From NCBI RefSeq assembly GCF_015689335.1, contig NZ_CP065053.1, positions 1,054,001 to 1,118,000 on the forward strand: a stretch of DNA of 64,000 bases, read 5' to 3'. The notes beneath the pieces are model-generated. The model was not told the DNA's origin and ran no database searches. It saw nothing but the letters and a program-made list of their open reading frames with translations. A program made the position numbers and the translations under genes. This stretch comes from Massilia antarctica (GTDB taxonomy: Bacteria; Pseudomonadota; Gammaproteobacteria; Burkholderiales; Burkholderiaceae_D). This document shows, one piece after another, positions 1 to 64,000 of the stretch (positions are counted from its first letter, which is position 1; every line of letters begins with the position of its first letter).

Positions 1-51
1 GGGACGGATCTGCTGTTCAATCATGTTAAAACGGGCTTGTTCGATATTCAT
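1..51 (-). CDS. pcm: Protein-L-isoaspartate O-methyltransferase family, N-terminus only
   Basis: Only the first 17 codons are in the window; the gene runs off the left edge. They read MNIEQARFNMIEQQIRP, the opening of betaproteobacterial Pcm-like methyltransferases, which use S-adenosylmethionine to repair isoaspartyl residues. In related genomes this gene is often followed by a rhodanese gene and tolC, which would fit a tetR regulator next door, but neither is visible here. The start is the ATG at 51. The ribosome-binding site is weak. The call rests on a short peptide. Confidence 0.6.
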   Translation of the reverse strand, partial: MNIEQARFNMIEQQIRP

Positions 52-185
52 CTTGTGCTCGGTGAGGAAAAATAATAATCCGATATTTTATCGTTGAACG
101 GCCTCAGAACACACATCTTAACGATCTGAGGCCCCGGATCGCGAGAAATTGCGACAGTCTGCAGTTTAGAGGGGATGAACGCCCC

Positions 186-206
186 AAAACGCCGCTCTGG
201 CGCTTT
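186..206. terminator. Weak hairpin after tetR
   Basis: A CGCC-GCTCT-GGCG hairpin flanked by A and T tracts lies just past the tetR stop codon. With a 4-bp GC stem it could end transcription in either direction, but it is marginal. The rest of 52-213 shows nothing else. Confidence 0.35.
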
Positions 207-213
207 TGACAAG

Positions 214-876
214 TCATGGGGCGGCCGCGGATAGCTCCGGCGCACGCGGCAGCAAGCCGGTGAGGGTCATGGTGAGGAAGGAATCGATGAAGGCCACCGG
301 GTCGAGCTCGGCCATGTCGCAGGGGCCGATCGAGTGTTTCCACAGCATCAGCATGAGCATGGGGGCGATCAGGATCTGGGTAGTCAGGAAGACGTCGAGC
401 GGGCGGAAGTCGCCGCATGCGACGGCGCGCTCCAACATGCCGCCGATCATTGTGCTGCCACGCTGGATGACTTCTTCGCGGTAGAAGACGGCAATATCGG
501 GGAAGTTGTTCGCTTCGGCCATGACCAGCTTGATCATGCCCGAGGATTTGGTGGCGCCGGCGTTTTCCCACCAGGCCATCATGACGGCGCGCAGCAGGTC
601 GGCGCTGTGGCCCTCGAAACTGGCGATCATGTCCTCGGCCGCGCCCAGGGCCGGCACGATGGTGTCGCGCACGACGGCCTTGAACAGTTCTTCCTTGTTG
701 GTGAAATACAGGTACAGGGTGCCCTTGGACACGCCTGCGCGCTTGGCCACGTCTTCCAGCCGCGTGGACGCGAAACCGCGCTCGACGAACAGGTCGAGGG
801 CGGCGGCGAGCAATTCCTGGGGTCGCGCGTCTTTACGGCGCTCCCAGCGCGGCTTCATCTCAAGGGGACATTGCAT
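214..876 (-). CDS. TetR/AcrR-family transcriptional regulator
   Basis: A repressor of about 220 residues with an N-terminal TetR helix-turn-helix (VAKRAGVSKGTLYLYF) followed by a variable helical ligand-binding and dimerisation domain. Such proteins usually control an efflux operon or their own gene; no target is visible here. The frame stays open upstream to 1032, but a good promoter at 910-938 lies inside that extension, so the start must be ATG 876 (GGAA about 9 nt upstream) or ATG 858. The ligand cannot be deduced. Confidence 0.9.
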   Translation of the reverse strand: MQCPLEMKPRWERRKDARPQELLAAALDLFVERGFASTRLEDVAKRAGVSKGTLYLYFTNKEELFKAVVRDTIVPALGAAEDMIASFEGHSADLLRAVMMAWWENAGATKSSGMIKLVMAEANNFPDIAVFYREEVIQRGSTMIGGMLERAVACGDFRPLDVFLTTQILIAPMLMLMLWKHSIGPCDMAELDPVAFIDSFLTMTLTGLLPRAPELSAAAP

Positions 877-909
877 GGGGTCTATTCCGTAACTTACCTG
901 CGAGTCATT

Positions 910-938
910 AATATAGACCGATGGTTTCACCCCGTCAA
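910..938 (-). promoter_or_regulatory. Sigma70-type promoter of tetR
   Basis: On the minus strand TTGACG and TATATT are separated by exactly 17 bp, which puts the transcription start near 903 and a leader of about 27 nt before ATG 876. This promoter decides the tetR start codon. It lies next to the tandem repeats at 957-1020. Confidence 0.7.
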
Positions 939-956
939 GTTTGCGTGCATCGTCGG

Positions 957-1020
957 GCGACAGATGAGCTTGCACTAGCGACACATGAGATTGCACCGGC
1001 CGACGCATGAGTTTGCACTG
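957..1020. repeat. Three tandem ~21-bp repeats, possible IS21-family end
   Basis: Three imperfect head-to-tail units lie at 957-977, 978-998 and 999-1020, built on GCGACA-ATGAG-TTGCACTG; a partial GCGA follows. IS21-family elements carry such multiple terminal repeats, so this may be a leftover insertion-sequence end. No transposase gene is nearby. The position marks the border between GC-rich tetR and the less GC-rich genes to the right. The rest of 1021-1210 shows no gene. Confidence 0.45.
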
Positions 1021-1210
1021 GCGATTACACATTTTGTGTTCGCGCGGGGATGGCTCACAAGTTGACTGCGGAAGTTGGCATCGCTTTGCGTCGCAAACTG
1101 TGCGGATTGTTCGCAGGGAACATCGCTGGTCATCCTACATTTGCGTACTAGGCCGTAATTTTCCGTGCTAATTTGCGGTCTTGATCGAGAGAGTGCAGGA
1201 GCGAAGATTT

Positions 1211-3049
1211 CTATGCCACCTCAATTTGAGCTGCTGTGAATAGCTTTTTCTCCAGAAGCTCTAGTTTTGCAGCGGCAGCGTTCTGAGAATACATCACGAT
1301 ACGTAGATCTTTTTCTGCTCTCGAAAAGCAAACGTATGCGAGGTTATTACTCAGACGGCGCTGACGGTCGGTAGGTTCGCCTCCAGCAGATTTCGGTGTA
1401 AGTGTTTTTGCGAAGCTGTAGTTATTCCATGCGGACCCCACATCATCGATCACTACAAGGACGCTTTCATATTCTTCACCCTTGACACCATGTTGCGTGC
1501 TGAATTCCGTATTGTCGTCAATGAATTCGCAGTAAGTGGCAATTTCTTCCAAACCCATGTCAAATAATGCATCCGCAAGCCAGTCGCCCTTTTCCAACGC
1601 GTGCTTTTCTACATCGAAAGGTTCTTCGCGACGATTGCGATCAAGGCTTTCCACCAGGCGCTTTGAAGCTGGATAGAGGTCGTTTTTTCGAAAGTATCTG
1701 AGAATATCTTCAACGGTTTTCGCATCCCACATTTCATTCAAGTCGCTTATGATTGTGTCAACGCGTTTTCGCATTTCTATGAGCGGGCGGCTTGCATTTT
1801 TTCCTTTAGGGTCAAATGCCGGACTATTTTGACGAAGAATGTCTATCATTCCTCTGCCATCCTTAGCACGCGAAGCCTTTACAAGCGGATATAGGCAAAC
1901 AATAAATGGTTTGAGAAGATAGTGCTCGCCATTCTCATAATCATCCTGTGCGCGTGTCGAAGCGTAGTCACCAGTAAATAAGTTATGCAGATCAGAGAAA
2001 CCGAGCCGCCTTGCGATCATCTGCCTGACAAGGTACAGGTGCTTTATTTTCTCCTTGCCCTTCCACCCCCATTGCGCCATTGCATCGTCAAGTTTATAGG
2101 AAGCGCTTTCTATCTGCTCGGGCGTGTAACGTCCTCTAGGAGCTCCCGGCTTATCAGTCTGGATAAGCCTAAGGATGACGCTTCCTTCTATGTCTGCGTT
2201 TTTGCCAGCAGGGAATTGCTGGATATCTTTACGAAATGCATTGAGAAGGTTAATAACGTTAACAGAACACCTGAAATTCTCTTCCTTTGGGATTCGCATG
2301 GAATCCGCTGGACCCTTAAAGTCTCCGGCCCTCTTGTCATAAATCTGTTGCATCGGATCGCCAAAGTATCCAATAATTGGAAGACCAGGATTTTGACAAA
2401 GCATATTTAAAGCTTCAACTACGTTCTCCTGCGTATCCTGTGCCTCATCAACAAAAATATAGGGATATTTTTGTCCCATTATTTTTCGCAGTTGAGGACT
2501 TGCTGCAATCATATATGCGGCGACATCAATTACATCTTCGTGGCCAATTTCCCCCTGAAGATAATTGCTGAAATTGGAATCGTTATAGGTGAATGACGGG
2601 ACGCTAGCTAATCCTAGCAAGTCCTGCGCAAGTTGTTCGGCTTTTGTTCGCGCAGTTAAAGCTTTCTTGCTCTTTCCCCCATCGTCATCCGCCCTCTGTT
2701 TTGCAATCCGGCCCGGTATTATTTTTTCTTGAAGTGCCTTGCGAATGCTTGGTGTGAAACGCTTTATCTCACTCCAAAGAAAGCCGTGCAATGTGCTTAT
2801 GATGTAGAGATCATCCCAGCCGAGCCGCGACGAAATTACTGCAACAGCGCGCTTGGTATATGTGACGCACACGATTCGTTGAGCTTCGCGCCTAAGGTGT
2901 TTTCCGTGTTGATTTCTAATGTTGTCCAGCGCGGAGATGAGCGAGGTTGTCTTTCCCGAGCCTGCGCCAGCAATCACGTAGAAGCTCTGCTGCTCGTTGA
3001 TGCACGCTTGAATTTGGTGATCAGCCTTTGTAGCTTTGAGTGTCTTCAT
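1211..3049 (-). CDS. UvrD/PcrA-like helicase, GajB-like partner of OLD nuclease
   Basis: A superfamily 1 helicase of 612 residues. Visible motifs are Walker A (AGAGSGKT, residues 27-34), the DEAQD box, a motif V-like HGVKGEEYESV near the C-terminus and motif VI (CFSRAEKDL). It starts at ATG 3049 with AGGA six bases upstream, 20 bp after the stop of the OLD/TOPRIM nuclease gene, so the two form an operon. OLD nuclease plus UvrD-like helicase is the gene content of Gabija defence and of class 2 OLD loci; GajB is typically around 500 residues, so this one is somewhat long. GC content is visibly lower than in flanking genes. Function is inferred from domain pairing. Confidence 0.85.
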   Translation of the reverse strand: MKTLKATKADHQIQACINEQQSFYVIAGAGSGKTTSLISALDNIRNQHGKHLRREAQRIVCVTYTKRAVAVISSRLGWDDLYIISTLHGFLWSEIKRFTPSIRKALQEKIIPGRIAKQRADDDGGKSKKALTARTKAEQLAQDLLGLASVPSFTYNDSNFSNYLQGEIGHEDVIDVAAYMIAASPQLRKIMGQKYPYIFVDEAQDTQENVVEALNMLCQNPGLPIIGYFGDPMQQIYDKRAGDFKGPADSMRIPKEENFRCSVNVINLLNAFRKDIQQFPAGKNADIEGSVILRLIQTDKPGAPRGRYTPEQIESASYKLDDAMAQWGWKGKEKIKHLYLVRQMIARRLGFSDLHNLFTGDYASTRAQDDYENGEHYLLKPFIVCLYPLVKASRAKDGRGMIDILRQNSPAFDPKGKNASRPLIEMRKRVDTIISDLNEMWDAKTVEDILRYFRKNDLYPASKRLVESLDRNRREEPFDVEKHALEKGDWLADALFDMGLEEIATYCEFIDDNTEFSTQHGVKGEEYESVLVVIDDVGSAWNNYSFAKTLTPKSAGGEPTDRQRRLSNNLAYVCFSRAEKDLRIVMYSQNAAAAKLELLEKKLFTAAQIEVA

Positions 3050-3069
3050 TCTATGTCCTAGTCGCTCGT

Positions 3070-5199
3070 CTACAGAACTTCGGTGTTTGCGATTGGCGAT
3101 AGTCTATTCTCAAGCCACTTTAGCCCTTCTACAATATAGATTGGGGTAGTCCATACAACTTGAGAGGATGCTATCGCCAGCGCGAATTCAGTTTTTTTAA
3201 AACTCTGGTCGCGGACCTCGCCATAAACTTTCTCTATGATCTCATCACGAGTCATAGTAGCTGTCAAACCCAAGCCGATGGAAATCTGTTCGTCGCCTTT
3301 GAAAATCGCCAAATTTTCATAAATGAACGTCTCTTCCAGGGTCCGACCATGCATCTCATCCACACCGACTTTGACTGGCTTTTGAAATGTAACAAAACAC
3401 TGTCCAGATTGGACTAGTTGCTCCTCCGACTTAAGCGCTACGAGTTCGTCCCGAGTGCTCTTTGCCAACAGCGACTTTAATGCTGCATTTGACGTTCGTG
3501 CTCCAGCCTTGTCGGCCCGGCATGCTCGCCTCGCATCAGCAGCATCAACAGTATCGATGTCGGTGATAACGAGAAATGGAGTCCCAATGAAGCTGAGCAA
3601 ACTAGCGAGCTTGTGGGCGTATGCTCCGCCAACCTCTAGAATCGTTACATATCGATTCGAGAGTAGCGTTGCGTTTTTTTCGATCATCTGAGGAAGCAAC
3701 AATTTTTCGACTGTGCCCTCGACAAGAATGGTCGCATCGGCAAAGAACAGATCGCAGTGAGTTAATTTTAGGTACTTCTTCAGAAAGTCGATAGTCGCTT
3801 GCTGCTGCTGTTTCCTCAGCTCAGCAAGTAGTACCTCCTTCGCTTCCTTTACTAATTTTTCTTCTGCGGCAGTGAGCGCGCGAAGCGGCTCCGGAGAGGG
3901 CCTGAAGTCATGAAGGTTAAGAATCTTAGTTGCACTTGGGGTCGCCGAAACATTTCCGATATGAGACTTCATGGGCACGCGGCAGAAGTACCGAATTTTG
4001 TCAAATTCGACTGCATCAACAATATGAGAAGAGTGCGTCGAGATTGCCAGCTGAGGCGTAACTCCTCCCATACCCAGTGCCTTGGCTGTTTCGCGCAAAA
4101 TTCTCGATATGTTTGCGATGAACACTTGCTGAACCTGCGCATGAAGGTGAACTTCTGGCTCTTCGATAAAAATGAGTTGGCACAGCTCTCGCCCACTCTC
4201 CGTAGATAGCCACTGAGCGTGGTAGTGGTTTAACTGTATCGCAATATAGATGAGGTTCTTAAAGCCCAGTCCGTTGTAAGCTTCAGGGAGCTCGTGCTTC
4301 AATACCTCGTCAACATAGAATAATTCCGTACTTCCCTGAAGTGCATCTTGTGCGCTCATCGATGAAACTAGGCGCAATACCCTATCATGCGCGGATGGAA
4401 CTCCGAGACCAGAAATTACGGCAAGTAAAGGCTTAAAGTGCGTGTCGTAGTGCGCGGTGAGTCGGGAATTGTTTTCGTCGATGACTCTGTTTGCCGCTTC
4501 GTTCTCTGCCGGCTTCTCCAAATTACTACTGTAGTAAGCTGAAAATGCCGCAGACAGACGGTTGACCCGGCCGCTATCCTGATCATGAATACCCCTCTGG
4601 GCATCAATGAAGTCAACCCGTATCAGTGAGTTGAGCGTCCGCTTACCCTCTTTGGATTCAATCTCCGTTTCTTTTATTTCACTCCCTTCAATTGACAGCG
4701 CATAGTAACGAACTGAAAAATATCGAGAAAGTTTGGGCACCTGCTTCAAAAACTGCGACAGGCTCTTTTGACGTTTTCCTTCAGTAGCCGGAACCATCGT
4801 CGCGTATTCATCTCGCAGTAACTGACCGTCATGAATGCAATACTGAAGTCGGATGCCGATCTTATCAAAGTCAGTCGAAACATCGGGTAGCAACGAGAAA
4901 ACTCAGCCGAATTCAGTCTCGGGATCAATCGATAACCAGATATCCATTTCAATTGTCGGTAGACTAATCGCGTTCATGCCTGAGTCTTGGCCGTATCGAT
5001 CCAACTCACTTATACATGCAACGGTGAAATCATTTACGGTAAATTCGCCACCGCGATCAAAAAATAGACGAAAGGCAGCAACGGCAGATGTTTTTCCGCT
5101 GTTATTGGGACCGACGAAAACTGTGTGATCGTCCTCAAGGCTGAACTGAACATCTTCTAAACGCCGAAAATTGCGAAATAATATTTGCGACACCTTCAT
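3070..5199 (-). pseudogene. OLD-family ATPase/TOPRIM nuclease (GajA-like) interrupted by an in-frame TGA
   Basis: Codons 1-98 (5199-4906) encode the ATPase N-terminus with Walker A GPNNSGKT at residues 30-37. A TGA follows at 4905-4903, and the same frame then stays open to 3070. The downstream part holds the Walker B-like IFIEEPEVHLH (about residue 346), an H-loop (STHSSH), and a TOPRIM domain with E494 in ILVEGT and the acidic pair in ITDIDT (about 547/549). Total length would be about 709 codons. Reading frame is kept across the stop, so this is a nonsense change, a sequencing error or read-through, not a frameshift. Without read-through the ATPase is split and Walker A is lost from the nuclease part. 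The start has AAAGGAAA upstream. It is paired with the helicase at 1211-3049. Confidence 0.8.
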
Positions 5200-5290
5200 G
5201 GAAATTTCCTTTTAGTTCTAATTGACCGAGTTCGCACAATTCATATGCTCATGCGCCACTTCGAAAACACACCAGGCTTGCATTTTGGAA

Positions 5291-5320
5291 ATTATCATTC
5301 TTTGTCAAAAATGACAACAA
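5291..5320 (-). promoter_or_regulatory. Candidate promoter of the OLD-helicase operon
   Basis: Minus-strand TTGTTG and GATAAT lie 18 bp apart, about 90 bp upstream of the ATG at 5199. The palindrome at 5302-5317 fills most of the spacer, the arrangement expected for repression. Confidence 0.45.
5302..5317. promoter_or_regulatory. Palindromic operator-like site TTGTCA-N4-TGACAA
   Basis: A perfect 6-bp inverted repeat separated by AAAA in an AT-rich, otherwise unstructured region. It overlaps the candidate promoter of the nuclease-helicase operon and lies 185 bp before the small HTH-like ORF on the other strand. A related spaced pair, GACA and TGTC, occurs around 5380-5400. Confidence 0.5.
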
Positions 5321-5501
5321 AGAAATTTCGCCAGGTGTCCCCCAAATCAATCCAAAACTCAAAGAAAATCACTTTTCTGACAATTCCACAGAAATCTGTC
5401 GTTGCAAATATTTGACAAAAAACAGTGTAATCAATGGCTTGCGCACTAACTGATAACCGTGTAAGTTTCCGCACATGCAAGCATGAAACTGGAACAAATC
5501 T

Positions 5502-5624
5502 ATGAATCGAGCCGCAGAAGATGTATTGAAAGACTTCAGTTTTCGCGGAATTTCCGTGGCGGAATGGGGGAGGCGCTTTGCGATGTTCTGGGGAGTCAGC
5601 CAATCCCGTCATCACCGACCTTGA
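5502..5624 (+). CDS. Small DNA-binding-like ORF, possibly frameshifted
   Basis: A 40-codon ORF starting MNRAAEDVLKDFSFRGISVA. The stretch up to AEW resembles the first helices of short phage-type repressors (typical core GISVAEWARxxGFS). After a run of five G residues near 5566 the similarity stops, while the +1 frame gives EALCDVLGSQ, which would fit the second half of the helix-turn-helix. The gene may therefore be broken by a one-base slip. It is divergent from the nuclease-helicase operon and could be its regulator. The family assignment is from pattern only. Confidence 0.35.
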   Translation: MNRAAEDVLKDFSFRGISVAEWGRRFAMFWGVSQSRHHRP

Positions 5625-5995
5625 AAGCGGAGCCACTGGTTGGAAAGGATCGCAGGCCAGTTCTCACGCCGTTTCGAGTGTGACAAGGCATGGATAGATC
5701 CGCTATTGGAACAGGTTGGGATATTGCCCGTTACGCTCCTATTAGCCTCATGCTCCAACCCATAACTGCGAAATCTTCCAAAAATTTGGAGCCCGTGCAT
5801 GACCCTGAACAACTCGCCCTTCGACCTTGTCGGTCTATCCGAAGCGAATCGTCCCATCCGATTACCATCGTGACGCCGGCACCGAAAAGCGCGACACCAT
5901 CACAAGTTGAGCAGGACGCCAGTTAGTCGGATTCGAGCTGCCGGCTTTAACGGCATTTTTAATCGGCTCATCGCGGCCGGAAGACGCCGGGGTGA
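5625..5995. other. Intergenic, no gene recognised
   Basis: This 371-bp stretch separates the small ORF from the stop of the metallohydrolase gene. Short open frames exist but none looks like a protein. If the small ORF at 5502 is frameshifted, its decayed remainder could occupy the first 60 bp. I see no convincing terminator. Confidence 0.5.
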
Positions 5996-6721
5996 TTACA
6001 GAAAATCGTTCAACAGTTTCACGCCGTTTGCGCATTTAATCTTCTCCATCTCGGCACCGGAGAATATTCTCTCTACTCTACCCAAGTCGTCACTGGCACG
6101 CTGTTCGCTGGCGCTCCAGCATGCATCGCTGCCGTACACGAGCTGCTCCACGTCGACCGTGTCCTTAATCAGCGTGAGCAGGTCCGTCGCGCTACCGATA
6201 TTTGCACGTGCGGCGGTCTCGGACAGGCATGATGTATCGATAAAAATGTTTTTGTGACGGCGCGCCCAGTGGAGGACAGTCCGGAAATTTTCGCCGCCCA
6301 GATGTGATACCAGTAACTTCAGATCAGAAAATCGCTCCACAATCGCGGCGAGGTGGCGCTCAGCGTCGCGCTCATCGAAACGCCCAGTATCATGTCGGCT
6401 CAGATGCAGCACCATGGGCACCCCGGCCGCCGCGCTGACTCGGCATAGATCCATCAAGTGTCCAGTGTCATCCGCCGTGCTCAATTCAAGGTGCTTGTAA
6501 GCGACGGCCTGCCTGTGTTCGATCAGATCCAGCAGCCAGTGGGCCTGTTGCTTGCCGCGTCCGGAAAATAGGGCGCAGCGGTGGCCAAATTGGCGCGCGA
6601 AGGCGAGGCAGGCCGGGTTTTCCTCATTGCTGCGGCTGACCACGCAACCGCGCCAGGTCGATGCCGTTTCAGTGAACGCTAAGCGTTTGCGGCGAAGGTG
6701 GAAATGTCCGTCGTAAATCAT
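5996..6721 (-). CDS. TIM-barrel metal-dependent hydrolase (amidohydrolase/TatD-like)
   Basis: A 241-residue protein that opens MIYDGHFHLRRK. The HxH pair at the first strand, a VLHLSRHD segment, VSHLGG and YGSDACW near the C-terminus are the metal-ligand positions of the amidohydrolase/TatD superfamily. Start ATG 6721 overlaps the stop of the two-TM gene by ATGA, so the two are translationally coupled. The substrate cannot be told; TatD-type DNases and amidohydrolase_2 lactonases share this pattern. A role in defence is suggested only by the neighbourhood. The frame is open further upstream, but that part lies inside the preceding gene. Confidence 0.7.
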   Translation of the reverse strand: MIYDGHFHLRRKRLAFTETASTWRGCVVSRSNEENPACLAFARQFGHRCALFSGRGKQQAHWLLDLIEHRQAVAYKHLELSTADDTGHLMDLCRVSAAAGVPMVLHLSRHDTGRFDERDAERHLAAIVERFSDLKLLVSHLGGENFRTVLHWARRHKNIFIDTSCLSETAARANIGSATDLLTLIKDTVDVEQLVYGSDACWSASEQRASDDLGRVERIFSGAEMEKIKCANGVKLLNDFL

Positions 6722-7545
6722 GGCTCTTCTCCATTCCAAAAGATCAGCAGATCGTAGCCCATTTCGGCGTTGAACACTTGCTGCTGAACGTTTGCTGTCA
6801 TCCTGATGGGGGTGCGGCATCCAGTCGAACTGCCATGCGTTGTCTTCAGTACTTCACCATACAGATAGGCGTGCACTTGGGCCGGGGCCTTGCCTTCAAC
6901 AGCCCAGCTGATCTTTGCGGAATCGACCCGCGAACCGATGCTCAAGGCGTAGTGGCAAGTGTCGCATCTGAGTACTTCTGTGCTCAGCAAACACCCCTGC
7001 AAATATTCGTTGCGCGTCCCGTCAAGCTGTACGGTCCCGGAGATGTTGCTATCGTTGATCGTCAAATCGACGTGAGTGCCTTGCCCCGGACGCGTTTTGA
7101 CGATTTTTTTCAGGTACGAGTCATCCTTCCAAGAGCCCTTGCAAGAGCGCTTGAATTTCAGCTCACCCACATTTTTCGTGAGCATATTGAACTTTCGTTC
7201 GACGTGTACTTTCAGTTCAACAAGCGCATCCGGGGATGCTTGCTCGAAATGCAGCTTGATTGTTGTCTGATCACTCTCCAGCCAGAAATCGTCGGCCGAC
7301 AGTTCCGCATAGTCGGAAACAAACTCCCAGAAAACCACCGCAAATGCAGCAAGCAGTGCGCCCGCAGTGTACTTGAATACCTCGGAAAACAGCTTGGCCG
7401 GCCCGCCATCGACCACTGCCCCGGCAATGAGCAATGCAAGCGTCATCAAGGATAGTACGCCCAACCGATGGCTTTTGACGAAGATCGCGAGGCGGCGGAA
7501 ACTCTCGCGTATCGACTCTTTCAAATCCGAAACTAGGACTCCCAT
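6718..7545 (-). CDS. Two-transmembrane protein of unknown function
   Basis: A 275-residue protein with a short basic cytoplasmic N-terminus and two hydrophobic segments (about residues 30-47 and 60-77). A soluble domain of about 190 residues follows; it is rich in beta-prone stretches and contains a CDTCHY motif. Start ATG 7545 has AGGATG upstream. It overlaps the hydrolase gene by 4 bp. The two-TM-plus-globular layout recalls membrane effectors of antiphage systems, but I recognise no named family in the globular part. Confidence 0.7.
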   Translation of the reverse strand: MGVLVSDLKESIRESFRRLAIFVKSHRLGVLSLMTLALLIAGAVVDGGPAKLFSEVFKYTAGALLAAFAVVFWEFVSDYAELSADDFWLESDQTTIKLHFEQASPDALVELKVHVERKFNMLTKNVGELKFKRSCKGSWKDDSYLKKIVKTRPGQGTHVDLTINDSNISGTVQLDGTRNEYLQGCLLSTEVLRCDTCHYALSIGSRVDSAKISWAVEGKAPAQVHAYLYGEVLKTTHGSSTGCRTPIRMTANVQQQVFNAEMGYDLLIFWNGEEP

Positions 7546-8025
7546 TGAGCATCCTCGAGAAGTGACGGGCGTACTGGTATCGTACAGATCTACGTCGATT
7601 GATACAACTAAAATTGAAGGTGGCGACAGGGGAGGAACGTACTTTGATTTGCGTCAACCGGCCTATTAATCTGCACCGAAATTATAGGGTGAACGGGCTC
7701 GCAGTCGTGTCGTGCTGGCCGGCAGCCCAGTATCTCCATGAGTCACAAAACAAGAACTTGAGCGACCCGCCGATTGGCGAAAACGGGTTTGTCGGAGCAG
7801 CACGAAACGGCTTGAGGTTCTCAAGAAGCGGTCGCGCAAATCCCGATACCGTCGCAGCGATCCCGTATTCGCTGAATCTATGGCCAGAGCTGACGCGCTA
7901 CAGCGACGGGCCTTCCCTTTCCCGGGACAGTGCAAGCGGATTTGTCGTCCAACGTTGGACGACTAGCAAGGTTATACATGTCGACACCGCCCCCGTCGAT
8001 CAGCTGCAAGGCAGTTCAGCGTTGC
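7546..8025. other. Intergenic with a perfect palindrome, otherwise empty
   Basis: 480 bp lie between the start of the two-TM gene and the stop of the nuclease-like gene, both on the minus strand. The region should hold the promoter of the two-TM operon. Apart from the 20-bp palindrome at 7944-7963 I see no gene or clear terminator; open frames on the plus strand here have no protein-like composition. Confidence 0.5.
7944..7963. promoter_or_regulatory. Perfect 20-bp palindrome GTCGTCCAACGTTGGACGAC
   Basis: Each 10-base arm is the exact reverse complement of the other, with no spacer. Such a site fits a dimeric repressor. It lacks a loop and a T-run, so a terminator is unlikely. It sits about 80 bp past the stop of the nuclease-like gene and about 400 bp upstream of the two-TM gene; a TATACAT sequence follows on the plus strand. 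Confidence 0.5.
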
Positions 8026-9780
8026 TCAGGTGTAGGGACGTATGACCCGCAGCGTTGCGTGTCCCCTCATGCGGCTCCACAGCGATGCAGATGGCAATGC
8101 GAGATCAAAACCGTACCTGGCCTGCTCTCGGTCCTGCTTTTCGCGCGGCAGTCGTGCCAGAGCGCCACCGGCCGCCGTGTAAAAGTAGTCCAGAACCTGA
8201 TTGGGGTCTTCGAGTTTCAGCACAGTGTGATGCCGATGCTCGGGCAGGGCGATGGCCAGGGCAGGCGGCCCGCCTGTCGACAAGCTGCGCTCCATTGCGC
8301 CCCTTTGCAGTAGTCTGCGGAACAGATTCCATTCGTAGATTGCGACACCATCGATCTGATAGGCGCTAAAAGACGGGAGCGTGTGGACGACGACGTAATG
8401 CGAGTTCGCGAGAATATGCTGGTCGCTCAGCTTGATGTCGCCCAATGCGCCCTTGATCTTTGCAAGCACGTCTTTTTCCGCGAGTCGCTGGCGCAAAACG
8501 ACCAGTTGCTTCACGCCTTTCGTCAGCGGCCAATTCTCGTCACGCCAACAATTTAATTCATCGCCCAGATCAGCCGTACGGCTATTGCGCTTCCACTTCG
8601 CCTGGACGAAAAATATCTGCCGCCGCGCCACCTCGAAAATGATCAAGTCGCAGTCGTACATTTCGCCTTCGCCATTGTCGCTCCGCTTCAATCCCGGCCG
8701 CACCACATAATCGGCTGGAGAAACACGTCGCGCGAGGTATTCCGTCATTTCCTTTTCAAATTTGTCGCCGAGGTCACGGGCCTGTCCCTTGCTCAGGACG
8801 GCGGATTTACAGCAATGGACGGCGTGTCCGAGCCCCGTTTTCCCCAGGCTCAGGGAGCCGTAAGCGTCCACGTAAATACCGCGATCGGATGGAACAGCGC
8901 CGGCGCGGTCAGCGAGCACGCGGTTCAGCAGGTCACGATCAAGTTTAAGTCGATCACATAGCGTATCGCACGGTATGACGCCCGCTTCGTCGGCGAGTCG
9001 CACGATTTCAAGCAGCGCAAACCAACGGCACAGTTCGCGCGCGCCGCTGATCAGTTGCGACGAGTCGGCATCGCGTGACGTATACGCGCCGATAGAGAAG
9101 AAACAGTCCAGAAAGGCCTCTTCCAGCGTATCGAGCAGCTCGGGCTGCAACAGTGTCGGAATGCTGGCGGTGCGGGTCGGGTCGCCATGACGCAGACGGG
9201 CAATAACGTCACGCAGCACCAAGGTCAACGACAGTTGAGATTGCGACTCCATGGTCGTTGTGATCGTCCGGTTGTATAAGATTTCTCCACCGCGCGGCGT
9301 GAAGGAAAACGTCACCAGCTGGCGCGTTACCTGCGCTTCCAGTATCCCCATCAGCGTCAAGAAAGCCGCTTCGTGGAAGCTGAATGCACGCAAGGCAAGC
9401 CGGCTGCTGTCAGCGTCGAGCTTGGTCCGCTGGTTTGGCCGCTCGCTGCGCTGATGAAGGAAGTCGGCGTGATCGCGGACGAGTTCCTCCAGCAGTTCGA
9501 CCTGTCGGGCGAGCACCTGTTCCGGAACCAGCGGAAGTTGGTCAGGTCCTGACCGCGCGACCTGCTGAAAGACGCGGTCAGCCTGGCGCACCTGCGACAG
9601 CAATATTCCACCTCGCCAGGTCGACATTGAATTCGCCAGCGCCCGATAAACCTGCGCGAGGTACGGCAGACGGTCAGCCACCAGCGCGCAACTTTCCTCG
9701 GTAAACGGCTTTCGACAAAAACTGGAAAGTGCCTGCCTTTCCGGCTTTTTCAACATGGCGGCATCGGGATAGATCAGCAT
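8026..9780 (-). CDS. Putative PD-(D/E)xK-type nuclease protein, unknown family
   Basis: A 584-residue protein. The first ~330 residues are mostly helical with no motif I recognise. Around residue 375 YDCDLIIFE is followed by FFVQAKWKR, matching the D...(E/Q)xK active site of the restriction-endonuclease fold (D376 or D378 and Q393-x-K395). Residues 440-510 add alternating strands and helices (HYVVVHTLPSFSAY). The best start is ATG 9780; a TTG lies two codons upstream and another ATG at 9756. The gene stands alone with its own candidate promoter. The neighbourhood suggests a role in phage or plasmid defence, which is inference. Confidence 0.65.
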   Translation of the reverse strand: MLIYPDAAMLKKPERQALSSFCRKPFTEESCALVADRLPYLAQVYRALANSMSTWRGGILLSQVRQADRVFQQVARSGPDQLPLVPEQVLARQVELLEELVRDHADFLHQRSERPNQRTKLDADSSRLALRAFSFHEAAFLTLMGILEAQVTRQLVTFSFTPRGGEILYNRTITTTMESQSQLSLTLVLRDVIARLRHGDPTRTASIPTLLQPELLDTLEEAFLDCFFSIGAYTSRDADSSQLISGARELCRWFALLEIVRLADEAGVIPCDTLCDRLKLDRDLLNRVLADRAGAVPSDRGIYVDAYGSLSLGKTGLGHAVHCCKSAVLSKGQARDLGDKFEKEMTEYLARRVSPADYVVRPGLKRSDNGEGEMYDCDLIIFEVARRQIFFVQAKWKRNSRTADLGDELNCWRDENWPLTKGVKQLVVLRQRLAEKDVLAKIKGALGDIKLSDQHILANSHYVVVHTLPSFSAYQIDGVAIYEWNLFRRLLQRGAMERSLSTGGPPALAIALPEHRHHTVLKLEDPNQVLDYFYTAAGGALARLPREKQDREQARYGFDLALPSASLWSRMRGHATLRVIRPYT

Positions 9781-10144
9781 GGGCAACAGAAAGCGACGGC
9801 ATCAGGTCGGCCAATGATAGAGGAGTTCATGATTGTTGCAAGCTGTTGCTTTTGAGAGCAGTCCTATGATGTGCCTGGACCATCGGGATGGCCCGGGCGC
9901 CAGGGCCGACATCGTCATGAAGAAGTCTTCATCGGTTCGCCCAACTGGTCATGCCCGCTACCGTTTGTGAATGGCAAGGCAAGAACATCACAGCGATAAG
10001 CCGTGCAGTGTGCGCCGCCGCGTGCCATGCTGTTCATCCACCCCGCCCAAGGCGTCAAGACAGCGCGCACCCCCATCCCCACAGGTGCGCCGTGCCTGCG
10101 CCATACGACGCAAGCCCGGCTGCATCCCTGGGTCTTAGCCGCGC
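9781..10144. other. Intergenic between subtilase and nuclease-like gene
   Basis: Both neighbours are on the minus strand, so this 364-bp stretch should hold the subtilase terminator and the promoter of the nuclease-like gene. Only the promoter candidate at 9814-9841 can be pointed to; no hairpin with a T-run was found. Composition rises back to high GC, so the island's right edge is probably here. Confidence 0.45.
9814..9841 (-). promoter_or_regulatory. Candidate promoter of the nuclease-like gene
   Basis: Minus-strand TTGCAA and TATCAT are separated by 16 bp, ending 34 bp before ATG 9780. The match is moderate. Confidence 0.35.
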
Positions 10145-11956
10145 TTAGTGGCCAGCATAACAAGCAAGCTCAGCGCTGGTGTAGGTGCGGCTGCCGCCAT
10201 CGTCGGTGCGCACATTGACCGAGAACTGCGTCCCCACCGGGAACTGACTAAGGCTATACGACCACAGCACCTGGCCGTTGGCGTCGGTCTTGCGGCTATA
10301 GCTGCCCATCAACCCGCCTTGGGCATTATAAAAAGTCAAGGCGGTGCCCATTTGTGCAAGCGGCGTACGCAAGGTGCTATCGCTATAGGCCGTCGTGCGG
10401 ATCCACAAACCCGCCCTGGTCGTCAGACTGATACCGCATTGCGCCTGGAAGCTGGTGGCTTTGCCCCACGCCCAGTGCGATACGTCCAGCCTGCGCGAGC
10501 CGGCTACCTTGCCGTTCAGCGAGGGTTCCACCGCCGCGCTCGACAACAAGGCATTGCGCGTTTCCTGTACCGTGGCCGTCGGATGCAGCACGCGGTACAG
10601 CCCGATCGCGCCGGCGACGTGCGGCGATGCCATCGAGGTCCCGTTCTTCCACTGGTAAGCGCTGTCCGAACTGATCACAGTGGAATAGATGCCCGTTCCC
10701 GGCGCAGCGATGTCCACCGAGGTGACGCCGAAATTGGAGGTCGACGACAAGGTCCCGTCCTGCTTCAGATTGCCCACCGCGATGATGTTCTCCACATCCA
10801 TGTTCGCCGGCCACATGAATTTGACGTCCGTGTTGGACCCGTTATTGCCGGCCGCCGCGGCCACCATGATATTGGCGTCGCGCGCAGCCTGGAAGTATTC
10901 GATACCGCTGTTGTTGGCGGTATCGGACATGCCTCCCAGCGACAGGTTCACCGCCACCACATTAATGCCGCGCCTGGTTTTCAGGTCCACCACATAGCTG
11001 AGCGCTTCCAGCACCGCGCTCGTGGGACAGCTGCCGCCGCTGCTGCATACTTTGACGGGAAGGATCTTGACCCCGCCATCGCCGCAAATGCCGGCCACAC
11101 CCAGGCCGTTGTTGTGGCGCGCAGCGATCGTTCCAGCCACGTGGGTGCCGTGCGAGTGATCATCCTCCGTATTATTGGTATGGCTATAGAAATTCCAGCC
11201 CCGGAAGTCGTCGATGAATCCATTGCCATCGTTATCGATCCCATCGCCGGCTTTTTCGGCAGGGTTGGTAAAAATGTTGTCCTTCAAGTCTTCGTGTGTG
11301 CTGCGCACACCGGTATCGAGCACCGCCACGTACACGGGCTGGGTGGTCTTGCATGCATAGCCCTGCTGCCAGAGTTCGGCCGCGCCGGTGCCGAACGGAT
11401 TGGCGGGGCTGGTGGCGGCGCTTTGCACGCCCCACAGGTTGGTAAATGCCGCATCGTTGGACGGCGCAACGTCTTGCAACTGCAGCATCCAGTCCGGCTG
11501 GACATCTTCCACCAGCGGGTTGCGGCGCAGCTGGGCAATCGCCGATGGCACGCTCCACAAACGGTTCAGATGAACCAGCTCGTAGCGATCCATGGCACGC
11601 GCGTGGGCGCGCGTCTGGGGACTCTCGCTGGCCAGGCTCAGATCCGTGACCTTGGCCAGGCCGCGATCCTGCCGCCCGCCGCGCAAGCGCTGATGGCTGG
11701 TCGGCGTAATGGCGCGCATTGCCTGCTCCTTGTCGGCTTCCGTCGCGTCACTGCGGAACTTGACGATGAGGCGCGTACTGTCGAAGCGCTGGCTTCCTTC
11801 CATGGCGCGCAGCTCGTCAATCGACAAGGCGCGAGCGGCCGGCACGGCGGATGCGATCTCGGCACCAGGGGCGACCTGCGCGGCCGACGCCAGGCTGGCG
11901 GCCACCGCGATCGCGGATGCGGTACAGGCAATGTAAAAACGGGGAAGCGGGTGCAT
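10145..11956 (-). CDS. Secreted subtilisin-like serine protease (peptidase S8)
   Basis: 603 residues with an Ala-rich signal peptide (about 1-26), an inhibitor-like propeptide region (about 45-135), the S8 catalytic domain and a C-terminal extension of about 130 residues. The triad is complete: D214 (AVLDTGV), H269 (HGTHVAG) and S441 (GTSMASPHVAG). The oxyanion Asn is in AAGNNG. A DNDGNG loop near 241-246 is probably a calcium site. Start ATG 11956 has AGGAG five bases upstream. It is likely secreted and self-processed. It stands alone, divergent from the two-component operon. Confidence 0.93.
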   Translation of the reverse strand: MHPLPRFYIACTASAIAVAASLASAAQVAPGAEIASAVPAARALSIDELRAMEGSQRFDSTRLIVKFRSDATEADKEQAMRAITPTSHQRLRGGRQDRGLAKVTDLSLASESPQTRAHARAMDRYELVHLNRLWSVPSAIAQLRRNPLVEDVQPDWMLQLQDVAPSNDAAFTNLWGVQSAATSPANPFGTGAAELWQQGYACKTTQPVYVAVLDTGVRSTHEDLKDNIFTNPAEKAGDGIDNDGNGFIDDFRGWNFYSHTNNTEDDHSHGTHVAGTIAARHNNGLGVAGICGDGGVKILPVKVCSSGGSCPTSAVLEALSYVVDLKTRRGINVVAVNLSLGGMSDTANNSGIEYFQAARDANIMVAAAAGNNGSNTDVKFMWPANMDVENIIAVGNLKQDGTLSSTSNFGVTSVDIAAPGTGIYSTVISSDSAYQWKNGTSMASPHVAGAIGLYRVLHPTATVQETRNALLSSAAVEPSLNGKVAGSRRLDVSHWAWGKATSFQAQCGISLTTRAGLWIRTTAYSDSTLRTPLAQMGTALTFYNAQGGLMGSYSRKTDANGQVLWSYSLSQFPVGTQFSVNVRTDDGGSRTYTSAELACYAGH

Positions 11957-12454
11957 ATGGTCTCCTGCGCACATGGGCGCGTAGTTCTATCGTTTTTTAT
12001 AGAATTTTTCTGATTGGTTCAGGCAAAGCCGCGTCAAGGTCGTTGGCGCGTGGATCTGGTTGGAATGCGGCAGGGTTCTCCGTTGCTTACGTGACCGTGC
12101 CGTCCGGCGCTGCCCACGTTGGAACCGACCATCGCGCCTCACTTCATCAGCAACTTGCCGCGCGAGTGGCGGCTGCTCGCAACGCGTTCATGACACGCTG
12201 TGTTCCCAGGTGCCAAAGTATGAAAGGAAAATGTGGATGAATTGTGGATTTGTCATCATCATTTCGTGATGACACACTTCTGTTATGCATCGCCGCAACA
12301 CTCGTCATCGCGGCGCCCATGCTTCGGTGCCTGGCCTTGCGCGAACGGGAAAAAGACCGGAAGATGCCGCACAGTGCCTGCAAGCCTGCGTGCAATCAAT
12401 AGTCGATCCTGTTCGATGCGGACTGGCGGTCAACGGTTCAACCTGTAGCGTCCT
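11957..12454. other. Divergent intergenic region, subtilase / two-component operon
   Basis: 498 bp lie between the start of the subtilase (minus) and the start of the histidine kinase gene (plus). An AT-rich patch near 11990-12015 could be the subtilase promoter. The inverted repeat at 12251-12274 is the only strong structure. No small gene is convincing. Confidence 0.45.
12251..12274. promoter_or_regulatory. 8-bp inverted repeat TGTCATCA-N8-TGATGACA
   Basis: Perfect arms around the 8-nt spacer TCATTTCG, 180 bp before the kinase start. No T-run follows, so an operator, perhaps for the response regulator encoded downstream, is more likely than a terminator. Confidence 0.4.
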
Positions 12455-14602
12455 ATGTTGCCCTCCCTCCAAGTAATACGACACCTGGTTCTGTTCGCCA
12501 CATTCGTGCTGATGTGCTGTCGGGCCGAGGCCACCAACGCTGTAAGCTTGGACACCTTGCATCAGGCCGGCGACCTGTCTGGTGAAACACTTGGCCTGCG
12601 CTTCGTGCGCGACCCACGGCAAACCCTGACGATTGATGAAGTGAGGACACTACCGGACGAGCACTTTGCACCGGTGCGCCAGCGCGACGTGAATCAGCGC
12701 CTGCAAGGTGGCGACTACTGGCTCAAGACATCGGTCCACAACCCTTCCAGGGCCAGCATCACCTGGGTGCTGCGCCATCCCATGCCGATTACCGACTACG
12801 TTGAATACTGGATTTTTACGAATGGCGCGCTGGTGGCCCACGCCCGGGGAGGCGACCGCACCCTGGTCCCGGAGCGGCAAATTCCGTATCGCATCGCGAG
12901 CGTTCGCCACACTTCCGAAGCGGGACAACGATCGGAGGTAGTTATCCGTTTGCGCAACGCACAGGCGTCGCCCATGCATTTGACCTTTGCCCTGTCCGAT
13001 GAAGCAGCATTTTTACGAAAAATGGCAAACGATCAGCTATCGATGGGCGTCTTTTACGGCATTCCCCTGGCCCTGGTCGTGTACGCGCTCTGCGGATGGC
13101 TCATCAACCGAAACCGTGGCAGCCTGGTGTACGCAGCCTATGTGCTCGCCGTCATGGGTTCCTGGCTGGGAATCAATGGACAATTGGCCGAGTACGTCTT
13201 TGTCGGCCGGCCCGACATCGCGAACTTCATGCTGGTGATTTTTTTCTTGCTAGCGACAATTGCCAACTGTCTGTTCGTGCGGGAATTCCTGCAGACCAAG
13301 CGCTTCATGCCCCGTTTCGACACCTATTTTTGCGGCGTCATCGCGCTTGCGGTCGTGGGGATCGTATTGCGCACCCTGGGCCTTCAGGTCGTGGTTGTCC
13401 AGGTAACGATCGCACTGGTATTGACCCATGGCATCGCCCCCGTGCTGGCAATCGTCGCTCTGCGCGGCCGGGCGGTCTTTGCGCGCTGGTATCTGGTAGC
13501 GCAACTGGTGTACAGCGCGGCCCTGATCGTCGGGATTGCCGGGGTCCGGTATGCGGAATTGAGTTATGACAATTACTTCTTCTACTGCCAGCTGGCGTTT
13601 ATCGCTGAACTGGTGCTCCTCGGCGTGGCCCAGCAAGACAGGGTGCGCATTCTCCAACGCGAAAAATCGGCGTTCGAGCAGAAGTACAACACGGCGCTCC
13701 AGCTCAATAACGCCGAGCTGGCCCGGCAACTGGAACAACGCACTTGCCAACTGCGGGAAGCGCAACAGCGAACTGCCTTCATGGCCTCGGTGAAGACGAC
13801 AACCGGCCGCATCGCCAACGGCGAATTCGGTGTGCGGCTCGCTCCCGGAGAGTCGCCCGAGTTGTCCGAGCTGGCCCATAATGTCAACGTGATGGCCGAA
13901 TCGCTGTCGCGCCTTGAAGGGGCGCGCAAACGCTGGATTGCCGATATCAGCCATGAATTGCGGATGCCCCTGTTTTCCCTGCTATGCGAAACCGAGGCCT
14001 TATTGGACGGCGTAAGAACGATCAACAAGCGCGCCATCGCCTCCATCCATGAAGAAGTGATGCGGCTGTCCCGCCTGGTGTCGGACTTGCATGAAGTGGC
14101 GTTAAGCTATCTCCGCCCTCTGCCATGTACTTTTACGAGTTGGCAACTTGCGGACCTGTTGACGAAGAAAAAACACGAGTACCTGCGCCACGCGCAGGAA
14201 AAAGGTCTGCGTTTTACCCTGGATATGCCGCCCGGTTTCTTGCTTGTAGAATGGGATAAGGGGCGCGTCGAGCAGTTGTTGGATAACCTTGTTCAAAACA
14301 GCCTCAGTTACACCGATGCGCCGGGAGAACTTGCGCTTTCGATCCAGGCCGGGCCGGAGCGCGTATCCATCACCCTCCAGGACACCTTGCCCGGCATCGA
14401 GCCAGCCGATGCAAAGCATCTGTTCGAACCGCTTTACAGAGCCGATATCGCACGCAGCCGGCGCGCGGGTGGGAGCGGGCTGGGCCTGTCGATATGCCAG
14501 GCCATCGTCCATGCCCACCATGGGAGCATCTCTGCCGAGCCGTCGCCGATGGGCGGGCTGGCAATCCACATTGATCTGCCTCGTTCCATCGATAAAATAT
14601 GA
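12455..14602 (+). CDS. 7TMR-DISM sensor histidine kinase
   Basis: 715 residues: signal peptide; periplasmic beta-rich DISMED2-like domain (about 35-180); seven membrane helices (about 200-385) of the 7TMR-DISM type; coiled coil; HAMP-like linker; HisKA with H500 in DISHELRMP; HATPase with an N-box (NLVQNSL) and G-box (GGSGLGLSICQAI). DISM domains are thought to bind carbohydrate-type ligands. It phosphorylates the regulator whose gene overlaps its end by ATGA. The HisKA-HATPase part resembles BaeS. Confidence 0.9.
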   Translation: MLPSLQVIRHLVLFATFVLMCCRAEATNAVSLDTLHQAGDLSGETLGLRFVRDPRQTLTIDEVRTLPDEHFAPVRQRDVNQRLQGGDYWLKTSVHNPSRASITWVLRHPMPITDYVEYWIFTNGALVAHARGGDRTLVPERQIPYRIASVRHTSEAGQRSEVVIRLRNAQASPMHLTFALSDEAAFLRKMANDQLSMGVFYGIPLALVVYALCGWLINRNRGSLVYAAYVLAVMGSWLGINGQLAEYVFVGRPDIANFMLVIFFLLATIANCLFVREFLQTKRFMPRFDTYFCGVIALAVVGIVLRTLGLQVVVVQVTIALVLTHGIAPVLAIVALRGRAVFARWYLVAQLVYSAALIVGIAGVRYAELSYDNYFFYCQLAFIAELVLLGVAQQDRVRILQREKSAFEQKYNTALQLNNAELARQLEQRTCQLREAQQRTAFMASVKTTTGRIANGEFGVRLAPGESPELSELAHNVNVMAESLSRLEGARKRWIADISHELRMPLFSLLCETEALLDGVRTINKRAIASIHEEVMRLSRLVSDLHEVALSYLRPLPCTFTSWQLADLLTKKKHEYLRHAQEKGLRFTLDMPPGFLLVEWDKGRVEQLLDNLVQNSLSYTDAPGELALSIQAGPERVSITLQDTLPGIEPADAKHLFEPLYRADIARSRRAGGSGLGLSICQAIVHAHHGSISAEPSPMGGLAIHIDLPRSIDKI

Positions 14603-15285
14603 ACCCCAGCGCGCACGAAATAGTCATTGTCGACGATGAGGCAAAGCCAGCCCAGGTCATCGCCGAGTACCTGCAACGGGAGGGTTTCCGCACCGCGCAT
14701 CTCCTTGATGGCCTTGGTGCGGTGGCGTACGTCAGGCAACACGCACCCAGCGTCGTGATCCTGGACGTGATGCTGCCCGGGCTAGACGGGATCGAGGTCT
14801 GCCGGGCCGTGCGCCAGTTTTCGATGGTGCCCATCATCATGCTCACCGCGCGGGTCGGGGAAGCGGACCGCATCCAGGGCCTTGACATCGGTGCCGACGA
14901 CTATCTGTGCAAGCCCGTGAGCCCGCGCGAAATCGTCGCCCGCGTGCGTGCCCAGCTGCGCCGGGCCAGCGGACCGGTGGCCCTGGCCCAGCACACCCAT
15001 GGATTTGTGGTGGAGGAAGCGGCGCAACGCATCCGGTGGGAGGGAAAGGTGCTACCGCTTTCTCAAGTCGAGTACCGGCTGTTCAAGACCCTGCTGGCCC
15101 AACCCGGCAGAATTTTTGAACGGGAAGCCCTGCTCAATGCCAAGGATCTGCTTGGGCGTGCCGTCAACGATCGCTCCGTCGACAGCCATATCAAAAACAT
15201 TCGCAAGAAAATCAAGCCCTACACCGGCGACACCGAAGTCATTTTCTCCGTCTACGGCGTCGGTTATCGTTTCGGCGATGGGTAA
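14599..15285 (+). CDS. OmpR/BaeR-like response regulator
   Basis: 228 residues: receiver domain with acidic pocket (VDDE near the N-terminus), phospho-acceptor D56 in VVILDVMLP and the conserved Lys in LCKPVSP, then a winged-helix DNA-binding domain ending KKI...YGVGYRFG. It overlaps the kinase gene by 4 bp. The C-terminal half resembles BaeR, which in enterobacteria answers envelope stress; that role is not shown here. Confidence 0.9.
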   Translation: MNPSAHEIVIVDDEAKPAQVIAEYLQREGFRTAHLLDGLGAVAYVRQHAPSVVILDVMLPGLDGIEVCRAVRQFSMVPIIMLTARVGEADRIQGLDIGADDYLCKPVSPREIVARVRAQLRRASGPVALAQHTHGFVVEEAAQRIRWEGKVLPLSQVEYRLFKTLLAQPGRIFEREALLNAKDLLGRAVNDRSVDSHIKNIRKKIKPYTGDTEVIFSVYGVGYRFGDG

Positions 15286-15300
15286 ATCAAGCGCGCTGCC

Positions 15301-15320
15301 GGCCGCACCCACGCGCGGCC
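15301..15320. terminator. GC hairpin between convergent genes
   Basis: GGCCGC and GCGGCC pair around an 8-nt loop between the response regulator stop and the stop of the diguanylate cyclase gene. There is no T-run, so termination is uncertain. Confidence 0.3.
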
Positions 15321-15326
15321 ACCGCC

Positions 15327-16481
15327 TTACACCGCCACAGTCCGGTTGCGCCCGGTGTCCTTGGCCGCGTAGAGCGCGCGGTCGGCCCGTTCGATCATGT
15401 CGTCGATTGCTTCGCCATCGATGTAGCGGGTCAGGCCGGTCGAGAAGGCAATCCGCAGGGCGGGGACGTGGCTGCTGGCGGGGGTCAGCGCGAGTGCCGC
15501 GCGCAGCCGCTCGATCCCGCTGTTGGGGTCGCCCGGCGGCTTGGTTTCCGGCAGTAACAGCAAGAACTCCTCCCCTCCCCAGCGTGCGACCAGGTCGACG
15601 CTGCGCAGCTGGGTGCAGGCCTGGTTGGCGAAGGTAATCAGTGCCTCGTCACCGACACGGTGGCCATGGGTATCGTTGACGTTCTTAAAATGGTCGATAT
15701 CGGCGAGCGCTACCGCAAAGCCGGGTCCACCGCGCGCGTGCCGGCTGATGTGCTCCCCCAGCAGGGCGATCATGTGGTGCCGGTTGGTCAGCCCGGTCAG
15801 TTCATCGTGGGTGGCGACAATCTGGATGCGCGCCAGCGCCCGGGCCAGTTCGTCCTTCTGGGTGCGCAGGCGCTTGCGCATCTTCGATACCAGCACCGAC
15901 AGCATGGAAATGCCGGACAAGCAGGTTGCCATCATGGCGAAATTCATCAGCTCCAGCGGGCCTTGATAGACCTGCGGGTCGGTGTGCACGCGCCATGTCA
16001 TGACCATGGCCATCACGCTCAAGGTATAAAACAGCACCACCCGCACCTGGCGCGTGCTCATGTCGAACATGCCGAACACGGTGACCATGGCCAGGAACAC
16101 GATGGTGGCGGTGTGGATCGGGCCGCACACCGCATACGCGAACGCGACCACGGACTGCGCCACCAGCGCCTGCGGGAAAGCCAGGGTGGTCTGGCGGAAG
16201 CGCAGATTGAAGCCGCAGCGTATAAGAACGTAAAAGAAAGGGCTGGCCAATGCCAGCAAGACAGCGAGAACCCTGATCTGTTCAACCGGGAACACAGCGT
16301 ACAGGACCCCGAAGGCCAGCAGCGCAAGACAGACCGTGTACATCGCCGCGGTCGCCAGTACCATCATGATCGCCCGCCGTTGCTTGCGGTCGTCGGTCAG
16401 GATCAGGCTTGCCAGGCGCTGCATCCAGCCCGGGGCTGCGCTAGCGTCGAGTTCATTTCCAGCTGCCATTGCTCGCTTCAT
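15327..16481 (-). CDS. Membrane diguanylate cyclase (GGDEF)
   Basis: 384 residues. About five or six membrane helices span residues 37-200, a sensor module without a named domain. A coiled segment then leads to a GGDEF domain with the active signature GGEEF at 302-306. RSVD at 293-296 is an RxxD inhibitory site, five residues before the signature, so product inhibition by c-di-GMP is likely. It makes cyclic di-GMP from two GTP at the inner membrane. Start ATG 16481 is preceded by GGTGGA; ATG 16469 is possible. Confidence 0.92.
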   Translation of the reverse strand: MKRAMAAGNELDASAAPGWMQRLASLILTDDRKQRRAIMMVLATAAMYTVCLALLAFGVLYAVFPVEQIRVLAVLLALASPFFYVLIRCGFNLRFRQTTLAFPQALVAQSVVAFAYAVCGPIHTATIVFLAMVTVFGMFDMSTRQVRVVLFYTLSVMAMVMTWRVHTDPQVYQGPLELMNFAMMATCLSGISMLSVLVSKMRKRLRTQKDELARALARIQIVATHDELTGLTNRHHMIALLGEHISRHARGGPGFAVALADIDHFKNVNDTHGHRVGDEALITFANQACTQLRSVDLVARWGGEEFLLLLPETKPPGDPNSGIERLRAALALTPASSHVPALRIAFSTGLTRYIDGEAIDDMIERADRALYAAKDTGRNRTVAV

Positions 16482-16554
16482 CAGATATCCACCCGTTCGT
16501 GACGATCGTCACCCGGATCAATTATCTATGAACCGCCGCAGGCGAGCCGTTCGG

Positions 16555-17145
16555 TTAGAGAGCAATCATCGCGCTCGCATGGCGACCCGAGGCGGCGCCC
16601 TGCGACCAAGCGCGCGAGCGCCGCCGCGCAGCCAGCGCCAGCACGCCCAATCCCAGCGCCAGCGTGCCGTAGGTGGCAGGTTCGGGCACCGGCGTCATGT
16701 GGAACACGGTATTGCCGGTCCAGCGCAAGGTATACGATGCCGAGCCGCCCGGCCAGTAAGCATGCTCCTTCACCTCAACGCCGCTGATCGCATGGCCGCC
16801 GGCAACGCCCTCGCCCCACGGATCGGTGCTCGATGCCGTATGAAAATCGAGGGCGCCGCCCGGGGTATAGGAAAATTCAAACAGCCCGCACATGAACACT
16901 TCGGGGCCGCACCCGCCGACATATTGCTGGCTGTTGAGGACAAACGACGTGACCTCGCTGCGTTCCAGCACGCCGTCTCCGTTGAGGTCCTCGCTATCGA
17001 AATAGCCGTAAATGCTGGCATTGGGCCGGAATTGCCCGGATTCTTCGTGAAAAAAGCCGGTGTAGCTGAATTCACGGTAGGTCGACGCCGCCTGTGCGCC
17101 GCTCGCCAGCACCGCAGCGGCAAGGAGTAACGAGGGTTTGAGCAT
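16555..17145 (-). CDS. PEP-CTERM sorting-domain exported protein
   Basis: About 196 residues: signal peptide ending near residue 20 (ASGAQA), a central domain with an EF-hand-like loop DLNGDGVLERSEV, and a C-terminal VPEPATYG motif followed by a hydrophobic helix and RRRSR. This is the PEP-CTERM signal recognised by exosortase in exopolysaccharide-making beta- and gammaproteobacteria. Unusually, about 17 residues follow the Arg cluster. ATG 17145 has AGGAG seven bases upstream; the open frame further upstream is not coding. No exosortase gene lies in the window. Confidence 0.88.
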   Translation of the reverse strand: MLKPSLLLAAAVLASGAQAASTYREFSYTGFFHEESGQFRPNASIYGYFDSEDLNGDGVLERSEVTSFVLNSQQYVGGCGPEVFMCGLFEFSYTPGGALDFHTASSTDPWGEGVAGGHAISGVEVKEHAYWPGGSASYTLRWTGNTVFHMTPVPEPATYGTLALGLGVLALAARRRSRAWSQGAASGRHASAMIAL

Positions 17146-17476
17146 GATGGTTCTCCTGAAGAACCGACAGCTTAGCAAATTCATATCGCCAGACTGTCGT
17201 GCAAACGCCGCATCGCCGCCAACATAGCAGGCGGCCGGCGCGGCGGCGACGTCACAATCCTTGGCAACGTCGTGGGCAGGGCATGCGCGCCTGGCGTTCC
17301 GGCGCCCATTTCCCGGCGGCAAAGCCGCCATCCGCGTTGGCAATCTCAACCAGATACAGACACCCGGAACCGGAATTCGCCTCCGCTGCGGCAAGGCGCG
17401 CGCAAGCGTGCGGTTGCCACCCCTGCGCAGCCTTACAATATTGTTTTAACCACCACGGCGCGCCCGCCCCTATCCC
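17146..17476. other. Divergent promoter region
   Basis: 331 bp between the start of the PEP-CTERM gene and the NERD-helicase gene. TACAAT at about 17435 is a possible -10 for the helicase gene, without a well-placed -35. I see nothing else. Confidence 0.4.
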
Positions 17477-19111
17477 ATGGCCCACATTCGCCCAACCGGC
17501 TGGCAAGAGATGGCGGTCACCGGCACCGCCGTGCGCGAAATCGACACGCTCGGCTATCTCGAACGCCGGCTGGCCGATGCGCCCTACCGCATCTACCACG
17601 GCGTGCACTGGACCAACGTCGAGAATGGCTTTTCCGTGTTTGGCGAGATCGATTTCATCATCGTCGCGCCCAGCGGGCGCATGCTGCTGATCGAGCAGAA
17701 ATCGGGCTTGCTGAACGAAACGGCCGATGGCCTGGTCAAGCATTACGAGGGCAAGCCGCGCAAGGTCGCCAACCACCTGATGCGCTCCATCAAGGGCCTC
17801 ACGGAGCGCTTCGGCAGCGAGCTGTCGATCGATTACCTGCTGTACTGCCCCGACTACATCGTGCGCAACCCGCACCTGGCGGGCATCGACCCGCGCCACA
17901 TCATCGACGCCACCAGCAAGGACCGCCTGGCGGACGTGATCCGCGACATCCTGCCCGTCACCGATGGCGCGCCCGGCGAGCGGTTCGAGAAGGTCACCCG
18001 CTTTCTCGGCAACATGCTCAGCCTGCGGCCCGATCCCAGCGCCATGATCGGCAACGCCGCCGCCATGGTCACGCGCCTGTCCGGCGGCCTGGCCACCTGG
18101 GCGCGGCGGCTGGAATTTGCCCCGTTCCGGCTGCGCGTGGTCGGCACCGCCGGCAGCGGCAAGACCCAGCTGGCCCTGGCCGAATACGCCGCCGCCATCG
18201 ACGCCGGCCTGTCGCCCCTGTACGTGTGCTACAACCGGCCGCTGGCCGATCACATCGAGCGGCTGGTCCGCGCCGGCGGCCGGGTCGCCACCTTCCACAT
18301 GCTCAGCGACGCCTTCCTGCGCGCCCAGGGCCACATTCCCAACTACGCCGCGCCCGGCGTGTGGGACGAGATCGAAGCGCGCATGGCCGGCGCCGAGCTG
18401 CCGGAGACGTGGAAATACGACGTGCTGATCGTCGACGAGGGACAGGATTTTTCCATCGCCTGGCGCGATATCCTGCTGCGCATGCTCAAGGCCGACGGCC
18501 GCGCCATCTGGCTGGAAGACCCCAACCAGAACCTGTACGGCCGCCCCGCGGTGCCGCTGCCGGGCTGGGTCAAGCTGCATTCCGATACCAACTTCCGCAG
18601 CCCGCGCCAGATTGTCGACATGCTGGCCTCGATCGGCGCGGTGCACCCGCCGGTGGAAGCGGGCAGCCCGTTCAAGGGGGCCGATATCGAGGAACTGATG
18701 TATCCCGAAGGCGATACCGAGGCGATGCTGGCGCAGACCCGGCGCGCGGTCACCCTGTGCCTGGGCGCCGGCTTCGCGCGCCACGATATCGCCATCGCCT
18801 CGTTCCGGGGACGCGAAAAATCGGCCATCCTGCGGCTCGACAAGCTCAGCGACGCCCACACCCTGAGATCGTTCACCGGCGAATACGACCTGTTCGGCAA
18901 TCCCATCTACCGGGACGGCGGCTTGCTGGCCGAATCCGTGTACCGCTTCAAGGGCCAGTCGGCGCCGGCGGTGATTTTCACCGAGATCGATTTCGCCCGG
19001 ATCGACGAACTGGTGCTGCGCAAGCTCTTCGTGGGCATGACCCGGGCCAGGCTCAAGCTCGTGCTGGTGCTCAGCGAACGGGCCGAACAGCAGTTGCTGG
19101 ACCGGATGTGA
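17477..19111 (+). CDS. NERD nuclease-domain / superfamily 1 helicase fusion
   Basis: 544 residues. The N-terminus is a nuclease-related domain: GEIDFIIV (D59) and LLIEQKSG (E73-x-K75) form a PD-(D/E)xK site. A UvrD-type helicase follows, with Walker A GTAGSGKT (about 221-228), IVDEGQD (about 318-324), an SPRQI segment and a C-terminal GMTRARLKL motif VI. NERD-helicase fusions are known, are believed to act on DNA and often occur near defence or plasmid genes. It stands alone at normal GC content, so it may be resident. The function is not established. Confidence 0.82.
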   Translation: MAHIRPTGWQEMAVTGTAVREIDTLGYLERRLADAPYRIYHGVHWTNVENGFSVFGEIDFIIVAPSGRMLLIEQKSGLLNETADGLVKHYEGKPRKVANHLMRSIKGLTERFGSELSIDYLLYCPDYIVRNPHLAGIDPRHIIDATSKDRLADVIRDILPVTDGAPGERFEKVTRFLGNMLSLRPDPSAMIGNAAAMVTRLSGGLATWARRLEFAPFRLRVVGTAGSGKTQLALAEYAAAIDAGLSPLYVCYNRPLADHIERLVRAGGRVATFHMLSDAFLRAQGHIPNYAAPGVWDEIEARMAGAELPETWKYDVLIVDEGQDFSIAWRDILLRMLKADGRAIWLEDPNQNLYGRPAVPLPGWVKLHSDTNFRSPRQIVDMLASIGAVHPPVEAGSPFKGADIEELMYPEGDTEAMLAQTRRAVTLCLGAGFARHDIAIASFRGREKSAILRLDKLSDAHTLRSFTGEYDLFGNPIYRDGGLLAESVYRFKGQSAPAVIFTEIDFARIDELVLRKLFVGMTRARLKLVLVLSERAEQQLLDRM

Positions 19112-19230
19112 TTCCTGGCAGCCGCCATGTTGCCGGATGCGAAACGATCTGAAAACCTGCCGGCATGCCGCGTGCCCCCGGTGCCACGGCCAGGAATGCC
19201 TGGCGATCCGCACAAGATTTGTGTCGGATT

Positions 19231-19253
19231 GTTTCCAACACCCTTTTGGAAAC
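19231..19253. promoter_or_regulatory. Inverted repeat GTTTCCAA-N7-TTGGAAAC
   Basis: Perfect 8-bp arms around CACCCTT, 128 bp before the cupin gene. A TTGACC hexamer at 19255 follows directly, with a poor -10 (TCTACA) 18 bp on, so the repeat may be an operator at the -35 of the cupin-thioredoxin operon. Confidence 0.4.
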
Positions 19254-19380
19254 CTTGACCGCGATGTCAGGCAGGTTCTCTACATCCTGCGGAAACAACG
19301 ATCCGGTCTAATGGGCCCTCGTTCTCGCGGCTTGCCATCCTGGCCTGCCGCGACGACGCCACCCTGACTGGAGAGAATCA

Positions 19381-19812
19381 ATGAACGCACTGGGCATGTA
19401 CACCGCAACATCGCCGCTACGCACCGTGGCAAGCCTCATGCTGATGGCGGGAGCGATCGTGCTGTCGCCGGCCGCATGGGCACAGCAATTCGGCCCCAAC
19501 GGCCTGGCCCGCACGGAAACCGTACGCCACGAATTCGACAGCGCAAGAGAGGCGATCCAGGTGCGGGTCGATTTCGCGCCGGGCTCCTCGGCCCCGAAAC
19601 ACACTCACCCTGGCGTGGAAATCGCCTACGTCCTCAGCGGAACAATCGCGTATGAGATGGATGGCAAGACCATCCGGCTCCAGGCTGGCGAGTCGCTGTA
19701 CATTCCGGCCGGCGCCGTGCATTCGGCAAGGAATGCCGCACCCGGCATCAGCGCGGAACTGGCAACCTACCTGGTGGAAAAGAACAAACCCATCGTCGTT
19801 CTCGACAAGTGA
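19381..19812 (+). CDS. Exported cupin-domain protein
   Basis: 143 residues with a signal peptide (cleavage near AWA-QQF) and a single cupin barrel. Motif 1 is HTHPGVEIAYVLSG and motif 2 is LYIPAGAVHSA, with metal-ligand His and Glu in place. Start ATG 19381 has GGAGAG upstream. It precedes the thioredoxin-like gene by 20 bp and probably shares its transcript. Small periplasmic cupins of this kind have no agreed reaction. Confidence 0.85.
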   Translation: MNALGMYTATSPLRTVASLMLMAGAIVLSPAAWAQQFGPNGLARTETVRHEFDSAREAIQVRVDFAPGSSAPKHTHPGVEIAYVLSGTIAYEMDGKTIRLQAGESLYIPAGAVHSARNAAPGISAELATYLVEKNKPIVVLDK

Positions 19813-19832
19813 CATTTTTCCAAGGACGCGAC

Positions 19833-20909
19833 ATGAACCGATATTCCCTGGCCGCACTCGCAATTGTCGCCGCCTTCGGCGTGGCGACGCTCTCGATCAC
19901 GGCCGGCAGCCACGCTGCCACCTCCGCCCCCTACCGCAGCGACTTGCCGGTGCAGGGCGCGATGCCAGGCTTCGACGGCGCGGCCACCTGGCTCAACAGC
20001 GCGCCGCTGACGCCGGCACAACTGCGCGGCAAGGTGGTGCTGGTCGATTTCTGGACCTATTCCTGCATCAACTGCATCCGCACCATGCCGTATGTGCGCG
20101 CCTGGCACGACAAGTATCGCGGGCAGGGCCTGGCCGTGGTCGGGGTGCACACCCCCGAGTTCAAATTCGAAGCCGATCAGGACAACGTGAATGCCGCTGT
20201 CGCCCGTTTCCGCATCGACTTTCCCGTGGCGCTCGACAGTGACCAGCGTATCTGGCAAGCCTGGCGCAACCGCGCCTGGCCCGCCTTGTATCTGGTCGAT
20301 GCGAACGGCAGGATCCGCTACCGCCAACTGGGCGAAGGCGGATACGACAAGCTGGAGCGAGCGATCCAGTCGCTGCTGGCCGAGGCGCGCGGCGGCCCGG
20401 TGGACACGACCCTGGCCGCTCCCCCCATGCACGCCGAGCAGCTTGCGCCCGACCTGCGCCAGCTCGATTCGAGCGAGACCTATGTCGGCTACAGCCAGGC
20501 CACCAATTTCCACTCGCCTGAACCGGTCCGCCCCGGCATGCCGCAACAATACTCGGTGGGCGCGCTCGCCCTGAACCAGTGGGGACTGTCCGGACCTTGG
20601 ACCGTGAATGCCGAATCGGCCGTGGCCGGGCCAGCGGGAAGCGGCATCGTCCACCAGTTCAGCGCACGCGACCTGCACCTGGTGATGGGGTCCGGCGCAC
20701 GCGGGCGCCAGGTGCGGATCAAGGTCACGCTCGACGGCCGCGCGCCAGGCGCGGACCACGGGGCCGACATCGATGCCGACGGCAATGGCCTCGTCACGGA
20801 CACCCGCCTGTATCAATTGGTCAGGCAATCCGGATCGGTACGGCAGCGGCGCATCGACGTCCGTTTCCTCGACAACGGGGCCGACGTCTATGCCTTTACC
20901 TTCGGCTGA
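19833..20909 (+). CDS. Periplasmic thioredoxin-like protein, DipZ/TlpA type
   Basis: 358 residues: signal peptide (about 1-28), AhpC/TSA-thioredoxin domain with C78-I-N-C81 in YSCINC, then a beta-rich C-terminal domain like that of DipZ thiol-disulfide oxidoreductases, but without the CcdA-type membrane part. It probably acts in disulfide reduction in the periplasm. ATG 19833 with AAGGA upstream is preferred over an earlier TTG-side extension. It follows the cupin gene. Confidence 0.85.
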   Translation: MNRYSLAALAIVAAFGVATLSITAGSHAATSAPYRSDLPVQGAMPGFDGAATWLNSAPLTPAQLRGKVVLVDFWTYSCINCIRTMPYVRAWHDKYRGQGLAVVGVHTPEFKFEADQDNVNAAVARFRIDFPVALDSDQRIWQAWRNRAWPALYLVDANGRIRYRQLGEGGYDKLERAIQSLLAEARGGPVDTTLAAPPMHAEQLAPDLRQLDSSETYVGYSQATNFHSPEPVRPGMPQQYSVGALALNQWGLSGPWTVNAESAVAGPAGSGIVHQFSARDLHLVMGSGARGRQVRIKVTLDGRAPGADHGADIDADGNGLVTDTRLYQLVRQSGSVRQRRIDVRFLDNGADVYAFTFG

Positions 20910-20932
20910 CGGCACGCCGGCGCGCTTGCCGG

Positions 20933-22306
20933 TCAAGGCGCGCCCGGCGCCTCCAGTGTCCGCAGCACCAGCCGCGCTTCCAGGCCGCCCCCGGGGCGCT
21001 GGTGCAAGGTCAGGGTGCCGGCAAGCGTGAGCGCCAGCTGGCGTGCGATGGCCAGCCCCAGGCCGGTGCCGCCGGTGTCACGGCTGCGCGAGCTTTCAAG
21101 CCGATAAAACGGTTCGAAGACCGCCTCCAGCGCCGCCTCCGGAATACCCGGCCCCCGGTCCAGTACCCGGATCGTGATGACAGCGCCGCCACAGCGCTCC
21201 ATCACGATCTCCGCCTGGCCCGCATACTTGATGCCATTGTCGACCAGGTTCGTCACGATACGGCGCAAGGCGCCCGGGCGGGTGATAACCGGCGCGCCGC
21301 TGCGGCGGGTGAATGCGACATCGGCACCGCTGTCGCGGTAGTCGAGCGCGATGGCGTCGAGCAGGTCGTCGGGATCGATCGCGCGCGCCGCTTCCAGCAC
21401 GCCGTGCATGGCGCGCGCGTAACCAATCCCTTGCCGCGCCAGGTCTTCGAGCTGCTGCAGATCGTCGATCAGGCGTTGCTGCTGCGCGGATTCCTCCATA
21501 AGGTCGACGCGCAGGCGCATGCGCGTGATCGGCGTCTGCAAATCGTGCGAGATCGCCGCCAGGATGCGCAGCCGTTCATCGACGTAGGCGGCGATACGCC
21601 GTTGCATGGCATTGAAGGCGCGGGCGGCGCGCACCACTTCCGACGGTCCCTGTTCAGGCATGCGGACCGGGCGCAAGTCCGGCCCGAGCGAATCGGCGGC
21701 GTCGGCGAGGGTGAGCAAGGGCTTGATGGCCAGGCGTACCGCCAGCCAGCAGGCCAGCGCCACCAGCGCCAGCTGCCCCGCCAGCAGGTAGGGCAGCCGG
21801 GCCGACAAGGGCAGGCCGCGCCGTGGCCGGAAGTCGACTGTCAGCGGCTGGCCGTCCGACAGCCGCACATGCACCTGGAAGCGTTCGGGGCCGCCCTCGA
21901 CCGCGTGCGCGCTCAATGCGTAGCCGGGTGCCAGCGCGCGCGTGGCCGACGCCAGCAAGCGCAGCGAGTACGGCGATCGCACCGGCGGCCCGGCCAGGCC
22001 GGCGTCCGACGAGAATCGGTAGCCGCCGCGGGCCAGGCGCGGCAGCCAGAGCGCCCGCTCCGCGCGCGGCAAGCGGTCGATCAGGGCGACGGCGGTGCGC
22101 AGGTCGGCCTCGACGTAATCGATCATCGCTCCCATGCTGGCGTCGTTGCGTTCTTCGATTGTCAGATAAGCGGACAGGAACTGGGCCGCGGCCAGTCCCG
22201 CCAGCAAAATGAGCGACAGGCGCGCAAACAGGCTGGCCGGTCCCAGCCTGCGCAACAGGGCGATGACACCGCTCACGCCGGGTCCGCGAGCGGGGTGACC
22301 GGACAT
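20933..22306 (-). CDS. EnvZ-like sensor histidine kinase
   Basis: Up to 457 residues: membrane helix (about 28-48), periplasmic domain (50-168), second helix (172-192), HAMP, HisKA with H254 in AAISHDLQTP, and HATPase ending in a GGTGLGLAIARQ box. ATG 22306 overlaps the response-regulator gene by 34 bp; GTG 22276 would instead give the usual GTGA 4-bp overlap. Neither has a clear ribosome-binding site, so translation is probably coupled. Its stop lies 23 bp from the thioredoxin-like gene, which is convergent. Confidence 0.9.
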   Translation of the reverse strand: MSGHPARGPGVSGVIALLRRLGPASLFARLSLILLAGLAAAQFLSAYLTIEERNDASMGAMIDYVEADLRTAVALIDRLPRAERALWLPRLARGGYRFSSDAGLAGPPVRSPYSLRLLASATRALAPGYALSAHAVEGGPERFQVHVRLSDGQPLTVDFRPRRGLPLSARLPYLLAGQLALVALACWLAVRLAIKPLLTLADAADSLGPDLRPVRMPEQGPSEVVRAARAFNAMQRRIAAYVDERLRILAAISHDLQTPITRMRLRVDLMEESAQQQRLIDDLQQLEDLARQGIGYARAMHGVLEAARAIDPDDLLDAIALDYRDSGADVAFTRRSGAPVITRPGALRRIVTNLVDNGIKYAGQAEIVMERCGGAVITIRVLDRGPGIPEAALEAVFEPFYRLESSRSRDTGGTGLGLAIARQLALTLAGTLTLHQRPGGGLEARLVLRTLEAPGAP

Positions 22307-23013
22307 GACAGCACATATCCTTCGCTGCGCAAGGTCTTGATGTAGCGCGGCTCGCGCGGGTCGTCGCGCAGCCGCTGCCTCAGGCGGCTGACAAGAATGT
22401 CGATCGAGCGGTCGAATGCCTGCGCATCGTGGCCGTGGGTCAGCTCCAGCAATTGATCGCGGGTCAGCACCCGTTGCGGATGGTCGAGGAAGACCCGCAG
22501 CAGCCGGTATTCGGCGCTGCTCAGGGCGACCGCGACATCGTCATCGGCGAGCAGATGGCGTGCCACCACGTCGAGCCGCCACGCCCCGAAGCCGAGCAGG
22601 CGCGCCGGCTCGCTCACCTGCATGTTGGGAGGAAGCATGCGCGTGCGGCGCAGCACGGCCCTGATCCGCGCCAGCAGTTCGCGCGCGGCGAATGGCTTGG
22701 ACATATAGTCGTCGGCGCCCAGCTCGAGACCGACCACGCGGTCGGTTTCATCGTCGCGCGCGGTGAGCATCAGGATCGGAATGGCGCGCTGCTTTCCCGA
22801 CCGGATTTCGCGGCACAGGACCAGCCCGTCGTCACCAGGAAGCATGATATCGAGAACGATGAGGTCCGGCGTCGACCGGGCAAGCGCGGCCCGCATCGCG
22901 CGGCCATCGGCGACCGCCGTACAGCGCAAGCCCTGCTTTTCAAGATAGGTGCTCAGCAACTCACGAATGTCGCGGTCATCGTCCACGATCAGGACATGGT
23001 CGATTTCTGCCAC
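22273..23013 (-). CDS. OmpR-family response regulator
   Basis: 246 residues: receiver with VDDDRD, D55 in LIVLDIMLPG and Lys in SKPFAAR, then a winged helix ending in RYIKTLRSEGYVLS. The start is GTG 23013, preceded by AAGGAAAG at good spacing; the longer open frame upstream has no ribosome-binding site. It is co-transcribed with the EnvZ-like kinase. The regulon is unknown. Confidence 0.9.
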   Translation of the reverse strand: MAEIDHVLIVDDDRDIRELLSTYLEKQGLRCTAVADGRAMRAALARSTPDLIVLDIMLPGDDGLVLCREIRSGKQRAIPILMLTARDDETDRVVGLELGADDYMSKPFAARELLARIRAVLRRTRMLPPNMQVSEPARLLGFGAWRLDVVARHLLADDDVAVALSSAEYRLLRVFLDHPQRVLTRDQLLELTHGHDAQAFDRSIDILVSRLRQRLRDDPREPRYIKTLRSEGYVLSCPVTPLADPA

Positions 23014-23066
23014 GGCTTTCCTTTTTTCCCAGTGACGGCCGCCGGCCGACGATCGCCATGCCGCAC

Positions 23067-23189
23067 TCAACGGCCTTTGTTGTACACGCCCTCGGCCAGG
23101 GAGGATTGTTCGTCGACGACGGCCAGCCCGCCTTTGTCCACCTTCCATTCCAGGGAGTCGAGCGCGGACAGAAGTGGAGCTGCGCGCAT
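23067..23189 (-). CDS. Possible 40-residue ORF before the response regulator
   Basis: ATG 23189 opens a 40-codon frame whose composition looks protein-like (centre LEWKVDKGGLAVVDEQSSLA), ending 53 bp before the GTG of the regulator. No Shine-Dalgarno sequence is visible. It could be a leader peptide, a small protein or the tail of a decayed gene. I recognise no family. Confidence 0.3.
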   Translation of the reverse strand: MRAAPLLSALDSLEWKVDKGGLAVVDEQSSLAEGVYNKGR

Positions 23190-23257
23190 GGCAATGTTTT
23201 CATTTGAATGATGAAAAGCGCATTTTACGCCAACGCCCAAGTCCTGCGCCCTCCGGC

Positions 23258-24070
23258 TCAGGGCTTGTTGTCGCCATCCTTGTCGTGCCGGGCGCTCTCG
23301 ACCTTGCGCAGTTCGGCGGCGCGGTCCTTTTCCTGGTCCGCTTTGGCGAAGTCCTCGTTGAGTGGGAGCTCCACTTCCATGCGGCGCACCTGGACCAGCC
23401 TGAGCACCCCGCGCGCCAGGCCCGTGCCGAGCACATGGCCGCCGAAGCTCAGGTCGTCCGAGATGAAATGCCAGTGGTAACCCGGCACGCTGATGCCCTT
23501 GCTGAGGGCCGGGCTGCGGATGCCGATCATGGTCCCCGTCACGGTGTCGCGCGAAAACACGTTCTGCGACTTCGACACCTCGGCCAGGGGCCGGTACGGC
23601 CGGGTCTGCGGGGGAATGGCGCGCGTCGAGATGGCGCTGAACTGGCCCTTGATCTCGAGCGCATAAAACATGTTCTTGTTGCCGAGCTGCTGGTCGGCCA
23701 GCGCTTCGATCTGCGCCAGGCTGGCGCTGGGCCCGAGCGCCACGGTCTGGGTCGGCACAAACGGCAGCACGTACGCGAGCGGCGTGCGCTCCGACGGCGC
23801 CGCCACGCGCACCGATCCATCGGAGCGCACGTGGTAGAACTTGCCATCGTGGACCACCATTTCGCCATCGAGGTGGTTATAGGTGCCGATCCCGAAGTTG
23901 CCCCTGGTGCCCAGCTGGGCGACGGTCAGCTCGCCATCGTACACGCCGGCCAGCAGCGCATCGATGGTCGAATACACGTACAAGGCCGGTTCCTGCGCGG
24001 CGCTGCCCAAGCTGGCCAGGCCGAGCGCGAGGCCCGCGAGGCAGCGGCGATACGAACGTCCAGATTGCAT
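23258..24070 (-). CDS. budA: Acetolactate decarboxylase with signal peptide
   Basis: 270 residues. STIDALLAGVYDGELTV and NHLDGEMVV are hallmarks of acetolactate decarboxylase, which turns acetolactate into acetoin and CO2. The zinc ligands are visible as H199-W-H201 and H212 (GGH). ATG 24070 has AAAAAGGAT upstream. An N-terminal signal peptide (about 1-25, ending GSAAQ) implies export, as for some Bacillus-type enzymes. No acetolactate synthase or butanediol dehydrogenase gene is in the window, so the usual bud operon is absent. Confidence 0.9.
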   Translation of the reverse strand: MQSGRSYRRCLAGLALGLASLGSAAQEPALYVYSTIDALLAGVYDGELTVAQLGTRGNFGIGTYNHLDGEMVVHDGKFYHVRSDGSVRVAAPSERTPLAYVLPFVPTQTVALGPSASLAQIEALADQQLGNKNMFYALEIKGQFSAISTRAIPPQTRPYRPLAEVSKSQNVFSRDTVTGTMIGIRSPALSKGISVPGYHWHFISDDLSFGGHVLGTGLARGVLRLVQVRRMEVELPLNEDFAKADQEKDRAAELRKVESARHDKDGDNKP

Positions 24071-24200
24071 TGCAATATCCTTTTTTTTATATTCATGGGA
24101 ACCCCGGGCGGCGCTCCTTGCCTGTATTAGATGCCGGCCCGCGCCCGGATGCAAGCTCCGGCGCCGGCCACCACCCCAGCCGCATGCCGGCGTGCCCGCT

Positions 24201-25651
24201 TCACAACAGCTTGCCCGCGGCCTGCCGGCGCAGGTAGCGCCGCAGCGCTTCGCTCGGCGTCCTGAGCGCGGCGGCGCAGCGTCCGGTGTCGCCACCGTGC
24301 GCCGCCAGCGCCGCCGCGATCTCGGCCGGCGCGATCTGGCCGATCTGGCGGATGGCGGGATGCTTCCCGATCAGCTTGTACATCGACGGCCGCGACACCC
24401 CCAGCGCCAGCGCCGCGTTGCGGATCAGCCAGCCGTTGGCTTCGAGCGCGTCCAGCACCGCCTGTCCGCTCAGTTGTCCCAGCCGGACGCGCGCCGTCCG
24501 CTCCGCCACACCCGGCACCAGCGCATCGAAAGCCAGCGGCTGGCCCGCCTGCGCGGCGCTGAGGGCGCGCTGCACCACCTTGCCGAGCTGGCGCACATTA
24601 CCGGGCCAGTCGTAGTTGCACAGCTGGCTGATGAACGCCAGCGGCAGCTCGGGCGCGCTGCCGGTGCGCGTGCTCCAGGCTTGCATGAAGTGCAGCGCCA
24701 GCACGCCGATATCGCAGCGCCGCTCGCGCAGGGGCGGCAGGCGCACCACCAGCGCTTCGAGGCGGCGCAGCAGGGACTGATTGAAGCTGCCATCATGCAG
24801 ATCGTGGTCGCTGGCGCCGATCAGGCGGGCCCGCGCCGCCTGATCGGCGCGCGCACCGACGGGGCGGTACTCGCCGGTCTTGAGCACGCGCAGCAGCTGC
24901 GCCTGTACCGCCTGCGGCGCCGTGCCTATCTTGTCGAGAAACAGGGTACCGCCGCCGACCCGGGCCAAGGCGCCCGTATCCGCGCCAAACAGCTCGGCTA
25001 CCGCCTGCGTTTCGCTCAGGGTCGCCAGGTTGACCGTCACCATCGGCCCGCGGCAGCGCGCGCTGGCTTGATGGATCGCCTGCGCGGCGAGTTCCTTGCC
25101 GCTGCCCGCTTCGCCCAGCAGCAGCACCGGCAGGTCAGTCGCGGCCACCTGCCGGATCAGCTCGCGCACGCGGATGGCGGCGCTGCCGACCCCGTGCACG
25201 GCGGCGATGGCGCTGGCCTGGGGCAGGCGGTCCATCCAGTGCACGCACAGCAGCACCACGCCACCGAGGCCGATGACCAGGCCCGCGTCCACCTGTTCGG
25301 GCGTGCAGCGCACGGGTGCGCCGGCCAGCATGGCGCCGTTCAGTTCCACCCGCATGCGGCTTTGCGGCGGCAGCAGGCTCACGCCATGGTCGCGGTGGCG
25401 CCGCAAGCGCAGCGCATCGCGCGCGATGCGGCGGTGCCCGAGCGCTTGCGCGTTGCCCGCGAGGCCGCCGAACAGCGGCGCGAAGCGATTGACATCGATG
25501 TCGCCGCTGCCCGCCGCAGCGATGAACTGCTCGCCGATGCGCTGCGCCTGCGGATGCCACAGGATGGTCAGCGCCAGCCGCAGCGCGGCGCGGCCGGCCA
25601 GCGCGCAGACCGGCGAGGCCAGGGTATTTTCGGCATCGATCAGGGACAAGC

Positions 25652-25655
<4 letters not shown>
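24201..25655 (-). CDS. Degenerate sigma54-type AAA+ regulator downstream of kdpE
   Basis: 484 residues. The N-terminal ~155 residues are unlike known sensor domains. An AAA+ domain of the enhancer-binding-protein family follows, with Walker A GEAGSGKE, then a Fis-like HTH near 425-445 (NAALALGVSRPSMYKLIG). The GAFTGA loop that contacts sigma54 is missing: ELFGADTGAL runs straight into GGGTLFLDKIG, about 14 residues shorter than usual. The Walker B Glu is Lys. It is therefore unlikely to activate sigma54 by ATP hydrolysis and may just bind DNA. It overlaps kdpE by ATGA, so it is made with the Kdp sensor pair. Confidence 0.75.
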
Positions 25656-26359
<704 letters not shown>

Positions 26360-26376
26360 CGGGAAGTGCGAAGGTT

Positions 26377-29061
26377 TCAGGTTTCAGGTTCGGGGCCGGG
26401 CGGCGGGGTTCCGAGCGGCAGGTTCACTACAAGCGAGGCGCCGCCGATGGGCGACGCGCAAGCCTCGATTTTACCGCCATGCGCCTCGATGATCGCGCGG
26501 CAGATCGCCAGCCCCAGGCCCACGCCCGGTTTCGCCGATTCGCGCTCGCCGCGCGCGAACTTCTCGAACAGGGTCTCGGCCCGTCCCGCGGGGAAGCCCG
26601 GGCCGTCGTCGTCGACGCGCAATTGCAGCCATGCGCCATGAACCGCGCCGGCCACCACGATGGTCGAACCGGGCGGCGTGTACTTGGCGGCGTTCTCCAG
26701 CAGGTTGTACAACACCCGCTCGATCAGTACCGCGTCGAAGCGCACCAGCGGCAGGCCGGGCGCGAGCGCGGTGCGCACCACATGCGCGCGCAGCGGCGCG
26801 GCGCAGGCGCGCAGGGCGCTACCGACCACTTCTTCGAGCGGGTGCCACTGCATGTCGAAGGTGATCTGCCCGCTCTGGATGCGCGCCATCTCCAGCAGGT
26901 TCGCCACCAGGGCGCTCATGCGCAGCGCTTCCTCATGCAGGATGACGGCCATCTCGCGCTGCGGCGCCGCCAGTGCGGGACTGGAGTCGGCCAGCGATTC
27001 AGAAAGGCCCACCAGCAAGGTCAAGGGCGTGCGCAGGTCGTGCGACAGCGCCGCCAGCAGCGAATTGCGCAGGCGTTCGGACTCCATGTTTACCAGCGCA
27101 TCCTGCGCCACCTCGATGTAGTGCACCCGTTCGAGCGCGATGGCGGCCAGCGCGGCGAAGGTGTCGAGCTGGGTGCGCTGTTCGGGAATGAGCATCCAGC
27201 GCTGTTGTTCCGGTGCGATGGCCAGCACGCCGCGCGTGCGCATCGGGGCCACCAGCGGCAGGTAGAACAAGGGACTGGCCGGCAGGGTGCCGCTGCCCAA
27301 GCCCGCGCTTTGCGCGTGGTCGAAGGCCCATTGGGCAATACCGATGTCGGCCGTGGCGCCGGGCGGCGCTTGCAGGCGGCCTTCGGCATCGGGCACCAGC
27401 AGGGTGGCGCCGGCGCGGAAGGTGCGTCCGATGGCGGCGCGGGTGGCGTCCACGATTTGCTCGGTCTGGAGCGCGCCGGAGAGTTCGCGCGCGAATTCGT
27501 ACAGCGCGCGCGAACGCTGCTCGCGGTGCGCCGCCACGCGTGCCTGGAAACGCAAGCCGGCCGTCAGGTGGCCGGTGATCAGGCCGACCGCCAGCATGAC
27601 GCCGAAGGTTATCAGGTACTCCAGGTCGGAGACGGCAAAGTCGAAGCGCGGCGTGACGAAGAAAAAGTCGAAGCACGCCACGGACAGGCAGGTGCACAGC
27701 ACCGACGGTCCGCGCCCGAAGCGCACCGCCACCAGCACCACCACCAGCAGGAGCAGCATGACGATGTTGGCCAGGTCGACGTAGCCGACCAGGGGCGCAA
27801 GCAGCAGCGCGGCAGCCAGGCTGGCCGCGCCCGACCAGGCATAGGCCGCGGCGCGCCGTTTGCCGCTGTCGAAGGCCAGGGTGACGGTGTTCGTTTCCGG
27901 CGCCGCCGCGGCCGGACGCGGCTTGCCGCCGCCGACTTCGATCAGGTCGATATCGGGCGCGATGCCGGCGATGCGGTCGCGGTGCGCGCGCCGCCAGGGC
28001 CAGGATGGGTGCGCGCGCGCCAGCACCAGTTTCGACATATTGTGCTCGCGCGCATAGCCGACGATGGCGTCGGCGATGTCGCGCCCCGCCAGCACCGCCG
28101 TGGTCGCGCCCAGTTCCTGCGCCAGGCGCAAGGTCTTGAGGGTCAGTTCGCGCCGGACCGCCGGATTGCGCTGCAGGGCCGGCGTTTCCACGTACACGGC
28201 ATGCCAGTCGGCGCCCAGCTGGCCCGCCAGGCGCGCGGTGCTGCGCACCACATGCTCGGCATCGGCACGCGGCCCCACGCAGGCCAGCAGCGCGCCGCCG
28301 GTCTTCCAGACCGTGCCGATCGATTGTTCGATGCGGTAGGCGCGCACGTCATCTTCGACCCGGTCGGCGGTACGGCGCAGGGCCAGCTCGCGCAGGGCGA
28401 TCAGGTTCCCTTTGCGGAAAAAATTCTTCGCGGCGCGTTCGGCCTGTTCCGGCCGATACACCTTGCCGCCGCGCAGGCGCGCCAGCAATTCGTCGGCCGG
28501 CAGGTCGACCAGCACCACTTCGTCGGCGCCGTCGAACACGGTGTCGGGCACGGTTTCGGCCACGCGCACGCCAGTGATGCCGCCGACCACGTCGTTCAGG
28601 CTGTCCAGGTGCTGGACGTTGACAGTGGTGAAGACGTCGATGCCGGCCGCAAGCAGCTCTTCCACATCCTGCCAGCGCTTGGGGTGGCGCGAGCCGGGCG
28701 CGTTGGAGTGGGCCAGCTCGTCGACCAGGACCAGGGACGGCGCGGCGGCCAGGGCGGCATCGAGGTCGAACTCGCGCAGCGCCTGGCCGCGATGGGCGAG
28801 CATGGCCGGGGCGAGGAGGTCCAGGCCATCGAGCAGGGCGGCGGTGTCGGGGCGGCCGTGGGTTTCGAGCACGCCGACCAGCACCGCCACGCCCTCGTCC
28901 CGCAGCTTGCGGGCGGCGACCAGCATGGCGCAGGTCTTGCCGACGCCGGCCGAGGCGCCGAAATAGATGCGCAGCTTGCCGCGCGCGGCCTTGCGCTCGT
29001 CGGTCTGGACCTGGGCCAGCAGGGCGTCGGGGTCGGCGCGTTGGGTTTCAGTTGGGGACAT
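26377..29061 (-). CDS. kdpD: KdpD sensor histidine kinase
   Basis: 894 residues: N-terminal KdpD domain with Walker A GASAGVGKT (35-43), a universal-stress-like domain (about 250-380), four membrane helices (about 400-500), GAF-like region, HisKA with H674 (LSHDLRTPLT) and HATPase with GVGLGLAICRAI. Length matches full-size KdpD. It senses low K+ or ionic stress and controls KdpE. It begins 14 bp after kdpC. Confidence 0.96.
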   Translation of the reverse strand: MSPTETQRADPDALLAQVQTDERKAARGKLRIYFGASAGVGKTCAMLVAARKLRDEGVAVLVGVLETHGRPDTAALLDGLDLLAPAMLAHRGQALREFDLDAALAAAPSLVLVDELAHSNAPGSRHPKRWQDVEELLAAGIDVFTTVNVQHLDSLNDVVGGITGVRVAETVPDTVFDGADEVVLVDLPADELLARLRGGKVYRPEQAERAAKNFFRKGNLIALRELALRRTADRVEDDVRAYRIEQSIGTVWKTGGALLACVGPRADAEHVVRSTARLAGQLGADWHAVYVETPALQRNPAVRRELTLKTLRLAQELGATTAVLAGRDIADAIVGYAREHNMSKLVLARAHPSWPWRRAHRDRIAGIAPDIDLIEVGGGKPRPAAAAPETNTVTLAFDSGKRRAAAYAWSGAASLAAALLLAPLVGYVDLANIVMLLLLVVVLVAVRFGRGPSVLCTCLSVACFDFFFVTPRFDFAVSDLEYLITFGVMLAVGLITGHLTAGLRFQARVAAHREQRSRALYEFARELSGALQTEQIVDATRAAIGRTFRAGATLLVPDAEGRLQAPPGATADIGIAQWAFDHAQSAGLGSGTLPASPLFYLPLVAPMRTRGVLAIAPEQQRWMLIPEQRTQLDTFAALAAIALERVHYIEVAQDALVNMESERLRNSLLAALSHDLRTPLTLLVGLSESLADSSPALAAPQREMAVILHEEALRMSALVANLLEMARIQSGQITFDMQWHPLEEVVGSALRACAAPLRAHVVRTALAPGLPLVRFDAVLIERVLYNLLENAAKYTPPGSTIVVAGAVHGAWLQLRVDDDGPGFPAGRAETLFEKFARGERESAKPGVGLGLAICRAIIEAHGGKIEACASPIGGASLVVNLPLGTPPPGPEPET

Positions 29062-29075
29062 GGCCGCCTTTGTCG

Positions 29076-29660
29076 CTAATCCGCCCGAGTATACGCCCTG
29101 TCCAGCGCGAGATTGAGCGCCAGCACATTCACGCGCGCTTCCCCGAACACGCCAAACAGCGGCAAGATCGCCGTTGCCCCGATCAGCGCCTCGACCCGCT
29201 CGCGCGGCAGCGTGCGTGCGCGCGCCACCCTGCCCGCCTGGTAGCGCGCCGCCGCCAGGCTGATCTCCGGATCGAGCCCGCTGGCCGAGGCGGTGACCAG
29301 GTCCACCGGTACCGGCGCCGTGTTGCCCGGATCGGCCGCGCGCAGCGCCGCCACCCTGCCCTGCACCGCCGCCATCAGCGCCGGGTTGAGCGGTCCCTGG
29401 TTCGAGCCGGCACTGGCGATCGCGTTATAGGCCATCGGTGCGGTCGCCGACGGACGTCCCCAAAAATAGCCGGGCGACGCAAACGATTGCCCGATCAGGC
29501 GCGAGCCGACCGTCCGGCCGCCCTGCGTCACCAGGCTGCCGCGCACCTGGTCGGGAAAGGCGGCGTAGCCGATGCCGGTCACCGCCAGCGGATACAGCCC
29601 GCCCACGACCAGGGTCAGCGCGCCGAACAGCATGATGGCGGGGCGAAAAGTGGTTTTCAT
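29076..29660 (-). CDS. kdpC: Potassium-transporting ATPase subunit C
   Basis: 194 residues: one N-terminal membrane helix (about 8-30), then the periplasmic domain with SRLIGQSF, GRPSAT and PVDLVTASASGLDPEIS, all characteristic of KdpC. It joins KdpA and KdpB in the K+ pump. It starts 13 bp after kdpB. Confidence 0.95.
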   Translation of the reverse strand: MKTTFRPAIMLFGALTLVVGGLYPLAVTGIGYAAFPDQVRGSLVTQGGRTVGSRLIGQSFASPGYFWGRPSATAPMAYNAIASAGSNQGPLNPALMAAVQGRVAALRAADPGNTAPVPVDLVTASASGLDPEISLAAARYQAGRVARARTLPRERVEALIGATAILPLFGVFGEARVNVLALNLALDRAYTRAD

Positions 29661-29673
29661 GACGATGTCCTTT

Positions 29674-31776
29674 CTAGACCAGGTGAAGCGCCGACAGCAG
29701 CATGTCGATCAGCTTGATGCCGATGAACGGCAGCACGATGCCGCCCCCACCGTAAATGAGGATGTTCCGGCGCAGCAGGGCCGCCGCGCCGATGGCCCGG
29801 TACGGCACGCCCTTGAGCGCCAGCGGAATCAGGACCACGATGATGAGGGCATTGAAAATTACCGCCGACAGGATGGCCGAATCGGGGCTGGCCAGGCGCA
29901 TCACGTCCAGGCTTTTCAGCTGCGGATACGTGCCCACGAAGGCCGCCGGAATGATCGCAAAATACTTGGCGATATCGTTCGCGATCGAGAACGTGGTGAG
30001 TGAACCGCGCGTCATCAGCATCTGCTTGCCGATTTCGACGATTTCGAGCAGCTTGGTCGGATTCGAATCCAGGTCGACCATGTTGCCGGCCTCCTTGGCG
30101 GCCTGGGTGCCCGAGTTCATGGCCACCGCCACGTCGGCCTGGGCCAGCGCCGGCGCGTCGTTGGTGCCGTCGCCGGTCATCGCCACCAGCCGGCCTTCGG
30201 CCTGGTAGCCGCGAATCAGTTTGAGCTTGTCCTCCGGCGTGGCCTCGGCCAGGAAATCGTCCACCCCCGCTTCGGCGGCAATCGCGGCGGCGGTCAGCCT
30301 GTTGTCGCCGGTGATCATCACGGTCTTGATGCCCATGCGGCGCAGCTCGGCGAAGCGTTCGCGGATGCCGCCCTTGACGATATCCTTCAACTCCACCACG
30401 CCCATCACACGGCCATCGTCGGCCACCACCAGCGGCGTGCTGCCACGGCGCGCCACGTCGTCGACCGTGCGCGCCATCTCGGGCGGATACGCCAGGCCGA
30501 GCGCCTCCACATGCTTTTTCACCGACTCGGCCGCACCCTTGCGCACCTGGCGCGCGCCGGCATCGATGCCGCTCATGCGCGTGTTGGCGCTAAATGGAAT
30601 GAAGCTGGCCTGCAAACTGGCCATGTCGCGTTCGCGGATATCGAAGCGCTGCTTGGCCAGCACCACGATCGAGCGCCCTTCCGGGGTTTCGTCGGCCAGC
30701 GACGCCAGTTGCGCCGCGTCGGCCAGTTCGCGCTCGCTCACGCCCGGCGCGGGGAAGAAACCCGCAGCCTGGCGGTTGCCCAGGGTGATGGTGCCGGTTT
30801 TATCGAGCAGCAGCACGTCAACGTCGCCGGCCGCTTCCACCGCGCGGCCCGAGGTGGCGATCACGTTGGCGCCCATCATGCGGCTCATGCCGGCCACGCC
30901 GATCGACGACAGCAGCGCACCGATGGTGGTCGGGATCAGGCACACCAGCAGCGCGATCAGCACCGTCACGCCGACCGGTTTGCCGGCGCCGGCGGCGGCC
31001 ACGCCGAACAGCGAAAACGGCAACAGGGTCACGGTGACGACCAAAAACACGATACTCAAGGCCACCAGCAGGATGGTGAGGGCGATTTCGTTGGGTGTCT
31101 TCTGGCGCTTGGCGCCTTCGACCATCGAGATCATGCGGTCGAGGAAAGTCTCGCCCGGGTTGGCCGTCACGCGCACCACCAGCCAGTCCGACAGCACGCG
31201 GGTGCCGCCGGTGACGGCCGAAAAATCGCCGCCCGACTCGCGGATGACCGGCGCCGATTCGCCCGTGATGGCGCTTTCATCGACCGACGCCACGCCTTCG
31301 ATGACTTCCCCGTCGATGGGAATCACATCGCCCGCTTCGACCAGGATGGTGTGGCCCTTGCGCAGATCGGCGCCGGGAAGCGGCAGCCAGGTGGTACCGT
31401 ATCTGGGCGTGGCCAATTGCTTGGCGCTGACGCTTTGCTTCAGTCCGCGCAAGGACGCGGCCTGCGCCTTGCTGCGCCCTTCAGCCAGCGCTTCGGCGAA
31501 ATTCGCGAACAGCACGGTGAACCACAGCCAGATGGCAATCGCCAGGGTAAAGCCGCTGCCGCTGTCGCCTTTGCCGGCGACGGCCTGGAAGTACATCAAG
31601 GTGGTGAGGATGCTGCCGACGTAGACGACGAACATGACGGGGCTGCGCAACTGCGTGCGCGGTCCCAGCTTCAGCACGGCGTCGAGGATGGCGGGGCCGA
31701 TCAGCGCCGTATCGAACAAGGTGAGCGTCTTGCGGGTGGTGGCTGCCGGTGGCAGCGGGAGTGCTTGCGACATCAT
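29674..31776 (-). CDS. kdpB: Potassium-transporting P-type ATPase subunit B
   Basis: 700 residues, the catalytic subunit. D325 in [10 protein letters not shown] is the phosphorylation site, TGES lies in the actuator domain, and [15 protein letters not shown] is the hinge. ATG 31776 is followed at once by a second ATG at 31773, which has better spacing to GGAG. It sits in the inner membrane and hydrolyses ATP to drive K+ uptake through KdpA. Confidence 0.97.
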
Positions 31777-31791
31777 GGGCTCCGCGTGAAG

Positions 31792-33573
31792 TTATTTGGT
31801 ATAGAGCTGCAAATGCTCGGCAACGGGGCCGAGCGCCAGCGCCGGGACGTAATTGAGCACGCCGACCAGCATGACCACGCCCACCAGCAGGCCGACGAAG
31901 ACCGGGCCGTGGGTCGGCATGGTGCCGGCATTGGCTTGCAGGCGCGGCTTGGCGGCCAGCGCGCCGGCAATCGCCAGCACCGGTACGATCACGGCAAAGC
32001 GCCCGAACCACATGGCAATTGCCAGCATGGTGTTATAGAACGGCGTATTGGCCGACAAGCCCGCGAAGGCGCTGCCGTTGTTGTTGGCCGCCGAACTGAA
32101 GGCGTACAGGATCTCCGAGAAGCCGTGCGCGCCGGGGTTGGAAATGCCGGCCCGGCCCGCGTCCAGCATCACCGCCAGCGCGGTCCCGCTCAGCACCAGC
32201 AGCGGCGTAACCAGGATCACGATCGCGCTCATTTTCATTTCATAGGCCTGAATTTTCTTGCCCAGGTATTCCGGCGTGCGTCCGATCATCAGCCCGGCGA
32301 TGAACACCGCCATGATGGCGAATACCAGCATTCCGTACAGGCCCGAGCCGACTCCGCCGAACACCACTTCGCCCAGCTGCATGAGCAGCATCGGCACCAT
32401 GCCGCCAATGGGCGTGAATGAATCGTGCATGGCGTTGACGGCGCCGCAGGAGGCGGCGGTGGTCACGGCGGCGAACAGGGACGAGGCGGCGATGCCGAAG
32501 CGCGCTTCCTTGCCTTCCATATTGCCGCCGGCCTGAAAGCTGCCAGCGCCCTGGTCGACGCCCAGCGCCGCCAGTTGCGGGTGCACGGCCTGTTCCGCGC
32601 TCATGAGCACCGCAGCGGCGACCACGAAGATCAGGCTCATGGCAGCCAGCACGGCCCAGCCCTGGCGCGGGTCGCCCACCATGCGCCCGAAGGTAAAGCA
32701 CAGCGCGGCGGGAATGAGGAAAATCGCCAGCATCTGGACAAAGTTCGACAGCGCGGTCGGATTCTCGTAGGGATGGGCGGAGTTGGCGTTGAAGAAGCCG
32801 CCGCCGTTGGTGCCGATCAGCTTGATCGCTTCCTGCGACGCGACCGGCCCCATGGCGATGGTCTGGGTGGTGGCGAGCTTCGCTTCAAGGATCGCCTTGC
32901 CATCGGCGCCGGGCGTGGAGACCGCGTACGCGACCGGATCGAGCAGCTGCACTTCCTGGTAGCTGTTGAAGTTCTGGACCACGCCCTGCCCCATCAGGAA
33001 CACGGCGAACAGCAGCGACAGCGGCAGCAGCACGTACAAGGTGGAGCGCGTGAGATCGGCCCAGAAGTTGCCGATCGATGTAGCCGAGCGCGCACTGAAG
33101 CCGCGGATCAGGGCGAAGGCGACGGCCATGCCGGTGGCGGCGGAAAAGAAATTCTGGCCCGCCAGCGCCACCATCTGGGTCAGGTAGCTCATGGTCTGTT
33201 CGCCGCCGTAGCCCTGCCAGTTGGTGTTGGCGACAAAGCTGACGGCGGTATTGAACGAGGAATCGGGACTGACGTTGGCCAGCGCCTGGGGATTGAGCGG
33301 CAGGAAGGCCTGCAAGCGCTGCGCGCCGTACACGAACAGGGCGCCCAGGCCGTTAAACACCAGCAGCGCGCGCGCATACGATTGCCAGCCCATGCCGGCG
33401 CCGGGCGACACGCCGGCGGCGCGGTACAGCAGCCGTTCGAGCGGCGCCAGCCAGCCGAAGCCGGGTACGGCGCCGCCCTCGGCGACCTTGGCCAACTGGC
33501 GGCCCAGCGGCCAGGCCAGCGCCAGCAGTACGGCCAAAAAGGCGCCCAGCAGCGCCATCGATTGCGTGGTCAT
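31792..33573 (-). CDS. kdpA: Potassium-transporting ATPase subunit A
   Basis: 593 residues with about ten membrane segments and the four selectivity-filter-like loops, among them [13 protein letters not shown] and [15 protein letters not shown]. It forms the K+ channel of the complex. ATG 33573 has GGAGGAT upstream and shares a base with the kdpF stop (TGATG). The frame is open further upstream but overlaps kdpF there. Confidence 0.97.
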
Positions 33574-33659
33574 CACAGATCCTCCGCGTTCAGCAGCGCA
33601 TGTGCCAGGTAAGCCAGCAGGCCGGCTGCGACAAGCCCGCCGATATAGATGAGGGCCAT
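33573..33659 (-). CDS. kdpF: KdpF small membrane subunit
   Basis: 28 residues, one hydrophobic helix: [20 protein letters not shown] and then ALLNAEDL. KdpF is about 29 residues in E. coli and stabilises the KdpABC complex. Its start overlaps the stop of the upstream small ORF by one base (TAATG), and its stop overlaps kdpA. Confidence 0.9.
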
Positions 33660-33751
33660 TATTTTTTCTCCCCCAGTGAGGCGCAGCCGGCCGCGAGAGC
33701 GCAGCTGAGGCCGAAAAAGAGCAGGATCGCTCCAATGAAAATCAAGTCCAT
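33659..33751 (-). CDS. 30-residue membrane protein at the head of the kdp operon
   Basis: [20 protein letters not shown] is followed by [10 protein letters not shown]. It has one hydrophobic helix and two Cys on the distal side. ATG 33751 follows GAGGGTGAT. The one-base stop/start overlap with kdpF shows it is the first cistron of the operon. Similar short ORFs precede kdpF in other betaproteobacteria as far as I recall, but no function has been assigned. The AGC motif is not a convincing lipobox. Confidence 0.75.
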
Positions 33752-33801
33752 ATCACCCTCGAACGAATTGGTTTTGTTATTGATGAGCGTATCGGCAAGC
33801 G

Positions 33802-33818
33802 TCTAAAAACGGTGTAAA
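33802..33818 (-). promoter_or_regulatory. KdpE-box-like site, proximal, kdp promoter
   Basis: Minus strand TTTACACCGTTTTTAGA matches 13 of 17 positions of the E. coli KdpE site TTTATACTTTTTTTACA as I recall it. It lies 51 bp upstream of the first kdp start codon. Confidence 0.55.
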
Positions 33819-33833
33819 GAGTTGCCGCGCAGG

Positions 33834-33850
33834 TGTAAACAAAGCGTAAA
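33834..33850 (-). promoter_or_regulatory. KdpE-box-like site, distal, kdp promoter
   Basis: Minus strand TTTACGCTTTGTTTACA matches 14 of 17 positions of the same site. It lies 32 bp, about three helical turns, from the proximal box, so both would face the same side of the DNA. Confidence 0.65.
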
Positions 33851-33858
33851 CGCCGGCA

Positions 33859-34587
33859 TTAAAAGGTCGTGCCGACGGTCAGCAGCAGCGCGCGTTTGCC
33901 GAGGAATTTGCCGTTCGCCGGCGAGGCGTAGGCGGCTTTGCCGGCGTCGGTGCCGATCGCTGCCAGCGCCACGCTTGCCACGCCGAACTCCTTGGTGATG
34001 CCGATCTTGTAGTCGGTGTAGCTGGCGGCGCCATGGTGGGCCACGCGCTGGCGCCCGGCGTGCAGGTTGAGCACGAGGCCCTTGCCAAGGGCGGGATTGG
34101 CGGCCAGGTCGAGGTAGCCGCTATGTTGGCTGTCGACGTAGCCGAACAGGTTGCTGAGCGCGTGGGAATACTTGACCAGGGCGACGCCGTACCCGAGCTG
34201 GCCGTAGACCTCGGTGGTGTTGGCGTTGGCGAAGCCGGCTATGTGGCCGAGCTTGTTGGATGGGTAGACATAGGTCAGCACGCCGGCGTCGTAAGCGATG
34301 CCGGGCGCCAGTTCGCCGCGCTTGCCGCCATAGAGGTCGAGTTCGACCTTGCCGCCGCCGCCGGCGTCGCCGGTCCAGGTGATGGTCGAGGCCCAGGCGC
34401 CCGCGTACCAGCCGGACGGCTTGTGCACCAGGTCGGCCCCGCCCTGCAACGCCGGCTGGAGGCGGGTTTGCGAGATGCCGCGATAGCGATAGTCGCTGGT
34501 GAGGGCCGCGTTAAGACTGAAGTCGTCCGCGGCCGATGCTGCCTGCGCGGACACCGACAGCAGGGCTGCGAGAATGGCAATCTTCAT
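33859..34587 (-). CDS. TorF-family (Gcw_chp) outer-membrane protein
   Basis: 242 residues: signal peptide (about 1-19, ASA-ADD), then a beta-barrel with the SDYRYRGISQT signature near the N-terminus and a C-terminal Phe (TVGTTF), as in the Gcw_chp/TorF putative porins. ATG 34587 has GAAAGAAG upstream; the open frame before it is not coding. It lies upstream of the kdp operon on the same strand, with its own pair of KdpE-like boxes, so it may be an outer-membrane K+ entry route made under K+ limitation. That role is inference. Confidence 0.85.
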   Translation of the reverse strand: MKIAILAALLSVSAQAASAADDFSLNAALTSDYRYRGISQTRLQPALQGGADLVHKPSGWYAGAWASTITWTGDAGGGGKVELDLYGGKRGELAPGIAYDAGVLTYVYPSNKLGHIAGFANANTTEVYGQLGYGVALVKYSHALSNLFGYVDSQHSGYLDLAANPALGKGLVLNLHAGRQRVAHHGAASYTDYKIGITKEFGVASVALAAIGTDAGKAAYASPANGKFLGKRALLLTVGTTF

Positions 34588-34646
34588 GGTGCTTCTTTCT
34601 TTGCTGTGATGGGAAACGGAGAGACGGCAAATCGTATCGGCCCGGC

Positions 34647-34663
34647 CGTAAAAAATTTCTAAA
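34647..34663 (-). promoter_or_regulatory. KdpE-box-like site, proximal, torF promoter
   Basis: Minus strand TTTAGAAATTTTTTACG matches 13 of 17 positions of the KdpE site. It lies 60 bp upstream of the torF start. Confidence 0.5.
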
Positions 34664-34678
34664 GAGTTAGGGCGCTGC

Positions 34679-34695
34679 CGTAAAAGAAATGTAAA
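34679..34695 (-). promoter_or_regulatory. KdpE-box-like site, distal, torF promoter
   Basis: Minus strand TTTACATTTCTTTTACG matches 13 of 17 positions and is 32 bp from the proximal box, the same spacing as at the kdp promoter. It is also 34 bp from the start of the divergent acetyltransferase gene. Confidence 0.55.
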
Positions 34696-34728
34696 AATGC
34701 ACGCTTCAAGGAAGCCAAGGGAGTAGCG

Positions 34729-35202
34729 GTGGGAAAGCATGAGACGGCGATGATTCGCAACGCGTCGATGGAGGATGTGGCGATGCTGGCGGCGATCGAA
34801 GAAGCGAGCTTCAGCGGCGACCGGGTCAGCCGGCGCAGTTTCCGGCATCTTCTGTCGCAAGGAAATTCGGTGACCCTGATCGACGCGGCGGCGGGCGAGA
34901 TACGTGGCTACCTGACCTTGCTGTTTCGCGCGAATACGACGCGGGCACGGGTGTACACCATTGCCACGGCGGCGGCGTGGAAAGGCCGCGGCGTGGCGGC
35001 GGGACTGGTGCGGGCGGCGGAACAGGCGGCACTGGCACGCGGATGCACGGCGCTGTATCTGGAGATTCGCAAGGATAACGTGGCGTCGATCGGGCTGTTT
35101 ACGAACAATAGCTATCGGGTGTTCGGGGAGTATGAGGAGTATTATGAGGATGGTATGGATGCCTGGCGGATGGAGAAATTGTTTCCCCGGCCAACAGCGT
35201 AG
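34729..35202 (+). CDS. GNAT-family N-acetyltransferase (RimI-like)
   Basis: 157 residues with an acetyl-CoA binding loop (WKGRGVAAGLVRAAEQAA) and RimI-like LYLEIRKDNVASIGLFTNNSY. It transfers acetyl from acetyl-CoA to an amine, possibly a protein N-terminus. The start is GTG 34729, supported by AGGGAG; ATG 34750 is an alternative with poorer spacing. It is divergent from torF. Confidence 0.88.
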   Translation: MGKHETAMIRNASMEDVAMLAAIEEASFSGDRVSRRSFRHLLSQGNSVTLIDAAAGEIRGYLTLLFRANTTRARVYTIATAAAWKGRGVAAGLVRAAEQAALARGCTALYLEIRKDNVASIGLFTNNSYRVFGEYEEYYEDGMDAWRMEKLFPRPTA

Positions 35203-35323
35203 CCCGGCCGGCCCGAGGCGCCTGCGCTCGTGCCCTGATTCGCAAGGTCATTGAATCAAGCTGACAAGGTCGTTAAGACAGCCGCTACCTTTTTGTTCAA
35301 AGCTATTAGAGGTTTCCACGCAC

Positions 35324-37159
35324 ATGCAAACCCAGATGCCGGCATCGTCCGAACAAGAAAAAAAGCAACAGGCCAGCGCCGCCTCTCAGGCAGCTCCATT
35401 GGTCGGCGCCCCCCCAGCCTCGTTTGAGGACAAGCGCCCGCAGGCGGTAGCGCAACGGTGCTTGCAAGCCATGATCGACCGCAGTTCGCGTGTACAGCGC
35501 ATGCGGGCGATGGCGGCGCCTGCCAATCCTCAGGCGTCTGTATCAACGCCTGCGCAATTGAAGGAAGTGCCCGCGCCGAACACAAACGGTACGGGCTTGC
35601 CCGAGCGGCTTAAAAGCGGCGTTGAGTCATTATCCGGCATGAGCATGGATCATGTGAAAGTGCACTACAACTCGTCCAAGCCAGCGCAATTACATGCCCA
35701 CGCTTATGCGCAGGGCAGCGACATTCATGTGGCGCCAGGTCAGGAACGCCATTTGCCGCATGAAGCCTGGCACGTCGTTCAGCAACAGCAAGGTCGGGTA
35801 CAAGCCACCGCGCAATACGCTGGCGCGCCGGTCAACGACAACCCCGGTCTCGAATCCGAAGCCGACCGCATGGGAGCCATGGCGAGCAACCTGGGGGACG
35901 CGATGACACCGGCGCAATTATCGACGCCGGCGCGGCAAGCTGGCCATGTCGGCATCTCGCAACAGCAGCCGGTTCAACGGCGTGTCGGGTTTGAATTTCA
36001 AACCAACATCAGATTAAAAGACAAGAACGACGAGACGCCGCCATTCAAGACAGCGCTCCTGACAAGAGACAACTGGCATATTGAATGTGACGCCGGCGAC
36101 CTTGAATTCGTCACCAAGCCACTCAACGATTACGACGATGTCAATCAAGTGCTCGGGGAAATCGTCCATTGGGCGACCATGCTTTCTCAGATAGAAGGAA
36201 AAGTGTCGGACGAACAGCGGGAGCGACTCGGCTTCCTTCTGGAGTCCAAGTATGAAGATGAGGTCGAGGATGGGAAAGAGCAGTTGAAAGCCAGCGAAGC
36301 AAGGCCGCTTGCCGCAATGGCCGTCAACAAAGGATCGCTTCTTGAATCCATGTCCGCCACCGGGGACGCGGGGATAATCACGGCCGCGCCGCAAACAACG
36401 ATCGGCATTCCCTTGGACCGCATCATCTCCGCATTGCACCTGGTGGCGTCCCAGCAAATCACCGTTGGCGCCAATACCGGTGCGGCGAAGCAAGTCAAAC
36501 TGGCATCCGCACAAAACGGCGCGGAGCCGCCGCTGGTATCGGCGCACCATGCCACCGTCAAGCTCGTGGCAGGCTTGCGTGAAGCGCGCCCGCTCATCAA
36601 GGACGAGTCGACCTGGCGCAAGCTTGAAGGCATCATCGCTTTGGCCGCGAGCTACATACGCACCGCGAATGTGGCGGGACGCGGCGGGTACGGCTATACC
36701 AAAATGGTCGCACCCATGATGAGCCGTGTAAATTTCAGCGCCCTGCTCGCCGAACTGCCCGAGGAAGTGCAAGTCTTCTTCAACACGTCCAACGTAGCGG
36801 CCGCCTCCGGCATCGGCGAGGACGCCCCCATGTTCGGCCACAAGGGCGCCAAGGTGGAATTCGGTAAAACCACGCTGGGGCCGACGCTGAGAGTATGGGT
36901 GGACAGTATTCGTGCCGGCCACGATGCGCTTTCCATATTGGGCTTGAAGCACGGCGTGGGGACGGAAGCCTTCATCAAGGACTCGGAAAGCATGGGCCAG
37001 TTCAATGAGCTGGACCAGGAAGATCCGAATGTTGAGGTGCCGCTGGTCCCGATCGAGTTGCGCCAGATCAGCAAGGCGGTCCCGGTATCGCATTGGCACG
37101 ACCTTGCCATCGAAATCATGATCTTTGCAAATGCCTTGTTAAAAGCGAAGTTCTTCTGA
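35324..37159 (+). CDS. DUF4157 (eCIS core domain) putative effector
   Basis: 611 residues, no signal peptide, low-complexity Gln/Ala N-terminus. A DUF4157 domain spans about 90-190: LSGMSMDHVKVHYNSSKPAQ, DIHVAPGQE and H146-E-A-W-H150, a zincin-type HExxH, with LESEADRMG after it. DUF4157 proteins are commonly cargo or toxins of extracellular contractile injection systems. The remaining ~390 residues begin GFEFQTNI and contain LEFVTKPLNDY, loosely like amidoligase (glutamine-synthetase fold) enzymes; this is weak. No eCIS structural genes are in the window. ATG 35324 has GAGG about 10 bases upstream. Confidence 0.8.
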   Translation: MQTQMPASSEQEKKQQASAASQAAPLVGAPPASFEDKRPQAVAQRCLQAMIDRSSRVQRMRAMAAPANPQASVSTPAQLKEVPAPNTNGTGLPERLKSGVESLSGMSMDHVKVHYNSSKPAQLHAHAYAQGSDIHVAPGQERHLPHEAWHVVQQQQGRVQATAQYAGAPVNDNPGLESEADRMGAMASNLGDAMTPAQLSTPARQAGHVGISQQQPVQRRVGFEFQTNIRLKDKNDETPPFKTALLTRDNWHIECDAGDLEFVTKPLNDYDDVNQVLGEIVHWATMLSQIEGKVSDEQRERLGFLLESKYEDEVEDGKEQLKASEARPLAAMAVNKGSLLESMSATGDAGIITAAPQTTIGIPLDRIISALHLVASQQITVGANTGAAKQVKLASAQNGAEPPLVSAHHATVKLVAGLREARPLIKDESTWRKLEGIIALAASYIRTANVAGRGGYGYTKMVAPMMSRVNFSALLAELPEEVQVFFNTSNVAAASGIGEDAPMFGHKGAKVEFGKTTLGPTLRVWVDSIRAGHDALSILGLKHGVGTEAFIKDSESMGQFNELDQEDPNVEVPLVPIELRQISKAVPVSHWHDLAIEIMIFANALLKAKFF

Positions 37160-37253
37160 CGCCCCCAGGACCGGCAAGACAGCCCCCCGCTCTCGGACAG
37201 CGACACGGTGCATCACCAGCGGCCAGGCTGGGCACAGCTGGTGCGCCACAGCC

Positions 37254-37646
37254 TTAACCGAGCGACAAATCATCGAGAATCGGGCAGTCGGGACGGTCGT
37301 CGCCGTGACAGGCCCCGGACAGTTTTTCCAGGGTGCGCTTCATCGACTGCATGTCGCTGATTTTTTTATCCAGCTCGGCGATATGCTGTCTGGCCATCGC
37401 GCGCACATCCTTGCTGGCCCGGTGCTTGTCCTGCCACAAGGCCAGCAAGGTCTTGATCTGCTCCAGCGAAAACCCCAGCTCGCGGCTGCGGTGTATGAAT
37501 TGCAGCACCTGCACATCCTGCGGCCCGTACACCCGGTAGCCGGCATCGGTGCGCTGCGCCTCGCCGATCAGTCCGATCGATTCGTAATGCCGGATCATCT
37601 TCGCCGACACTCCCGACGCCTTGGCCGTCTCGCCGATATTCATCAT
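37254..37646 (-). CDS. cueR: CueR, MerR-family copper-responsive activator
   Basis: 130 residues: N-terminal MerR winged HTH (MNIGETAKASGVSAKMIRHY), dimerisation coiled coil, and C113/C121 in ACHGDDRPDCPIL, the Cu(I) loop of CueR. ATG 37646 has AAAGGA upstream; ATG 37652 overlaps the copA stop. It lies after copA in one operon and should act at the promoters at 39883-39957, which have the 19-bp spacers MerR-type activators need. Confidence 0.93.
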   Translation of the reverse strand: MMNIGETAKASGVSAKMIRHYESIGLIGEAQRTDAGYRVYGPQDVQVLQFIHRSRELGFSLEQIKTLLALWQDKHRASKDVRAMARQHIAELDKKISDMQSMKRTLEKLSGACHGDDRPDCPILDDLSLG

Positions 37647-37648
37647 CG

Positions 37649-39853
37649 TCATCCTTTCCCTCCCGCCACCCAGCGCTTGAGCAGCAGGGCATTGCTCACC
37701 ACCGACACGCTGGAAAACGCCATCGCCGCCCCCGCGATCATGGGATTGAGCATGCCGAACGCCGCCAGCGGCACCCCGATCACATTGAACACAAAGGCCC
37801 AGAACAGATTCTGGCGGATCTTGCCGTAGGTGCGGCGCGAAATATCGATGGCATCGACCAGCAGGCGCGGATCGCCCCGCATCAAGGTCACGCCGGCCGT
37901 GTGCATCGCCACGTCGGTGCCGCTGCCCATGGCCACGCCGATATCGGCCGCCGCCAGGGCCGGCGCATCGTTGATGCCGTCGCCCACCATCGCCACCCGC
38001 TCGCCCTTGGCGCGCAGGGCCGCGATGATCGCTGCCTTGCCCTCGGGTAGCACCTGCGCGTGCACCTCGTCGATGCCGAGCTGGCCCGCAATGTGGCGCG
38101 CGCTGCCCGGATTGTCGCCGCTGAGCATCACCGTGCGGATGCCGGCCGCATGCAGGCGCTCGATCGCTTCCCTGCTTTCCGGCTTGAGCGCATCGCCAAA
38201 GGCCAGCATGCCGAGCACGCGCGGGGCTGCCCCTGCTTCGGCCAGCCACGAAACCGTTTCGCCAGCCTCTTCGTGCACCTGCCCTTGCGCGGCCAAGGCG
38301 GCGATGTCGATCCCGTGCTGGCGCATCAGCGCAGCATTGCCCAGCAACAGCTCGCGGCCATCCACCGTGGCGCTCACACCAAGGCCAGCCAGGGCGCGCG
38401 TACCGGTAGCCGGCGCCGGCGCGATGCCCGCCGCCCGCGCCGCATCCCCCACGGCGCGCGCCAGCGGATGCTCGCTGCCGTGCTGCACGGCGGCCGCCAG
38501 CGCCAGCAAGGCTTGCTCATCGCCCTGCGCCGCCACGGTCGCGGTCAGGCGCGGCTTGCCTGCGGTCAGGGTGCCGGTCTTGTCGAAGGCCACCACAGTG
38601 ACGCCATGCAAGAGTTCGAGCGCCTCGGCATCCTTGATCAGAATGCCGTACTTGGCGGCAACGCCGGTGCCTGCCATGATCGCCGTCGGCGTGGCCAGCC
38701 CCAGCGCGCAGGGGCAGGCGATGACCAGCACCGCCACCGCGTTGAGCAGCGCCGCGCTCCAGTCGCCGTTGGCCAGCCACCAGCCAAAGAACGTGACCAG
38801 CGCGATGACAACGATGGCCGGCACGAACACGGCGCTGACCTTGTCCACCAGGCGCTGGATCGGCGCCTTGGCCGCCTGCGCATCTTCGACCGCGCGGATG
38901 ATGCGTGCCAGCACGGTTTCGGTGCCGATGGCGGTGGCACGGGCGACCAGCACGCCCTCGCCATTGACCGCGCCGCCGATGACGCGCGACCCCACACCCT
39001 TGCTCACTGGCAGGCTTTCACCGGTCAGCATCGATTCGTCGGCGTGACTCGCGCCTTCGACGACTTCGCCATCCATGGGAATGCGCTCGCCGGGGCGGAT
39101 CACAACCTCGTCGCCGACCTTGAGCCGGGCGATCGGCATGTCGCTCTCGACCCCGTTGCGGCGCACGCGCGCCGTTTCCGGGCGCAGCGATTGCAGGGCG
39201 CGGATCGCTTCGGTGGTCTGGCGCTTGGCGCGCGTTTCCAGCCATTTGCCGAGGCGCACGAGGGTGATTACCACGGCGGCCGCCTCGAAATACAGGTGCG
39301 CCCCGTGATGCCGCGGCTGGCCCAGCCACTGGTACAGGCTCAGTCCATACGCGGCCGAGGTGCCGAGCGCGACCAGCAAATCCATGTTTCCGCTTCTGGC
39401 CAGCAATGCCTTCCATGCGGAACGGTAAAAGCGCGCGCCGATCCAGAACTGCACTGGTGTGGCCAGCAGAAATTGCACCCAGGCCGGCAGCATCGACTCG
39501 ATCCCGGCCGCAGCCAGCAGCATGGGCGCGATCAAGGGTATGGTGAGGGCGGCGGCGATCGCGATCTCCACCGGCTCGGACAGAGCGCGTGTTGGCGCCG
39601 GTGGTGGCGCTGCCCCGGCAGAGGCGCTGGCCGTGTAACCGGCGCGCTCGACGGCGGCAATCAGCAGCGCGGGGTCGAGCTGGCCCGTGACCAGCACCTT
39701 TTCGGTCGCCAGGTTGACGGTGGCGCCCTGCACGCCCGGCACCGCGCGCAACGCTTTTTCGACCCGTCCGGCGCACGAGGCGCACGTCATGCCGCCGACG
39801 TCGAGCGAGGTTTCGAACGCAGCCTGCTGGTTCCGCATTGTCGTGGTCGTCAT
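37649..39853 (-). CDS. copA: CopA copper-exporting P1B-type ATPase
   Basis: 734 residues: one N-terminal heavy-metal domain ([16 protein letters not shown]), eight membrane helices with CPC in [30 protein letters not shown] motif ([11 protein letters not shown]) and [16 protein letters not shown]. It exports Cu(I) to the periplasm using ATP. The start has AAAGGAG. Its promoter at 39883-39913 has the spacing for CueR activation. Confidence 0.96.
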
Positions 39854-39882
39854 TTCTTGCTCCTTTAAGAACGCATACCACC

Positions 39883-39913
39883 ATGATCAAGCTTCCCATT
39901 ATAGTAAAGTCAA
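39883..39913 (-). promoter_or_regulatory. CueR-type promoter of copA
   Basis: Minus-strand TTGACT and GATCAT are 19 bp apart, too long for sigma70 without a MerR-type activator; the spacer contains GGGAAGCT, one arm of the CueR dyad. The other arm is degenerate. A TATAAT inside the spacer could give basal transcription. Confidence 0.6.
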
Positions 39914-39926
39914 GCGAAAAAACGGC

Positions 39927-39957
39927 TTGACCTTCCCACGGTGGGAACGTCGACAAT
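39927..39957 (+). promoter_or_regulatory. CueR-type promoter of copZ
   Basis: TTGACC and GACAAT are separated by 19 bp containing the near-perfect dyad CCTTCCCACGGTGGGAACG, the classic MerR/CueR layout. It lies 33 bp upstream of copZ. Confidence 0.8.
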
Positions 39958-39990
39958 GGCACTGTCACCTTCACCAACAGGAGTTCCGCC

Positions 39991-40191
39991 ATGATCAAGC
40001 TGAGTATCCCCGACATGAGCTGCGGCCATTGCGCAGGCGTCATTACCAAGACCGTCAAAGAGCTCGACCAGGATGCCGTCATCGCATTCGACATGCCGGC
40101 CCGCACGGTCGAGTTGAACACGACAGCGGCGCAGGAACGGATCGTCACCAGCCTCGCCAATGCCGGCTACCCTGCGACAGTGGCACGTTAA
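39991..40191 (+). CDS. copZ: CopZ-like copper chaperone
   Basis: 66 residues, a single HMA fold with PDMSCGHCAG (CxxC) metal site and the usual VAR-type end. It carries Cu(I) in the cytoplasm, probably to CopA. CAGGAG lies before the ATG. First gene of the plus-strand copper operon. Confidence 0.93.
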   Translation: MIKLSIPDMSCGHCAGVITKTVKELDQDAVIAFDMPARTVELNTTAAQERIVTSLANAGYPATVAR

Positions 40192-40233
40192 GCAGCGGCG
40201 CGGCCCCGAATTTCCATGTGCTAGACTTTACCC

Positions 40234-40572
40234 ATGAAGTCCTTCAGAACATTGCTGGTCTGGCTGTTGCTGCTCGCGCTACCCTTGCAGGGCTTCGCGG
40301 CGGCATCGTCGGCGCTGTGCGAGGCGGCCAGGACGCCGGTCGCCAGCCAGGTCGCCGCCGGCATCGACGAAGGCCATTGCCACAAGCCGGACCGCCCCGC
40401 CAAGTGCAGTAACTGTGCATTCTGCTGCGTGGGCATGGCCATCGCCCCGGCCTTTGCCGCGCTGGCCGATGGGCGAGCGCCCGCATCCGAAGCGATTGCC
40501 TACGCCGCCATGCACGCGACGGCGCATATCCCGGGCGGCCTGGAACGTCCCCCTCATTGCCCGATCGCCTGA
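40234..40572 (+). CDS. Small Cys-rich exported protein of the copper locus
   Basis: 112 residues: signal peptide (about 1-23, cleavage near GFA-AAS), a His/Cys stretch (EGHCHKP) and CSNCAFCCVG. The pattern recalls DUF2946-type proteins found with copper genes. It probably binds copper in the periplasm or membrane. It follows copZ by 42 bp and is closed by a strong terminator hairpin. Confidence 0.7.
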   Translation: MKSFRTLLVWLLLLALPLQGFAAASSALCEAARTPVASQVAAGIDEGHCHKPDRPAKCSNCAFCCVGMAIAPAFAALADGRAPASEAIAYAAMHATAHIPGGLERPPHCPIA

Positions 40573-40576
40573 ATGC

Positions 40577-40606
40577 CCTTGGTCCGTGCGCGGACCAAGG
40601 TCTTTT
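40577..40606 (+). terminator. Strong intrinsic terminator inside the copper locus
   Basis: CCTTGGTCCG pairs perfectly with CGGACCAAGG around a TGCG loop, followed by TCTTTT. A 10-bp GC-rich stem with a T-run is a convincing terminator. It lies 4 bp after one gene and 23 bp before the next. Confidence 0.85.
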
Positions 40607-40628
40607 AACCAACACGATTGAGGTTGTC

Positions 40629-40949
40629 ATGAATTCCCTTCGCCCGATATGGCTGCTGCTTGCTTGCGCCGCGCCGGCGCTGGCGCAAACGAGCGCCGCA
40701 CCACCCGCCTACGACTCGGCCTTTGCCGGGTACCGCGCCTACCAGGAGCCGCAAGCGGCATCCTGGAAGGACACCAACGACCAGCTGCGCAAGGCACAAG
40801 GCCCCATGGGTCACGACATGAGCGCCATGAAAAAACCGGATCTGGCAACGGACGACGATCCGCATGCGGGCCACGACATGAGCGCCATGAAAAAGAACGC
40901 GCCGCCGGCCGAGGCCAAGCCGGACCACGGCCACCAGCACAAGGAATGA
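40629..40949 (+). CDS. His/Met-rich exported copper-binding protein
   Basis: 106 residues: signal peptide (about 1-19, ALA-QTS), then a linker and two copies of GHDMSAMKK about 22 residues apart, ending in DHGHQHKE. Met/His motifs of this kind bind Cu(I)/Cu(II) in the periplasm. ATG 40629 is chosen because the upstream part of the frame runs through the terminator hairpin. Its end overlaps or abuts the efflux gene. Confidence 0.8.
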   Translation: MNSLRPIWLLLACAAPALAQTSAAPPAYDSAFAGYRAYQEPQAASWKDTNDQLRKAQGPMGHDMSAMKKPDLATDDDPHAGHDMSAMKKNAPPAEAKPDHGHQHKE

Positions 40950-40951
40950 CG

Positions 40952-42310
40952 ATGCGACGACTATCCACCCCGCTGCGCCGCATCGCCCTGGCGGCCATCT
41001 GCGCCGGTGCCGCCGGCTGCGCATCGTTCTCGCCCGACGGCGGCTACGCCGATGTGCGCCAGCTCGCGCAGCAGCGTAGCGGCGCCACCATTCCCGCCAC
41101 GGCGCCGGGCGCCGCCAGCGTCGAACGCCAGGTCGCCGCGCTGCTGGCCAAGCCTTTGTCGGCCGACGATGCGGTGACCATCGCCCTGCTCAACAACCGC
41201 GGCCTGCAGGCCGCCTACGCGGAACTGGGCATCGCCGAAGCGGACCTGGTGCAGGCCGGCCGCATCGCCAATCCGGTGCTCAGCTTCAGCCGCCTGAAAA
41301 GCCACGGCGGCGTCGAGATCGAGCGCAAGCTGATGCTGCCCGTGATCGGCTTGTTGACCATGCCGGTCACCATGCGACTCGAACGGCGCCGCTACGAACA
41401 GGCGCAATTGCGCGCGGCCGGCGACGTGCTGCGCACCGCCGACACTACCCGGCGCGCCTGGTACGGCGCGGTCGCGGCTCAGCAAAGCGCCGAGTACATG
41501 GAACAGGTGAAAAACGCCGCCGAAGCGAGCGCCGAACTGGCGCGCCGCATGGCGGTGGCCGGCAACTGGAGCAAACTGCAGCACGCGCGTGAACAGGCGT
41601 TCTACGCCGATGCGGTGGCGCAGCTGGCCCGCGCGCGCCAGACGCGCACCTTCGAACGCGAAAAGCTCACGCGCCTGCTGGGCCTGTCGAGCGCGGGCGC
41701 CTTCACCCTGCCCGACCGCCTGCCCGACCTGCCGGCGGCCCCGCGCGAGGTGATCGATGCCGAAACCCAGGCCATGAACAACCGGCTCGACCTGCTGATG
41801 GCGCAAAAGGAACTGGCCGGACTGGCCTCGTCGCTGGGCCTCACGCGCGCCACCCGCTTCGTCAACCTGCTCGACCTGAGCTACCTGCGCAACACCAGCG
41901 CAGCGGGCGAGCGTGCCACCGGCTACGAAATCGAACTGCAGATTCCCCTGTTCGACTGGGGCGGCACCAAAGTGGCCAGGGCCGAAGCGCTGTACATGCA
42001 GGCCGTGCACCGCGCCGCCGGCGCCGCCATTGACGCGCGCTCGCAGGTGCGCGAAAGCTATGGCGCCTACCGCACCGCCTACGACCTGGCGCGCCACTAC
42101 CGCGACGAAGTGGTTCCGCTCAAAAAACGCATCGCCGACGAACAGCTGCTGCGCTACAACGGGATGCTGATCAGCGTCTTCGAACTGCTGGCCGACGCGC
42201 GCGAACAGGTCGTCAGCGTCAACGCCGCCATCGAAGCGCAGCGCGACTACTGGATCGCCGACGCCGCCCTGCAAGCCGCGCTGACCGGCCCCGCGCCGGT
42301 CCAACAATGA
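40952..42310 (+). CDS. TolC/CusC-family outer-membrane efflux lipoprotein
   Basis: 452 residues with a lipobox (AGAAGC, Cys about 22) and the duplicated helical-hairpin TolC architecture; motifs such as AELGIAEADLVQAGRIANP and YEIELQIPLFDWGGTK are typical of CusC-like proteins in betaproteobacterial copper loci. AAGGA favours ATG 40952; ATG 40946 overlaps the previous stop. Matching inner-membrane pump and adaptor genes are absent from the window. Confidence 0.9.
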   Translation: MRRLSTPLRRIALAAICAGAAGCASFSPDGGYADVRQLAQQRSGATIPATAPGAASVERQVAALLAKPLSADDAVTIALLNNRGLQAAYAELGIAEADLVQAGRIANPVLSFSRLKSHGGVEIERKLMLPVIGLLTMPVTMRLERRRYEQAQLRAAGDVLRTADTTRRAWYGAVAAQQSAEYMEQVKNAAEASAELARRMAVAGNWSKLQHAREQAFYADAVAQLARARQTRTFEREKLTRLLGLSSAGAFTLPDRLPDLPAAPREVIDAETQAMNNRLDLLMAQKELAGLASSLGLTRATRFVNLLDLSYLRNTSAAGERATGYEIELQIPLFDWGGTKVARAEALYMQAVHRAAGAAIDARSQVRESYGAYRTAYDLARHYRDEVVPLKKRIADEQLLRYNGMLISVFELLADAREQVVSVNAAIEAQRDYWIADAALQAALTGPAPVQQ

Positions 42311-42323
42311 AAGGACATTGAAC

Positions 42324-43718
42324 ATGGTCTCACGTAGAAATTTCTTCACTGGCGCGGGCGCGGTTGCCGTCAGCACCGCGCTGGTGTCGCGCGCCGGCGC
42401 CGCCTCGCTGCCGGAAGCGGTCGTCATGGACAAGGCATCGACCCAGCCGCCCCTGAACCCGCCCAACGGCCGCCCGTACAACCCGGTGGTCACCCTCAAC
42501 GGCTGGACTTTGCCGTGGCGGATGAAGGACGGCGTCAAGGAATTCCACCTGGTGGCCGAACCGGTGGTGCGCGAAATCGCGCCCGGCATGAAAGCCAATC
42601 TGTGGGGATACAACGGCCAGTCGCCGGGACCGACCATCGAAGTGGTGGAAGGCGACCGGGTACGCATTTTTGTTACCAACAAACTGCCCGAGCACACCAG
42701 CGTGCACTGGCACGGCCAGCGCCTGCCCAACGGCATGGATGGGGTGACCGGCCTGACCCAGCCCGGCATCGACCCGAGCAAGACCTTCGTCTACGAATTC
42801 GTGGCCAAGCGGCCCGGCACCTTCATGTACCACCCGCACGCCGACGAAATGACGCAGATGGCGATGGGGATGATGGGTTTCTGGATCACCCACCCCAAGG
42901 ACCACAACTTCATGCGGGTCGACCGCGACTTCTGCTTCCTGCTGGGCGCGTACGACATCGACCCCGGCAGCTACACGCCCAAGGTCAACACGATGCTCGA
43001 CTTTAACCTGTGGACCTTCAACAGTCGCGCCTTTCCCGGCATCGACCCGCTGGTGATCGCGCAGAACGACAAGGTGCGCATCCGGGTCGGCAACCTGACC
43101 ATGACCAACCACCCGATCCACATGCACGGGCACGAATTCGTGGTCACCGGGACCGATGGCGGATGGGTCCCGCCGGCGGCGCGCTGGCCGGAAGTGACCA
43201 CCGATATCGCGGTCGGCCAGATGCGCGCGATCGAGTTCATCGCCAGCGAAGCGGGCGACTGGTCCCTGCATTGCCACAAATCGCACCACACCATGAACGC
43301 CATGGGCCACGACGTGCCGACCCTGATCGGGGTCGACCAGCGCGAGGTGCTCGGCAAGATCAACAAGCTGGTACCGGGCTATATGGTCATGGGTGACAAG
43401 GGCATGGCCGGCATGGCCGAGATGGAAATGCCGCTGCCGGACAACACACTGCCGATGATGACCGGGAGCGGCCCGTTCGGCGGCATCGGCATGGGCGGCA
43501 TGTTCACCACGATGAAGGTGCGCAAAGGACTGGCGCGGGGCGACTACAAGGACCCGGGCTGGTACCAGCATCCGCCCGGCACCCTGGCCTACGAATGGAA
43601 GGAAGGCGGCATTGCCAGGCCGGAGCCGGTGCGCGCGCCGGACGCCGGCAGGATGGCGGCAAAACCGGGCGAGCAGGTGCTGCAAGTGACCAAACCAGGC
43701 AAAAATCATGCACACTGA
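42324..43718 (+). CDS. Tat-exported multicopper oxidase
   Basis: 464 residues. An SRRNFF Tat signal comes first. Copper ligand motifs are HWHG (H128, H130), MYHPHAD (H170, H172), HPIHMHGHEF and HCHKSHHTMNAM, covering the T1 site and T2/T3 cluster. The C-terminus is Met-rich (GMAGMAEMEMP; GGIGMGGMF), as in periplasmic cuprous oxidases such as CueO or CopA. AAAGGA lies before ATG 42324. It detoxifies Cu(I) in the periplasm. Confidence 0.93.
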   Translation: MVSRRNFFTGAGAVAVSTALVSRAGAASLPEAVVMDKASTQPPLNPPNGRPYNPVVTLNGWTLPWRMKDGVKEFHLVAEPVVREIAPGMKANLWGYNGQSPGPTIEVVEGDRVRIFVTNKLPEHTSVHWHGQRLPNGMDGVTGLTQPGIDPSKTFVYEFVAKRPGTFMYHPHADEMTQMAMGMMGFWITHPKDHNFMRVDRDFCFLLGAYDIDPGSYTPKVNTMLDFNLWTFNSRAFPGIDPLVIAQNDKVRIRVGNLTMTNHPIHMHGHEFVVTGTDGGWVPPAARWPEVTTDIAVGQMRAIEFIASEAGDWSLHCHKSHHTMNAMGHDVPTLIGVDQREVLGKINKLVPGYMVMGDKGMAGMAEMEMPLPDNTLPMMTGSGPFGGIGMGGMFTTMKVRKGLARGDYKDPGWYQHPPGTLAYEWKEGGIARPEPVRAPDAGRMAAKPGEQVLQVTKPGKNHAH

Positions 43719-43746
43719 CCTTGCTTTCAACGACTGAGAGAAGCCG

Positions 43747-44175
43747 ATGCGCCCATTCGTTCTGCTTGCCGTCCTCGGACTGGCGTCACTGCATACCCGT
43801 GCGGCGACACCAGGCGAAACCCTGGCGGCCTTCCACGCCGCCCTGCAAGCGGGCGACCAGGCGCGCGCGATGGCGCTCCTGAGCCCCGATGCGGTGATTT
43901 ACGAAGCGGGCCACGTGGAGCGCTCGCGCAGCGAATATGCGGACCATCACCTGGCGGACGACATTGCGTTCGCCAGGGCCACCACGCGCCGAGTGCTGCG
44001 CCACAAGGAGTCGATCGAGGGCGGCATCGCCATGATCCTGGACGAAACCGAGAGCCGCGGCACGTTCAGGGGCAAGAAGATCAATGCAGTGGGAACCGAG
44101 ACGGCGCTGCTGGAGAAAAAGGGCGACGGCTGGGTGGTGCTGCATTTTCACTGGTCGTCGCGCAAGGCGAAGTAG
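43747..44175 (+). CDS. SnoaL/NTF2-like exported protein
   Basis: 142 residues with a signal peptide (about 1-19) and an NTF2-like cone (LAAFHAALQAGDQARAMALL, then VIYEAGHVERSRSEY), ending WVVLHFHWSSRKAK, a form seen in DUF4440/SnoaL-like proteins. It is the last gene of the copper cluster, 28 bp after the oxidase. The role is unknown. Confidence 0.8.
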   Translation: MRPFVLLAVLGLASLHTRAATPGETLAAFHAALQAGDQARAMALLSPDAVIYEAGHVERSRSEYADHHLADDIAFARATTRRVLRHKESIEGGIAMILDETESRGTFRGKKINAVGTETALLEKKGDGWVVLHFHWSSRKAK

Positions 44176-44202
44176 CCGGCCGGGCCGTCCATCCCGATCG
44201 GT

Positions 44203-44946
44203 CTACTTTGCGCGAGAAATCTCGTCGCTGACGAGCGCCGCCAATTCCTTCAGGGCGCGGTGCTGGTCGTCGGTGAGTTGGCGCGGTACGGCATCGAGCA
44301 CGCACAGCGTGCCAAGCCGGTTCGATTGCCTGTCGGTGACAGGTATGCCGGCATAAAACCTGATGTAAGGTTCGCTCAACACCAGAGGGTTGCGGGCAAA
44401 ACGCTCGTCGGCCCATGCGTCCTCGATCACCATGCCCTCGGGCGACAGGATCGCATGGCTGCAGAAGGCAGCGTCTCGCGGCGTTTGCGCCGCTTCCAGC
44501 CCCACACGCGATTTGAACCACTGCCGCTCGGAGGTCAGCAAGGACATGAGCGCCATCGGGCATCCTGTCATGCGCGAAGCCAGCCAGGTCAGCCGGTCGA
44601 ACAAGGGGTCGGGCGGACTGTCGATCAAGCCACTGGCCGCCAGGGCTTTGAGCCGGAGCTGTTCCGATTCCAGCATCGGGTAGGTCGCCGTCAGCGGCTT
44701 GATGAATTCCTGCGCCAGGGTTTCCGCCCGCGGCGCCGTGGCCCCACCCTGCCCGCTGCTCTGCAGGCGCGCCACCTCGCTGAGGCGGCAACGCCGGTGT
44801 CCGCCGGGCGTTTTCCATGAGGCGAGCGCCCCACTCTCCATCCATAACTGGGCGGTACTGATGCTCACGCCAAGTTCATGGGCGGCCTGGCGCGTGGTCA
44901 GGATCGCGTCTATAGGGGCGGCAAGGTGTGGGTGAGCGGCTGTCAT
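44203..44946 (-). CDS. HTH-GAF fusion protein
   Basis: 247 residues: an excisionase/MerR-like HTH at 15-60 (LTTRQAAHELGVSISTAQLW and GGHRRCRLSEV), a short linker, then a GAF domain (about 88-245) with FDRLTWLASRMTGCP, CSHAIL, FYAGIPV and LGTLCVLD. GAF domains bind small ligands or haem; this variant is like those in photoreceptor-type or GGDEF proteins. It is probably a one-component regulator. It is convergent with the SnoaL-like gene and divergent from the chemoreceptor gene. Confidence 0.82.
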   Translation of the reverse strand: MTAAHPHLAAPIDAILTTRQAAHELGVSISTAQLWMESGALASWKTPGGHRRCRLSEVARLQSSGQGGATAPRAETLAQEFIKPLTATYPMLESEQLRLKALAASGLIDSPPDPLFDRLTWLASRMTGCPMALMSLLTSERQWFKSRVGLEAAQTPRDAAFCSHAILSPEGMVIEDAWADERFARNPLVLSEPYIRFYAGIPVTDRQSNRLGTLCVLDAVPRQLTDDQHRALKELAALVSDEISRAK

Positions 44947-45063
44947 CGCAGCAATTATATCCCACGAGAAATTATTGCGGTAAAAATCGATGAATTTATC
45001 GAAAATGCTGAAATCGCATAAATATGATGAATTCGATTGACCTTAATAATTCTTTGGAGCAAT

Positions 45064-47103
45064 ATGAGTGCTCAAACCCACAAGGCACTCATGAAAACTT
45101 TCGCATTCTCAAACGCCAGAATCGGCACCAAGGTCGCTGCCGCCATGTTTGTCGCCGTCGGCGGGCTCTTCAGCATTTTTGTCGCGCTCACCAACGCGGC
45201 CAGTCAACGCCACGCGGAAGAGGAAGCGGTGCTGCATGTGACTGAAAAAAGCCGTCTTTTCAGAACCACCGTGGAAGTGCTCGATCAAAGCCTGCGTACC
45301 CAGGTCGCCGCTTACACCAAAGTATTCGCGGACTCCCTGCGTGGTCAATTCGCCGTCGATCCTGCCGCCATGGTGGAGGTGGCCGGCAAACAGGTGCCGG
45401 TGTTGACACTGGCCGGCAAGGCCATCAACCTTGACTTCGCGATCCCGGATGCGTTCACGGCGCAAACCGGCGCCTACGCGACGATTTTCGCCAGGCAGGG
45501 CGATGACTTTATCCGCGTTACGACGTCGCATAAAAAGGAAGATGGCAAGCGTGCCATCGGCACCGCGCTGGATCACGCTCACCCAGCCTACCAGCTGCTG
45601 CTGGACGGGCAAAGCTACGCCGGCTCGGCCAGCCTGTTCGGCGGCCAGTACATGACGCGCTACACGCCGATCGTCGACGCAGCCAAGAAAGTGATCGGGG
45701 TACTGTATGTGGGCATCAATTTCACCGATTCCATGCGCCTGATCGGCGAAGGCATCAAGTCGATCAAACTGGGCAACGACGGCGGGTTTTATGTGCTCAG
45801 CGCGCGGCCCGGGAAAGACCTCGGCACGGCGCTGGCGCACCGTCAGCACGAAGGCGAAAACCTGCTCGCGGCGCGCGATAGTGCGGGCCAGGCCTACGTG
45901 CAGACCATGCTGGCCCAGGCCAACGGCGTGCTGCGCTACACCGAGCCGGGGACGACGGGCGCGGACGCGCGCGTGCACATCGCCGCGTTCAGCACCGTCA
46001 AGGACTGGCAGATGCTGATCGTCGGCGACGCGTATCTCGATGACGTCACCGCCGCTGCCACGCGCCAGCGCAACCAGGCTGCCGGGATGGGCTTGTTGAT
46101 GGTCCTGATTGTGACAGCGATGCTGTACCTTATCGTCAAAAGGCTGGTCGTGCTGCCCTTCGGGAATGCATTGCGGGCCGTCGAAACGGTGGGATCGGGC
46201 GACCTGACCGGCAGGGTGGAAGTGAGCTCCCGCGACGAAAGCGGCCGCTTGCTGGCGTCCTTGCAGAGCATGACAGACCGCCTGGCATCGGTAGTGACCG
46301 AAGTGCGCTCGGGCACGGACGCCATCAGCGCGATCTCGACCGACGTCGCCGACGGCAACATGGAATTGTCGGGCCGTACGGAGCAGCAGGCTGCCGCGCT
46401 GGAAGAGACTGCGTCGTCGATGGAGCAGATGAATGCCAGCGTGCGCCATAACGCGGAAAATGCCTTGAACGCACAGGTGCTCTCGCGGGATGCCTCGGAC
46501 ACTGCCAGGCTCGGTGGCAGCGCCGTCGAGCAAGTGGTGGCCAAGATGGACGCCATTTCGGCGTCGGCCAAGCGCATCGCCGATATCACCAGCGTCGTCG
46601 ACGGCATCGCGTTCCAGACCAATATCCTGGCATTGAATGCGGCGGTCGAAGCCGCCCGTGCCGGCGAACATGGACGCGGCTTTGCGGTGGTCGCCAGCGA
46701 AGTGCGCACCCTGGCGCAGCGCTCCGGCGCGGCGGCGAAAGAGATCAAGCAACTGATCAACGAATCGCTGGAACAGGTTTCCTACGGCACGCAACTGGCA
46801 CGCAACGCCGGCGACACCATGCATGCGGTGGTCGGCGCGATCGTCAAGGCAAACAAGGTCATCGACGAGATCTCGGCGGCCACCCAGGAGCAGGCGATCG
46901 GCATCGACCAGATCAACCGCGCCGTCGCCCAGCTCGACCAGGTAACCCAGCAGAACGCCACCCTGGTCGAGGAAGCCGCCACCGCCGCGCAAACGATGAA
47001 GGGCGAGGCATTGCGGCTGGCGCAAGTGGTCGAGTTTTTCGTCGTCGATCCGGCCGCAGCGGCGCAGCGGCCGCGCGCGAAAGCCCTGGTGCTTGCACGC
47101 TGA
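45064..47103 (+). CDS. Methyl-accepting chemotaxis protein (Cache sensor)
   Basis: 679 residues: N-terminal membrane helix, periplasmic Cache3-Cache2-type domain (TGAYATIFARQGDDFIRVTT, YQLLLDGQSYAGSASLFGGQ), second helix (about 342-362), HAMP, and a signalling domain with the tip FQTNILALNAAVEAARAGEH. No CheR-docking pentapeptide is seen at the C-terminus. ATG 45064 has GGAG; the upstream TTG is not used. Ligand unknown; Cache3-Cache2 sensors often detect organic acids. Confidence 0.93.
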   Translation: MSAQTHKALMKTFAFSNARIGTKVAAAMFVAVGGLFSIFVALTNAASQRHAEEEAVLHVTEKSRLFRTTVEVLDQSLRTQVAAYTKVFADSLRGQFAVDPAAMVEVAGKQVPVLTLAGKAINLDFAIPDAFTAQTGAYATIFARQGDDFIRVTTSHKKEDGKRAIGTALDHAHPAYQLLLDGQSYAGSASLFGGQYMTRYTPIVDAAKKVIGVLYVGINFTDSMRLIGEGIKSIKLGNDGGFYVLSARPGKDLGTALAHRQHEGENLLAARDSAGQAYVQTMLAQANGVLRYTEPGTTGADARVHIAAFSTVKDWQMLIVGDAYLDDVTAAATRQRNQAAGMGLLMVLIVTAMLYLIVKRLVVLPFGNALRAVETVGSGDLTGRVEVSSRDESGRLLASLQSMTDRLASVVTEVRSGTDAISAISTDVADGNMELSGRTEQQAAALEETASSMEQMNASVRHNAENALNAQVLSRDASDTARLGGSAVEQVVAKMDAISASAKRIADITSVVDGIAFQTNILALNAAVEAARAGEHGRGFAVVASEVRTLAQRSGAAAKEIKQLINESLEQVSYGTQLARNAGDTMHAVVGAIVKANKVIDEISAATQEQAIGIDQINRAVAQLDQVTQQNATLVEEAATAAQTMKGEALRLAQVVEFFVVDPAAAAQRPRAKALVLAR

Positions 47104-47116
47104 ACCCTGTGCGCCC

Positions 47117-48013
47117 TCAGTCGCGAAAAGGCGTTTCGGGCATGCCCTGCACACCCGGACGCACCAGCACCAGCGTGCCGGCTGTTTGGTCGTCCGGGGC
47201 CTTGCCGGCCGCAATCGAGGTGACCAGCAAGGTATCCATGGCGGCGCCCCCAAAAGCGCACATCGACGGCTTGAGCATCGGCAGCTCGATGGTGCGATCC
47301 AAGGTGCCCTCTGGCGTGAAGCGCAGCAGGCAGCCGCCATCGTTCCCGCAGGTCCAGTAGCAGCCGTCGACGTCGACCGCCGCGCCGTCCGGACGGCCGC
47401 GATGGACGTTCATGTCGACGAACACGCGCTGGCTGTGCGGCATGCCGCTGTCGGTGTCGTAGTCGAAGGCCCAGATTCTCTGGCGCGAGCCGTGCGAGTC
47501 GGACAGGTACATGGTGCGCCCGTCCGGCGAAAAACCGAGGCCGTTCTGCACGATCAGGTCCGATACCACCGGCGCCGAGATGCCTTCTTCGCAGGTGTAG
47601 CGGTACAGATGGCCATCGGAGCGCGCTTCGGCCATGTCGAGGCACATGATGCCGCTCCAGAAGCGCCCCTGGCGGTCGCAGCGGCCGTCGTTGAAGCGCA
47701 TGCCCGGCGCCAGCTCGGGCGGCGCTGCCAGGAAGGTGGCCTTGGCCAGGTAGCCCTCGCCCAGCGCGACGGTGAACACGCCGGTTTCCATGCCGGCGAT
47801 GAGAACGCCGCTGTCGGTCAGGGCGATGCAAGCCACCATTTCGGGGCACTCCCAGCTGCGCACCGCGCCCGACGCCGGATCGAGACGCCAGATGCGCCGG
47901 GCAGGAATGTCGACCCAGTACCAGGCGCCCTCGCACGCGTTCCACAGCGGGCTTTCGCCCACCGCGCAGATGACCTCCGTGACTCGTTCAACCTTGGCTT
48001 GCTTGCTCATCAT
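47117..48013 (-). CDS. SMP-30/gluconolactonase-family sugar lactonase
   Basis: 298 residues, six-bladed propeller with GESPLWNACEGAWYWVDI, RFNDGRCDRQGRFWSG and NGLGFSPDGRTMYLSDS, the metal-site motifs of SMP-30 lactonases. It should open an aldonolactone to the acid. Its start lies 4 bp after the MFS transporter stop, in a sugar-acid operon with kdgD and the semialdehyde dehydrogenase. Confidence 0.9.
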   Translation of the reverse strand: MMSKQAKVERVTEVICAVGESPLWNACEGAWYWVDIPARRIWRLDPASGAVRSWECPEMVACIALTDSGVLIAGMETGVFTVALGEGYLAKATFLAAPPELAPGMRFNDGRCDRQGRFWSGIMCLDMAEARSDGHLYRYTCEEGISAPVVSDLIVQNGLGFSPDGRTMYLSDSHGSRQRIWAFDYDTDSGMPHSQRVFVDMNVHRGRPDGAAVDVDGCYWTCGNDGGCLLRFTPEGTLDRTIELPMLKPSMCAFGGAAMDTLLVTSIAAGKAPDDQTAGTLVLVRPGVQGMPETPFRD

Positions 48014-48017
48014 GCCC

Positions 48018-49445
48018 TTACAGATCGGTGATTTCGCGGTAGCGCGGCACCAGGGTTTTCATCATGGTCCATGCGGCCAGGTAAGCCAGCGCGCAGATCG
48101 AGAACATGATCATGTAGCCGGTGCTGATCTGGCCCACGCCGCCATAATAGTCAAACAGCCAGCCACCGAGCTTGGTGAGCAGCACGCCGCCCATGCCGCC
48201 GGCCATCCCGCCGATGCCCACCACCGAGCCGACGCTATGTTTCGGGAACATGTCGGAGACGGTGGTGAAGATGTTTGCCGACCAGGCCTGGTGGGCCGAC
48301 GCGCCGATGCCGATCAGGATCACCGGTACCCAGAAGCTGATGTAGCCGAACGGTTGCGCCAGCATCACCACCAGCGGAATGAAGGCGATGCACAGCATGG
48401 CTTTCATGCGCCCGTCGTAGGGATTGTCGCCGCGGTTGATGAAGTAGGTGGGGAACCAGCCGCCGCCGATACTGCCCACCATGGTCATGCTGTACAGGAC
48501 CGCCAACGGCACGATGATGTCGGTGCCTTTCAAGCCATAGGTCGTGGACAGGTATTTCGGCAGCCAGAAAAGGAAAAACCACCACACGCCGTCGGTCATG
48601 AATTTACCGAGCGCGAAGGCCCAGGTCTGGCGATAGCCGAGCAGCTTGAACCAGGACGTCTTCGGCCTGGCCACGCCGGCCGCCGGTTCGGGAACCACCG
48701 CGCAATCGCTGTTGATGTAGTCCAGTTCCGCCTTGCCCATGCGCGCCTGCTTCGCCGGGGTATCGTAGAACATCGTCCACAGGACCATCCAGAAAAAGCC
48801 GATGGCGCCGATGATGATGAACGCCATCTGCCAGCCCCACGCGGCGGCGATCAGCGGCACGGTGAGCGGCGCCAGGATGGCACCGACATTGGCGCCGGAG
48901 TTGAAGATACCGGTGGCAAACGACCGTTCCTTCTTGGGGAAGTATTCGGCGGTGGCCTTGATGGCAGCGGGGAAGTTGCCCGCTTCGCCCAGCGCCAGCA
49001 CCGCGCGCGACATCATGAAGCCGGCGATCGACACCGGAACCACCGTCATGCCAAGGCTGGCCAGGATGCCGTTGAGGCCTTCGCCAATGCCAATCGCAAA
49101 CGCGTGCATGATGGCGCCGAGCGACCAGATGGTAATGGCAATCACGAAGGCGCGCTTGGTACCGAGCTTGTCGATCACGCGGCCGGCGAACAGCATCGAG
49201 AACGCGTACACGAACTGGAAGGCCGCCGTGATGTTGGCGTAATCGGTATTCGACCAGCCGAATTGCTTCGACAGGTCGGTGGCAAGGAGACTGAGGACCT
49301 GGCGGTCCAGATAATTGATGGTAGTGGCGAAAAACAGGAGGGCGCAAATCGTCCACCGGTATTTGCCTATGACGTTGCTTACGGCGTTGTCTCTGACGTC
49401 GTCTCTGACCTTGTCTTTGACGTTGTCTATGCTTTGCTGGTTCAT
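48018..49445 (-). CDS. MFS transporter, hexuronate/sugar-acid (ACS) type
   Basis: 475 residues, about 12 membrane helices, with ATTINYLDRQVLSLLATDL and AGRVIDKLGTKRAF, as in ExuT/GudP-like anion:cation symporters. It imports the operon's substrate. ATG 49445 is chosen. The N-terminus before the first helix is an odd charged repeat (DNVKDKVRDDVRDN) made of 12-bp repeats. It lies after the dehydrogenase gene and before the lactonase. Confidence 0.92.
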   Translation of the reverse strand: MNQQSIDNVKDKVRDDVRDNAVSNVIGKYRWTICALLFFATTINYLDRQVLSLLATDLSKQFGWSNTDYANITAAFQFVYAFSMLFAGRVIDKLGTKRAFVIAITIWSLGAIMHAFAIGIGEGLNGILASLGMTVVPVSIAGFMMSRAVLALGEAGNFPAAIKATAEYFPKKERSFATGIFNSGANVGAILAPLTVPLIAAAWGWQMAFIIIGAIGFFWMVLWTMFYDTPAKQARMGKAELDYINSDCAVVPEPAAGVARPKTSWFKLLGYRQTWAFALGKFMTDGVWWFFLFWLPKYLSTTYGLKGTDIIVPLAVLYSMTMVGSIGGGWFPTYFINRGDNPYDGRMKAMLCIAFIPLVVMLAQPFGYISFWVPVILIGIGASAHQAWSANIFTTVSDMFPKHSVGSVVGIGGMAGGMGGVLLTKLGGWLFDYYGGVGQISTGYMIMFSICALAYLAAWTMMKTLVPRYREITDL

Positions 49446-49477
49446 CGCTCGCTTCTTTATGGTTGTTTTTAGAAACA

Positions 49478-49520
49478 GCGCCGCCGGCAGGTGTCTCCAC
49501 ACCCGGCTCTCCGGCGGCGC
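49478..49520 (-). terminator. Large hairpin between dehydrogenase and transporter genes
   Basis: GCGCCGCCGG pairs with CCGGCGGCGC, and inside it GGTGT pairs with ACACC. On the minus strand TGTTTCT follows, a poor T-run. It may be an attenuator or an RNA-stability element setting transporter level. Confidence 0.5.
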
Positions 49521-49529
49521 AACCAGCTT

Positions 49530-51110
49530 TTACCGCGGGAGCTGCATGCCTCCGTCGACAAGGCGGGTCAGGCCAAGAGGATTATTGTCGGCGAGTGCGT
49601 CCGGAAGCAAGTCCGCCGGCACATTCTGGTAGCACACGGGCCGCAGGAAGCGGTCGATGGCCGATGCGCCAACCGAGGTGCTGCGGCTGTCGGAGGTGGC
49701 CGGGAACGGGCCGCCATGGACCATCGCATGCGCCACTTCGACACCGGTCGGGTAGCCGTTGAACAGGATGCGGCCCGCTTTGCGTTCCAGTACCGGCAGC
49801 AGCGCCGCGGCGTGGGCGCGGTCGGCGGCCAGGGCGTGCACGGTGGCGGTCAGCTGGCCTTCCAGGTGTTCGGCGACCTGCTGCATCTGCTGCGCATCGC
49901 GGCAGCGTACCAGCAAGGCGCACGGCCCGAAGATTTCGGACTCCAGCGCTGGTGTGGACAGATAGGTGGCCGCGTCGCACACGTACAGCGAGGCTTGCGC
50001 CGCGCAGCCGGCGCCGTCAGGTTTACCCTTGGCGACCAGGGTCACGCCGGCGATGGCGGAGAGCTGTTCCACGCCGCCCAGGTAGGCCTTGTGGATGCCC
50101 GGGGTAAGCATGGTGCCGGCGCCCTTGGCTTGCAGCGCGCCGGCAGCCGCTTCGACGAACTGGTCGAAGTGGTCGCCCTGCAGGCCCATGACCAGGCCCG
50201 GGTTGGTGCAGAACTGGCCCACACCCAGGGTCAGCGAATCGACGAAGCCTTGCGCCACGGCGGCGCGGTCGTTTGATAAGGCGGCCGGCAGCAGGAACAC
50301 CGGATTGATGCTGCTCATTTCGGCGTACACGGGAATCGGTTCGGCACGCAATGCGGCGGTGCGCATCAGCGCCAGGCCGCCCTGGCGCGAGCCGGTGAAG
50401 CCGACCGCCTTGATGGCCGGATGGTCGACCAGGCGCTGGCCGATCTGGCGGCCTTCGCCGAACAGCATCGAAAACACGCCTTCGGGCAGCTTGCAATCGG
50501 CCACCGCTTGGGCAATGACCTTGCCGACCAGTTCCGAGGTGCCGAGGTGGGCGCCATGCGCCTTGACCACGACCGGGCAGCCGGCGGCCAGCGCCGACGC
50601 GGTGTCGCCCCCGCCGACCGAGAACGCCAGCGGGAAGTTACTGGCGCCGAAGACGGCCACGGGTCCCAGAGGGATCTTGCGCAGGCGCAGATCGGGACGG
50701 GGCGGCACGCGCTCGGGCAGGGCCGAATCGATGGTGGCGTCGATGAAGTAGCCGTCACGCGCGACCTTGGCGAACAGGCGCAGTTGATTGACGGTGCGGC
50801 CACGTTCCCCTTCCAGGCGCGCCGTCGGCAGGCCGGTTTCCAGCGCGGCGCGTTCGATCAGCGCCGGGCCGAGTTTGACGATGCCTTCGGCGATGGTCTC
50901 CAGGAAGACCGCGCGCTGTTCCAGGGTGGTGTTGCGGTATGCGTCGAAGGCGCTTTGCGCCAGGTCGCAGGCGGCGTCGACGTCGGCCTCGGTGGCCAGG
51001 CCGAAGTCCGGCCCCATCGAGTCGTTGCGCGACGGGTCGATCGCGCGCACCACGCCGGCCGTGCCGCGCACGGTGCGTTGACCGATGACCATTTCTCCAT
51101 TGATGTTCAT
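49530..51110 (-). CDS. 2,5-dioxovalerate (alpha-ketoglutarate semialdehyde) dehydrogenase
   Basis: 526 residues, aldehyde dehydrogenase family. FGASNFPLAFSVGGGDTASA binds the cofactor, VYAEMSSINP carries the catalytic Glu and VGQFCTNPG the catalytic Cys. Size and motifs match KGSADH, which oxidises 2,5-dioxopentanoate to 2-oxoglutarate with NAD(P)+. It lies 20 bp after kdgD, which makes its substrate. Confidence 0.92.
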   Translation of the reverse strand: MNINGEMVIGQRTVRGTAGVVRAIDPSRNDSMGPDFGLATEADVDAACDLAQSAFDAYRNTTLEQRAVFLETIAEGIVKLGPALIERAALETGLPTARLEGERGRTVNQLRLFAKVARDGYFIDATIDSALPERVPPRPDLRLRKIPLGPVAVFGASNFPLAFSVGGGDTASALAAGCPVVVKAHGAHLGTSELVGKVIAQAVADCKLPEGVFSMLFGEGRQIGQRLVDHPAIKAVGFTGSRQGGLALMRTAALRAEPIPVYAEMSSINPVFLLPAALSNDRAAVAQGFVDSLTLGVGQFCTNPGLVMGLQGDHFDQFVEAAAGALQAKGAGTMLTPGIHKAYLGGVEQLSAIAGVTLVAKGKPDGAGCAAQASLYVCDAATYLSTPALESEIFGPCALLVRCRDAQQMQQVAEHLEGQLTATVHALAADRAHAAALLPVLERKAGRILFNGYPTGVEVAHAMVHGGPFPATSDSRSTSVGASAIDRFLRPVCYQNVPADLLPDALADNNPLGLTRLVDGGMQLPR

Positions 51111-51130
51111 ATGCTGTTCCTGTCGCGGGA

Positions 51131-52042
51131 TTATTGGGCGCCCTGGGCGGTGATCAGTTTGAGCAGCATCGCGTCTTCTTCTGCCGTCATGTCGGTCAGC
51201 GGAGCGCGTACGGGACCGGCCGAGTGGCCAACCAGGCGCGCGCCGGCCTTGACGATGCTCACTGCGTAGCCGGCCTTGCGGTTGCGGATTTCCAGGTAAG
51301 GCAGGAAGAACTGGTCCAGCAGGCGGTTGGTGGTGGCGTGGTCGTCGGCGGCAATCGCGTGGTAGAAGTCCATCGCCATTTTCGGCATGAAGTTAAATAC
51401 CGCCGACGAGTACACCGGGGTGCCCAGTGCCTTGTAGGCGGCGGCGTAGACTTCCGCGGTCGGCAGGCCGCCCAGGTAGCTGAAGCGGTCGCCCATGCGG
51501 CGCCAGATTTGCACCATCAGTTCGATGTCGCCGATGCCGTCCTTGAAGCCGATCAGGTTAGGGCAGCGCGCGGCCAGCTTTTCGAGCGAGTCGGCGGTCA
51601 GGCGGCACTGGCCGCGGTTGTAGACGACGACGCCGAACTTGACCGAGGCGCACACCGCTTCAACGTGCGCGATCAGGCCATCCTGGCTCGCTTCGGTCAG
51701 ATAGTGCGGCAGCAGCAGGATGCCGTGGGCGCCGAGGCGCTCGGCTTCCTGGGCCAGGGCGATCGCGGTGCGGGTCGGGCCGCCGGCGCCGGCCAGGATC
51801 GGCACTTTGCCGCGGCAGGTATCGACCGCGGTGCGGATCACGTCCGAGTATTCGGTTGGGGTCAGGGAGAAGAACTCACCGGTGCCGCCGGCTGCGAACA
51901 GGGCGCTGGCGCCGTACGGAGCGAGCCATTCGAGGCGCTCGGCGTAGGTGAGCGCGTTGAAATTGCCCTGGTCGTCAAAGTCGGTCAATGGAAACGACAG
52001 CAGGCCGGACGACAGGATTTGTTTGAGTTCTTGCGGATTCAT
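51131..52042 (-). CDS. kdgD: 5-dehydro-4-deoxyglucarate dehydratase
   Basis: 303 residues, DapA/NAL-type TIM barrel: [17 protein letters not shown], catalytic Tyr in VVVYNRGQC and Schiff-base Lys in [11 protein letters not shown]. It converts 5-keto-4-deoxy-glucarate to 2,5-dioxovalerate, CO2 and water. ATG 52042 has GGAG upstream. First gene of the operon. Confidence 0.93.
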
Positions 52043-52087
52043 GAGGGCTCCAGAGATAGACGGGTTGTTTGGCGCTAGTGATACGTC

Positions 52088-52116
52088 ATCGTACAACTAG
52101 TCATGGACATAAGCAA
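52088..52116 (-). promoter_or_regulatory. Promoter with operator-like motif upstream of kdgD
   Basis: Minus-strand TTGCTT and TACGAT are 17 bp apart. The motif TAGTTGTACGA (52089-52099) covers the -10. The same 11 bases recur upstream of the GntR gene at 53041-53051, so this is the likely repressor site. The rest of 52117-52263 shows no gene. Confidence 0.6.
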
Positions 52117-52263
52117 GCACAACGTTGAGACGGCTGGCGGCGCCGCGGGTGGCGCTGGGGACGGTGCGAAACAGGGAAGCCGAAACGGCAGGGAGACAGG
52201 AAGAGCGCGCGCGCCGGGAAGGGTGGCGCGCGTGCGGGCGGAGCGGGTGGAGCGGCCGGGCCG

Positions 52264-53019
52264 TCAGGCGCCGTTCGACTCCAGTTGCTGCTGCGCCTGG
52301 CGCAGGCGCTCGCGGCTGTTGCTCAGGTGGGTGCGCATGGCGGCGCGCGCCGCTTCCGGGTCCTTGCGCAGGATCGCGTTGAAGATATCTTCGTGCTCGC
52401 GGTTGACCCGTTCCAGGTAGACGGCCGGATCGTCATGCCCCAGCTGCGGCATGTTGACGCGGGCGCGCGGGATGATGGCGGTGCCCAGCTGGCTGAGAAT
52501 GTCGACGAAATAGCGGTTGCCGGTGGACTGCGCGATCAGCAGGTGGAATTGCACATCGGCGTCAACGGCGGGGCTGCCGCGCGCCACGCTGCGCTGCATG
52601 GCGCCGAGCACCTTGGCCAGTTCGGCCACCTGGGCTTCGCTGCGGCGCGCCGCTGCCAGCCAGGCCGCTTCGGCCTCCATGCTGATGCGCAGTTCGAGCA
52701 TCGCCAGTACATCCATGACGGTGACGATGCTCTCGGCATTGATCGCCAGGCCCGCTTTGCTGCGCTCGATGACGAAGGTGCCGATGCCGTGCCGGGTCTG
52801 CGCCCAGCCGGCCGCCTGCAGGTGTGAAATGGCTTCGCGCACCACGGTGCGGCTTACGCCATGCTGCTCCATGATGGCCGATTCGGTCGGCAGCTTGTCG
52901 CCGGGCTTGAGCACGCCCTGCTGGATGCTGCCCGTGATGTGCTCGACCACGCCCTGGGCGAGGGTGCGGTGTTTCTTGCGCGGTGGCGGCAGAGTCTGGG
53001 CAGTGAAGGTAGATGTCAT
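52264..53019 (-). CDS. FadR-type GntR transcriptional regulator
   Basis: 251 residues: N-terminal GntR winged helix (LPTESAIMEQHGVSRTVVREAISHLQAAG) and an all-helical FCD effector domain with metal-binding His positions (DADVQFHLLIAQSTGN, REHEDIFNAI). It should repress the kdgD operon and itself. ATG 53019 has no Shine-Dalgarno sequence, and a TATAAT lies six bases upstream, so its mRNA may be leaderless. Confidence 0.9.
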   Translation of the reverse strand: MTSTFTAQTLPPPRKKHRTLAQGVVEHITGSIQQGVLKPGDKLPTESAIMEQHGVSRTVVREAISHLQAAGWAQTRHGIGTFVIERSKAGLAINAESIVTVMDVLAMLELRISMEAEAAWLAAARRSEAQVAELAKVLGAMQRSVARGSPAVDADVQFHLLIAQSTGNRYFVDILSQLGTAIIPRARVNMPQLGHDDPAVYLERVNREHEDIFNAILRKDPEAARAAMRTHLSNSRERLRQAQQQLESNGA

Positions 53020-53025
53020 GGTTAT

Positions 53026-53051
53026 ATTATACAACCGGAGTAGTTGTACGA
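53026..53051 (-). promoter_or_regulatory. -10 and inverted-repeat operator of the gntR gene
   Basis: TATAAT on the minus strand (53026-53031) borders the inverted repeat TACAAC-N7-GTTGTA (53030-53048), and TAGTTGTACGA at 53041-53051 equals the motif upstream of kdgD. Autoregulation is likely. Confidence 0.6.
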
Positions 53052-53116
53052 CATCCTATGATTTGATGGCGTGTATACTTGAGAGACGTATCCCTTACCC
53101 AAAGAAATGAGATGGC

Positions 53117-53383
53117 ATGAATTGCCGTGACAATTGCGGCGCCTGCTGCACCGCCCCCTCGATCACCAGTCCGATTCCCGGCATGCCGGACGGGAAACCC
53201 GCAGGGGTAAGGTGCGTGCAGCTGGGCGAGAACAATCTGTGCCGCATTTTCGGCCAGCCGGAACGGCCGGCGTTTTGCGGCGGCTTGCAGCCATCGGAAG
53301 AGATGTGCGGGAGCAGCCGCGAATATGCGATGCAGTGGCTGGGGGAGCTGGAGCGCGCGACAGCACCAGCTTGCAACCGCTGA
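53117..53383 (+). CDS. YkgJ-family cysteine-cluster protein
   Basis: 88 residues with the CRDNCGACC start, later [13 protein letters not shown] and [13 protein letters not shown], the cysteine pattern of YkgJ/UPF0153 proteins thought to bind zinc or an Fe-S centre. ATG 53117, weak GAG upstream. No function is assigned to the family in general. Confidence 0.85.
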
Positions 53384-53422
53384 TATTGAATTGCCTGTCC
53401 ACAGCGGCGCCTGACGTAGTGA

Positions 53423-53779
53423 CGCGCTGGGCTCGGGTACACGCAATTTGCTTCGCAGCAGCGGATTCCGATCACCCACATCGAGGTATCGGCCATTGGC
53501 GATGCGACGACATTCAGGCTGGAGAAAAATCCGCTGTGGGGATACTATGTATGGGCGACGATGGGATTCGATGCGCCCATCCCCGCAGCCACCTTGGCAA
53601 AGCTGGCTCCGCCTTACCGCCACTGCAAGAACATCAGCGAACTGGTGGCGACAGAGCAAGGGCGCAGCCAATGGCGCATGCATGGACAAAGCGTCGACTT
53701 ATCGTTCGATCTGCGCGCCAATTCGGCAAGCTGGCTGCAACTGGCACGCTATATGTTCTACAAGAGAATTTCACCATGA
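53423..53779 (+). pseudogene. 5'-truncated gene remnant, unknown product
   Basis: After a TGA at 53420-53422 the frame is open for 118 codons with convincing protein composition (GYTQFASQQRIPITHIEVSA; KNPLWGYYVWATMGFDAPIP; SWLQLARYMFYKRISP). No start codon precedes the first good part; the first ATG is codon 47, at 53561. It looks like the C-terminal part of a gene that has lost its front. Its stop overlaps the next small ORF by ATGA. I do not recognise the family. Confidence 0.5.
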
Positions 53780-53967
53780 GCACGAAATCACTTTCAATAT
53801 TGAAAAAACTCACCAAGCCTAAATCCAAACGAGAAGTAAGCTCGCTCCTCATCGCCCGGCACGGCAGCACCATCCGGGAAAACGCCAGTGCCCATACGAC
53901 CGCGCTTGACGAGCGCGCACGCCAGACGATCCCCTCGCAACGAAAAAAAACACCGCGCCCGGCTTGA
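53776..53967 (+). CDS. 63-residue basic protein, unknown
   Basis: ATG 53776 overlaps the preceding stop by 4 bp and has AAGAGAA upstream. The product starts MSTKSLSILKKLTKPKSKRE and stays Lys/Arg/Ser/Thr-rich, without hydrophobic segments. No family recognised. The coupling suggests it was the partner of the truncated gene upstream. Confidence 0.45.
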   Translation: MSTKSLSILKKLTKPKSKREVSSLLIARHGSTIRENASAHTTALDERARQTIPSQRKKTPRPA

Positions 53968-54284
53968 TAGTCACTGGACGATAGCCCGCAGCACTCGATC
54001 ACATCCGCACACGCACCGGCCCAACACCCAGTTCCACTCGCCACGCATAGCTGGTCCGCACGCTGACCACCCTGTTTAGTAAATCCCATGAAACTTCCCC
54101 CTGTTTCAGGGAAGCGTTTGACCCTCCGATTTTCCCGATGCAATACTCAATTCAATCGATTCGTCCATCCCTGCAAGGCTGCATCGCTTGCCACAGCTGG
54201 CGGGTCACCACTGTGTTGCATATAAGCGCAAAGCGGGCTCGCCAAGCCGCGCGCACATAATCCACATGGACATCAGGAGACAAG
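53968..54284. other. Upstream region of the TonB receptor gene
   Basis: 317 bp. It contains the 14-bp motif at 54070-54083 and, 10 bp later, a hairpin (CTTCCC around CTGTTTCA, pairing GGGAAG, near 54093-54114) without a good T-run. No gene seen. Confidence 0.45.
54070..54083 (+). promoter_or_regulatory. Operator-like motif CCCTGTTTAGTAAA, copy 1
   Basis: An exact 14-base match to 63914-63927, upstream of the mannan operon. It contains TGTTTAG, the arm of two inverted repeats in that region. It lies 201 bp before the TonB receptor start. Confidence 0.5.
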
Positions 54285-56960
54285 ATGCTATTCCCAACGA
54301 CACGGACTCTGACGAGTCTGGCGGTCGCCAGCGCGTTCGGCTGTGCGGCCCTGCCCGGCCACGCGCAAACTGCCGCCAGCGCCGCCGACAACACCGCCCC
54401 CGCCAATAACGACCCGAATCAAATCCAGGAAGTCAAAGTCACCGCCACCCGCCACTCCACCTCGCTGCTGCGCACCCCGCTGGCCGTCACGGCCCTGAGC
54501 CAGGACCAGCTCACGCGCAAGGGCGCCACCAGCCTCAGGGACCTGGCCGGCGACATCCCCAACGTCGTCATCGAAAACACCGGCCTCGATTCTGCCGTGC
54601 AGATCACCATCCGCGGCATCACCTCGACCAACTTCACCGAAACGGGCGACCCGGCCGTCGGCTTTCACGTCGACGGCCTGTACTCGCCGCGCCCCCAAGG
54701 CGCGCAGGCGCTGATGTTCGACATCGACCAACTGGAAGTGCTGCGCGGCCCGCAAGGCACCCTGTTCGGCCGCAATTCGACCGGCGGCAGCGTCAACGTC
54801 ATTTCGGCCAAGCCTGACTTCACCGGCAACTACGGCAAGGCCAACATCGAGCTTGGCAACTACAACAAGAAGCAGGCCAGCATCGTCCAGAACGTCGTCG
54901 TCAACGACATGCTGGCCCTGCGCGCCACCTACATGAAAGTGCGGCGCGACGGCTACGCCAACCAGATGCGCGACCTGAGCGAAGCGAACGCGCCTGCTTA
55001 CGGCTGGGTCCCGGATGGCATCCCCGACGTCGACCAGCGCTTCAACCGCAAGGTCGACAAGAAGGATTACTACACCAACCAGTACCAGTGGGCCGCGCGC
55101 GTGGCCGCCGCACTCAGGATCAACAAAAATGTCAGCGCGCGCCTGGCGTACGAAGAGTTCCAGGACTCCGGCGCCGGCGGATCGCACTTCCGCGACTGCG
55201 AGTCCGGCGCCGGCACGCGCTACGCCTGCACCGGCGGCAAATGGGACATCAACGTCAACGTGCCGGGCATGACGGACTTGAACATCCGCACCGTGCGCGC
55301 GGGCCTGAACTGGAGTCTGACTGACAGCGCCAGCGTCGACTACAGCTTCCAGATCGCCGACCAGCGCCGCAAGGAGACCACCGACGACGACAAGGGCTTG
55401 CAGCACGCCACGGCGTTCCAGATCAACGGCAAGTACCCCAACCTCGCCGGCGGCGACTGGGGCACCTGGCCGCTCAACGATGTCTTCCACCGCACCATGG
55501 ATTCGCGCTACCTGTCGACCGTGCACGAAGCGCAGCTCAAGCAAACGCTCGGCGCCGTCCAATACGTGGCGGGCCTGTTCTGGATGCACGAACGCAACCG
55601 CATCGACTACGAAATCACCAACGTGATCCAGAAGCCGTACGGCGATCCGGGCAGCGTGCTGTATCACCAGCCGAACCGCCAGGTCGACGCCAAGGCCGCC
55701 TTCGCGCAAGTCGACTGGAAGTTCATGCCCACCTGGACCGGCACCCTGGGCGCGCGCCTGTCCTCCGACAGCAAGGAAGACAAGGGCGGCGAAGTCTATG
55801 GCCGCAACTGGATCGGCGACACTGCGTATTACCGCGGCTGGTACAAGCGCGGCATCCCCGGCACGCCGCTCTTCCGGGTCCACAACGGCACCGACCTGTC
55901 GACCGACATGGGCGCCGGCGGCGGCCTTGGCGCATACGCGGGCTACGCGGCGCCGACCTCGAACGATCACAAGGAAACCTGGAAGAAGACCACCTGGCGC
56001 GCCGGGGTGCAAAAGCAGATCAACGCCAACCAGATGGCCTACGGCTCGGTATCGACCGGCTACAAGGCCGGCGGCTTCGCCGACAAGACCGACTCCTGCA
56101 ACCACCACCTGTGCGCCGACGGCAAACCGGGGGTGGTGACCTTCCTGCCGTACGACCCCGAGACCGTCACCAACTATGAACTGGGCTACAAGGGCAAATT
56201 CCTCGACAACCGCCTGAACCTGTCGGCCACCGCCTTCTTCATGAAGTACAAGGGCATGCAACTGACCGGGAACTACTTCATCAACCAGGTCATCCCCGAC
56301 AACGGCCTGCCCTGCCCGGCCGACCAGCCCAAGTGCGATGTGTACGACGCCTGGCGCACCATCAACGTCGGCAAGGTCGATATTCCCGGCCTGGAGATCG
56401 AAGCGGACTGGCGGCCGTGGAGCGGCGCGCGCATCGGCGGCGGCTTCGCCTTCATCAACACCAAGGTGCACGACTTCAAGGAATTCAGCGACGAGTACCA
56501 GTGCGGCGACGTGCGCGTGGAACTGGGCATCGAACCCTGCCCGGCCATCTACAACGGTCCGGACAAGGCACTGCTCGGCCGGCGCCTGTACAACATCGAT
56601 GGCAACCACCTGCCCAACACGCCCAAGTACCAGTTGAACCTGAGCTTTTCGCAGGAGTTCGAGCTGGCCGGCGGCTACAGGGTGACGCCATACGTGAAAG
56701 TGAACTGGCGCGACAAGGCTTATTTCGACCTGCGCAATTCAGAATTCGCACATATCGGCCGCTATCAGAAAGCGTATGCGATGGGCGACGCGTCGGTACG
56801 GCTCGATGCGCCGAGCGACAAGTGGCACGCCGAAGCGTTCGTGCGCAACGTCGCCAACAGCCACGCCAAGACCAGCGGCGACTCGGTGATGGGCGGCTTC
56901 ATGCAGGCCAACTTCGTCGAGCCGCGCATGTTCGGCATGCGCGTGGGCGTGAACTACTGA
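54285..56960 (+). CDS. TonB-dependent outer-membrane receptor
   Basis: 891 residues: signal peptide (about 1-27), TonB box-like QEVKVTAT, plug domain (TSLRDLAGDIPNVVIENTG; VLRGPQGTLFGRNSTGG) and a 22-strand-type barrel ending in Tyr (RVGVNY). It has no N-terminal signalling domain. It probably imports an oligosaccharide, as the operon facing it degrades galactoglucomannan and a 14-bp motif is shared. ATG 54285 has CAGGAGA upstream. Confidence 0.93.
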   Translation: MLFPTTRTLTSLAVASAFGCAALPGHAQTAASAADNTAPANNDPNQIQEVKVTATRHSTSLLRTPLAVTALSQDQLTRKGATSLRDLAGDIPNVVIENTGLDSAVQITIRGITSTNFTETGDPAVGFHVDGLYSPRPQGAQALMFDIDQLEVLRGPQGTLFGRNSTGGSVNVISAKPDFTGNYGKANIELGNYNKKQASIVQNVVVNDMLALRATYMKVRRDGYANQMRDLSEANAPAYGWVPDGIPDVDQRFNRKVDKKDYYTNQYQWAARVAAALRINKNVSARLAYEEFQDSGAGGSHFRDCESGAGTRYACTGGKWDINVNVPGMTDLNIRTVRAGLNWSLTDSASVDYSFQIADQRRKETTDDDKGLQHATAFQINGKYPNLAGGDWGTWPLNDVFHRTMDSRYLSTVHEAQLKQTLGAVQYVAGLFWMHERNRIDYEITNVIQKPYGDPGSVLYHQPNRQVDAKAAFAQVDWKFMPTWTGTLGARLSSDSKEDKGGEVYGRNWIGDTAYYRGWYKRGIPGTPLFRVHNGTDLSTDMGAGGGLGAYAGYAAPTSNDHKETWKKTTWRAGVQKQINANQMAYGSVSTGYKAGGFADKTDSCNHHLCADGKPGVVTFLPYDPETVTNYELGYKGKFLDNRLNLSATAFFMKYKGMQLTGNYFINQVIPDNGLPCPADQPKCDVYDAWRTINVGKVDIPGLEIEADWRPWSGARIGGGFAFINTKVHDFKEFSDEYQCGDVRVELGIEPCPAIYNGPDKALLGRRLYNIDGNHLPNTPKYQLNLSFSQEFELAGGYRVTPYVKVNWRDKAYFDLRNSEFAHIGRYQKAYAMGDASVRLDAPSDKWHAEAFVRNVANSHAKTSGDSVMGGFMQANFVEPRMFGMRVGVNY

Positions 56961-56983
56961 TCCGTTCTACCTGGGTGGCTTGG

Positions 56984-57028
56984 GCCGGTGCGGCGCGGAC
57001 AATCCCGCGCTCTGCCGGCTCTTTTTTT
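56984..57028 (+). terminator. Intrinsic terminator of the TonB receptor gene
   Basis: Nested stems GCCGG/CCGGC and GCGCGG/CCGCGC are followed by CTTTTTTT, 23 bp after the stop. It separates the gene from the convergent mannan operon. Confidence 0.85.
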
Positions 57029-57055
57029 GTCACCCACAGGTGCCGCACGAGGCGC

Positions 57056-58102
57056 TTACCAGCCGGTCAAGTCGCGTAGCTGGGGCAGCAGCTCGCGCGC
57101 CATCGCCGCGTGTTGCGCTTTGGTGGGATGGGCATCGATCGCGTCACCCGGATGGTAGACCGACGCCGCGGCATGCACCCGCGCGTTGCCGACCCTCCGG
57201 ATGGTCTCCGCGATATAGCTGGTCAAGGCGGCCTTGCGCTCGCCATTGAGGATCGCGCCTTCGGTCAGCACGAGCAGCGCGTGCGGATGATTGCGCAGCA
57301 AGGTGCGCACCAGGCTCACGTAGGCATTGACATAGGCATCGCGCTCCGGAATGCCGGTGCTGAAATCGTTGGTGCCGATCGCGACGACAATCAGGTCGGG
57401 CCAGTAAGCGGCGTGATTCCAGCGCACCCGCTGCTCTTGGTTGGCGATGGCAAGCTCGTAGAAATCGGGAAGATTGTCGTCATCGGTGCGGCCGTTCCAG
57501 CTGCGCAGCAGCCCGCGCCCTCCATGACAGACCAGTTGAACCTGCGCACCGAGCGCCTGCGCGGCCAGCATGCCGTACGACGCGCGCGGATTCCACCACG
57601 ACGGCTTCTTCGTTTCGCCGCCAACCCGGTCGATGGCTTCGCCGCAGGTGACCGAGTCGCCAAGCACGAGCATTTTGCGCTGCGGGAGCACGGGCGCGGT
57701 GTGCAAGGTACCGTCGGTGACAAAGCGGGCCAAGGTAACGACGCCCTGCCAGCTTTCGGTACGATGCATGATGTCGACCCGGTGAATACCCGCCTGGCGC
57801 TCGTCCACCAGCTTGATGGTGCGCGCGGTCGCCGACAACTTGACGATGCGTGGCGTACCGCCGTCGACGACGACGTCAATATAGCTGCGCTCACCGCTGG
57901 CCACGGCGTCGACCGACAAGGCTTTGCCCTCGAACGACAGCGACAGCTGCACGCCGGGATAGGAGAAGCGCAGACTGCCATCGGCAAGGGCAACGGTCCT
58001 GCCCATGCGCGCGATGCGCGGGTCGTCGGCGCGCACCACCGGTTCGGCCCGGACGCCGGCATGGACAAGCAGCAGCGCCAGCGCCAGTGCAGTGCGATTC
58101 AT
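57056..58102 (-). CDS. Carbohydrate esterase family 2-like SGNH esterase
   Basis: 348 residues: signal peptide (about 1-19), N-terminal jelly-roll domain, then an SGNH hydrolase with LVLGDSVTCGEA (Ser), GTNDFS and DAHPTKAQHAAMA (Asp/His). The two-domain layout is that of CE2 acetyl esterases that deacetylate xylan or glucomannan. Last gene of the five-gene operon, 6 bp after the second esterase. Confidence 0.87.
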   Translation of the reverse strand: MNRTALALALLLVHAGVRAEPVVRADDPRIARMGRTVALADGSLRFSYPGVQLSLSFEGKALSVDAVASGERSYIDVVVDGGTPRIVKLSATARTIKLVDERQAGIHRVDIMHRTESWQGVVTLARFVTDGTLHTAPVLPQRKMLVLGDSVTCGEAIDRVGGETKKPSWWNPRASYGMLAAQALGAQVQLVCHGGRGLLRSWNGRTDDDNLPDFYELAIANQEQRVRWNHAAYWPDLIVVAIGTNDFSTGIPERDAYVNAYVSLVRTLLRNHPHALLVLTEGAILNGERKAALTSYIAETIRRVGNARVHAAASVYHPGDAIDAHPTKAQHAAMARELLPQLRDLTGW

Positions 58103-58108
58103 GGCGCC

Positions 58109-58855
58109 CTACTTCATCAATGCTTGCACGTCGGGCAGCATGACGTCGGCCCAGATGACATAGCCTTTTTGCGTGAGGTGAAGATGATCGCCCATGATGT
58201 CGGTGCCGATGCTGCCGTCAGGGCGCACGAAGGACGCGCCGTAGTCGCGGAAAACCACGTTGCGGCCATCGCCCAGGGTTGCAACCATCTTGTTGAGCGC
58301 GAGGACATTCTGGCGCCGTTCGCTCGCCGCCAGTTCGCCGGTCGGCAGCACGGCATTGAGCAGGATGCGCGCGGCAGGGTACTGCTTGCGCAAAGCCGCG
58401 ACCACCGCCTCGATACCGGAAAAGATCTGCTCCGGCTTCTCGCCGCACAGGCCCAGGTTGTTCACGCCGATGAGCAGCACGATCGCCTTGGGCCTGAGTT
58501 TGGCCATGCGCTTGTCCTGCAAGCGCCACAACACGTTGCCGGTGTTGTCGCCGCCGATGCCGAAGTTACCCGCCTTGTAGGCGCCGAAATTCGCATCCCA
58601 GATCGCGCGCGGCCAGCCTTCGGTGATCGAATCGCCGATAAACATCAGGTCCACATCGCCCTTGTCGGCCAGGGCCAGCTGGTCTTCATGCATGCGCTGC
58701 CAGCGCCCGATCGACATCCACGGATATTCCTGGGTACGCGGCTTGATATTGAGGGCGCAGGTTTGCGCGCCGGCCGCCACGTCGAGGGGCGCGGCATGCG
58801 CGACGTGGGCAGCCAGCGCGCCGGCCAGCAGGATGGGAAGAATACGCAAGTTCAT
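58109..58855 (-). CDS. GDSL/SGNH hydrolase
   Basis: 248 residues: signal peptide (ending HAAPL), FIGDSITEGWP (Ser), GGDNTGNVLWRL (Gly/Asn block), IGVNNLG and DHLHLTQKGY (Asp/His). It resembles PAF-acetylhydrolase-type esterases and may remove acetyl groups from mannan oligosaccharides. It sits 6 bp after the alpha-galactosidase gene. Confidence 0.88.
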   Translation of the reverse strand: MNLRILPILLAGALAAHVAHAAPLDVAAGAQTCALNIKPRTQEYPWMSIGRWQRMHEDQLALADKGDVDLMFIGDSITEGWPRAIWDANFGAYKAGNFGIGGDNTGNVLWRLQDKRMAKLRPKAIVLLIGVNNLGLCGEKPEQIFSGIEAVVAALRKQYPAARILLNAVLPTGELAASERRQNVLALNKMVATLGDGRNVVFRDYGASFVRPDGSIGTDIMGDHLHLTQKGYVIWADVMLPDVQALMK

Positions 58856-58861
58856 GCTCGG

Positions 58862-60070
58862 TCACTTTGCTTTCAGGTGCAGCATCGCCACGCTGTGCGA
58901 TGCAATGTTCAGGTCGAGGGCCTTGCCGGTGTCGCCCGTCTTGCCGCTCCAGGCATCGGTCCAGCGGTAGGCCGTCTTGTCGATATCGAGTTCGCGCTTG
59001 CTCAGATCATCGCCAACCTTGTGCTTTTTCCAGTCCATCTTGTAGCTGATGGTCCCGGGCCCGCGATTGAGGATCATCAGCGCCCAGTCGTTATTGGCCA
59101 GCGGCTTGGCCCAAAGTTCCAGCGGCCCTTCGGACATGAACTTCCACGCCTGCACGCCAAGTTTATCCTGGTTGATCGCGATGACATCCTTGTTGGTAAG
59201 GATCTTGCGCGTCGATTCCGGCATCGAACGCAGGTCGTTGCCGGAAATGAGGGGCGACGCCATCATGGCCCAGATCGAGAAGTGGGCACGGTCTTCGTCC
59301 TCGCTCATCCCCATGCCGACTTCCATCATGTCCATGTCGTTCCAGTGCCCGGGACCGGCGTGCTTGCGCAAGCCGACCTGCTTGTCGAGAATGCGCAGCA
59401 CGCCGAAGGCGGACCACGAGCCGTGATTGATCTCGCAATCCCAGCACGGATAGATGTCGCCGGTGGTGCGCCACGAATGGCCGACGTCCGCGCCCCACTC
59501 CCACGGCTTGTTGTCGCCCCACTCGCACATGCTGAGCAACATGGGACGGCCGGCGCTGTGGATGGCATCGCGCATGGTGGTGTAGGCGGCCGCCGCGTTC
59601 AGGCCCTTGGTATCGCACCAGTCGTACTTGACGTAGTCGACGCCCCAGGCGGCGTAGGTGATCGCGTCCTGGTACTCGTGTCCGCGGCTGCCCGGGCGGC
59701 CGCCGCAGGTGGTGGCGCCGGCGTCCGAATAGATGCCCAGCTTGAGGCCTTTCGCATGCACGTAGTCGGCCAGCGCCTTCATCCCGGACGGGAAGCGCTC
59801 GGGATCGGGCTGGATATTCCCATTCCTGTCACGCTTGCCGTGCCAGCAGTCGTCGATATTGACGTAGTCGTAGCCGGCGTCCTTCATGCCGATCCTGACC
59901 ATGGCGTCGGCCGTTTCGCGGATCAGTTTTTCATCGATATTGCAGGCGAATTTGTTCCAGCTGTTCCAGCCCATTTGCGGCGTGGCCGCGAGGTTCTCGA
60001 ACTTCTGCGCGGAGGCATTCGCGCCCAGCAGCAGGGCCGCCGGGATCAGCAAGGTCGTGACAATTTTCAT
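58862..60070 (-). CDS. Alpha-galactosidase, GH27
   Basis: 402 residues: signal peptide (ASA-QKF), then TPQMGWNSWNKFACNI, nucleophile Asp in YVKYDWCDTK, acid/base Asp in WRTTGDIYPCW, and a C-terminal beta domain. It removes alpha-1,6-galactose from galactomannan or galactoglucomannan. In operon with the GH5 mannanase, 20 bp downstream. Confidence 0.93.
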   Translation of the reverse strand: MKIVTTLLIPAALLLGANASAQKFENLAATPQMGWNSWNKFACNIDEKLIRETADAMVRIGMKDAGYDYVNIDDCWHGKRDRNGNIQPDPERFPSGMKALADYVHAKGLKLGIYSDAGATTCGGRPGSRGHEYQDAITYAAWGVDYVKYDWCDTKGLNAAAAYTTMRDAIHSAGRPMLLSMCEWGDNKPWEWGADVGHSWRTTGDIYPCWDCEINHGSWSAFGVLRILDKQVGLRKHAGPGHWNDMDMMEVGMGMSEDEDRAHFSIWAMMASPLISGNDLRSMPESTRKILTNKDVIAINQDKLGVQAWKFMSEGPLELWAKPLANNDWALMILNRGPGTISYKMDWKKHKVGDDLSKRELDIDKTAYRWTDAWSGKTGDTGKALDLNIASHSVAMLHLKAK

Positions 60071-60090
60071 GGATCGTCCTGTCGAAGAGT

Positions 60091-61428
60091 TTACTTCTGG
60101 AGCGAGCGCAGTTGGCCCGCATGGTCCTTGATCAGCGCCAGCGAACTGGCATCGGAGTCGAACACCGAGTACAGGCCCTGCTCTTCCTGCGGCGGATCGC
60201 CCATGAAGTCATTACCCTGCTTCCACCAGTAGTCGGCGTTGGCGGCGCGCCCGGCGCCGCCCCAGGCCCAGAAATTCCAGCCCGCGATCGGGTCGCCGCC
60301 GGCGGCGCGGCGCTGGATCAGGTCGAAAATCTCGCCGTAGAAGCGGTCGCGGATCTTGGTGCTTGCCTTGATGTCGAACGAGGCGCCGTCGCGGTCCAGC
60401 CCAAACTCTTCCAGCACGATCGGCTTGCCGATGGTTTTGGCCATGTCGATGTGCGCATTCAGGTAATCGCGGCTCTTGGTGATCGCGCCATCCCAGCTCT
60501 CGACCGGCTTGGCGGAGTCGAACCAGCCCCAGTTTTTCGGCCACAGGTGGTAAGTGAGGTAATCGATATGTTTCGACGAATGCGAGGCCATGAACAGTTT
60601 GGCATCCTGCGCCGACCCGGCCAGGCCTTCGCTGCCGCTGCTCACCAGGTGGTTCTTGTCCAGTTCATGGATGTACTGCGCGGTTTCGGCGATCCATCCG
60701 GTGTAGACCGCCTTTTCCTTGTCGCTTGCCTTGCCGTTGCCCGGGCGTGGTTCGTTCGCCAGTTGCCACGACATGATCACCGGATCGTCGCGATAGGCCT
60801 TGCCGTTGATGCTGTTGACCCGCCCGACGATCTTCCTGATGGTGCCGCGATACTCCTTCTGCGCATCCTTGTTGGCGTAGAAGCGCGCCGTCTTGGCCAT
60901 GTAGTCGTCGTAATCCTTGGTCACGTTCGGATCAATCGCCTTGCTGCCTTCAAACCAGTTCAGGTACTGCGTCATCCCGCCCGACCACTGCCAGAAATTG
61001 TTCAGGTAAAGCACGACCGTCATGTCGCGCTTGCCCAGTTCATCGACCAGGAAGTCGAGCCCCGCCAGCAGGTCCTCGTCGTACTTGCCGGGACCGTTGG
61101 TAGTGGCGGGCCGCACGGCGCTGGTCATCTCGGTTTTTTCGGAGACGGCCAGCACCCGCACATTGTTGATCCCGAGCGCCTTCATGGTATCGAGTTCCTT
61201 GAGCAGGCGCGCACGCGCGCCCACGCCGGACGGCGAGCCCAGATAGCCGCCGTACCAGAAATTGGCGCCGGCGATGTAATACGATTTGCCCTTGCGCGCG
61301 AAATGCGTCTTTTTCACCGTCACGAATTCGCTCTTGCCCGCCGCGCTCACCGGTGCCGCCGCCGACGCCGCGCCGCTCACCAAACCCGCCATTGCCAATG
61401 CTGCACCCAACTGGTTCATCTTGATCAT
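60091..61428 (-). CDS. Endo-beta-1,4-mannanase-like GH5
   Basis: 445 residues: signal peptide, GANFWYGGYLGSP near the start, acid/base E226 in QLANEPRPG, nucleophile E341 in EEFGLDRD, aromatic WNFWAWGG. These match GH5 subfamily 7 mannanases. It cleaves beta-mannan chains, probably in the periplasm or outside. Start ATG 61428 lies 6 bp after the GH3 gene; part of the N-terminus is Ala-rich. Confidence 0.9.
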   Translation of the reverse strand: MIKMNQLGAALAMAGLVSGAASAAAPVSAAGKSEFVTVKKTHFARKGKSYYIAGANFWYGGYLGSPSGVGARARLLKELDTMKALGINNVRVLAVSEKTEMTSAVRPATTNGPGKYDEDLLAGLDFLVDELGKRDMTVVLYLNNFWQWSGGMTQYLNWFEGSKAIDPNVTKDYDDYMAKTARFYANKDAQKEYRGTIRKIVGRVNSINGKAYRDDPVIMSWQLANEPRPGNGKASDKEKAVYTGWIAETAQYIHELDKNHLVSSGSEGLAGSAQDAKLFMASHSSKHIDYLTYHLWPKNWGWFDSAKPVESWDGAITKSRDYLNAHIDMAKTIGKPIVLEEFGLDRDGASFDIKASTKIRDRFYGEIFDLIQRRAAGGDPIAGWNFWAWGGAGRAANADYWWKQGNDFMGDPPQEEQGLYSVFDSDASSLALIKDHAGQLRSLQK

Positions 61429-61434
61429 CGCGTT

Positions 61435-63693
61435 TTACCTTTTCTCGGTTGAAGGGACGGCTTTGCCATGCAGGTCCAGCTTGCGCGCGGGGAGGTCGAC
61501 CGTGATGCTGCTTTCGCCAGTGCCGCCGGCATCCTGCGCCAGCAACAATTTGTACTTCCCTTTGGCGATGCGCCAGGTCTTGGACGGGCCATGGAGCACG
61601 GCCAGCATGCGCGGCTCCACCGTGAGGGTCACCTCGCGCGTCTCTCCCGGCTGCAGGTCGACCTTGTCCCAGCCAGCCAGGCGCTTGGGCGCTTCCCAGC
61701 GTGCCCCGGACGGCGCTGCCACGTACAGCTGCGCCACGTCCTTGCCGGCCACCTTGCCGGTATTGCTTACCTTGAAGCGCACCTGCAACTGCCCGTCCTT
61801 GTATCCGCCCGCCAGGGCTGAATAGGCAAACTGGGTGTACGACAAGCCATGCCCGAAGGGGAACAGCGGCTTGTGTTTCTTGAGGTCGAACCACTTGTAG
61901 CCGACCGCCGCGCCTTCGTGATAGTCGACCCGGAACTGCATCTGCGGCCTGGCCGGGTCGCCATCGAGCACGGGGCGCGGCAACTGGCTGAGGGACGCGG
62001 GGAAAGTGGCCGGCAAGTGCCCGGATGGATTGACGTCGCCGAACAGCACGCGCGCGATCGCTTCGCCGCCGCGCGTGCCCGGGTACCACGCTTGCAGCAC
62101 CGCTGCCGTCTTGCCCAGCCACGGCATCAGCACCGGACCGCCGGTCTCCAACACGACCACGGTGCGCGGATTGGCGGCGGCGACGGCCGCAATCAGCTCA
62201 TCCTGCTTGTCGGGCAGCGACAGGTCCACCGCGTCGTTGGCTTCGCCGATCCAATGGGTGCCGAAGACGATCACCGCGTCGGCGCTTGCGGCCAGCTGCG
62301 CCGCCCGTGCAGGATCGGCGCCGCTGTCGAAAACGACCTTGGCGCCGGGCGCCAGCGCGGCGATTTCCTTCACCGGCGCGGAAGGGTGGTACACCACTGG
62401 TCCGGGCCAACTGGCCGGCAGCAATCCCTTGACGGCGCTGCCGCCGATCGGATACACCTGCGACGAGCCGCCGCCGGACAGCACGCCCTGGTCGGCATGG
62501 CCGCCGATCACTGCAATCGTTTTCACGTCCTTGCGCAAAGGGAGCACCTGGCCGTCGTTCTTGAGCAGGACCATGCTCTCTTCGGCATCCGTCCGGCTGA
62601 TCAGGCCATGAGCGGCAAAGTCGATGACGCCGTCCGGCTTGACCGGATGGTCCACCACGCCCTTGTCGAACATCGCATACAAAATGCGGTAGACCATATT
62701 GTCGAAGCGCGACTGCGCGACCGATCCGGTCTTGACCGCTTCTTCCAGCGCGCCCGCGAAATAAGGGGACTTGTCGAATTCGGAGCCGGACTGCTGGTCC
62801 AGGCCATTATTGGCCGATGCCACGGTGCTGTGCACCGCGCCCCAGTCGGACATCACGTAGCCCTTGAAGCCCCAGTCCTGCTTGAGCACTTCGTTGAGCA
62901 GCCAGGCGTTCTCGCATGCGTAGGGACCGTTGACCCGGTTATACGCGCACATCACCGAGCCGGGGTCGCCCTGTTCGATCACCAGCTGCATGGCCAGCAG
63001 GTCGCTGGTACGCGCCGCCACATCGCCGATGCGCGCATCGAGTTCGTTGCGGCCGGTCTCCTGGTTGTTCAGCGCATAGTGCTTGACGGTCGAAATGAGG
63101 TGGTTGGACTGGATGCCCTTGACCGCCTGCCCCACCATGATCCCGGACAGCAGCGGGTCTTCGCCGGCGTACTCGAAATTGCGGCCGTTGCGCGGGTCGC
63201 GCATCAGGTTCACGCCGCCGGCCAGCATCACGTTAAAGCCCGAGGCGCGCGCCTCCGCGCCGATCATCGCGCCGCCCTGGTAGGCCAGTTTGGGATTCCA
63301 GGTGGCCGCCGTGGCAAGGCCCGACGGCAACGAGGTGCGCTCGCGCGGATTGGCGCTGGCCTGCGAGGCCACGCCAAGGCCGGCGTCGGTCTCGAACAGC
63401 TCGGGCAGGCCAAGGCGCGCCACGCCGGGAATGTAGCCGGCCGACGACGGCAGGGCTGCCGCGATCTTGATGGTTTTCTTGGGTGCGAAGTCCGAGCCGA
63501 AGTAGCCGTACACCCATTGCAGCTTTTCTTCCTGCGTCATCTCCTTGAGCACCAGGGTGGCGCGCTGCCCGGCGGAGAGGGCGCGGTTCATCCACGGCAT
63601 GGGCGCCTCGGCCGCGCCGGCCATCAGCGGCAGGGCGGCCGCGATGGCGGCGGCGAGGGCGTGTTTGATCAGGGTGGTCGTGCGGGTGCTCAT
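61435..63693 (-). CDS. Beta-glucosidase, GH3
   Basis: 752 residues: signal peptide (MAGAAEAP), GH3 N-terminal barrel with nucleophile D283 in YVMSDWGAV, C-terminal alpha/beta domain (VLLKNDGQVLPL; VIGGHADQG) and a fibronectin-III-like end (PFGHGLSYTQFAYS). It releases glucose, or mannose-capped units, from oligosaccharides. First gene of the operon; GAGGAGA before the ATG. Confidence 0.93.
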   Translation of the reverse strand: MSTRTTTLIKHALAAAIAAALPLMAGAAEAPMPWMNRALSAGQRATLVLKEMTQEEKLQWVYGYFGSDFAPKKTIKIAAALPSSAGYIPGVARLGLPELFETDAGLGVASQASANPRERTSLPSGLATAATWNPKLAYQGGAMIGAEARASGFNVMLAGGVNLMRDPRNGRNFEYAGEDPLLSGIMVGQAVKGIQSNHLISTVKHYALNNQETGRNELDARIGDVAARTSDLLAMQLVIEQGDPGSVMCAYNRVNGPYACENAWLLNEVLKQDWGFKGYVMSDWGAVHSTVASANNGLDQQSGSEFDKSPYFAGALEEAVKTGSVAQSRFDNMVYRILYAMFDKGVVDHPVKPDGVIDFAAHGLISRTDAEESMVLLKNDGQVLPLRKDVKTIAVIGGHADQGVLSGGGSSQVYPIGGSAVKGLLPASWPGPVVYHPSAPVKEIAALAPGAKVVFDSGADPARAAQLAASADAVIVFGTHWIGEANDAVDLSLPDKQDELIAAVAAANPRTVVVLETGGPVLMPWLGKTAAVLQAWYPGTRGGEAIARVLFGDVNPSGHLPATFPASLSQLPRPVLDGDPARPQMQFRVDYHEGAAVGYKWFDLKKHKPLFPFGHGLSYTQFAYSALAGGYKDGQLQVRFKVSNTGKVAGKDVAQLYVAAPSGARWEAPKRLAGWDKVDLQPGETREVTLTVEPRMLAVLHGPSKTWRIAKGKYKLLLAQDAGGTGESSITVDLPARKLDLHGKAVPSTEKR

Positions 63694-63819
63694 CGTGCCT
63701 GTCTCCTCTTTGTATTTACCCGCTCGGCGCCTGGAAAGGTCGCCGGCCGGTTTATATGGATGAGGTGAGTGTGCATGCGGACTGGCGGCCGGTCAAACAA
63801 AAGGTGGCGCTTTCGACCA

Positions 63820-63842
63820 TGTTTAGCCATGATCACTAAACA
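63820..63842. promoter_or_regulatory. Inverted repeat TGTTTAG-N9-CTAAACA
   Basis: Perfect 7-bp arms, 127 bp before the GH3 start. LacI- or GntR-like operator shape. Same arm sequence as the motif upstream of the TonB receptor. Confidence 0.6.
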
Positions 63843-63916
63843 CGCGGGCGGCCGCTGGCAGGGTGCTACGCCCGGGGCGATGCGCTTGGATAGCTGCGCA
63901 ACAGGCGGCGCTGCCC

Positions 63917-63940
63917 TGTTTAGTAAAACCCGGCTAAACT
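63917..63940. promoter_or_regulatory. Inverted repeat TGTTTAG-N10-CTAAACT, containing motif copy 2
   Basis: The left arm lies in CCCTGTTTAGTAAA (63914-63927), identical over 14 bases to 54070-54083. The right arm matches in six of seven positions. A second operator for the same regulator is likely. Confidence 0.5.
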
Positions 63941-64000
63941 GTTCGCAAACCGGACCAATCGTTTGACCATGGGCTCATCGATATGCAAGACTCTCAGCAT

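Follow-up and report, generated by a model that had tools for sequence, protein, structure and literature searches.

Results

The kdp operon of the window and its flanking genes

The window (i.e., the whole 64-kb stretch of DNA that was analysed) lies in a Massilia-like, single-contig genome of 7.43 Mb and carries on its minus strand, in this order, torF, a 30-aa ORF, kdpF, kdpA, kdpB, kdpC, kdpD and kdpE, the nearest named kdp loci being those of M. mucilaginosa and M. aquatica (KdpA identity 91%). The kdpA gene (31792..33573, minus) was recognised by TIGR00680 at 773.5 bits, and the sensor kinase gene kdpD (26377..29061, minus) by PF02702 and, just below the cut-off of 1123, by NF007793 (1089.4 bits), while the ORFs of kdpB (29674..31776, minus) and kdpC (29076..29660, minus) were assigned from sequence and position. 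The kdpF product (33573..33659, minus) matched PF09604 at 33.4 bits and TIGR02115 at 26.1 bits, the latter just below its cut-off of 26.85. The response regulator encoded by kdpE (25652..26359, minus), which is the proposed binder of all four boxes described below, scored 350.2 bits with NF007820 (cut-off 325). Upstream of the operon, torF (33859..34587, minus) encodes a 242-aa protein that passes the cut-offs of the TorF porin family (172.8 bits with TIGR02001, against a curated cut-off of 47.15; 182.5 bits with PF09694). Its stop codon is located 8 bp ahead of the first box of the kdp promoter, and no terminator-like site was found between the two.

Between the kdp promoter and kdpF lies the small hydrophobic 30-aa ORF (33660..33751, minus), for which no Pfam or NCBIfam match was found. 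By a crude rule, ORFs resembling it occur in 43 of the 81 kdp loci compared below, and it is possibly an extra Kdp microprotein. On the far side of the operon, a sigma-54-activator-type gene (PF00158; 24201–25655, minus) has a mechanically assigned start that overlaps the kdpE stop by 4 bp and may be translationally coupled to kdpE; an acetolactate decarboxylase gene (23258–24295) comes next. Divergent from torF is a GNAT gene (34729–35202, plus; 157 aa), and a gene whose 611-aa product contains an eCIS core domain (PF13699; 35324–37159, plus) adjoins the torF region. Homologues of the GNAT protein in genomes G110, G087 and G040 are longer (about 380–400 aa), each behind its own one-mismatch KdpE-type site, and the one in G110 is fused to a DUF3335 C39-like peptidase domain, which a Pfam search did not find in the GNAT protein of the window.

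The kdp and torF promoters share a pair of KdpE-type boxes

The first-pass annotation of this DNA had pointed out four T-rich 17-mers that match the E. coli KdpE site at 13–14 of 17 positions and that form two pairs, each spaced by 32 bp, upstream of kdp and of torF. Both the positions and the spacing were borne out. In the kdp promoter, box 1 (TTTACGCTTTGTTTACA; 33834–33850, minus; 14/17) corresponds in position to the KdpE site of E. coli and is followed by box 2 (TTTACACCGTTTTTAGA; 33802–33818, minus; 13/17), while in the torF promoter box 1 (TTTACATTTCTTTTACG; 34679–34695, minus; 13/17) is followed by a box 2 situated over the predicted –35 position (TTTAGAAATTTTTTACG; 34647–34663, minus; 13/17). 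These four are the only 17-mers on either strand of the 64 kb that reach at least 13/17, and the 12/17 level adds three, one of which overlaps a torF box.

Each of the four boxes reads TTTA-N7-TTTA, i.e., two half-sites with an 11-bp period, and direct repeats of the TTTA(T/C)A type with this period, as defined in PMC3264566, were found at both promoters, the last two bases of the half-site being variable in this genome (such as TTTACA, TTTACG and TTTAGA). The two promoters moreover have the same layout of box 1, 15 bp, box 2, 10 bp and a –10-like hexamer, which is TACGCT for kdp (33786..33791, minus; kept as TANNNT in relatives) and TACGAT for torF (34631..34636, minus), and the two composites are identical at 44 of 66 bases. 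Neither the two half-sites per box nor the common –10-like element featured in the first-pass annotation. The offset from box to hexamer is the same as for TACCCT in the kdp promoter of E. coli. With the start assumed to lie about 7 bases past the –10, box 1 would extend from –71 to –55 and box 2 would cover –35. We take the E. coli KdpE site to be placed at about –71 to –55 as well. Since a search of 33500–34900 detected no sigma-70 promoter that has a –35, and since box 2 would lie over the –35 position, the layout fits a KdpE that replaces the missing –35 contact.

The E. coli KdpE site is made up of two imperfect repeats of 6 bp, TTTATA and TTTACA, separated by 5 bp, takes two KdpE DNA-binding domains, and was footprinted as one 23-bp element from –72 to –50 (PMC3264566). 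The E. coli kdp promoter resembles those of the window in its half-sites 11 bp apart, its box 1 and its TACCCT at the same offset, and it also holds a second repeat (TTTGC-N6-TTTGC) exactly 32 bp on. In contrast to box 2 of the window, which is conserved by sequence among relatives, this E. coli repeat is degenerate, and the position lies outside the published E. coli footprint. Moreover, the E. coli kdp stretch examined contains no annotated porin gene. The regulators themselves are 66% identical, and the recognition residues of E. coli KdpE (Y191, R193, I194, H198, R200, T215 and T217) are all kept, so that a KdpE with a conserved recognition helix is encoded in the same genome as the boxes. 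R193 is conserved only among KdpE orthologues, and an R193 mutant does not bind (PMC3264566).

The composite site is specific to kdp and torF in this genome

When the genome was scanned for the four-half-site pattern with at most one mismatch, only two matches were obtained in 7.43 Mb (kdp and torF, both with 0 mismatches), and with the –10 added and up to three mismatches allowed it was still just kdp and torF genome-wide, against one match for the reversed control. Since this pattern was derived from the two sites themselves and is hence circular, the non-circular test came from a matrix of relatives' kdp promoters. This matrix (66 columns) was trained on 66 of 81 kdp promoters, from which the window and its two closest kin (L002 and L003) had been deliberately excluded, together with 12 more that fell below the score rule. 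It gave the kdp site (33785–33850) 77.8 bits and the torF site (34630–34695) 63.4 bits, the runners-up in the window being the torF site shifted by 2 bp (–3.0) and the first unrelated place (–3.3). When the background was changed and the 66 training promoters were kept, the score of the E. coli kdp promoter was 53.3. Under the second background and pseudocount setting the torF site scored 58.1, and the 141 bp upstream of torF reached 19.2 at most when subjected to 20,000 dinucleotide shuffles. None of the four torF paralogues of this genome has such a site, which rules out the idea that the boxes accompany every torF.

The site is conserved in relatives with torF upstream of kdp

The kdp loci of 80 relatives (one of them Cellvibrio) were compared with the window, giving 81 loci. 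In these, torF is located directly upstream of kdp (17 loci), farther upstream (17 loci, at 2.0–3.6 kb), between kdpC and kdpD (4 loci), after kdpE (25 loci, with gaps of 123–343 bp) or elsewhere (1 locus). It was not found in the remaining 17, of which 6 have full flanks, i.e., 6 of the 58 full-flank loci (window included). Four of the 34 upstream loci, in which torF lies no more than about 0.6 kb from the start of the contig, were dropped (L013, L019, L038 and L063), and in all 30 evaluable ones torF follows a composite site of 26–72 bits, placed before torF itself or before a short operon running into it; L041, with a 40.8-bit site 854 bp before torF, is counted among these 30. The first-pass annotation had proposed to look for the same spacing before torF homologues near kdp, and had taken a lack of box conservation in relatives as grounds for giving up the idea; the boxes proved to be conserved.

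None of the 29 torF genes inside or right behind the kdp operon has a composite site of its own, and those behind kdpE are presumably co-transcribed with kdp, as judged from strand and gap. Together with the 30 upstream genes, every kdp-near torF that could be judged is thus tied to KdpE-type control, either through boxes of its own or through its place in or behind the operon. In L023, the boxes of torF itself are 33 bp apart and score 8.7 bits with the fixed-spacing matrix. The kdp operon lacks a site of its own in four loci (L033, L053, L069 and L080), each of which has one before the gene just upstream. In L009 (8968–9706), the torF match is split over two reading frames, and this copy may be interrupted or mis-sequenced.

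A quick TorF tree, unlinked paralogues included, required 15 position changes, with many weak branches, and its starred branches alone forced 2–3 changes for each of three arrangements. Because of these position changes, the coupling of KdpE to torF probably outlasted several relocations of the gene.

Distribution in the family and the class

In 116 genomes of the family, the composite (at most one mismatch, anywhere) was found in 62 of 70 genomes with kdpA versus 1 of 46 without, with 120 matches in total against 8 for the reversed control. The sole kdpA-less genome with a composite (G019) has it before an ORF that by eye looks like KdpD's membrane and kinase portion. In 40 of the 70 kdp+ genomes, a close torF (E ≤ 1e-40) was present no farther than 15 kb from kdpA. 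Of the other 30, 26 loci were read (i.e., all but those of G047, G064, G079 and G104), and tblastn detected neither TorF nor BBP2 in 20 of these 26, some of which are on short contigs. In three g20 genomes, a distant TorF of 36% identity is encoded about 10 kb further along, in opposite orientation and behind a site of its own (34.6, 15.8 and 19.8 bits); each of these genomes has the same variant of box 2, RGATTWAA, at both promoters. TorF-like genes follow kdpC in G078 (40%) and G007 (31%), and in G111 a BBP2 porin gene with a site of 29.2 bits stands directly behind kdpE. Two TorF copies (E ≤ 1e-40) occur in 40 of the 59 kdp+ genomes with a match, whereas all 33 kdp– genomes with a match have a single copy, a pattern that suggests joint gain and loss of kdp and the kdp-type copy.

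In other families of the class, 15 kdp loci were examined, of which 7 have a kdp promoter above 15 bits and one has a porin linked to kdp (G146, with a BBP2 gene between kdpC and kdpD), so a class-wide kdp–porin link was rejected. The pattern likewise failed as a free-standing class-wide signal: a free scan gave 15 matches outside this genome and 14 for the reversed control, so that class-wide only matches at kdp promoters are meaningful. From the class-wide matches, G168, G221 and G146 were read, and G130, G141, G150, G159, G220, G222 and G250 were left out. The barrel screen of the loci combined a crude rule (C-terminal F/W, hydrophobic start and aromatic content) with tblastn and, with some of the contigs being short, may have missed some barrels.

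Further KdpE-type sites in relatives

With no more than two kept per locus, the scan yielded 51 other sites above 15 bits, which are spread over 38 of the 81 loci and include ones before operons leading into torF. The genes behind the inspected extra sites mainly encode DHDPS-family proteins (one above the TIGR00674 cut-off, the rest called by Pfam or by eye), ParA-like ATPases (one tested, with 73.1 bits to NF041546, below the cut-off) and a protein of about 100 aa (no Pfam match in the two tested). DHDPS-family genes under a KdpE-type site are situated at about –280 to –350 (minus) from kdpA in L006, L008, L047 and others, at about +10.9 kb in Janthinobacterium, and more than 1 Mb from kdp in L095 and L124. 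The ParA-like genes under such sites (L010, L017, L120, L097 and L099; called by eye except in L120) sometimes stand behind the gene for the protein of about 100 aa, which has no known domain. One-mismatch sites also precede GNAT genes in L120, L121 and L122, the L120 protein being a GNAT/DUF3335 fusion, and a second, unlinked BBP2 gene in L134. A universal stress protein gene stands behind a one-mismatch site in L133 (G048); UspC reportedly acts as a scaffold for KdpD and KdpE in E. coli. Matches in L125, L126, L129, L130 and L132 have no placeable gene and may be due to chance. At this stringency the genome of the window has the kdp and torF sites only, and the KdpE regulon looks wider in relatives, with DHDPS-family and ParA-like genes as candidate members.

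The TorF protein

TorF was modelled as a 12-strand barrel (pLDDT of 88.3) with a KdgM/NanC-like fold and an acid-rich lumen, as judged from a count that omits the invariant R33, R35 and R41 segment. By sequence it does not belong with KdgM and NanC: PF09694 is its sole Pfam match at E ≤ 0.001, a search of solved structures in the PDB gave no match at E ≤ 1, and its identity to KdgM/NanC porins is 6–12% in the aligned parts. KdgM and NanC are anion-preferring sugar-acid channels. The unlinked TorF paralogue L084 is likewise acid-rich, with a lumen charge of –6 by the same count, which rules out an acid-rich lumen as a mark of kdp-linked TorF alone. We take the torF of Shewanella to belong to this same TIGR02001/PF09694 family. 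That gene is annotated as a porin with the TMAO reductase system (PMC5955497). The torF described here, in contrast, is linked to kdp and to KdpE-type sites. BBP2/OmpL-like porins (PF07642) belong to a different Pfam family, but share with TorF a place near kdp: the one in G111 comes after kdpE and has a KdpE-type site, and the one in G146 lies within the kdp operon.

Discussion

The specific site, the conserved KdpE residues, the conservation through relocation and the siteless paralogues strongly support co-control by KdpE, and torF is very likely co-regulated with kdp by this regulator. Of the two ideas in the first-pass annotation, that of a porin co-controlled with the Kdp pump therefore has strong support from sequence. 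The other, K+ scavenging by a module that spans the two membranes, is plausible, with the acid-rich lumen and the recurrence of porins at kdp in its favour, and the similar lumen of L084 and the limited generality of the link against it.

From the computed sites, geometry, KdpE residues, conservation and fold model we infer KdpE binding, induction, cation passage and a benefit of the latter, along the following lines. Upon K+ limitation, KdpD would phosphorylate KdpE, which would then bind two boxes of 11-bp repeats (four half-sites), 32 bp apart, at both kdp and torF. KdpE on box 2 would stand in for the missing –35 and recruit RNA polymerase to the TANNNT –10, so that the Kdp pump and the TorF barrel would rise together. 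Since the torF stop codon lies so close before kdp box 1 with no terminator found in between, kdp transcription may be augmented by read-through from torF. TorF would then most likely make the outer membrane more permeable to cations and thereby keep this membrane from starving the high-affinity pump. We consider this whole account, in which KdpE induces the pump together with torF and TorF eases cation passage, to be probable, and regard TorF as an outer-membrane arm of K+ scavenging as the best reading of the data.

Nevertheless, torF might belong to the KdpE regulon and serve envelope adjustment or another solute rather than K+ entry, with KdpDE answering osmotic and other stresses. General porins let K+ through, so that a dedicated channel is not obviously needed, and the unlinked paralogue has a similar lumen charge. 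Besides the gene for the protein of about 100 aa, the sites in relatives stand before DHDPS-family and ParA-like genes, which have no plain connection to K+; the activity of the E. coli KdpE iModulon is up in osmotic stress and at low phosphate (PMC7657598), and the namesake porin of Shewanella is listed with the TMAO reductase system (PMC5955497). On the other hand, porins recur at kdp, non-homologous BBP2 included, and, among genomes with a match, a second close TorF copy is present in 40 of 59 that are kdp+ versus 0 of 33 that are kdp–, and we consider a role outside K+ entry somewhat unlikely.

A passenger role for torF, with the torF-side site serving chiefly kdp through one torF–kdp transcript and tandem KdpE promoters, is compatible with the 8-bp gap and the absence of a terminator-like site in it, and with L033 and L080, in which kdp has no site of its own and just the torF site remains. 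We nonetheless deem it improbable, as torF lies 2.0–3.6 kb upstream in 17 loci, 13 of the 13 judgeable ones of which keep the torF site, as an opposite-strand ORF separates torF from kdp in the five such loci listed, and as torF is oppositely oriented with its own boxes in L023 and the three g20 genomes. Finally, the half-sites are short and T-rich, and other members of the OmpR/PhoB family also use 11-bp direct repeats, so the boxes could be AT-rich chance sequence or the site of another such regulator. This was set aside after the genome scans, the kdp-trained matrix, the conservation and the shuffles, and appears highly improbable: the sites are unique in the genome, the composite tracks kdp presence in the family (62/70 versus 1/46), and the PhoB half-site, TGTCA(T/C), differs (PMC3264566).

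Compared with the proposed KdpE control of both pump and porin, the picture from E. coli is narrower. By iModulon analysis kdp is the sole target of E. coli KdpE; adeP, uxaA and uxaC are named as additional direct targets, and no porin is named among them, in a study that also had 31 ChIP-exo peaks (PMC7657598). Since the E. coli footprint, as given in PMC3264566, does not include box 2 and no porin is among these named targets, both the use of two boxes and the porin target would be new. In the open-licence PMC literature (titles and abstract openings), no paper was found that connects TorF or any other porin to kdp or KdpE.

More broadly, we put forward, as a tentative view that falls somewhat short of an even chance, that Kdp in Oxalobacteraceae (and patchily elsewhere) is a two-membrane K+ module, in which KdpE at a four-half-site promoter, with its second dimer replacing the –35, drives both the pump and a cation-preferring barrel; close TorF, distant TorF and BBP2 would have been recruited separately, and the regulon would include DHDPS-family and ParA-like proteins. 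While E. coli KdpE has one main target, here there is an apparent small regulon that includes an outer-membrane channel, and many relatives keep the KdpE–torF link even where torF has moved. This suggests a simple promoter signature for locating KdpE regulons in this bacterial family and a function for some members of the TorF family, which is large and little characterised. It would also make testable a neglected question, i.e., whether K+ supply across the outer membrane may limit growth at micromolar K+.
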